A stretch of DNA of 32,350 nt from the NCBI GenBank assembly GCA_019359315.1, contig JAHHHO010000059.1, forward strand, positions 1 through 32,350. The letters run 5' to 3'. The notes beneath the pieces are model-generated. The model did not search any database. It was not told the origin of the DNA and worked only from the letters and a program-made list of their open reading frames with translations. The stretch's first letter is position 1. The number at the start of each line of letters is the position of its first letter. The translations under genes and the position numbers were made by a program. Below, in pieces: positions 1 to 32,350 of the stretch. Source of the DNA: Myxacorys californica WJT36-NPBG1 (GTDB taxonomy: Bacteria; Cyanobacteriota; Cyanobacteriia; Leptolyngbyales; Leptolyngbyaceae).

Positions 1-43
1 CAGCAGAAAACAGCGATGATAAACTCTTCGATAGTATACCTAT

Positions 44-92
44 GTCCCACAGGCGCTAGAAACGTTGTACTTCTAGCTTCGTCCTGCGGGAC
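44..92 (+). terminator. Interrupted stem-loop, possible terminator or leader hairpin
   Basis: The arms gtccc..cagg..ctagaa and ttctag..cctg..gggac pair with small internal loops around a 9-base apical loop. A T-rich stretch (tttctt) follows. It could end a transcript entering from the left, or be a leader structure of the methyltransferase gene 34 bases downstream. The sequence does not separate these options. Confidence 0.45.
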
Positions 93-125
93 TTTCTTGG
101 CAAAACTTTAGTCGCACATCACGTT

Positions 126-773
126 ATGTTACTCCGTCCCGATCAGCGCACCAAGCTGGATGACTCAAACGACAACCAGTTTTACGACTATCCTCGCTAT
201 GTCACTCATGTTGATGAAGGATTCATTCAACAGTTGACCAATTTGTACCGCGATCGCCTTTCTCCTAACACGCGCATTCTCGACATGATGAGTAGCTGGG
301 TCTCTCATCTGCCCGATGATATGAAATTTGAGCATGTTGAAGGACATGGGCTGAATGAGGACGAACTCGCTAAGAATCCTCGCCTTGATCATTACTTTGT
401 GCAAAATCTAAACGAGAATCCAAAGTTTCCCCTCAGCGACCAGTCGTTTGATGCGGTGTTGAATACCGTGTCCGTGCAGTATTTGCAGTATCCCGAAGCG
501 GTTTTCACCGAGATTCATCGGATTCTCAAACCAGGAGGAATCGCTATTTTCAGTTTCTCAAATCGGATGTTTTATCAAAAAGCGATCGCAGCATGGCGCG
601 ACAATACTGAAGAGGGTCGCATTGAGTTGGTCAAAACCTATTTCAATTCTGTTCCGGGATTTTCTGAACCGGAAGTCATTCAACGCCAGTCTCAAGTTCC
701 CAGTTTCATGCAACTGTTGGGCATGGGTGGAGGCGATCCGTTTTACGCTGTGATTGGCACTCGTCAAGAGTAG
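126..773 (+). CDS. Class I SAM-dependent methyltransferase domain protein
   Basis: This 215-residue protein resembles the Methyltransf_11 group. Motif I is degenerate: ILDMMSSW occupies the place of the usual glycine-rich loop. The later motifs are clear: FDAVLNTVSVQYL (motif IV region) followed by EIHRILKPGGIAIFSFSNR (motifs V-VI), the signature of small-molecule methyltransferases of the UbiE/BioC type. The substrate is unknown. There is no signal peptide, so it is probably cytoplasmic. It stands alone and converges on the acyltransferase gene. The ATG start follows a stem-loop leader, and no strong Shine-Dalgarno sequence is visible. The atypical motif I makes the SAM-binding mode unusual, but loss of activity cannot be concluded. 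Confidence 0.8.
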   Translation: MLLRPDQRTKLDDSNDNQFYDYPRYVTHVDEGFIQQLTNLYRDRLSPNTRILDMMSSWVSHLPDDMKFEHVEGHGLNEDELAKNPRLDHYFVQNLNENPKFPLSDQSFDAVLNTVSVQYLQYPEAVFTEIHRILKPGGIAIFSFSNRMFYQKAIAAWRDNTEEGRIELVKTYFNSVPGFSEPEVIQRQSQVPSFMQLLGMGGGDPFYAVIGTRQE

Positions 774-788
774 CTAGCATTCCTTCAC

Positions 789-813
789 AAGGGACTGCAT
801 GATGCAGTCCCTT
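789..813. terminator. Perfect 10-bp stem-loop between convergent genes
   Basis: aagggactgc pairs exactly with gcagtccctt across a 5-base loop. It lies between the convergent methyltransferase and acyltransferase genes, where a bidirectional transcription stop is expected. There is no clear T-run on either side, so the terminator reading is moderate. Confidence 0.5.
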
Positions 814-839
814 GCAGCTCTGACGATTAGACGCGGAGC

Positions 840-1979
840 CTAGGCTTGTACCAACACGTTCTCTCGACGAGGAAGTTTGACCTGCTGACTCAGAGCGATC
901 GAAGGCTTCTCTACAAAGTGCCACATCACAGCAGCAAACCCGATAGAAGCCGCAAGACTGGCAATCAAGCAGACGACATCCGATAGAACGGAAACCCCTA
1001 GCAGCTTTTGGGTCACGAAGAAGACAACACCGATAATGGGCACGTGACCGAGATAAAGACTGTAAGAAATCTTTCCTAAAAACTGTATCCAACGTGCGCT
1101 GAGCCATTGCTGCATCCGGTTAGCTCGTCCAACTTCAAGCAGCAAGAACGCTGTAACCACCGATGAGATCGCAAAGCCATCTCGGTGCGCAATTCCGGCT
1201 ACCAGCAAGACAGCGCCATAGAACCGGAAGGCATTGAGTGGCAGTTTGCGTGTCCAAGCCCAGTACGCGAATGCACCTAGCAAGAAACTGTACCACAAGG
1301 GCAAAAATACCGTTGCTCGACCCGGAATCGTCAAAATGCCGAGGGGAAATAGAGCCGCTAGAACTGCCGTCGGAAGAAAGACTAGTGTTTGTGCAGAAAA
1401 CGGGTTCAGCGCTCCATTAACGTTTAGTTGCAACTGTCGCGCTGACCACTGTCCGAGCCAGAGCAGGGCACAAAACAGAAAATAGAACTGAATTTCTAAA
1501 CACAGTGTCCAATAGACATCATTGATATTTTTGAAGTCTAATAACTCTTGAACATAGCCTAAGTGAGCGGCCAGTCTGCTGATGGAGAGGGGTTCATCCA
1601 TTGGTGCAAGGGGTTGCTTTTTCACGATTGATGAGAGCAACGCAAAGGCGATCGTTATTGCGATCGACACATAATAAGGCGGCGTTAGTCGAACGAGACG
1701 CCGGAGCGAGAACTGCCGGAAATACAAGCCGTCGATGTTTGCATTTCGCAGTGAGTGGGCAATCACAAAACCGCTCAACACAAAGAAAATGGCGACTCCT
1801 AAGCTTCCCCACTCCAATAGGGGAGCACTGATCCAGCTCGGTAGAGCTTGGCTGAGGTGATCGAGACGCTCGTTTAATTGAGCGTGGAAAAGCACTACCC
1901 AGAGGGCAGCAATTCCTCGGAGGGCATCAAGGAAATAAAAGTGAGCCTTGCGCTCAGTATTAGGGTGATGTGACTTCAT
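840..1979 (-). CDS. Acyltransferase 3 family membrane protein (OafA/YrhL-like)
   Basis: This 379-residue polytopic membrane protein transfers acyl groups to sugars or other envelope molecules at the cytoplasmic membrane. The N-terminus carries the family signature FLDALRGIAALWVVLFH, with the conserved Arg and His. It continues with LGVAIFFVLSGFVIAHSLR and RRLVRLTPPYYVSI, all typical of acyltransferase family 3. About ten hydrophobic segments follow, ending in the characteristic ISYSLYLGHVPI and a final FVEKPS. The length is normal for a single-domain member, without an SGNH extension. The ATG start is supported by GGAG four bases upstream. The acceptor is not predictable. No sugar-biosynthesis genes lie next to it. 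Confidence 0.9.
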   Translation of the reverse strand: MKSHHPNTERKAHFYFLDALRGIAALWVVLFHAQLNERLDHLSQALPSWISAPLLEWGSLGVAIFFVLSGFVIAHSLRNANIDGLYFRQFSLRRLVRLTPPYYVSIAITIAFALLSSIVKKQPLAPMDEPLSISRLAAHLGYVQELLDFKNINDVYWTLCLEIQFYFLFCALLWLGQWSARQLQLNVNGALNPFSAQTLVFLPTAVLAALFPLGILTIPGRATVFLPLWYSFLLGAFAYWAWTRKLPLNAFRFYGAVLLVAGIAHRDGFAISSVVTAFLLLEVGRANRMQQWLSARWIQFLGKISYSLYLGHVPIIGVVFFVTQKLLGVSVLSDVVCLIASLAASIGFAAVMWHFVEKPSIALSQQVKLPRRENVLVQA

Positions 1980-2265
1980 AAAAACTCCGCTCTAGCGTAA
2001 TCTTGCAGGATTCACCTAGTTGACCTATACACCTCATAACTCACGTCATTCCTAAAATCAGATGGGTCTTTCTAAACGTTTGAAGACACACGACGGTAGG
2101 AGGCGGTCAATGAGACTGATTGTTTGAGTCAAGTTGATAAAATCATGGCGACTTTTGATTCTGTAAAGCGTTCAAGGAGATGCAATTAGTGCACGTTAGT
2201 ATCCTTGAGAGCTCCTTAAAAATGGCAGTTGATTTCTAGCACCCAGCAATGGCAAGCGTTCTCTT

Positions 2266-2322
2266 TATGCGTTGCCTTTGCCTTTACTTCCACCTTAAGG
2301 AGGAAGCGCAAAGGTAATGCGT
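2266..2322. repeat. Long imperfect inverted repeat
   Basis: The left arm (tgcgttgcctttgc...cttccacctt) and right arm (aaggaggaagcgcaaagg...tgcgta) pair over about 25 positions with a few mismatches and a short insertion. The fold centres on accttaaggagg. It could fold into an extended hairpin in RNA or DNA. Confidence 0.5.
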
Positions 2323-2342
2323 AGGATAAGAAACGCACGGTG

Positions 2343-2462
2343 CTATCTTTGCATTTATTTTTTGAATCCGCCCTTAAATCTACGTATAAAGTTCAATTCC
2401 ACTTGAAAGCTTTACACAAGCTCAAGAAATCTAACAAATAACTTTAAATGCAAAAAAGATAG
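2343..2462. repeat. Inverted repeat pair bounding about 85 bp
   Basis: ctatctttgcattta at 2343-2357 is matched in inverse orientation by taaatgcaaaaaagatag at 2445-2462, identical except for a 3-base indel in the A/T run. Terminal inverted repeats around a short non-coding segment resemble a small MITE-like element. No target duplication was recognised. Confidence 0.45.
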
Positions 2463-2689
2463 ATACGGCTTACGTACTCACTGCTCAAATCGGCTAAGCG
2501 CAGGAATTTAGGGGAGAACATCCCAGGTGATTGCGTAATATAAGTTCTGATAAAGATAAGTAGATCAACTTAGATCTTCTACAAATGAATGGCAGCATTT
2601 GTATCAAATGCAACAGACGCACTGGATGAGTACTTTGCAGGATTCTTGAGAAGACTAGTTGCGGCGCATGAGATCGAAATTAGCGATCG

Positions 2690-3553
2690 CTAACGACTGA
2701 CAGCATCGATTTGTTCTAATAGGGCCTGTGCGATCGCACACAATTCCTCATGACAACTTCCATTGCTTGCCATGATGCCACCCCATTGACTCACATCTTC
2801 GCGGTTGTATTGCACAGGTGTACCATCAAAGTACGTGAATTGTCCGCCTGCTTCGGTGAGAATCAGTTCGGGTGCGGCAAAGTCCCAATCTTTCGCTGCT
2901 GATTTACCCGATAGAGATATGTAAACGTCGGCGGTTTGCTCTGTGATCGCAGCAATCTTACAGCCAACACTGCCCATTTGCTTTTGTTGCGTGCAGGGAA
3001 AACGTTCCAGCAGTTGCACAAACCGTTGATCTCGGTGGCTGCGGCTTGCCACGATGGTTAACGCTTCGGGTTGAGCGATGGCTGAAACGTGGAGTTGTTG
3101 TGGAGCTTGACCCCGACGTTCAACGAATGCACCTCCGTTTTGCGTGGCGTAATAGAGTTTATCGAGTTCGGGGCAAGCCACGATTGCCAGCACCGGACGA
3201 CCTTGATGGGCTAATGCAATATGAACGGCATATTCTCCGGTGCGATTAATGAAGTCTTTTGTGCCGTCAAGCGGATCAATAATCCAGACCCACGGTTTGC
3301 CTAAGCGATCGGAAGGGGGTTGAGAGGCAAAGGTTTCTTCACTGAGATAGGCAAAATCTTGGAGTCCGAAGGCGGCTTGCAAGTTGTTGAGAATGTAATG
3401 ATTGGCGGCAAGATCGGCAGAGGTGACTGGACTATCGCCCGATTTTTCAATCTCAAAAGAGGAGCGTTGAGCGTTGAGCAAAATATCGGCGGTTCCCCAA
3501 CCAATCGAGAGTGTGATCGCTAAAATTTCGTCTAAACGGCCATCTACGCTCAC
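2690..3553 (-). CDS. cysQ: 3'(2'),5'-bisphosphate nucleotidase, CysQ/inositol monophosphatase family
   Basis: The predicted enzyme is an Mg-dependent, lithium-sensitive-type phosphatase that likely dephosphorylates 3'-phosphoadenosine 5'-phosphate from sulfate assimilation. The family motifs are visible: YLSEE (metal-binding Glu), WIIDPLDGTKDFINRTGEY (metal ligands of DPLDGT) and WDFAAPELILTEAGG near the C-terminus. The reading frame can be extended to a TTG at 3571, but that codon lies inside the gaggag ribosome-binding sequence. I therefore prefer the GTG at 3553, giving 287 residues, close to the family size. The flanking gene is a membrane protein on the same strand. It could instead act on inositol phosphates, because the superfamily overlaps in substrate; the GEYAVHIAL and WDFAAPELIL blocks favour CysQ. 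Confidence 0.87.
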   Translation of the reverse strand: MSVDGRLDEILAITLSIGWGTADILLNAQRSSFEIEKSGDSPVTSADLAANHYILNNLQAAFGLQDFAYLSEETFASQPPSDRLGKPWVWIIDPLDGTKDFINRTGEYAVHIALAHQGRPVLAIVACPELDKLYYATQNGGAFVERRGQAPQQLHVSAIAQPEALTIVASRSHRDQRFVQLLERFPCTQQKQMGSVGCKIAAITEQTADVYISLSGKSAAKDWDFAAPELILTEAGGQFTYFDGTPVQYNREDVSQWGGIMASNGSCHEELCAIAQALLEQIDAVSR

Positions 3554-3589
3554 CAGTCTTAATCTCCTCAAATAATTATAATTAACCCC

Positions 3590-3623
3590 TCTGCCCTCAC
3601 CCTCTTCTACGGGAGAGGGCAGA
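3590..3623. repeat. Stem-loop between cysQ-like and membrane-protein genes
   Basis: tctgccctc pairs with gagggcaga across a 16-base pyrimidine-rich loop. It lies downstream of the minus-strand gene ending at 3662 and upstream of the cysQ-like start, so it may separate their transcripts. This type of CCCTC/GAGGG spacer repeat is common in cyanobacterial intergenic DNA. Confidence 0.5.
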
Positions 3624-3661
3624 AGCCACTCACAACCTTTACAGGTTATTCAATCTAAATC

Positions 3662-4138
3662 CTAAGCGTCTTCTGTGATCAATGCTTCTGATTTAGAAGC
3701 GGCGATCCAATAGCGCCGACAACTCCACAGCAACGCTGCACCTACAGCTAGATAAATCAAACCGCGAATCTCATAACTCACGCCTGCTTTTCGCAATGCC
3801 AACCCAATCGTCATCATCAGGATGATTAACCCAATGGTTTTTGCACCAAACATTTGAAACACACTTTTGAATGGATTTGGTTCTTGTAGCGCATCGGCTC
3901 GTTCAATCACACCGTTTGCTGTTTTATCCAGTACAACTTTTCCTTTCAACACTCCAACCGAGAGCGCCACTGCACCCAAGCCTAAATGCTTTGCGTCAAG
4001 AAATCCGAGGTAGGGAAACTGAAACCAAAACTTCATGCCCATTGTGAGCAGCCCTGCCCCAACGATTGTCCAAATCGCGGCGGCAATCCACAAATGCTGA
4101 CGACGGCTTAACCCTAGTTTGAGTGGAGTGCTTTCCAT
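3662..4138 (-). CDS. Conserved hypothetical membrane protein
   Basis: This is a 158-residue protein with four likely membrane segments. Two are N-terminal (around HLWIAAAIWTIVGAGLLTMG and HLGLGAVALSVGVL) and two C-terminal (around TIGLIILMMTIGLAL and GLIYLAVGAALLW). A polar connector with NPFKSVFQMFG lies between the pairs, which suggests an internal two-fold arrangement. The frame extends to a GTG at 4156, but the ATG at 4138 (MESTPLKLG) looks the more natural start. It is 28 bases downstream of the PfkB kinase gene on the same strand, so co-transcription is likely. No function is recognised. Confidence 0.75.
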   Translation of the reverse strand: MESTPLKLGLSRRQHLWIAAAIWTIVGAGLLTMGMKFWFQFPYLGFLDAKHLGLGAVALSVGVLKGKVVLDKTANGVIERADALQEPNPFKSVFQMFGAKTIGLIILMMTIGLALRKAGVSYEIRGLIYLAVGAALLWSCRRYWIAASKSEALITEDA

Positions 4139-4166
4139 AATTGGATGCCTGTACACAGTTTTTCTA

Positions 4167-5054
4167 TTATACGGAGGTTGTTCTCATCCAATTCCGGGTT
4201 CCAAAGGATTGACACGCACGAGCGGCAATTTGAGCCGATTGGGACAAGGCTTGCTTAAAGGTTGTTTGCAAAATGAAATGACAGAATGCGCCATGAAAGA
4301 TGTCACCTGCGCCCACGGTGTCGATCGCAGCAACGCGGGGAACCTGAATTTCTTCAGATTCACCATTGCTCAGGAGCGAAATGGCGTTTCCTCCATTGGT
4401 AATGGCGATGTGTTGGATCTTAAATTCAGAAAGGTAATCGATCACGTCTTGCGGAGTTTCGCATCCAGGCGGATGGAAGTTTGCGGAACAAATTGCATAA
4501 TCAACCCAAGGCAACACAGTTTCAAATCCAGGTTTCCAACTTCCGCCATCGATGACGACTGGAATCGATTGGGCTTGAGCCAATTGAGTCAGTTTGGAGG
4601 AAGCTTGCTCTGCAAGTGCGGCTCCAATCTCCATTTGATGTCCATCGATTAACATCACATCAACGCCGTCTAAAGCATTGGGCGGAATTTGCTCACGTCC
4701 GATCTGAAACTTCACAGCATTGATTGAGACTACGGCTCGTTCACCCGTCGATCGCGTCACCATAATGGATGATACGGGTGGAGATTCGGTGCGTTTTGGG
4801 GCGAGATCAGCGATCTCAACTCCCCATTCCTGCAACTCTGTCAAAATTAGATCAGCCGTCGGATGCGTGCCGATCGCGCCCATCAGCACGGCCTGATTTC
4901 CGAGGTGTTGAAACGCAACTGCTGCATTCGTTGCCGGCCCTCCTGCCGAAGTGATGGCATCGATTGCCACAATCTTTTGATTGCTCGTTGGCAACTGCTC
5001 GACCAAATAAATCAGATCCAACGTCACCATGCCTATAAACAGCCCGTTGCTCAT
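4167..5054 (-). CDS. PfkB family carbohydrate kinase
   Basis: This 295-residue member of the ribokinase/PfkB superfamily phosphorylates a sugar or related alcohol with ATP in the cytoplasm. The N-terminal signature GGPATNAAVAFQHLG is the substrate-side glycine motif. Near the C-terminus, DTVGAGDIFHGAF carries the anion hole and the catalytic Asp of the family. Other family blocks include VVIDGGSWKPG and IAITNGG. The substrate is not determined; sugar kinases of this form in cyanobacteria are generally uncharacterised. The start is divergent from rsmI with only 18 bases between the two start codons, so each promoter must lie inside the other gene's coding region or overlap it. Confidence 0.88.
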   Translation of the reverse strand: MSNGLFIGMVTLDLIYLVEQLPTSNQKIVAIDAITSAGGPATNAAVAFQHLGNQAVLMGAIGTHPTADLILTELQEWGVEIADLAPKRTESPPVSSIMVTRSTGERAVVSINAVKFQIGREQIPPNALDGVDVMLIDGHQMEIGAALAEQASSKLTQLAQAQSIPVVIDGGSWKPGFETVLPWVDYAICSANFHPPGCETPQDVIDYLSEFKIQHIAITNGGNAISLLSNGESEEIQVPRVAAIDTVGAGDIFHGAFCHFILQTTFKQALSQSAQIAARACQSFGTRNWMRTTSV

Positions 5055-5072
5055 TACTTGTATGATCGTGAC
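5055..5072. promoter_or_regulatory. 18-bp divergent intergenic gap between kinase and rsmI
   Basis: The ATG of the kinase (minus, 5054) and the ATG of rsmI (plus, 5073) are 18 bases apart. No complete promoter or clear Shine-Dalgarno sequence fits in this gap, so transcription of each gene must begin inside the other gene. Confidence 0.5.
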
Positions 5073-5921
5073 ATGACTGGCACACTTTACATTGTTGGCA
5101 CTCCCATCGGCAACCTAGAAGACATGACCTTCCGGGCGGTACGCGTTTTGCAAACCGTAGATCTGATTGCGGCTGAAGATACTCGTCATACCGGAAAACT
5201 GCTGCATCATTTTCAAATCAAAACGCCGCAGATTAGCTATCACGATCACAATCGCACGACTCGCACACCCGAACTCGTCTATCGGTTGCAGCAAGGTAGC
5301 TTGATTGCGCTTGTGACCGATGCCGGAATGCCCGGAATTTCTGATCCAGGATATGAACTTGTAAAAGCTTGTGCCGATGCAGGGGTACTGGTTATACCCA
5401 TTCCTGGGGCGAGTGCAGCCATTACAGCCCTAAGCGCGTCGGGATTGCCCAGCGATCGCTTTGCCTTTGAAGGATTCCTGCCTGCGAAAGAAAAGGAACG
5501 TCGCGCTCAGCTAGAAGTGTTGCGTTCTGATCCTCGAACGCTGATTTTCTATGAAGCTCCGCATCGGGTGTTGAAGACGCTTCAGGATATGGCAGAGGTG
5601 ATTGGACACGATCGCGCGATTACGATCGCACGAGAACTCACGAAGTTGCACGAAGAATTCTGGCGCGGCACAGTAGGGGAGGCGATCGTCAAGGTAAGCG
5701 ATCGCGATCCTCAAGGTGAATTTACGCTCATTCTATCGGGTGCATCCCAAACCACAGCCCCGTTATCTGAGGAGACCTTAAAAACGGAATTACATAGTCT
5801 CCTAGGTCAAGGACTGTCCCGTTCTGAAGCGAGTCGTCAACTTGCTCAACAAACCGCTTTACCGAAAAGACAGATCTACCAACTCGCGCTCCAAATCAAA
5901 GATGACGAGTTAGCCCAATAA
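5073..5921 (+). CDS. rsmI: 16S rRNA (cytidine(1402)-2'-O)-methyltransferase RsmI
   Basis: RsmI 2'-O-methylates C1402 in the decoding centre of 16S rRNA using SAM. The 282-residue protein starts with GTLYIVGTPIGNLEDMTFRA, the diagnostic N-terminus of the tetrapyrrole-methylase-fold RsmI family. It then shows AAEDTRHTGKLL, SYHDHN, VTDAGMPGISDPG and IPGASAAITALSASGLP, all in family order, and ends with the usual helical tail SRSEASRQLAQQTALPKRQIY. The frame is open further upstream to 4863, but that part is antisense to the kinase gene. The ATG at 5073, which gives the canonical N-terminus, is chosen. A 160-bp spacer with no clear terminator follows. Confidence 0.95.
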   Translation: MTGTLYIVGTPIGNLEDMTFRAVRVLQTVDLIAAEDTRHTGKLLHHFQIKTPQISYHDHNRTTRTPELVYRLQQGSLIALVTDAGMPGISDPGYELVKACADAGVLVIPIPGASAAITALSASGLPSDRFAFEGFLPAKEKERRAQLEVLRSDPRTLIFYEAPHRVLKTLQDMAEVIGHDRAITIARELTKLHEEFWRGTVGEAIVKVSDRDPQGEFTLILSGASQTTAPLSEETLKTELHSLLGQGLSRSEASRQLAQQTALPKRQIYQLALQIKDDELAQ

Positions 5922-6081
5922 GGATTGTCTTTCAACAGTGTGTTTTGATGCGTGAAGACTGAAGCAGAGTTAAGGAAGAGATTCTGAAGTTTGTCAAGCC
6001 TCTAATTAAACAATTTAGGATAAAATCCTGAATCGACCTTTCTCGAAGTGCAATATCTACTACTGTAATCCAGTAATAGTT

Positions 6082-6888
6082 ATGCTAAACCCGGTATTGT
6101 TCCCCTTGCTGCTACTCAGTCTCGCAACCACGGCTATGCTTCCCGTTGAGCGAGCCGTCGCCGATATAAAACCAATCTCCACTCCGATCATTAGACCCAA
6201 TGTTCCAAAAATTCCCGTCACTCTTCCAAAACGGCTGCGGGTGAACCCTACAGAAACCAAAATCTTTGATCGATTTCATCTTAAGAGGCTTCCCCAAGAC
6301 TGTCTTGCTACATCAGGTACAGGAGCCTCAGCTATGCTTCGTGGGGCACCTGTAGTCTATGGATGGCAGCACTGGACGGATGAAAAGTGCTACGAGTGGT
6401 ACAGCCACGTCATGAGAACGCTGATATATTTTGGCGATATTCAACCTGCCGGACAAATCTTTCCGACAGACCTCAATATTGTCAAAGCGACCCTCTTCTA
6501 CACATTGAGAGAAAACGGAACACAGCATACAGCTTATACAGGAGTAGATCCGGGACAGCCTGAAAAGTTTGAATTGACTCGCCTAAAAGATGGTCGGGTT
6601 ACAGACATATGTAGTGGTCAGCTAGTGATTCCAACATCAGATGTGCGATCGCTCCCTCAAGATACTTTGCCGCCAGGTACTAAGCGCGAGTTGTTACCCA
6701 ACGTTGGAACTCAAAAAGGTGTATTCCGTGTTGATATTACTGACCTCTACAAAGACTGGCATTTTCGCAGAACTCCGCATCATGGGATCATCCTAGCCGG
6801 AAGCTTTGAAACAGATGTGGTTGACCGGGCTACTCAATGTACGTCGGTGATAGACAACGTTTATATTAATGTTGAATACCAAGATTAA
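6082..6888 (+). CDS. Secreted hypothetical protein, DNRLRE-like C-terminal segment
   Basis: The 268-residue protein begins with a hydrophobic signal sequence (LLLLSLATTAML) with likely cleavage after VERAVA, so export is expected. The mature part has four cysteines (in PQDCLA, DEKCYEW, TDICSG, TQCTSV), suitable for two disulfides. The stretch VFRVDITDLYKDWHF followed by PHHGIILAGSFE resembles the end of DNRLRE/carbohydrate-module domains, where a (F/V)DVT-L--W pattern precedes an N-G(I/F)-L strand. That is a pattern match from memory only. The stop is followed at once, in the same frame, by a transposase remnant, so a truncated C-terminus cannot be excluded. No ribosome-binding site is obvious. 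Confidence 0.7.
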   Translation: MLNPVLFPLLLLSLATTAMLPVERAVADIKPISTPIIRPNVPKIPVTLPKRLRVNPTETKIFDRFHLKRLPQDCLATSGTGASAMLRGAPVVYGWQHWTDEKCYEWYSHVMRTLIYFGDIQPAGQIFPTDLNIVKATLFYTLRENGTQHTAYTGVDPGQPEKFELTRLKDGRVTDICSGQLVIPTSDVRSLPQDTLPPGTKRELLPNVGTQKGVFRVDITDLYKDWHFRRTPHHGIILAGSFETDVVDRATQCTSVIDNVYINVEYQD

Positions 6889-6897
6889 AGATCCGCC

Positions 6898-7292
6898 GGT
6901 AAATTTCTCTGCAAGGAATGGGAAGGTCTTGAACCTCTGTTGCTTGAGATACTACTCAAAAAGAAGCGAACCCGACTTGCTAATTGGACCAAGCGGGAGA
7001 TCCTAGATGGCATCCTTTATCAATTCAAGAACGGTTGCAATTGGGCCGACTTGCCTCAAGACTTACCCCCCCTACTCAACGGTTTATTGGCACTACAAGC
7101 TTATTGGCACTACAAACTTATTGGCACTACAAACTTATTGGCACTACAAATAGTGGGGAGCAACAGGAGTGATTGAGCAAGCGCTGTAAAAGTCTAGTTA
7201 AAAACTTTGAGCGAACCTTATCCCATGCCACGACTAAGATCAATCTCTGCTTTGTCAGGCTAATGCTGAAGCGGGTTGCAGCCGCTTCCTGA
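6898..7292 (+). pseudogene. IS5-type transposase remnant, internally deleted
   Basis: The N-terminal part reads KEWEGLEPLLLEILLKKKR, then TKREILDGILYQFKNGCNWADLPQD. This is the DUF4096-like N-terminal domain of IS5-group transposases, where the usual form is GCQW--LP-DFPP. After LPP the frame runs into a tandem repeat (7084-7150) and loses the catalytic DDE region. A C-terminal tail in another frame (CKSLVKNFERTLSHATTKI, then NLCFVRLMLKRVAAAS) ends at the TGA at 7290-7292. About 600 to 700 bases of the gene are missing. The 5' end lacks the expected inverted repeat, so the element is dead. Confidence 0.8.
7084..7150 (+). repeat. 17-bp tandem repeat, four copies, inside the transposase remnant
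   Basis: The unit TTATTGGCACTACAAAC occurs at 7084, 7101, 7118 and 7135. The copies are identical apart from one g/a change in the first and the cut end of the last. The repeated sequence contains tattggcactacaaa, which encodes the YWHYK of this transposase family. A piece of its coding DNA has therefore been expanded, out of frame because 17 is not a multiple of 3. Confidence 0.9.
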
Positions 7293-7314
7293 GATCTCAA
7301 ATGGGTTCTATAAA
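7289..7314 (+). mobile_element. Right end of the IS remnant
   Basis: This 26-base segment, directly overlapping and following the transposase stop, contains tcaaatgggttctataaa. It matches 24 of 26 positions at 9780-9805, and no other similarity continues beyond it. It is therefore taken as the conserved terminal sequence of the IS. Confidence 0.6.
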
Positions 7315-7467
7315 TATTTCATGAGGACAGGGCTCAAATTGCCACATGTCTTTGTCTCTGCTTGTTAGTAAGGTAGAACTAGACATAGCAACGCCTGTTG
7401 GTGCCCTACCAGATCGTTTTGACCCACAACCCACCCCACCTAAACATCGCTTCTGAGGCTCCTCAAT

Positions 7468-9195
7468 ATGGCTCACGGCTTAAAGCAATTCGCACGATTT
7501 TCAGCGATCGCCCTGATCACTGTTTTAGGTTCAACAAATGCCGGAACCGCTATTGAATCGCAAGATGTGAAAGCACGCTTGCTGGCTGACATTGCCTTTC
7601 ACTATGCCGAACTTGGAGAATCTCAGCGTTCGATCGAAGTGTTAGAGCAAGCGCTCCGCTCCACTAAAGCGATGTCTTCTCGCTGCTTCCAAGGCAACCT
7701 TTTAGCAAAAATTGGCGGCGGCTATCTACTGGTAGGACAGGAAACGCAAGGCAAGCAGCTTCTTACAGAGGCGCTTCAAACTGCCCAAGTTCAGGAAGCA
7801 ACGCGCTGTAGTGGCAGCGCCACCTCTCCAACAGAATCCTTACTCAACCGTCCCAAAGAGTATGCAGAGGCTGGACACCTTGACCTGGCGCTTGAACTGG
7901 GCCAGAGATTAGGCGTCCCAATGCCGCTGGCAGAACTGGCAGGTTATCTATCTGCGGCAGGGCAGCCGGAGCGCGCCACGAAGGTCTTAAACCAGGCGAT
8001 CGAGATAGCTGAAGGTCTGACTAACCAGCCAGACAGAACCCAAATGCTAGTCGTCATGGCAGAGCGGCTTCAGCGGGGTGAGCATAGAGAGCAGGCATCA
8101 GTTGTCCTGAAGCGAGCACTAGAGAGCCTCAATGCCCCAGCACCATCCCATCCAGTACCATCCAAGCCAGCACCATTCAGTGCCAAATTCGGTGCGGAAT
8201 CGTTACAAGTTTCCTCAACACTCCGCATTGCTAGAGTCTTTGCTGCCATTGGAGAGAACCAGCAAGCAATCGAAGTGCTCAATCAAGTCGTGCCAAAAAT
8301 TCGGGCCTTAGCAAGCCAACCCCTGCCGCTCGATCGAGTTGGGCACCAGGTTGATGCTGCCCTTCAGTATGGTGAACTAGGGCAGAAGAGCCAGTCTAGT
8401 GACCTCCTTGCTCAAGCACTTGCAAACGTACAGGACATTCCCAAGGACAAAAGCTCTAACCGAGAGTATGCCATGACCAAAATTGCAGAGGGCTATGCCA
8501 AGCTTGGTGACTTTAAGCAGGCACTACAACTTGCCCAAGCCATTCTAAGTGTGAGTCCGCGATCGGCTGCATTTGGGCAAATTGCGATCGCCTATGCTAA
8601 GGCAGGAAACCTCGATGCAGGAGTGAAACTGGCGAAGTCGATTGGAGACCGCAACGGCATGCTGATAGGGGTTGTTAGACATCACCTCACCAACAAACAG
8701 CCTGACCAAGCCTGGAATCTTGTCCAGACTTACCAGGTAAAGGGCATTTTGTCAGAGATGGCTGTTGGCTTTATGGAAGCAGGACAACCTGAGAAGGCGC
8801 TGCAAATTGTTCAAACTGGCAATCTACAAGGGTTTATGCCATATGTAGTACTCAGCTATGCGAAGGCAGGACAGGCTGATCAGGCTTTGCAACTGGCAGC
8901 AAACCAACGGATGGAATGGTTATTGCCTGCAATTGCGCGTGGCTTTGCACAACAAGGACAACTCGACTCGGCACTTCAGGTAACGCAATCGATAAACGAT
9001 AAATATCACAAAGCACAAGCACTGATTTCGATCGCCCAGGTTTACATTAAACAGGATGCAGCAGAGCAAGGAAGCATTCAGGCTATGCTTGCCAACCCTA
9101 TGGCCATGATCAGAAGCCTGTTTGGAGATTCAGAGCGGGAAAAAGCTGCTAAGAAGGCACTGGATCAGGCGCTTCAGGTAACGCAATCGTACTAA
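7468..9195 (+). CDS. Exported TPR-like (alpha-solenoid) repeat protein
   Basis: The 575-residue protein has an N-terminal signal-like segment (FARFSAIALITVLGSTNAGTA). About 12 to 13 helical hairpins of TPR/SEL-like character follow, each with the pattern A--Y---G----A---L--A. Examples are DIAFHYAELGESQRSIEVLE, AEGYAKLGDFKQALQLAQ, AIAYAKAGNLDAGVKLAK, LSYAKAGQADQALQLA and ARGFAQQGQLDSALQVTQ. A Pro-rich linker (around residues 226-243, PAPSHPVPSKPAPF) splits the array in two. Such solenoids act as protein-binding scaffolds, but no partner is visible. The start ATG has gagg about 11 bases upstream. The gene lies between two IS-end remnants and may be part of a mobile or rearranged segment. Confidence 0.75.
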   Translation: MAHGLKQFARFSAIALITVLGSTNAGTAIESQDVKARLLADIAFHYAELGESQRSIEVLEQALRSTKAMSSRCFQGNLLAKIGGGYLLVGQETQGKQLLTEALQTAQVQEATRCSGSATSPTESLLNRPKEYAEAGHLDLALELGQRLGVPMPLAELAGYLSAAGQPERATKVLNQAIEIAEGLTNQPDRTQMLVVMAERLQRGEHREQASVVLKRALESLNAPAPSHPVPSKPAPFSAKFGAESLQVSSTLRIARVFAAIGENQQAIEVLNQVVPKIRALASQPLPLDRVGHQVDAALQYGELGQKSQSSDLLAQALANVQDIPKDKSSNREYAMTKIAEGYAKLGDFKQALQLAQAILSVSPRSAAFGQIAIAYAKAGNLDAGVKLAKSIGDRNGMLIGVVRHHLTNKQPDQAWNLVQTYQVKGILSEMAVGFMEAGQPEKALQIVQTGNLQGFMPYVVLSYAKAGQADQALQLAANQRMEWLLPAIARGFAQQGQLDSALQVTQSINDKYHKAQALISIAQVYIKQDAAEQGSIQAMLANPMAMIRSLFGDSEREKAAKKALDQALQVTQSY

Positions 9196-9288
9196 ATCGC
9201 AGAAAGAGTCACGTTCAAGGCCTTCGACAGCAAGGTGCAGCTATTGGCAACCGGATGGAACAGTCGTTGCACCTGTCGATCGTAGAAA

Positions 9289-9739
9289 CTATCGCTTGGT
9301 GAAATATCGATAATAAGTTCGCGTCAAATAAATCTCTACAAATAGTATTGTCGAAGAAATGAGATGAATGACCAAGTCAAACGGTGTGGTGATAGAAAAT
9401 TCAATCCCCCAAATCTCAACGTAGAACAATATCCATACACTCATAGTCAGGTAGCTACACCATAGGCCCCACTTCTGCATCTTTACTAAGTCCAAAACTG
9501 GAAATAATGCTCGTCAGACCTAGCAAGATTCCTGGAACACCAAGCATGAGAGACAATATCCACAACAGTTGAGGACGCTCCATATTATTCGTTGCCTCTA
9601 AATCAAGCAAGAATACGGAACCTAGCAATAGGATAAGGATCGAGACACTTAAGGTGATACTACCAATCCACAGAAACGCCTTAGAGATTAAGATGACACC
9701 ACGCGGCAAATTATTGCGATTTTCAAGTTTTGATTTCAT
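9289..9739 (-). pseudogene. Frameshifted small membrane protein gene
   Basis: Two overlapping minus-strand frames together make one plausible membrane protein. The upstream frame (ATG at 9739, MKSKLENRNNLPRGVILIS) runs through two hydrophobic segments to SSFGLSKDAEVGPMV and stops near 9455. The downstream frame resumes at the same spot with LVKMQKWGLWCSYLTMSVW and adds two more hydrophobic stretches to YYRYFTKR. Joining them around the bases cttagtaaag gives GL-KMQKWGLW, the usual loop of small membrane proteins that begin RP-GV and continue with GL-RRWAWW. One extra base at the junction explains the split. The GTG at 9778 is a less likely start, because it falls next to the IS-end remnant. 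Programmed frameshifting or sequencing error are alternatives. Confidence 0.55.
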
Positions 9740-9779
9740 TTTTAGGTATACCCATCGGTGATGTACAAGGAGCAGCACC

Positions 9780-9805
9780 TTGAGATGTCAAATGGGTTCT
9801 ATAAA
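9780..9805 (+). mobile_element. Solo IS end, same orientation as 7289-7314
   Basis: ttgagatgtcaaatggg followed by ttctataaa matches the IS right end at 7289-7314 in 24 of 26 positions. No transposase sequence adjoins it. It is the remnant of a second copy of the same IS, or a product of a deletion between copies. Confidence 0.6.
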
Positions 9806-9864
9806 CAGCGGTTCCTTCAGAGTCTCGCACAGTCGATCAGATGAAGGAAGCCGCACTTCACTTT

Positions 9865-10227
9865 CTAGCTCTTGGGCGCGATCGCAGCTTGCCGAACCGC
9901 ACGCTTGCGATCGCTCTTGCGAGTGCCGCCTGCCTTTTGGTATTCCTGGCTGTCTTTGCCATATTTAAACGCAACACCAATCAACATCTTTTCTGAAAGC
10001 TCTGACAATGACTTCTCGGCTTCTACGACAGATGTTTTAGCCGCATCAATGCTCGAAAGAAGAGTATTGTAGTATTCGATCTGAGTGCGGGTGTGTTCGA
10101 TCAAGACCTTAAACGATTCGATGGTCGCACCATCACCGAGATCTAAGCGAGAATTGATGGACTTTAGGCTTGCGAACCGACGGTCAGCTTTTTCTAAAGC
10201 GCGAGAGCTTAGTTTTGAACGGCTCAT
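9865..10227 (-). CDS. Conserved cyanobacterial hypothetical protein, helical
   Basis: This 120-residue soluble protein is mostly charged helix. The central part (around DGATIESFKVLIEHTRTQIE, then NTLLSSIDAAKTSVVEAEKS) looks like a coiled coil. It is followed by LSELSEKMLIGVAFKYGKDS and a basic tail, TRKSDRKRAVRQ. Small proteins of this organisation (helical body, -YGKDS-EY--AGG-RKSERK- tail) recur in cyanobacteria, but no function is known to me. The ATG is preceded by aggaagag at a suitable distance. It stands alone on the minus strand. Confidence 0.7.
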   Translation of the reverse strand: MSRSKLSSRALEKADRRFASLKSINSRLDLGDGATIESFKVLIEHTRTQIEYYNTLLSSIDAAKTSVVEAEKSLSELSEKMLIGVAFKYGKDSQEYQKAGGTRKSDRKRAVRQAAIAPKS

Positions 10228-10407
10228 ACTTAACTCTTCCTGAATGAGTTAGGGTGTACGACATCTAGAATGCCCGTCGGAGCTAACCTTAGAAGCGGTT
10301 TAACCCTGCGTGCGATCGCTGAATTTTACAAATGCTTTGCACTCCAATTGGAAGCAGTTTCGGCAGTTGTGCGGAGAGGCGCAACGCAAACTAATCCTTA
10401 CTGATTG

Positions 10408-10659
10408 AGATACAGATGCGTAAAACACGGAGACGTGATCGCTGCATCAAGATCCACTCGTTGTGAATCAAGATCTGAATGTGTAAAACACGGAATCGCG
10501 ATCGCTGCATTAAGATCCATTCGTTGTGAATCAAGATCCGAATGGGCAAAACACGGAGACGCGATCGCTGCATCAAGATCCACGCCTTGTGAATCAAGAT
10601 CTGAATGTGTAAAACACGGAAACGCGATCGCTGCATCAAGATCCACGCCTTGTGAATCA
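10408..10659. repeat. 63-bp tandem repeat array with HIP1 in each unit
   Basis: After a partial unit, repeats begin at 10435, 10498, 10561 and 10624 (exact 63-base period). The last is cut short at about 10659. Each starts with gcgatcgctgcatcaagatc (first copy gtgatcgc) and later contains tgtgaatcaagatctgaatg and taaaacacgga. Copies 3 and 4 are nearly identical over their shared length. Copies 1 and 2 differ by a few single bases, mainly C/T transitions. Confidence 0.9.
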
Positions 10660-10839
10660 AATAACGTAGAACATGGATGCGCGAAGTATGGTGTTTCTTG
10701 TGAGGAAGCTGCGATCGCATTTGATGATGGTTTGTCTGTCACCTTTCCTGATCCAGCTCATTCGGTTGGAGGGAGGCGCCACGTAATGATTGGCGCATCC
10801 AGAGGTCATATAGCCTAGGGAAAGCAGAGTGTAGGTGAT

Positions 10840-10950
10840 GCAATCGCGGTAGCAACACCCATAGCTTGCAAATTGAAATCTGATTGTGTAAAATCTGAAA
10901 CTGCGATCGCGGTAGCAACATTCACAGGTTGTAAATTAAACAGTGAAACC
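10840..10950. repeat. Diverged copies of the 63-bp repeat
   Basis: Two further units start at 10840 (gcaatcgcggtagcaacac) and 10903 (gcgatcgcggtagcaacat), again 63 bases apart. They share gcgatcgc, cttgcaaattgaaatctgat/tgtgtaaaa and the overall order with the main array, but are clearly older. A roughly 180-bp segment with one more HIP1 at 10711 separates the two blocks. Confidence 0.75.
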
Positions 10951-11043
10951 TTAGACAATAAAACGGCGAATTCTGAATTAGAAACTAATGCCTTCCTCTG
11001 CTCCAATCGCGCTTTTATACCAGTAGCAATAGAAGTTAAATAA

Positions 11044-11719
11044 TGAAAAGAAACCAAAGTGATTACTAAAGATTTTTTAATGATTACCTCTTCTGAACCT
11101 TTGACTTGTTGGAGTACTAATGTCTTTTCCGTTCGTTATTACTGACTGAATCAATCGATACTCGTGTTTGTAACAAAAAACTCTATCCTTAGGTAGAATT
11201 CAAGGATTTTTGTAGCGATTACCTTCAAATTGGAAATTTAGATCGTCGTAACTGGCTCTTATCTTTTTGCCAAGGATGAGAGCCTTTTTATTGCAAAAAA
11301 GTAATCTTAAAAATTGTTAACAAGTGATCTTAAAAATCCTTAATAAACGCTAATCTTTTGATGTTTGGCTGCCAGTTATTGATTCTTTAAATTGTGTTTG
11401 TCAGCACTACTTGAATTAAATCAATTTCTATCTTAAGGTAGGCAGGTAAGGCAGGGGTAACTATTAGAGTATTGAGCTAGCTGATGCGAATTTGCTAGTT
11501 CTAAACGGAATAATTTCTCCACGGCTGAGTTTTGTGTCCAGTAACAAAAAATTCCCCGTTCATCTATCTGGGTATTAACTCTGCTTTTGCCTTCCATTCT
11601 GTTCTCCTCTGAAATGGTGGAAAGCTGAAAACTTCTGTGTTTGAGCGACTCATTATCGTTCAGTTTCCTATCGTCCAGTTTCAAACAAACATTGTTCAGA
11701 AAAAATGTAGGCGAAAGAT
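11044..11719. other. Gene-free region upstream of psaB2
   Basis: No credible gene was found in this A+T-rich stretch. It contains a terminator (11254-11289), a weaker atcctt/aaggat hairpin with a T-run (11185-11211) and a direct repeat of aagtaatcttaaaaat/aagtgatcttaaaaat (around 11300 and 11324). The psaB2 promoter should lie in its right half, but I could not define -10/-35 boxes. No GTA-N8-TAC site was found here. Confidence 0.5.
11254..11289 (+). terminator. Rho-independent terminator
   Basis: ggctcttatc pairs with gatgagagcc (9 of 10) across an 11-base loop, followed directly by a T-run. The orientation ends plus-strand transcripts coming from the repeat region. It insulates psaB2 from upstream transcription. 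Confidence 0.7.
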
Positions 11720-13936
11720 ATGGCGACAAAGTTTCCAAAATTTAGCCAAGACCTCGCTCAAGACCCGACTACACGACGCATCTGGTATGGTATTGCCACT
11801 GCGCACGACTTTGAAAGCCACGATGGCATGACCGAAGAGAAGCTTTATCAAAAGATATTTGCAACTCACTTTGGTCATGTGGCAATCATTTTCCTGTGGA
11901 CATCGAGTCTTCTATTCCACGTGGCATGGCAAGGTAACTTTCCTCAATGGATCAAAGATCCGCTCAACGTTCGCCCGATTGCACACGCTATTTGGGACCC
12001 TCAGTTTGGTCAGCCTGCGGTAGATGCCTTTACCCAAGGGGGCGTGAACTATCCGGTTAATATTGCCTATTCAGGCGTGTATCACTGGTGGTACACCATC
12101 GGCATGCGAACCAATGGTGATCTGTACCAAGGTGCAGTTTTCCTTCTGTTCCTGGCAGCCCTCTTCCTGTTTGCGGGCTGGCTACACCTACAACCCAAGT
12201 TTCGCCCCAGTTTAGCTTGGTTCAAGAATGCTGAGTCTCGGCTCAACCATCACTTGGCCGGATTGTTTGGGGTGAGTTCTCTCGCTTGGGCAGGGCACTT
12301 GATCCACGTTGCAATCCCCGAATCCCGCGGACAGCACGTGGGCTGGAATAATTTCCTGTCTACCCTACCCCATCCTGCAGGTTTGAAACCCTTTTTCACG
12401 GGAGATTGGGGTGCTTACGCTCAGAACGCTGACACGGCGGATCATGTGTTCGGCACAGCGCAAGGTTCAGGAACCGCAATTTTAACGTTCCTAGGTGGCT
12501 TTCATCCCCAGACAGAATCGCTCTGGCTGACGGACATGGCACACCACCATCTGGCGATCGCGGTGATCTTTATCATTGCGGGCCACATGTACAGAACTAA
12601 CTTTGGCCTTGGTCACAGTATCAAAGACATTGTTAACGCCAAGAATTTCTTTGGTAAGGGCGTTGATGGTCAAGGTAACTTACCGCACCAAGGGCTGTAC
12701 GACACCTATAACAACTCCCTGCACTTCCAGCTAGGCATTCACCTCGCTGCTTTGGGAACGGCGTTGTCTGTAGTAGCGCAGCATATGTATGCGATGCCGC
12801 CCTACGCCTTCATGGGAAAAGACTTCACGACTCAAGCCGCTTTGTATACGCACCATCAATACCTTGCGGGTTTCTTCATGGTCGGTGCGTTTGCTCACGG
12901 CGCGATTTTCTGGGTACGGGATTACGATCCTGAGCAGAACAAGGATAATGTGCTGCAACGGTTCATTGGGCACAAAGAAGCTATCATCTCCCATTTGAGC
13001 TGGGTATCGCTGTTCCTCGGCTTCCACACACTCGGCTTATACGTTCATAACGATGTTCAAGTTGCGTTTGGAGCACCTGACAAGCAAATCCTGATTGAGC
13101 CAGTGTTTGCTCAATTCGTCCAAGCATCTCACGGTAAAGCGATATACGGCCTTAACACTCTGCTATCTAATGCTGATAGTTTGGCCTCTAACACGGGCGC
13201 AACCTACTTGCCCGGTTGGCTAGAAGCAATTAACAGCGGAACAAACTCCTTGTTCCTGACGATTGGCCCTGGCGATTTCTTGGTTCACCATGCGATCGCG
13301 CTCGGTCTACACGTCACCACGCTCATCTGCCTCAAAGGCGCATTAGATGCTCGTGGAACCAAACTGATGCCCGATAAGAAGGATTTTGGCTTCACCTTCC
13401 CCTGCGACGGCCCCGGACGCGGCGGCACTTGCCAAATTTCTGCTTGGGAACAGTCTTTCTTCCTAGCCATCTTCTGGATGCTCAATACGATTGGATGGGC
13501 TACGTTCTACTGGCACTGGAAGCACCTCGCAATCTGGTCGGGTAACGTCGCTCAATTCAACGAAAGCTCGACCTACCTCATGGGTTGGCTGCGCGACTAC
13601 CTCTGGCAGTATTCGGCTCCGCTGATTAACGGGTACAATCCTTACGGCACAACCAATCTGTCTGTCTGGGCCTGGATGTTCCTGTTTGGACACCTAGTCT
13701 GGGCAACCGGATTCATGTTCTTGATCTCCTGGAGAGGCTACTGGCAAGAACTGATCGAAACCCTGGTTTGGGCGCACGAGCGCACACCTTTGGCGAACCT
13801 AGTTCGTTGGAAGGACAAGCCAGTCGCACTCTCGATTGTTCAAGGCTGGCTGGTAGGTTTAGTTCACTTTACAGTGGGTTATATTCTCACCTACGCTGCC
13901 TTCCTGATTGCTGCAACTGCTGGTAAATTTGCCTAA
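11720..13936 (+). CDS. psaB: Photosystem I P700 apoprotein A2, divergent PsaB2-type paralogue
   Basis: This 738-residue, 11-helix thylakoid protein is one half of the photosystem I core heterodimer. It starts [20 protein letters not shown] like ordinary PsaB. The FX [4Fe-4S] loop [12 protein letters not shown] carries Cys562 and Cys571. The P700 ligand His658, the A0 ligand Met666 and the quinone-stacking Trp675 are present. The gene lacks the usual upstream psaA. Relative to normal PsaB as I recall it, there is one extra residue after the FX loop ([12 protein letters not shown], Gln578). Also, QARLVGL near the B-side phylloquinone is replaced by QGWLVGL (Gly709-Trp710). An inserted Gln near FX and changes near the B-branch quinone are reported hallmarks of PsaB2 in nitrogen-fixing cyanobacteria. 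A strong terminator follows, so it is probably monocistronic. Confidence 0.95.
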
Positions 13937-13942
13937 GTTGAC

Positions 13943-13960
13943 AGCCTAAATTGGTAGGCT
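13943..13960 (+). repeat. Small stem-loop after psaB2
   Basis: agccta pairs with taggct across a 6-base loop, 7 bases after the psaB2 stop. It precedes the larger terminator hairpin and may stabilise the 3' end of the mRNA. Confidence 0.45.
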
Positions 13961-13969
13961 ATTCATTCG

Positions 13970-14014
13970 CAAGTACTCATCCCACTGAATTTAGTTGGGG
14001 TGAGTACTTGTTTT
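13970..14014 (+). terminator. Intrinsic terminator of psaB2
   Basis: caagtactcatccca pairs with tggggtgagtacttg (one T-G pair), giving a long stem closed by a short A/T-rich loop and followed by tttt. It is placed 34 bases after the psaB2 stop. Confidence 0.85.
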
Positions 14015-14127
14015 GATCACGTTGCTATTATCACGATCACCATCACCCTGAACCAGAAGAGCCGAATCGCGCGATCGCGGTTCACTTAATGCTACTACTG
14101 TAGTATTGCCACTGTAGTGTCGCCGCC

Positions 14128-14721
14128 ATGACTCGTCCTGACATCCATGCACTCTTAGAACTTGCTATCCGAGAATGCAGTGCAATGGGTCATCCCCTCG
14201 ACTCGACCCAACAACAAACCTTATTCCAAGTCATCAGCACCTGGATGACTGAACAGTTTGATAAGCAAATTCCAAATCCTCTTTCACAACTGAGCGACGA
14301 CCAGCGGCAAATTTTACTCCGCTTCATTCAAGATCAGCAGGCTCAGGATCGAGATTGGAAAATGACCCTACTCAATGACTGGCTACAAAATCGGGGTTCA
14401 GGCGCAGTTCAATTTATTCGTGAATCGTACGGGATGGTTTGGCTGCAATCGATTACTCCCTCGCACCTTGCCGAATACACTGACCATGACTCTGCTCGGC
14501 TCAAAGTGGGCGATCGCATCGAAGTGTGCAACGCCTTGTGGGAATGGGTACAAGACGACGGACCCTGTAGCCGAGAATGGTTTGCTTGTACAGTCGTCCA
14601 TACCACCGCTCCCCCAACTGCCGACTTTAGCGCAACCTGCACGATTCGCTTCGACAACGGCAACGAATTTGAGATCCAGGGCATCTACGACTGGAATCGT
14701 ACCAACTGGCGCTTGAAATAA
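14128..14721 (+). CDS. Conserved hypothetical protein
   Basis: This 197-residue soluble protein has no recognised domain. The N-terminal half is helical (IHALLELAIRECSAMGHPLD, then QRQILLRFIQDQQAQDRDWK). The C-terminal half is rich in beta strands (LKVGDRIEVCNALWEWVQDD, WFACTVVHTT, ATCTIRFDNGNEFEIQGIYD) and could be an SH3- or Tudor-like barrel. That is an inference from the strand pattern. The ATG lacks a clear Shine-Dalgarno sequence and is preceded by two near-identical 14-base copies of actgtagtattgcc (14097-14124). It lies after the psaB2 terminator and converges with the glycosyltransferase gene. Confidence 0.7.
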   Translation: MTRPDIHALLELAIRECSAMGHPLDSTQQQTLFQVISTWMTEQFDKQIPNPLSQLSDDQRQILLRFIQDQQAQDRDWKMTLLNDWLQNRGSGAVQFIRESYGMVWLQSITPSHLAEYTDHDSARLKVGDRIEVCNALWEWVQDDGPCSREWFACTVVHTTAPPTADFSATCTIRFDNGNEFEIQGIYDWNRTNWRLK

Positions 14722-14738
14722 TCTGTCGTCTCTCCGGT

Positions 14739-15923
14739 CTAGATCAAACTAAGCGGTAAACGTGGCAATTTCAACACCGCTTCATACAACTCTTCAACCT
14801 GGGTAATATTGCGACTCAGAGTGTAGCGATCGAGTACCCTTTGCCGCGCTTTCTGCCCCAATAGCGCTGTAATCTCTAAGTGATCTTGAAAAAGCGGCAA
14901 TAGCGTCTTTAGCTGGGCCGTTACTCGCTGCGTGCTCATCACCACCCCCGCACCATCTTCTAGCACTTCTCCATCCGCGCCTGCATCGGTCGCAATACAC
15001 GCCAATCCCGACGACATTGCTTCTAGCAGCGACAACGACAATCCTTCCACAAGTGACGGCAGAATAAAGACATCGGCTCCTCTTAAAATCTCAATTCGCC
15101 GCTGCTCTTCAGCAATAAAGCCGAGCCAATGAATGCCGTGTTCAGGTCCATAAAACGGCATTAACGATGTGGCTAACGGACCGTGATTGCCCACGATCAG
15201 TAGCTTACTGTTCAAGTTCATCTCCGAAGTTTTCCAAGCCTTCAGTAGAGACTCAACGTTCTTTTCGGGGGCAACGCGCCCTTGATATAGAAAAATTCGC
15301 TCTGCCCGAAATTCTGCCTTGAGGGTCGATCGCCCAGGGGAGTACCTTTCCGAATCGACACCGTTTGGAATCACCACCACTCGCTCCGCAGGAACGCCCA
15401 ATTTAATGAGCAAATCTCGCTGAATATGCGAAAACACAATTGTGCGATCGTAGTTGGCTAAAAACGGCGCATAAAGCTGATACATCAGATGTTGAGTGCC
15501 CGATGTAAAATTGCGTCGCTTGCGATCGAAGGGCGGATGAAACGTGGCAATCAGCGGAATTCCCAATTCCTCGCAAATTTCTGGCAGCAAAAAATCAAGG
15601 GGCGAGAGCGTGAGCGAGGCATGAACGAGATCAGGCTGAACGTCTCGCAGCGCTTGAGCCAAAACTTTACTCGATCGAAACGTCGGAATGGTGTAGATCT
15701 GAGACTTGTAGAGAAACGGAATCGGAATCTCCTGAAAATCCGGCCAATTGTCCGGCCCCGCATCCTCCTGAGCAAAATGAAAGAAACTAACCCGATGCCC
15801 ACGATCTAGCAGTGCATTCGTAACCTCTCGACCATAAGTGACATTGCCGCAAAACGGCGCTTTCTTTCCAAGCCAAGCTATATGCATTTCAGTAGGTTTT
15901 AAATGAAGGGGGGCGTCGGCCAT
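14739..15923 (-). CDS. Glycosyltransferase family 4 protein
   Basis: This is a retaining GT-B glycosyltransferase of 394 residues. The N-terminal domain begins MHIAWLGKKAPFCGNVTYGR with a Gly-containing loop. The linker and C-terminal domain show VVVIPNGVDSERYSP, FLYQGRVAPEKNVESLLKAW and the E-x7-E motif (VEGLSLSLLEAMSSG) that binds the nucleotide-sugar donor. It likely builds a cell-surface polysaccharide or glycolipid; donor and acceptor are unknown. The first ATG (15923) adds 12 residues ahead of MHIAWLGKK. The ATG at 15887 matches the usual family N-terminus and may be the true start, since neither has a strong ribosome-binding site. It follows the MFS gene on the same strand after 78 bases that include a hairpin. 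Confidence 0.9.
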   Translation of the reverse strand: MADAPLHLKPTEMHIAWLGKKAPFCGNVTYGREVTNALLDRGHRVSFFHFAQEDAGPDNWPDFQEIPIPFLYKSQIYTIPTFRSSKVLAQALRDVQPDLVHASLTLSPLDFLLPEICEELGIPLIATFHPPFDRKRRNFTSGTQHLMYQLYAPFLANYDRTIVFSHIQRDLLIKLGVPAERVVVIPNGVDSERYSPGRSTLKAEFRAERIFLYQGRVAPEKNVESLLKAWKTSEMNLNSKLLIVGNHGPLATSLMPFYGPEHGIHWLGFIAEEQRRIEILRGADVFILPSLVEGLSLSLLEAMSSGLACIATDAGADGEVLEDGAGVVMSTQRVTAQLKTLLPLFQDHLEITALLGQKARQRVLDRYTLSRNITQVEELYEAVLKLPRLPLSLI

Positions 15924-15972
15924 GGAGTAAGGCTAGAGGATGTTTTGCTCTACACCCTGTCCCCTTATCCCA

Positions 15973-15996
15973 CCTTGCGGCAATGTTGCCGCAAGG
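15973..15996. repeat. Perfect 11-bp inverted repeat between MFS and glycosyltransferase genes
   Basis: ccttgcggcaa and ttgccgcaagg flank only two bases. There is no T-run on the minus-strand side. It may be an mRNA processing or stability element within the operon, a weak terminator, or a protein-binding palindrome. Confidence 0.5.
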
Positions 15997-16001
15997 CGTC
16001 C

Positions 16002-17633
16002 TCATCCCTCCGAAGATCTCCTCGTATGGGAAATATACCAGGTCAGAGTTCCTCCTGCGATCGTCAGAGCGGCAAGTGCCAAAAAGACAATCCGCAACCC
16101 AAATAATGTTTCTGAAACGCCTGCTAAGACGAGCGGCAAGCTCAGGGCGATATTGACCGCATTGTTTTGCAGTCCGAACACTTTACCGCGCATATCTTCC
16201 GGAGTTTCTTGCTGAATTGTCGTCTGCATTGGAATGCCGACCAGCGCCGCAAATGCGCCGAGCGACGCAATCAGCAGCAGCGTAATCCACAAATGGTGAT
16301 AGAAAAACGCAATTCCAGTTAGCGAAGCGGCCATTCCTGTTGAACCGATCGTGCCTAAGCGAGCATGGGCAAAGCGCTGCCCAATACTGCCTAAAATAGC
16401 GGCTCCTGCTGCCATACCGACGCCTCCCGCCGCTAGCAAAAAGCCGAACTGCGACGATTTAATTTCGGGCATCACTTCGGCAAGCCTAACGGATAGGACT
16501 GCCAACGCGGCAAAAATCGAGAAGAGAATCACGAGTTGAATTAACGCACCGCGAACGTGGGAGTGATCTTTGAGATAGCGCAATCCATCTTTGATGTCTT
16601 CAAACACGTGGGGCTGATCTTCAGGTAGAACGTCATCCTTGTTTTTCTCACCTGTTTTCATCAGTAGAAGCAGCAAGCCCGCGATCGCATACCCGCCACC
16701 GACCAGCAGTTCTTTTCCCAGATCAGGAAATCCACCCAACCGCTCAACTAACGAATCTGCCAGACCCAGCAACGGTTCGCCCACCGCAAATCCAATGATC
16801 ACCGATGCCATCATCGTCGTGGTGTAGAGCGAATTGGCTGACAGCAAATGCCGACGCTCAACCACCAGCGGAATGAGCGATTGTTCTGCTGGGGCAAAGA
16901 ACTGAGTCAAGGTCGAAACCAGAAGCGTGACTACCAGAAGTAGACAGAATCCGACAGGTAAGCCGTGAATGGTTTTTAATCCGTGAGACAGCCAGATCAG
17001 CGAAGGAATCGCAAACACCAGTGCCCCGCGCAGCAGATTGGTAGCAACCAAAACGGCTTTCTTTGACCAGCGATCGACAAATACCCCCGCGATCGAGCCA
17101 AACAACACGGCAGGAATGGTGAAGGCGATCATAATCGAGGACACCCAACCACTGATCGTTTGCCCTTCAGACTGAAAGCGACTGGCAATCAGCGCAATCA
17201 TTAACACCAAATAAACTTTGTCCGACAACTGCGAGAAGACCTGCCCTGCCCAAAGCGTCAGAAAGTTTCGATTTCTCAGCACCGGAGCAAATCCGCGATC
17301 CTCTTCATCGGGCGGCAGATTAGGCGGCTGATGATCGTTTTGCTCAGGCGGAGTACTAGGTATATCTGTAACTGACACCGCCTCTCCACCCGTATCTTCG
17401 GATAAATGTTTACCAGCTGAAGCCGCTTTTCCATTGCCATTCACCGATGGTTCATAATCCATCGCCGATGATTTCTCAGAATGGTCAGGAGAATTTTCTT
17501 GGGTTCGTAACATGGACGGAACACTCTCCTCACCCAAATAGACTTCCGACGGCTCGCTCCCAAGTTTACCATTGGGGCTGTGTGCAAAGACGGAAGAGAG
17601 AGAAAGGTCATCAGAATAGCAAGGTCGCATCAT
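16002..17633 (-). CDS. MFS transporter (EntS/MFS_3-like) with long N-terminal extension
   Basis: The 543-residue protein has about 115 polar, Ser/Pro/Glu-rich residues at the N-terminus, probably disordered and cytoplasmic, ahead of the transporter. The membrane part starts at RNFLTLWAGQVFSQLSDKVY, the typical start of the MFS_3 group. It includes SIAGVFVDRWSKKAVLVATN (the loop 2-3 motif), a large middle loop (KNKDDVLPEDQPHVFEDIKD) and a second set of helices up to TWYISHTRR. The substrate is unknown; relatives export siderophores or drugs. The start ATG overlaps the recO stop in an ATGA, so translation is probably coupled. This supports using the first ATG although homologues often start later. 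Confidence 0.85.
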   Translation of the reverse strand: MMRPCYSDDLSLSSVFAHSPNGKLGSEPSEVYLGEESVPSMLRTQENSPDHSEKSSAMDYEPSVNGNGKAASAGKHLSEDTGGEAVSVTDIPSTPPEQNDHQPPNLPPDEEDRGFAPVLRNRNFLTLWAGQVFSQLSDKVYLVLMIALIASRFQSEGQTISGWVSSIMIAFTIPAVLFGSIAGVFVDRWSKKAVLVATNLLRGALVFAIPSLIWLSHGLKTIHGLPVGFCLLLVVTLLVSTLTQFFAPAEQSLIPLVVERRHLLSANSLYTTTMMASVIIGFAVGEPLLGLADSLVERLGGFPDLGKELLVGGGYAIAGLLLLLMKTGEKNKDDVLPEDQPHVFEDIKDGLRYLKDHSHVRGALIQLVILFSIFAALAVLSVRLAEVMPEIKSSQFGFLLAAGGVGMAAGAAILGSIGQRFAHARLGTIGSTGMAASLTGIAFFYHHLWITLLLIASLGAFAALVGIPMQTTIQQETPEDMRGKVFGLQNNAVNIALSLPLVLAGVSETLFGLRIVFLALAALTIAGGTLTWYISHTRRSSEG

Positions 17634-18532
17634 GGCAGTTCAGACAATTCAGGAGCAAAACAGGTATCGATGAGCGTAGCCGAGCGAATGGGACGATCAA
17701 AGTGATGCTGAGCATACTGGCGAAGCAGTCGCTCTAGAGACAACCACACCAGGGATGAGATAGAAGACTGAGTAAGTTCTGCATTCGCTAGTTGTTGAAA
17801 AACAGATAGCTCAACAGCATTTAGGGTAGTGGTTTGAGAAGACGCGCGGCGAGAAGCGGAGGGCGGTGTAACTGCGGCGGTGCTAGGAGCGGGGGTAACT
17901 CGGTATTCTCCTACTGTAGACTGAACTCGCGGCGATGCAGAAAGTTCTTGCGCTTGAATTTGTTCCAGGGCTTCTAGAGTGATGGCTCCTCCTGCGATCG
18001 CGCTAAACCCCACCTGCCAGTTTGGATCATTCACATCCGGCTTGAGCAGGGTTTGCGTCAAACAGCACTGATGCACCTGCGGAGCAACGCCTGCGATCGC
18101 TAGCATCTGAAACACGGCATGAGTGAGGCGGGCTAATACATCGGAATCGGGCGATCGCTCGATTCGTCCTAAATGCTCATTCAGCAAGTAAAACAAGTCT
18201 GCTTGGGGCTGCTCACTCAACGCCTGATTTAACACAAGTTCTGCCAAATATTGCCCCGCCGTTAGTTTCTTGAGGTTGCGCCCCAGCTCTGGATAAGACT
18301 CTAGCGTTTCAGCCTGAGTAATCTTGTCGAGTGTTTTTCCTTGAGCGAGCAGTAAATTGTTAACGACAAATAAGCCGCTCCGCCCGCCCATTTTTGAAGT
18401 TTGCTTCCGTGCTCCCATAGCCACGGCCCGGATCAGCCCATGCTCTTTAGTGAGAATAGTCAACACCCGATCCGCCTCTCCCAGAAGCGTTGCCTTAAGG
18501 TTAATTCCAATCGCCTTGTAAGTTCGACTCAT
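17630..18532 (-). CDS. recO: DNA repair protein RecO
   Basis: RecO binds SSB-coated single-stranded DNA and helps load RecA in the RecFOR pathway. The N-terminal OB fold is recognisable: TYKAIGINLKATLLGEADRV, LTILTKEHGLIRAVAMGARK and GGRSGLFVVNNLLLAQG. The helical domain contains LTAGQYLAELVLNQAL. The C-terminal region contains a Pro/Ser/Thr-rich insertion (around EYRVTPAPSTAAVTPPSASR), frequent in cyanobacterial RecO. Only the CC of HQCCLTQ is visible, so the four-Cys zinc site of some homologues is absent. It sits 31 bases after deoC and overlaps the MFS start by 4 bases. Confidence 0.92.
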   Translation of the reverse strand: MSRTYKAIGINLKATLLGEADRVLTILTKEHGLIRAVAMGARKQTSKMGGRSGLFVVNNLLLAQGKTLDKITQAETLESYPELGRNLKKLTAGQYLAELVLNQALSEQPQADLFYLLNEHLGRIERSPDSDVLARLTHAVFQMLAIAGVAPQVHQCCLTQTLLKPDVNDPNWQVGFSAIAGGAITLEALEQIQAQELSASPRVQSTVGEYRVTPAPSTAAVTPPSASRRASSQTTTLNAVELSVFQQLANAELTQSSISSLVWLSLERLLRQYAQHHFDRPIRSATLIDTCFAPELSELP

Positions 18533-18563
18533 CCATCTTTAACGTAGCGTTACCGTAGGTGTT

Positions 18564-19235
18564 TTATCCCTTTTCTAGGGTATCGCGCTGACGGAGAAGA
18601 TCAACGCCACGAGATGTGCCGAGACGGGTCGCACCTGCCATGATTAGCTCTAAAGCTTGCTCAATGGTACGGATTCCCCCAGAAGCCTTAATTCCAACTC
18701 TGTCTTGAGCCATTTCTTTGAGCAGGCGAACGTCGCTTATGGTTGCGCCACCACTCCAGCCAGTACTGGTCTTGAGAAAAGCGACTCCAGCATCTAAGCA
18801 AATTTCACCCGCCAACCGTTTTTCAGCATCTGTCAAAAGCGCCATCTCTAGAATGGCTTTGATCGACTGCCCAGTGGATTCCCGAATCTCTGCTAATTCT
18901 CGATGAACTTCACTGGTCATTCCAGACTTTAGCCAGCCCAAATTAATCACAACATCCAATTCAGTCGCTCCATTTTCTGCCGCTTCTTGCGCCTCATATA
19001 GTTTGACCGCAGAAGTCGTTGCTCCGGTCGGAAATCCAATTACGGTACACACTTTGGGCGTTTTGTTATGCAGTAAATCCACGGCTTGACGCACATGCAC
19101 CGGATTCACACAAACTGCTGCAAATCTATAGCGATCGGCTTCATCACACCATTGTTCAACCTGCTGCGGCGTTGCGATCGCGCCGAGTAGCGAATGATCA
19201 ATGAAGGGAGCAATATCAATATCAGAATAATTCAT
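18564..19235 (-). CDS. deoC: Deoxyribose-phosphate aldolase
   Basis: DeoC cleaves 2-deoxyribose 5-phosphate to glyceraldehyde 3-phosphate and acetaldehyde in deoxynucleoside catabolism. The 223-residue TIM barrel has Lys155 in FLKTSTGW as the Schiff-base residue, Asp94 in ELDVVIN and Lys183 in [10 protein letters not shown], which together make the catalytic set. It starts a minus-strand group with recO and the MFS gene. The length is normal for the short bacterial class. Confidence 0.95.
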
Positions 19236-19334
19236 CAGTAATTTGAGATTCTAAAGATTACAGCTTTAAAGAAGCACAGAACGCAATTGAACTGGCTAAT
19301 TCACCCTCATTCTAAAACCTATTAATGGCATGGC

Positions 19335-19366
19335 AAAAAGCCCACTAGCGATACCGTCGTGGGCTT
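19335..19366 (-). terminator. Intrinsic terminator of the small secreted-protein gene
   Basis: On the minus strand, aagcccac and gtgggctt form an 8-bp stem with a 13-base loop, followed by a short T-run (ttttt). It begins 27 bases after the stop of the gene at 19393-19653. Confidence 0.75.
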
Positions 19367-19392
19367 CTTACGAATCAGTTTGATGTAGAAGT

Positions 19393-19653
19393 TCAACGTG
19401 TTCCAGATCCGCCAGTTGTCGTTGGCGGGTCGTTTGGATCGGGTTCAAACGTGGCGTTAACCGAATTAAGCGTTCGATTATGCAACTTAATGGCTTTGGG
19501 ATTTGGAGAATTACGAACACTCTGAGAAGCTTGCTTGAAAAACAAATCAGCAACGTTACGGAATCCTACTCCGCTAACTTGGAGCGTAGCCAGTCCTATG
19601 GATGTACCTAAAGCCAAAGTTGCTATGAACGCGGTCTTTGAGAAGGTACTCAT
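19393..19653 (-). CDS. Small exported hypothetical protein
   Basis: This 86-residue protein has a signal-type N-terminus: Lys at position 6, then AFIATLALGTSIGLATLQVS. The short mature region is polar and ends in a Pro/Gly/Thr-rich tail (PNDPPTTTGGSGTR). No domain is recognised. It has its own terminator and a weak agg ribosome-binding site, and sits upstream of an empty region. Expression is plausible but function is unknown. Confidence 0.6.
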   Translation of the reverse strand: MSTFSKTAFIATLALGTSIGLATLQVSGVGFRNVADLFFKQASQSVRNSPNPKAIKLHNRTLNSVNATFEPDPNDPPTTTGGSGTR

Positions 19654-20081
19654 CGCGGCAACCTATGTGGATAAAGCGGCTTATCGAATGACCTCTACAG
19701 CACAATGTTACGTCAGATAGAGGGCGAAAATCCGGCAATTTTGCGGTTGCTACATCATTCCTGCATGGAGTTGGCCGAGCATCTACTAAGGCCTTTGCGT
19801 ATATCTACGTAAGCAGTAGGCGAAAAAAACTTTTTCATGACAAGTCGATCCTGTGTTTCAATCTGAGTTTGTTACTAGAGCCGAATCTCTAATAGAGTTG
19901 CCGCGCCTTAAAGAAGTGCGACATATTATTACTCTAGTTAATCAAGATGAATTTGGTTTCCGCAGAATTGAGTAAAGTTTAGAACTTTTTTGCAATTCAG
20001 CGAGAAAAATTGCTGAAGCCGTATCGAAGGCGGCTACAAAATATTAGAAACGACTAGAAAACGTGAGGGTTAGAAACCAAT
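19654..20081. other. 428-bp region without a firm gene
   Basis: The segment lies between the small secreted-protein gene (minus) and the DNA methyltransferase gene (plus), so it should contain both promoters. It holds one short plus-strand ORF (19853-19975, listed separately) and a ttcagc/gctgaa hairpin near 20000. Nothing else is recognised. Confidence 0.4.
19853..19975 (+). CDS. Possible 40-residue ORF or gene remnant
   Basis: A GTG-started frame reads VFQSEFVTRAESLIELPRLK followed by EVRHIITLVNQDEFGF and a stop. The composition is protein-like (amphipathic helices), but there is no clear ribosome-binding site and no recognised family. It may be a fragment of a lost gene. Confidence 0.2.
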   Translation: MFQSEFVTRAESLIELPRLKEVRHIITLVNQDEFGFRRIE

Positions 20082-21053
20082 TTGCCTGCCATTCCTAGCA
20101 AACCGCGATCGTCGCGAAATCGGAGCTTGACCTTGACTGACGCTGACCGACAGCGGCTGCGATCGCGCCTTCTCACACTCGAACCAACGCTACCCAACCC
20201 GGCGATCGGAACGATCCAGGGCAATTGCCTCGACATCATTCAGCATCTCCCCTTGGGCAGCGTCGATCTACTGATTCTTGATCCGCCCTATAACTTAACG
20301 AAAGACTTTAATGGACTAAAGTTTGCTAGACGGGCAGTGGAAGACTACACCGCATGGCTCGATCAACTCATAGTCGCCCTCAAGCCGTTACTTAAATCAA
20401 CCGCCTCCATCTATATCTGCGGCGATTGGTTGTCATCTGCCTCTATATTCACGGTCGCAACCCGCCATTTCGTGGTGCAAAATCGCATCACTTGGGAGCG
20501 AGAGAAGGGACGTGGGGCAAAAGCAAATTGGAAAAATTCCAGTGAGGATATCTGGTTTTGTACCGCTTCTAACCATTACACCTTCAATTTAGAAGCCGTC
20601 AAGCTGCGTCGTCAGGTAAAAGCTCCTTACCGGACTCAAGACGGCAATCCCAAAGATTGGGAAACAACAAAGGGCGGAAATTTTCGCGATACTCACCCAT
20701 CAAACTTCTGGACAGATATCACAATTCCGTTCTGGTCAATGCCAGAAAATACGGAACATCCCACCCAAAAAAGCGAAAAGCTGCTCGCTAAACTGATTCT
20801 TGCAAGTTCTAACCCTGGCGATTTTGTGTTCGATCCCTTTGTCGGCAGTGGAACGTCTTCTGTTGTTGCAAAAAAGCTGAGCAGGCAGTATTTAGGAATT
20901 GATTTGAACGAAGAATATTGCCTGCTAACCGAGCGCCGACTAGAATTAGCCGACTCTGAGCGAGCAATTCAGGGCTTCACCAATAATGTGTTTTGGGAAC
21001 GGAATACGCTCGCCGTTCAGAAACGCAATCGAGAAAACGCTGACGTGCAGTGA
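20082..21053 (+). CDS. Orphan site-specific DNA methyltransferase (beta-type order)
   Basis: This 323-residue enzyme methylates DNA with SAM. The catalytic motif IV is DPPYNLTKDF (Asp67-Tyr70), close to the N-terminus. The SAM-binding motif I, DPFVGSGTSSVVA (from Asp251), is near the C-terminus. This order, IV before I, with a target-recognition stretch between, marks the beta group, which includes N6-adenine and some N4-cytosine methylases. DPPY favours adenine. No restriction enzyme gene is adjacent, so it is solitary, as many conserved cyanobacterial methylases are. The recognition site is unknown. The only available start is TTG at 20082, with gaggg 12 bases upstream. Confidence 0.88.
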   Translation: MPAIPSKPRSSRNRSLTLTDADRQRLRSRLLTLEPTLPNPAIGTIQGNCLDIIQHLPLGSVDLLILDPPYNLTKDFNGLKFARRAVEDYTAWLDQLIVALKPLLKSTASIYICGDWLSSASIFTVATRHFVVQNRITWEREKGRGAKANWKNSSEDIWFCTASNHYTFNLEAVKLRRQVKAPYRTQDGNPKDWETTKGGNFRDTHPSNFWTDITIPFWSMPENTEHPTQKSEKLLAKLILASSNPGDFVFDPFVGSGTSSVVAKKLSRQYLGIDLNEEYCLLTERRLELADSERAIQGFTNNVFWERNTLAVQKRNRENADVQ

Positions 21054-21068
21054 GTTCAAGCTAATCGG

Positions 21069-21449
21069 CTAATCTTCCAAGACTTGAGCCGAAACTTCTA
21101 CCGCATCAACATCAATTGTGCCAACGGGCATCAACCGCTTGAATTTACCATGTTCAGCCTGAAGCGGTTCACCACAGTTGGGGCATTGAACCTCCGCCTG
21201 GTTCAAACCAGTCAATTCAAAGTCGCAGACTGGGCAAGCTGCCTGCACAAGATTTTTCCGTAGCCACCAGCGTAACCCAATCACTGCCACAACCGGAGCG
21301 AGGAGCAGCAACGCCAACAATACAAAAAATGACTTAATCAACCAGCCTAACCCTAGGGCAGCAAGTAGCCACACAACGCCAATTAAAGTGATCAGGCGTC
21401 CGACGCCATTTAAGCCAAGTTGTAGGGCTTGAAGGTTGTTCTGGTTCAC
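21069..21449 (-). CDS. Conserved membrane protein with zinc-ribbon tail
   Basis: This 126-residue protein has two adjacent membrane segments (LITLIGVVWLLAALGLGWLI and SFFVLLALLLLAPVVAVIGL). A cytoplasmic C-terminal zinc ribbon with paired CPVC and CPNC knuckles follows, 17 residues apart, then a short acidic tail. Function is unknown; the layout is typical of small cyanobacterial membrane-anchored zinc-ribbon proteins. The GTG start is strongly supported by aggag six bases upstream. Confidence 0.78.
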   Translation of the reverse strand: MNQNNLQALQLGLNGVGRLITLIGVVWLLAALGLGWLIKSFFVLLALLLLAPVVAVIGLRWWLRKNLVQAACPVCDFELTGLNQAEVQCPNCGEPLQAEHGKFKRLMPVGTIDVDAVEVSAQVLED

Positions 21450-21638
21450 AGGATTCTCCTGAGTGAAATCGTGAGTCTGTTTCTATCTAACCAAAGATTG
21501 CCCAGAGTGTAGGGCGGCTTTTGCGATGCAAAACAGGTCTGGTTTCCGTACTGGGATTCAGCGTTCTTCAACGATAAAGGATTTGCCTAGAAGACTGCCT
21601 AAACTACCGCAAAGTTTAATGAGCGTAAACATTCACCC

Positions 21639-22091
21639 TTACGGAAATGGTTTCACCCACTTCTGCACCATTGCCCAATCTAGAACAAGCCGCGCGATCG
21701 CAAACAACACGACGCTTTCTGCCGCCAAAATCAAAAACGGAAAAAGGCTACCCTGGGTCGTCAAGCCCACATCGATTTGAGCTAGTCCGCGCGCGAGTCC
21801 AAATGCTAAAACCGCTCCTGAGCGTAAGTGTAGGTTCGGGTCTTGACGAATCACATAGCGATACGTGATCCCAAACAAGAAGCCTGTAAAGAGCGCGATC
21901 GCAAAGCTTACCCACCCTTGTAAATCGCTCACTCCCAGTATGGAACGTCCTTCTCCAAGCGCAACTGGCTCCGCCAAGCTCTGAAGGACAGCTACTTGGT
22001 TAATTAGGAGAGTCAGCGGAAAAATAACCGCGATCGCTCCTAGCGAAACGCCGCCTGCTTTGATCGATTCAATCCGTTCTTCCCACATCAT
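21639..22091 (-). CDS. Conserved cyanobacterial membrane protein
   Basis: The 150-residue protein has about four hydrophobic segments (GAIAVIFPLTLLINQVAVL, WVSFAIALFTGFLFGITYRY, GAVLAFGLARGLAQIDVG, LILAAESVVLFAIARLVLDW). The loop after the second segment, TYRYVIRQDPNLHLRSGAVL, looks conserved-type and charged. No function is recognised. It is divergent from petN, 117 bases away, so the two may share a regulatory region. Confidence 0.75.
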   Translation of the reverse strand: MMWEERIESIKAGGVSLGAIAVIFPLTLLINQVAVLQSLAEPVALGEGRSILGVSDLQGWVSFAIALFTGFLFGITYRYVIRQDPNLHLRSGAVLAFGLARGLAQIDVGLTTQGSLFPFLILAAESVVLFAIARLVLDWAMVQKWVKPFP

Positions 22092-22208
22092 GTCTTCAAT
22101 TTTGTCTAATCTCGCGTCTCAGTAGTGCATCCAAGATCTTAGTGCTTCGTCTTTGATTTATCATTAGATTTAGCATTCTTCTGTAACGTTTGGTTGGACA
22201 GTATAACT

Positions 22209-22298
22209 ATGGATATTTTGTCGCTGGGTTGGATTGCGCTGTTGGCGGTGTTTACCTTCTCTATCTCAATGGTTGTCTGGGGTCGTAACGGATTCTAG
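22209..22298 (+). CDS. petN: Cytochrome b6f complex subunit VIII, PetN
   Basis: The 29-residue product [20 protein letters not shown] followed by MVVWGRNGF is the complete, highly conserved PetN sequence. It is a single transmembrane helix at the periphery of the cytochrome b6f dimer, needed for complex stability. It is too short for routine ORF calling. It is followed 73 bases later by another tiny membrane gene on the same strand. Confidence 0.97.
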
Positions 22299-22371
22299 TT
22301 GCTGCTCTTAGTCCGCAGCCTAGCCTCTGGCTCCGGACTCTAAATCAATCTATTCAAAAGAACCTTGCTCA

Positions 22372-22518
22372 ATGGAAGCTAGCAACCTCTTTAGCATTCT
22401 GGTTTTGGTCGCATTTGGTCTTTTAGTCACCGTCACAGGCGGAGTGATCTATCTGACCCTAGCAGACTGGCGCGATCGTCGTCGCCAAGATAAGGAAAAA
22501 CAAGCGAACCGTCGCTAA
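22372..22518 (+). CDS. Small single-helix membrane protein of unknown function
   Basis: The 48-residue product begins MEASNLFSILVLVAFGLLVT, continues VTGGVIYLTLADWRDRRRQD and ends KEKQANRR. It has one membrane helix followed by a strongly basic, charged tail on the presumed cytoplasmic side. The context suggests a real gene: it lies after petN, on the same strand, and is closed by a strong terminator. Similar short proteins occur in cyanobacteria next to photosynthesis genes, but I know no function. It might be co-transcribed with petN. Confidence 0.7.
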   Translation: MEASNLFSILVLVAFGLLVTVTGGVIYLTLADWRDRRRQDKEKQANRR

Positions 22519-22547
22519 CGCGCTCTCACCTCAATTTCCTGAAACAC

Positions 22548-22578
22548 AAGGCTCCAAAGCATCTAACTTTGGAGCCTT
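22548..22578. terminator. Strong terminator stem, probably bidirectional
   Basis: aaggctccaaag pairs perfectly with ctttggagcctt across a 7-base loop. It ends the petN/small-protein transcript (plus) and can also stop the amt transcript arriving on the minus strand from 22632. T-runs on both sides are weak. Confidence 0.75.
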
Positions 22579-22591
22579 ACTTCATTTATCA

Positions 22592-22624
22592 TTCCAGACA
22601 GAAATCACCGTTCCAGACAGAAAT
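22592..22624. repeat. 14-bp direct repeat, 19-bp period
   Basis: ttccagacagaaat occurs at 22592 and again at 22611, just past the 3' end of the amt gene. It is a short duplication with no known role. Confidence 0.6.
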
Positions 22625-22631
22625 AATTGAA

Positions 22632-24047
22632 TTACTCAACGCGGGTCATACTGAATGCACCCATTTCTTCTCCATATCCTTCTTCGCCATGCTCGTTAAC
22701 ATCTACCCCTTGCAGTTCGGCTTCAGGATTGACTCGTAAGCCAATCGTTGCATCTAAAACTTTCAAAATCACAAAGGTGCCAATGCCTGCGATCGCATAG
22801 GCAATCAGAATTGCAATGATTTGCGTAACTAGCTGACCTGGATTGCCATAGAACAATCCATCGCCGCCTGCCGAGTTCACCGTCTTTGTTGCAAAAAGAC
22901 CGGTTAGCAATGCGCCTACTGTTCCGCCCACACCGTGGACTGGAAAGGTGTCTAGAGAGTCGTCAAACTGCAACTTGGCTTTGAGGCTGACGGCGAAGAA
23001 GCAGGCGGTTGATGTAATTGCACCAATCAGCAGCGCGGCTACGGGGGTAACAAACCCAGCCGCTGGTGTAACCCCTACTAAACCCGCCACAGCACCTGTC
23101 GCAATGCCAACCGCAGTCGGCTTGCCACGCAACACCCATTCCAAAATAACCCACACAAGCGCTGCTGCCGCCGCGCTGCTATTGGTAGATACGAATGCCA
23201 CCGTAGCCAACGATCCAGAAGCAAGGGCACTACCAGCGTTAAAGCCAAACCAGCCAAACCATAGGAGACCCGCACCGATCAGAATGTAAGGCACGTTATG
23301 AGGCGCAGCGGGCTGATTTGGGAACGTCTTACGCGGACCAATGACCCAAGCCGCTACCAGCGCAGCAACTCCAGAACTAATGTGAACGACTGTACCGCCT
23401 GCAAAATCTAGCGCTCCTAGTCCACCATACAAGCCGAGAAATCCACCTTTCGCCCACACCATGTGAGCAAAAATAGGATAGAGAATGCTTGACCACAGAA
23501 CAATAAACCAAAAATAAGCCTTAAAGCTAATACGCTCCACGATCGCACCAGAGATGAGCGCTGGCGTAATAATGGCAAACATTGCTTGATAAATCATGAA
23601 TGTTTGGTGCGGAATCGTAGCAGCGTATGACACCACTGCTTCAGGCGCGGTTCCAGCCAGGTAATCGGTCGTTTCTAGACCGACTCCATTCAGAAACAGC
23701 CATTGCAACCCACCAATGAAGGGGAGTCCTGGCGCAAAGGCCAGGCTGTAGCCCCACAGAATCCAGGAGACGCCAACAATGCCCATGAGAATGAAGCTCA
23801 TCATCATGGTGTTGAGGACGTTACGCGATCGCACAAACCCGCCGTAGAAAAACGCAAGTCCAGGAGTCATCAGCAAAACCAGAGCGGCGCAGATCAAGAT
23901 AAAGGCTGTGTCCGCCTGCGAAGTCGCCGCGGTTGCGGATGTTTGAGCAGACTCAGCCGTTGCTGGTTCAGCAAGTACACTACCCGTAAGGGGAATCGAT
24001 AGCAGCACTAAGGCCACTAGTCCTATCGTTAGAAGTTTTCTCAACAC
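22632..24047 (-). CDS. amt: Ammonium transporter (Amt/MEP/Rh family)
   Basis: This 471-residue channel-like transporter conducts ammonium into the cell as a trimer in the cytoplasmic membrane. The N-terminus is a signal-type hydrophobic segment followed by an Ala/Ser/Thr-rich spacer. The family core includes FFYGGFVRSRNVLNTMMMSF and GWFGFNAGSALA. The conduction histidines lie in DFAGGTVVHISSG and FPVHGVGGTVGALLTGLF. The cytoplasmic tail (GVDVNEHGEEGYGEEMG) is the usual PII-interacting region. The GTA-N8-TAC site about 100 bases upstream suggests activation by NtcA under nitrogen limitation. The second amt gene lies 410 bases upstream on the same strand. Confidence 0.93.
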   Translation of the reverse strand: MLRKLLTIGLVALVLLSIPLTGSVLAEPATAESAQTSATAATSQADTAFILICAALVLLMTPGLAFFYGGFVRSRNVLNTMMMSFILMGIVGVSWILWGYSLAFAPGLPFIGGLQWLFLNGVGLETTDYLAGTAPEAVVSYAATIPHQTFMIYQAMFAIITPALISGAIVERISFKAYFWFIVLWSSILYPIFAHMVWAKGGFLGLYGGLGALDFAGGTVVHISSGVAALVAAWVIGPRKTFPNQPAAPHNVPYILIGAGLLWFGWFGFNAGSALASGSLATVAFVSTNSSAAAAALVWVILEWVLRGKPTAVGIATGAVAGLVGVTPAAGFVTPVAALLIGAITSTACFFAVSLKAKLQFDDSLDTFPVHGVGGTVGALLTGLFATKTVNSAGGDGLFYGNPGQLVTQIIAILIAYAIAGIGTFVILKVLDATIGLRVNPEAELQGVDVNEHGEEGYGEEMGAFSMTRVE

Positions 24048-24143
24048 TGACTTTCGACCTTCAACGCCAAAACTATGAGTTTGAAATAATCAGCCATCTG
24101 ATTCGTATCATTGAATCTCACCAATTTTGAGTAGGAAGATTCT

Positions 24144-24157
24144 GTATAGGAAAATAC
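24144..24157 (-). promoter_or_regulatory. NtcA-type binding site upstream of amt
   Basis: The palindrome GTAtaggaaaaTAC fits the NtcA consensus GTA-N8-TAC exactly. For a class II NtcA promoter, a transcription start near 24109 is expected, giving a leader of about 62 bases. The -10 position shows tgagat at 23-base spacing, only a partial match to TA-N3-T. Confidence 0.6.
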
Positions 24158-24369
24158 ACTTTGATTGCGATCGCTCTGCCAGCTTAGGAAGGGCATAGCT
24201 CTGTCTTAGGTCGTGCAAAGTATCTATCTCTCGACAGAAGCAGAATGTTAAGGCATTGCTTGGATTTTATAAGTGACCTAAATTAAACAAAACTTAAGTC
24301 AAGCAAATTGCGTGTTCACTCAGCCGTAATCATCTTCTAGACTTGACGAATTGCTATAAGGCTTAAAGC

Positions 24370-24412
24370 AATCAAAGAGCAGTTCCAGAAGCTTAGAACT
24401 GCTCTTTGATTT
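24370..24412. terminator. Long inverted repeat downstream of the second amt gene
   Basis: aatcaaagagcagttc pairs perfectly with gaactgctctttgatt across a 10-base loop. It lies 46 bases past the stop of the gene at 24458 and separates the two amt transcription units. The T-run is weak in the minus direction. Confidence 0.7.
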
Positions 24413-24457
24413 AGAAGTAATGAAATTTAGAAGTACCGAGCCAAAAAACTCGTCGCC

Positions 24458-26032
24458 TTATTGATACGTCTTTCCTACAACATCGCTCGGAAATTCAGGA
24501 TGTGTAGCGCTTCCAAAGGAAGCCTCTTTCGCAAAACCAGCGTAGCCTTCCATGCCATGTTCTGAAATATCGAGTCCAACCATTTCTTCCTCAGCCGTCA
24601 CTCGGATACCCAGGATTGACTTCAGCGCAATCCAGAAAATGCTGGAGAGTAGAACCGTAAACCCTCCGACTGATAAAATTCCAATCAACTGAATCCAAAG
24701 CTGACCGATGCCACCGCCAAAGAGCAGACCTGCGGCAGGAGCAGGAGCCGCCCCGAATGCATCGCCTTGGCTAAACAAGCCAAGTGCCAACGTACCCCAA
24801 ATGCCATTGACCAGGTGAACTGGAATTGCACCGACCGGATCATCAATCTTGATAGAATCGAAAAATCCGACTGCGAAGACCACTAAGACGCCTCCAATAG
24901 CACCAATGATTGCCGCCGAAGGGACGCTGATAAATGCACAGGACGCAGTGACCGCGACCAATCCGGCTAGCAGTCCATTCACAATCATGGATAGATCCGG
25001 TTTGCCCAGTACAACCCAAGCTGTAATAGTTGCTGCGATCGCGCCAAAGGCACCACCTGTATTAGTCGTCAGTGCAATATGGGCAATCAAAGAACCATTA
25101 CCCACGCTCATTGTGGAACCTGGATTAAAGCCAAACCAACCCAACCAAAGAATCAAGGCTCCCAAGGTTGCGATGCTCATGTTGTGACCCGGAATCGCAT
25201 TCGATCGTCCATCTGTAGCATATCTGCCGATTCTAGGACCCAGAAAAGCGGCTCCCATGAGCGCGGCCCAACCGCCGACCGAATGAACCACGGTCGAGCC
25301 TGCGAAGTCATAGAAGCCAGCATCAGCAAGCCATCCACCCCCCCAGATCCAGTGTCCAGTAATCGGGTAAGCAATTCCTACCAGCAGCAAGCTAAAGATT
25401 AGAAAGTCAACGAACTTAATGCGTTCAGCTACAGCACCCGACACAATCGTGGCGGCTGTTCCAGCGAAAACGAGTTGGAAGAAGAACTTCGCGCCTAGAG
25501 GAATTCCTGTCCAATTTAATGCAGAGAAGACGCCTTGGTAAGCATCTGCTGTAGCAGGACTATTGTCCGCCCCAGTCAAGAAGAATCCGTTAAAGCCAAT
25601 GAAGTCGTTGCCATTACCGAACATCAGCCCAAAGCCGAGCGCCCAGAAGGCAACTGTGGATAAGGCGAACACAATTAAGTTTTTCGACAGAATGTTCACC
25701 GCATTCTTCTCGCGGCAAAATCCTGCTTCTAACATGCAAAATCCTGCGTTCATAAAGAACACCAAGAAGCCTGCAATCATCACCCACACAGTATCTAAGC
25801 CGACCCGCAGGTCGGACGCCGTTTGCGATACACTTTCTAGCGTTGCTGGCTGTTGAGCAATAGCGGCACAGTTCCACAGCAGAAAGATCGCACTGGTGAG
25901 TAGAATGCAGCTTCGCCAAGTAGGAGATAGCTGCGTCGCGATGAACTTAAGCGATCGCACGACGGGATTCCGATTGAGAGAACCTCTTTGAGGTTTCCTT
26001 GTTCTCTTTTTCAAAATGGTTCTAGACAGCAT
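24458..26032 (-). CDS. amt: Second ammonium transporter (Amt family), divergent from neighbour
   Basis: The frame extends upstream to 26140, but the ATG at 26032 has aagga seven bases before it and is chosen, giving 524 residues. A basic N-terminal region and a signal-type helix ([20 protein letters not shown]) precede the Amt core. The core has [33 protein letters not shown] and conduction-site histidines in [14 protein letters not shown] and [20 protein letters not shown]. The C-terminus has [12 protein letters not shown], the PII-contact type tail. Sequence blocks differ clearly from the other amt gene, so this is a distinct subfamily rather than a recent duplicate. A perfect GTA-N8-TAC site lies about 370 bases upstream of the start. 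Confidence 0.93.
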
Positions 26033-26393
26033 AAAGTTTTCCTTGCAACGCGCGCTGGAAGATTGGTGATTCTGGATGCACTCTTGAGTAAATTCAGAAG
26101 TTCTCTCTGAAAAGAGGCTTTGGAGAAACGAAAGCTCCACAAAATGACTGTTTTAGAAACCGCAGAGCGGCTTGAATCTTTCAGGTCAAACCATAGTTAC
26201 TGAAGAGAATCAGGTCGAAAATGGGAGACTTTGAGCTTCCCAAAACAATCAACTTATAGACTGAAAATCTTGTCTAGAAGGTGAAGGTGATTGAGCAATA
26301 GCAAAGTCTAAGATCACCAGAAATGAACTTGCGCACAGAGTTTTAGAGTGGTTTGATACTCATTAAGATTTCAGCACTAGGCATGCAAATTCT

Positions 26394-26407
26394 GTATTGA
26401 AGAATAC
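26394..26407. promoter_or_regulatory. NtcA-type site, could act in both directions
   Basis: GTAttgaagaaTAC is an exact GTA-N8-TAC palindrome. On the plus strand, tagggt (matching TA-N3-T) follows at 22-base spacing, the class II NtcA arrangement. On the minus strand, toward amt, the expected -10 position reads aaatct, a weak match, with a leader of about 330 bases. It shares 17 of 18 bases with the site at 32074. Confidence 0.6.
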
Positions 26408-26689
26408 AATTTGGCATCACTGGCGCTTTTAGGGTAAAGCCTAGCTGAAATATTTACAAAATTTTGGGGATTGCTCCAGACGATTCTTTCACACACTAGG
26501 AATTGACAACAGAAACCGACTGGATAGCGGTTTCGTGAAGAATCAGGACTTACGCAAAAGCTTCTCCTTAGCAAAAGATTGCAGGTACCTTCAGAAGAGG
26601 ATTCGCTTGAGGATGGATAGACGCGTTGAGACTTCATCTGTTGATTTGCTGCCAATGCATCCGTCTTGAAATTGAGTTAGCGATCGTCA

Positions 26690-26719
26690 TTGACAAAACA
26701 AGATTATGTCTAGTACTTT
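26690..26719 (+). promoter_or_regulatory. Sigma70-like promoter for smpB leader
   Basis: A perfect -35 box ttgaca (26690-26695) is followed at 18 bases by tacttt (26714-26719). It would start transcription near 26726, about 85 bases before the smpB start. Confidence 0.5.
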
Positions 26720-26751
26720 TGTATTGTATTTGCTCCGTCTCCTTAAGTAAC

Positions 26752-26782
26752 GCCTCCAGTAAAATCTTGGAGGCAATTTTTT
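26752..26782 (+). terminator. Intrinsic terminator in the smpB leader
   Basis: gcctcca pairs with tggaggc across a 9-base loop and is followed by aatttttt. It lies between the likely smpB promoter and the gene, only 28 bases before the start codon. It could attenuate smpB or end a short upstream RNA. Confidence 0.75.
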
Positions 26783-26810
26783 AAAACAAGTTTTTCGCTA
26801 AACTAGAGTG

Positions 26811-27281
26811 ATGAGCGATACGAAAACAGAAGGGTTCAAGATTGTTAGCGACAACCGCCAAGCAAGGTTTCAGTACGAAATTTTAGAAACCTACGAGGCG
26901 GGAATTGAGCTGCTGGGGACTGAGGTAAAGTCGATTCGAGCAGGTAAGGTAAACCTCAGAGACGGCTTTGCTCTCGTTCGCAATGGCGAAGTTTTGCTCC
27001 ACAATGTCCACATCTCGCCTCATCAAAGCTCAAGTCTGTTTTTTAACCACGATCCGACTCGGACTCGAAAACTGCTGTTGCATCGTCAAGAAATTCGTAA
27101 GCTGATTGGAAAAGTTGAGCAACAAGGACTGACCCTCGTTCCGCTCAAGATGTATCTCAAACGAGGGTGGGTCAAGATCGATCTGGCGCTGGTGCGCGGT
27201 AAGAAACTGCACGATAAACGGGACGATATGCGAAAGCGCCAGGACAAACGTGACATGGAGCGCGCTATGAAGAATCGCTAG
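26811..27281 (+). CDS. smpB: SsrA-binding protein SmpB
   Basis: SmpB binds tmRNA and delivers it to stalled ribosomes for trans-translation. The 156-residue protein shows the core [20 protein letters not shown], the INLR-like loop [10 protein letters not shown], and [20 protein letters not shown]. The C-terminal basic tail [20 protein letters not shown] is the part that enters the decoding centre. A GTG codon sits directly ahead of the ATG; the ATG (26811) is chosen. The leader carries a terminator. tmRNA itself is not in the window. Confidence 0.95.
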
Positions 27282-27467
27282 CGTTGCGATTCTTCTGAAG
27301 GTGCGTTGAGTCTAATTTGCTTTAAGTCATGAGCGCGATTTTGGACGCGATTTTACAGCTTCAACTTCAGCAATTGACTACATATCTCCTAACGACTTTA
27401 GTACGCAATAACTACGATCGCGAAGGAAGCGATAGAATCATCAAGGACTGTTTCTTTTTGTCCTTCA

Positions 27468-30461
27468 ATGCCAAAGCGTCCTAGCACATCTAAAAGCTCT
27501 GCATCCCCGGTTCTGAGTCCTGATGTCGGGATGGAGGAAGAGATGCATTCATCTGGCGACCAGATCTCAAATCAAGCAAATTCTCGGCCCACGAGGCCCA
27601 CAATTTCGCTTAGTTCGATTCGGATTCGAGGCGCACGGCAGCATAATTTAAAAAACATTGATCTGGAACTGCCCCGCGATCGCTTGATTGTCTTCACAGG
27701 CGTTTCTGGCTCTGGGAAATCTTCCCTTGCCTTCGATACGATCTTCGCAGAAGGACAGCGCCGCTACGTTGAGTCACTCAGTGCTTACGCTCGGCAATTT
27801 TTAGGACAAGTCGATAAACCCGATGTCGATGCGATCGAAGGTCTCAGTCCAGCGATTTCCATCGATCAGAAATCCACGTCTCACAACCCCCGCTCTACGG
27901 TAGGCACCGTCACAGAAATCTACGACTACCTGCGCTTGCTCTACGGACGCGCTGGAACGCCGCACTGTCCAGTGTGCGATCGCTCAATTGCCCCGCAAGC
28001 GATCGATCAAATGGTCGATCGCGTGATGGAATTGCCCGATCGCACCCGGTTTCAAATTTTGGCTCCGGTGATTCGCGGCAAAAAAGGAACTCATAAAAAA
28101 CTGATCTCTAGTCTCAGTTCGGAAGGGTTTGTGCGGGTTCGGATTGATGGAGAAGTTCGCGAACTGAGCGATTCGATCGAACTCGACAAGAATCAATCTC
28201 ACACCATTGAAATTGTGGTGGATCGGCTCGTCAAAAAAGAAGGAATTGAAGAACGCCTAACGGATTCGCTGACCACCTGTTTACGCCACTCAACGGGGAT
28301 CGCGGTCATTGATATCATGGCAGAAACTGAGTCTGAGAAGATTCCAGAACTTGTCTTTTCAGAAAATTTCGCTTGCCCAGAGCATGGAGCCGTCATGGAG
28401 GAGCTATCTCCCCGGCTATTCTCGTTTAACTCTCCTTATGGCGCATGTCCTAACTGCCATGGCTTGGGCAGCCATCGCACCTTTTCACCAGAGCTGATTG
28501 TGCCAAATCCTCAGCTTCCGGTGTATGCCGCGATCGCGCCGTGGTCAGACAAAGATAATACCTACTACCTCTCGCTCATTTGTAGCGTTGCCGAAGCGTT
28601 CGGGTTCGATATTCAAACGCCGTGGGAGCAGTTAACCGACGAGCAGAAAAACGCGCTGCTCTATGGCTCTAAAGATCCGATTTGGATTGAGGTGGATTCC
28701 CGCTATCGCGAGAATAAGGGATACCATCGCCGCTACGAAGGTGCCATCAGTCTGCTCGAACGCCAATACCAAGAAAGTAGCTCAGACGCTTACAAGCAGA
28801 AGTTAGAGCAGTACTTAGTAGATGAACCGTGCAGCGAGTGTCAGGGCAAACGGCTCAAACCAGAGGCGTTAGCCGTGCGGCTCGGACAGTTTCACATGGA
28901 TGATTTCACGAGCGTCTCCATTCGCGACTGTCTCAATCGAGCGGAGACCGTAGAACTGAGCGATCGCCAAGCGCAAATCGCCGATCTGGTGCTTCGCGAA
29001 GTGAAGGCGCGACTACGATTTCTACTTGATGTGGGGCTGGACTATCTAACGCTAGATCGAACCGCAATGACGCTATCGGGCGGAGAAGCCCAGCGGATTC
29101 GGCTTGCAACCCAAATTGGCGCAGGTCTAACAGGCGTGCTATACGTTCTAGACGAACCCAGCATTGGGCTCCACCAACGAGACAATTCGCGGCTGCTCAA
29201 TACCCTAACCAAACTGCGAGATTTAGGAAATACACTCATTGTTGTTGAACACGACGAAGAAACCATTCGCGCTGCCGATCACATTGTCGATATTGGACCT
29301 GGCGCAGGCGTCCATGGTGGAAGTGTCGTGTCTGAAGGGGACCTAGACAGCCTGCTGAATGCTGAAGATTCGCTGACTGGAGCTTATCTTTCTGGTCGGC
29401 GGAGTATCCAAACGCCTGCGGAGCGCCGCTCGGGAAATGGGCGATCGCTGCAAATTCGCAATGCTCACCGGAATAACCTCAAGCAGATCGATACCGATAT
29501 TCCCCTTGGTAAATTGGTTTGCGTGACCGGAGTTTCGGGTTCTGGCAAATCAACCTTGATCAACGAACTACTTTATCCGGCGATTCAGCATCATTTTGGG
29601 CAGAAGATCCCGCAGCCCAAAGATATGAAGCCGGTTAAAGGATTAGATGCGCTAGACAAAGCGATCGTGATTGACCAGTCTCCCATCGGTCGCACCCCAC
29701 GCTCAAATCCGGCGACTTATACCGGAGTATTTGATGTCGTTCGCGAAGTGTTTTCCACCACTATCGAAGCAAAAGCGAGAGGCTACAAACCAGGGCAATT
29801 CTCCTTTAATGTCAAAGGTGGACGCTGTGAAGCATGCGGCGGACAAGGCGTAAACGTAATTGAAATGAATTTTCTCCCCGACGTTTACGTTCAGTGCGAA
29901 GTCTGCAAAGGCGCTCGCTACAACCGAGAAACTTTACAGGTAAAGTTCAAAGGGAAATCGATCGCCGATGTCTTGAGCATGACCGTTGAAGAAGCTCTAG
30001 ACTTCTTTCAAAACATTCCTCAAGCAGCAAATCGCCTGCAAACGCTATTTGATGTTGGATTGGGGTACGTTCGCCTTGGGCAGACTGCTCCCACCCTATC
30101 TGGCGGTGAAGCCCAACGGGTAAAACTGGCAACAGAACTGTCTCGCCGTGCCACAGGCAAGACGCTTTACCTGATCGATGAACCCACAACCGGACTGTCG
30201 TTCTACGATGTTCACAAACTGTTAGATGTGGTGCAGCGATTGGTTGATAAGGGAAATTCTGTTCTCGTCATCGAACATAACTTAGATGTGATTCGCTGCT
30301 CTGATTGGGTGATCGATCTTGGGCCGGAAGGGGGCGATCGCGGCGGTGAAATTGTCGCGGTAGGCACGCCAGAGGACGTTGCTAAAAATTCTTATTCCTA
30401 CACGGGTCACTATTTAACTCAAGTGCTTCGGCAGTATCCCCCGGTTGCAACTACTACTTAA
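27468..30461 (+). CDS. uvrA: Excinuclease ABC subunit A, UvrA
   Basis: UvrA is the damage-recognition ATPase of nucleotide excision repair. The 997-residue protein has two ABC modules with Walker A motifs GVSGSGKSS (Lys84) and GVSGSGKST (Lys694). It has signature motifs [16 protein letters not shown] and [16 protein letters not shown], and Walker B regions [13 protein letters not shown] and [13 protein letters not shown]. Zinc-binding Cys pairs lie in CPVC, CSECQG and [14 protein letters not shown]. The first 47 residues are a polar, Ser/Pro-rich extension absent from E. coli UvrA; the canonical start is near [21 protein letters not shown] short hairpin-like sequence (aaggac/gtcctt) lies just before the start. 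It is on the same strand as smpB, 186 bases later. Confidence 0.97.
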
Positions 30462-30480
30462 GCCAATTACTGCTTAAGTA
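30455..30480. repeat. Perfect 9-bp inverted repeat at the uvrA stop
   Basis: tacttaagc and gcttaagta flank 8 bases and overlap the uvrA stop codon. There is no T-run. A second hairpin with arms ttctag/ctagaa (30491-30519) follows and is trailed by an A/T-rich stretch. Together they may form the uvrA 3' end. Confidence 0.5.
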
Positions 30481-30539
30481 AGGTGCAAACTTCTAGATGC
30501 AGGGTGTAGGGTGCTAGAAATTTATACACGTTTGCCCTC

Positions 30540-31415
30540 ATGTTAGAAACTTGGCAGCACGAGTACGTTCACACTAACCGTCTCAACCTTCATTACGTCA
30601 CTCAAGGGGAAGGACCGCTCATTCTATTTCTGCACGGGTTTCCTGAGTTTTGGTATTCTTGGCGGTATCAAATTCCAGAGTTTGCCAAAGACCACAAGGT
30701 GGTGGCAGTTGACTTGCGCGGCTATAACGACAGTGATAAGCCTACGGCTCAAAGTGCTTATGTGATGTCAGAGTTCATCGCTGATATCAAAGGCGTCATT
30801 GAAGCATTGGGCTACCAGCAATGCATTCTCGTCGGCCACGATTGGGGCGGCATAATTGCTTGGCATTTTGCTGACACCCATCCGGAACTACTAAAGCAGT
30901 TGATTATTTTGAACGCACCTCATCCTGCGTTATTCCTTGAAAAATTCTTTACGTCTCAACAGTGGCTAAGAAGCTCATACATGTTCTTCTTCCAAATCCC
31001 TCTGCTGCCCGAATTCCTGATTCAGTTGGGAGACTATAAAGCGCTAGAAATGGCATTTTCAGGAATGGCAGTTAGAAAAGGTACATTTACTGAAGAAGAC
31101 ATCAATGCTTATAAAGCTGCATTTGCAAAGCGCGGCGCTCTTACAGCAGCATTAAACTATTACCGCAATGCCCTTCAGCAAGGATTGACTAAGCGCGATT
31201 GGACGATGCTACAGGTTCCAACGCTCATGATTTGGGGAGAGGAAGATAGTGCGCTAGAAAAGCACCTTACCTATGGTACTGAAAGGTATGTCCGCGATTT
31301 CCAGATTCGCTATATTCCTAACTGTAGTCATTGGGTTCAGCAGGAACAACCTGAATTAGTCAGTCAGTACATTCGAGAATTTATAGCAGCTGAATCAGTA
31401 AAAACAGCTATATAA
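30540..31415 (+). CDS. Alpha/beta hydrolase, epoxide-hydrolase type
   Basis: The 291-residue enzyme has the alpha/beta hydrolase fold. FLHGFPEFWYSWRYQIPEFA provides the HGxP oxyanion motif. VGHDWGG has Asp101 as nucleophile. The acid is probably Asp236 in IWGEEDSALE, and the catalytic base His264 is in NCSHWVQQEQPE. An Asp nucleophile rather than Ser means an epoxide hydrolase or haloalkane dehalogenase. The cap-domain stretch ALNYYRNAL, with a Tyr typical of soluble epoxide hydrolases, favours the former. The substrate is unknown. It lies 78 bases after uvrA and converges with the STAS gene at a shared terminator. Confidence 0.88.
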   Translation: MLETWQHEYVHTNRLNLHYVTQGEGPLILFLHGFPEFWYSWRYQIPEFAKDHKVVAVDLRGYNDSDKPTAQSAYVMSEFIADIKGVIEALGYQQCILVGHDWGGIIAWHFADTHPELLKQLIILNAPHPALFLEKFFTSQQWLRSSYMFFFQIPLLPEFLIQLGDYKALEMAFSGMAVRKGTFTEEDINAYKAAFAKRGALTAALNYYRNALQQGLTKRDWTMLQVPTLMIWGEEDSALEKHLTYGTERYVRDFQIRYIPNCSHWVQQEQPELVSQYIREFIAAESVKTAI

Positions 31416-31427
31416 ACTCATCTAGAT

Positions 31428-31472
31428 TAAGCGTTAGAGGCAAGGGAGAAAGCCCTTCTTCTCTAGCGCTTA
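31428..31472. terminator. Bidirectional terminator between hydrolase and STAS genes
   Basis: taagcgttagag pairs with ctctagcgctta (one G-T pair), enclosing a second small stem aaggg/ccctt. It lies between two convergent genes. The plus-strand side is followed by gtttgttgg, and an A/T-rich stretch borders the other side. Confidence 0.7.
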
Positions 31473-31493
31473 GTTTGTTGGATAGTGAAGCAA

Positions 31494-31829
31494 TTATGGT
31501 GCTACAGCGAACGAACCAGGTATATTGCTCACTTCGCTGGGGCGATCGACAACCTCAAAAACTTGATCCATTCCTGTTAGCTCTAACAGCATCTTAACTT
31601 GCTCATTAATCGAGCAAATAAAGAGTTTGCGCTCTGCCTCGCGAACACGCTTGAAAACCACAACTAAAGCCATCAAACCAGGACTGCTAATGAACTCAAC
31701 TGCATCAAAGTCAACTAAAACAACATCAGCACCTGCTGCGATCGCAGCGTCTGCTTGCTGATAAAATTGCTCAGTTGCTTCGTGGTCAAGAGACTGAGGA
31801 AACTCTATAGTTTTTACTAAAAACTCCAT
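31494..31829 (-). CDS. STAS-domain protein, anti-sigma factor antagonist type
   Basis: The 111-residue protein is a single STAS domain, the type that binds anti-sigma or kinase partners and is switched off by serine phosphorylation. The strand-helix signature VVLVDFDAVEFISSPGLMAL holds Ser48-Ser49. Ser49 is the likely phosphorylation site by alignment with SpoIIAA/RsbV DSSG/DSTG. Here the segment is SSPG, with an extra Pro. No cognate kinase or phosphatase gene lies nearby in the window. Upstream (32045-32087) is a textbook NtcA-type promoter, so nitrogen status may control it. The leader would be about 210 bases. Confidence 0.88.
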   Translation of the reverse strand: MEFLVKTIEFPQSLDHEATEQFYQQADAAIAAGADVVLVDFDAVEFISSPGLMALVVVFKRVREAERKLFICSINEQVKMLLELTGMDQVFEVVDRPSEVSNIPGSFAVAP

Positions 31830-32044
31830 ACATTAACCGCCTGGTTACTAATAGTACAACTCACACATCAACTATCAAATTTGGTAGAAGAAACTGCTCT
31901 TAAACTGTCGAGAGCAACTCAGAATTGCGATATGTCTAAAGTAGGATAACATTCTGTTTAACTAATAGCTTCTACCCTCAGAATGAATCTTAGAATGAAG
32001 CTAATTCTGTGCTTATCCGCAAGCATCTGCATTAAGGTATTGTG

Positions 32045-32087
32045 ATTCTAAATCAATTGAAAGCACATTAATCGTATTTAAGAATAC
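32045..32087 (-). promoter_or_regulatory. Class II NtcA-type promoter of the STAS gene
   Basis: On the minus strand GTAttcttaaaTAC (32074-32087) is followed 23 bases later by tagaat (32050-32045), matching TA-N3-T. This is the class II NtcA architecture, with the site about 41 bases before a start near 32039. The core and its flank (gtatttaagaatacaatt on the plus strand) are 17 of 18 identical to the site at 26394. Confidence 0.6.
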
Positions 32088-32286
32088 AATTCTTCTGAAT
32101 CAATGGATTAGATTCAAAACTGATAGAAAACAATGAGAAAAAGTAATAGTAGATATTGAATTAACTTAGCTCATCCTGGATCAGCGATCATTAGCAAAAA
32201 CTATAGAATAGTTGGCTGAAATTGTATAGCTACTGCCAGTTTAGTTAGGACATAGACTAAGAAGAGTGGTGATAGAGGAAGCTGAG

Positions 32287-32350
32287 ATGGCTAAGGCTTA
32301 CAGTTACGACCTGCGGCAAAAAGTGATGCAAGCAGTCGAACTCGATGGGA
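32287..32350 (+). CDS. IS630-type transposase, N-terminal fragment (runs off the window)
   Basis: The visible residues MAKAYSYDLRQKVMQAVELDG match the start of IS630/Tc1-like helix-turn-helix transposases, where AYS-DLR-KV is the signature. The gene is cut by the window edge after 21 codons, so its integrity is unknown. The left end of the element should lie between about 32100 and 32286, but I could not identify the inverted repeat. Confidence 0.75.
   Translation, partial: MAKAYSYDLRQKVMQAVELDG

Follow-up and report, generated by a model that had tools for sequence, protein, structure and literature searches.

A stand-alone PsaB3-type photosystem I core protein in a genome of Leptolyngbyaceae and the putative mosaic history of its family

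The window, i.e. the whole stretch of 32,350 nucleotides of Myxacorys californica WJT36-NPBG1 that was analysed, carries a psaB gene apart from the psaAB operon of the host. The encoded protein is a further member of the already described PsaB3 family, known as PsaB2 in the Nostoc nomenclature. Judged from sequence comparisons, and with a probability of roughly 0.6, this second PsaB replaces the ordinary PsaB in a part of photosystem I (PSI), pairs with the single PsaA and retunes the FX cluster and the quinones. With the same probability, PsaB3 would represent a tuning of PSI electron transfer and not a component of nitrogen fixation. Beyond what is known of the family, the comparisons point to the lack of an association with nifD, to genomes in which a PsaB3-type protein is the sole PsaB, and to a mosaic history.

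The open reading frame at positions 11720-13936 (plus strand) starts with ATG and encodes an intact PsaB of 738 amino acids, which matched the psaB profile TIGR01336 over residues 2-737 with 1506.9 bits (cut-off 921.65). The window represents contig C36 of a host genome of 5.97 Mb with a completeness of 99.98%. When this genome was searched with the window protein, exactly three matches were obtained, namely the protein itself and a PsaB and a PsaA on contig C90. There, psaA and an ordinary psaB lie side by side (locus L002), and this PsaB is 89% identical to the window protein. A second psaA was not found in the host genome; as the only psaA lies beside the psaB of C90, no separate psaA accompanies the gene of the window. 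The original prediction, made from the sequence of the window, had described the gene as stand-alone and had proposed a search for the psaAB operon of the host; the pair on C90 and the location of the window gene on C36 confirm this description. The window proteins scanned on both flanks have other functions or belong to no named family, and no other PSI core protein and no psa or phycobilisome family was named among them. A pseudogene or an assembly artefact was ruled out by the intact reading frame and by the occurrence of the same residues in 46 distinct proteins.

Upstream of psaB3, a terminator-like hairpin is located at positions 11254-11284, about 440 bases ahead of the gene, which may therefore be transcribed on its own. 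A promoter scan of positions 11200-11720 revealed no site, and an HLR1-type light-response site at the window gene scored no better than in shuffled sequences. HLR1-like near-perfect direct repeats were detected only in two Calothrix loci (L049 with one mismatch, L057 with none), about 269 bases upstream of psaB3. Elsewhere in the window, two full-length ammonium transporter genes (PF00909) lie in tandem on the minus strand (22632-26140), and an N6_N4-type DNA methylase (PF01555) is encoded at positions 20082-21053, with no restriction gene recognised among the neighbours scanned. Comparison of the other genes of the window with 28 PsaB3 loci (27 distinct, L008 and L186 being one place) gave only four weak matches with 24-41% identity (L032, L170, L172 and L183). 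When the neighbourhoods of 24 PsaB3 loci were compared with each other, those of Leptolyngbya g8 shared most (8-13 open frames in six pairs), and pairs outside this group had 1-7 open frames in common. Related psaB genes also occur on mobile DNA, with one cyanophage copy (69% identity, two records) and one Fischerella plasmid copy (78%). The phage gene is that of Prochlorococcus phage P-TIM68 (KM359505.1, positions 184982-187177).

For the extra PsaB of Nostoc punctiforme, Magnuson et al. 2011 are cited with the name PsaB2 in Cardona's review of 2014 (PMC4582080) and in PMC10694217, and the same protein was renamed PsaB3 in 2023 (PMC10694217). In the consulted parts of the latter study, the Gln insertion is confirmed for all of its PsaB3 sequences, which occur in Nostocales and, in addition, cluster among mostly Leptolyngbyales and Oscillatoriales sequences. 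Since PsaB3 was placed in these orders in 2023 and non-heterocystous carriers are already in print (PMC10694217), the wider range that was expected to follow from a non-heterocystous host is not new. The presence of PsaB3 in PSI is reported for Chlorogloeopsis and Leptolyngbya ohadii in the parts consulted of PMC10694217 and PMC6424891, and for L. ohadii a constitutive use beside PsaB is cited in the former. The proposed membership of the window protein in the PsaB2 type is in accordance with the inserted Gln, the exchange of Arg712 for Trp and the location apart from the psaAB operon.

The diagnostic residues were compared in 120 distinct PsaB sequences, 46 of the PsaB3 type (with the inserted Gln) and 74 ordinary ones, most of which are the best 80 matches to the query or derive from fetched genomes, a set that is biased to relatives of the query and from which three sequences with runs of N were left out. 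The 1JB0 numbering was taken from the match to 1jb0_B. Three columns separate the two groups completely, i.e. Gln575, the inserted Gln and Trp712 (1JB0 numbering). In the window protein, Gln572 (1JB0 575; 13433-13435, plus strand as for all codons given here) adjoins the second FX cysteine and replaces an Asp; Gln is present in 46/46 PsaB3-type sequences, and the 74 ordinary ones have 73 Asp and one Glu. The inserted Gln578 (13451-13453) became evident from the alignment to the 74 ordinary PsaB proteins, among them that of the host. The own PsaB of the host reads CDTSAWD-SFFLA and the window protein [13 protein letters not shown], with one extra residue after Glu577. As the residue is absent from the host's own PsaB in this alignment, the insertion is real. 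It occurs in 46/46 against 0/74 sequences by definition of the groups, and it was never found there without Trp712. The latter corresponds to Trp710 of the window protein (13847-13849), which replaces an Arg (46/46 versus 0/74) at a position presumably near the B-side phylloquinone.

Two further columns are nearly diagnostic. Cys537 (1JB0 540; 13328-13330) is Cys in 44/46 PsaB3-type sequences and Leu in 74/74 ordinary ones, and Phe558 (1JB0 561; 13391-13393) is Phe in 44/46 and usually Tyr in ordinary PsaB (Tyr 69/74, Phe 5/74). The window protein keeps the FX cysteines and the P700 histidine: the FX-binding loop Cys562-Cys571 (1JB0 565 and 574; 13403-13432), whose two cysteines we take to be the cluster ligands, is intact according to the sequence and the 1jb0_B match, as is His658 in the sequence (1JB0 660; 13691-13693), presumably the ligand of P700. 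Outside this handful of sites, PsaB3 was not distinguishable from ordinary PsaB (46 versus 74 sequences). The original prediction had counted 87 steps from Cys571 to His658 and placed an extra Gln578 after Cys571; the count is right, the ordinary PsaB of the host having one step fewer, and the insertion was found where it had been expected. A replacement of QARLVGL by QGWLVGL had also been claimed, of which the exchange of Arg for Trp is diagnostic, but the exchange of Ala for Gly is not; the residue at this position is variable among ordinary PsaB proteins, that of the host having QGRLVGL. Gln572 directly behind the FX cysteine and Cys537 mark PsaB3 in addition to what had been noticed before. 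No solved PSI structure appears to carry the insertion, since the best 5 of 175 PDB sequences that match a peptide spanning it all show a gap of one residue there, and the AlphaFold model of the window protein (pLDDT 39.7) was too poor to be used.

In the host alignment, a Gln of PsaA lies opposite Asp575 of PsaB, so that site 575 becomes PsaA-like in PsaB3. According to the parts consulted of PMC8575901, Asp575 of PsaB is in contact with water molecules that the symmetry-breaking Trp673 holds in place; a calculation to which this article refers attributes about 80 mV on A1A to the protonation of Asp575. Most probably, PsaB3 pairs with the single PsaA of the host in a share of PSI. In ordinary PSI, the carboxylate of Asp575 is hydrogen-bonded to the waters clustered at Trp673, which lie between quinone and FX; Gln in its place would remove this group. 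In concert with the missing Arg712 and the extended loop on the FX side, this would probably shift the redox potentials of the quinones and FX, and the shifted potentials would change the branch balance, the forward rate and the back-reaction of PSI. Since no PsaA3 exists, the remainder of PsaB3 has to fit the resident PsaA; this compatibility may be kept through recombination with the resident psaB, while selection would hold the residues around FX and the quinone. A tuning function is supported by the fact that only three differences are fully fixed (46 versus 74 sequences), all of them adjacent to FX or close to the quinone of the B side. For PSI of L. ohadii, in which both forms are reported to occur, the consulted part of PMC13068159 describes FTIR difference spectra as highly similar to those of other strains; the effect of PsaB3 may therefore be small, or it may be diluted by the mixture.

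Within the class, 388 genomes were surveyed for PsaB3. The insertion, searched as a nucleotide pattern whose reversed control gave no match, occurred in 30 of them. The pattern for Trp712 was found at 41 places in 39 genomes, which comprise 31 carriers, a remnant in genome G207 and nine places outside a PsaB frame. Genome G358 had been missed by the insertion pattern (Ala for Ser) and was recovered by the Trp712 pattern, so the carriers number 31/388 and not 30. Insertion and Trp712 occur together in 31/31 carrier genomes, and the loci L089, L091 and L115 carry both as well.

The copy number of psaB was checked in all 31 carriers, and in 23 of these a further PsaB is present that lacks the insertion pattern. 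In four near-complete genomes, the sole PsaB is of the PsaB3 type and is encoded directly behind psaA. Three of them (G025, G040 and G054) belong to genus g43, and the coordinates of the fourth, G053, are identical to those in G388 (Microcoleus sp. FACHB-1515, locus L033). G025 is a single contig of 5.46 Mb with psaA and the PsaB3-type psaB at G025:C1:2421085-2425476 (L148). A location apart from the psaAB operon is thus true of the host of the window but untrue of these four carriers. A fifth carrier with a single PsaB, MAG YX3bin19 (G263), is only 74% complete, and the carriers G020, G265 and G318 are too fragmented for their copy number to be judged. The consulted parts of the PsaB2/PsaB3 literature contain no mention of sole copies. 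The existence of such strains suggests that PSI of the PsaB3 form supports ordinary photoautotrophic life, and they would yield pure PsaA:PsaB3 PSI, free of the ordinary form, for spectroscopy and structure determination.

In a MAG of Spirirestis rafaelensis (G390, outside the 388-genome sample), two PsaB3-type copies were detected, one of them behind psaA, and an ordinary PsaB was not found. The flanking motif FWALNTVGW at L014 and L031 of this MAG is also present in ordinary PsaB of several Nostocales. This looks like a hybrid; since the genome is a MAG, an assembly error is possible. Genome G034, which belongs to the host's own genus, has ordinary PsaB only. In G207, a degraded 3' remnant of psaB3 with an open frame of 78 residues (L222, L238; C46, about 76455) occurs beside an intact ordinary psaB elsewhere, which appears to be a sign of gene loss. 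PsaB3 can therefore be absent or lost.

The history of the protein was analysed after removal of the six diagnostic columns and with a split at residue 530, which was set when the diagnostic sites were already known. In a quick tree of the 120 sequences, the label had to switch 10 times between PsaB3 and PsaB, with no fewer than seven of these switches on well supported branches. A more careful mixture-model tree comprised 17 same-genome pairs and four copies in operon position. For the body (residues 1-530), PsaB3 formed one clade in 0/200 bootstraps of this tree, and the AU test rejected a single PsaB3 clade (p 6e-62; with the 120 sequences and the quick tree p 9e-5). Instead, the PsaB3 bodies group with PsaB of their own family or genome in Nostocales, f13 and f28 (each 100/99) and likewise in G062 (96/94) and f24 (98/88). 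For residues 531-738, one clade was compatible with the AU test (p 0.13; 0.59 on the 120 sequences), and for residues 501-738 including the diagnostic columns PsaB3 is one clade. In each of the nine regions compared, PsaB3 is nearer on average (19 pairs) to PsaB of its own genome than to PsaB3 from another family; this closeness is weakest at residues 501-600, and single pairs are reversed in places.

Silent sites revealed a recent event in only one of 20 same-genome pairs, that of G066 (L138, L154), where 175 of 235 silent sites are identical in the body (74%) against 36 of 83 beyond it (43%; p 7e-7). In this genome, the gene conversion between psaB3 and psaB spans the first two thirds of the gene and spares the part around FX and the quinone. 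The pattern is reversed in the host lineage: the body of its PsaB3 lies apart from the host's own PsaB, and the C-terminal part clusters with that PsaB once the diagnostic sites are removed (96/94). The rarity of recent conversion, the failure of the C-terminal tree to give one clade and the reversed host lineage count against the proposed tuning with exchange of the remainder. As a refuting test, a tree with the protein inside ordinary PsaB had been named originally; the body indeed falls among ordinary PsaB proteins, and the FX/quinone residues set the protein apart. No study on gene conversion of psaB in cyanobacteria was found by title among the literature matches listed.

For the most part, the body goes with the family of the host, whereas the FX/quinone residues remain constant, which suggests recombination with ordinary psaB. 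The simplest reading of these sequences is that the FX/quinone residues had a single origin and that repeated recombination with the resident psaB followed. The main rival is that these residues arose repeatedly in separate psaB duplicates. Parallel evolution would account for the label changes in the body trees (at least eight on starred branches, being gains or losses) and for at least three changes, with one clade in 0/200 bootstraps, in the C-terminal tree without diagnostic columns. However, the same in-frame Gln insertion and the exchanges of Asp for Gln and Arg for Trp would have had to recur jointly several times, and no intermediate was found among the 388 genomes searched with two exact patterns. 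The conversion in G066 spares the C-terminal part, and a single clade is not rejected for this region by the AU test; repeated origin is therefore considered rather improbable, although it is the strongest of the alternatives. Less probable is that PsaB3 is a redundant spare copy with near-neutral differences, which contributes extra gene dosage only. This would be in line with the constitutive expression beside PsaB cited in the consulted part of PMC10694217, with the sameness of the two proteins apart from a few sites, and with the lack of the gene in the congener G034 and its decay in G207. The three features, however, do not vary among the 46 sequences, which represent seven or more families, whereas the rest of the protein goes with the host family or has diverged, and such constancy needs selection on those sites.

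In the host genome, nifD gave no match above a weak level of 4.9e-12, and the only strong match to the NifH family is presumably ChlL; a NiFe hydrogenase was not matched either. A role as subunit specialised for nitrogen-fixing or microoxic cells, in a PSI linked to heterocysts or hydrogenase, was first proposed for Nostoc, and the consulted parts of PMC4582080 and PMC10694217 report that PsaB3 was first found in heterocysts of Nostoc punctiforme and is scarcer in an uptake-hydrogenase mutant. In the sampled genomes, nifD occurs above the cut-off in 11/31 carriers and 106/357 others (Fisher p 0.54), a test that ignores the shared ancestry of the genomes; counting the doubtful cases both ways (nine PsaB3-negative genomes with interrupted or partial nifD, and G159 with a match at NifE level only) gave p 0.55 and 0.69. 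Within the family of the host, the numbers are 4/11 and 10/31 (p 1). NiFe hydrogenase was matched in 5/25 carriers and 11/37 non-carriers (p 0.56; 62 genomes, ancestry likewise ignored), with six carriers, including three heterocystous ones, outside this comparison. Family f32 has PsaB3 in 3/23 sampled genomes; it was recognised as heterocystous because its nifD genes are interrupted and two of its members match named loci of Nostocales identically. In the other 20 genomes, no extra PsaB standing alone was detected by a protein search. Furthermore, the psaB2 transcript of Nostoc 7120 fell along with those of psaA, psaB1 and other psa genes under altered C/N balance, as stated in the consulted part of PMC7699953. 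A specialised role in nitrogen fixation is thus judged improbable, marginally more so than a spare copy. The residue count and the observation of the original prediction stand, but its nitrogen-fixation frame does not, as PsaB3 is not associated with nifD and the host lacks this gene. Least probable by far is a subunit of the far-red (FaRLiP) type, although this is also an extra PsaB and bears the name PsaB2 in a part of the literature. Only one psaA was found in the host genome, no other psa genes were recognised beside the window gene, and the window proteins scanned gave no sign of a FaRLiP cluster; the PsaB proteins of L160 and L166, which are encoded beside a second psaA and were classed as FaRLiP by inference, lack the insertion and keep Arg712. 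A FaRLiP origin was rejected on these grounds.

Much work has been devoted to the asymmetry of the A and B branches of PSI and to the potentials of its quinones and of FX, often by means of point mutants. PsaB3 is a natural variant at the sites concerned. The lack of a link to nitrogenase weakens the usual explanation of PsaB3. Furthermore, at about even odds, PsaB3 is a portable set of FX/quinone-tuning residues of single origin on psaB genes, the rest of which was repeatedly replaced by the resident psaB to match the single PsaA; in at least two lineages (genus g43 and Microcoleus sp. FACHB-1515), it would have displaced the ordinary psaB from the psaAB operon and would run all photosynthesis. 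If this is true, PsaB3 represents an alternative energetic setting of PSI in oxygenic photosynthesis that arose by natural evolution and can be studied in a strain where nothing else is present. The results on nifD, sole copies and mosaic history, which were obtained by sequence analysis, merit the attention of specialists.

In comparison to known systems, the window protein resembles PsaB2/PsaB3 of Nostoc in its location outside the psaAB operon, the Gln insertion by FX, the changes on the quinone side and the lack of an own PsaA. It differs in its host, which belongs to the family of Leptolyngbya and is devoid of nifD and NiFe hydrogenase, and in its body, which lies outside any single PsaB3 clade. 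The PsaB3 proteins of Leptolyngbya g8, i.e. those of L. boryana (G190), L. sp. NIES-3755 (G204), Phormidium tanganyikae and Leptolyngbya sp. Prado105, are 90-92% identical to the window protein, have the same diagnostic residues and group with it at 100/99; their gene neighbourhood is different, and some genomes possess nifD (G190, G258, G265). The names of G190 and G204 derive from plasmid matches of 100%; G190 carries both psaB3 and an ordinary psaB, and L. boryana is described as a genetic model in PMC10581220. FaRLiP PsaB2 is likewise an alternative PsaB, but is accompanied by a PsaA2 encoded in the same far-red cluster. The ordinary PsaB of the host shares the FX cysteines and the P700 histidine with the window protein, whereas its gene adjoins psaA, the insertion is absent, and Asp, Leu and Arg occupy the diagnostic sites.
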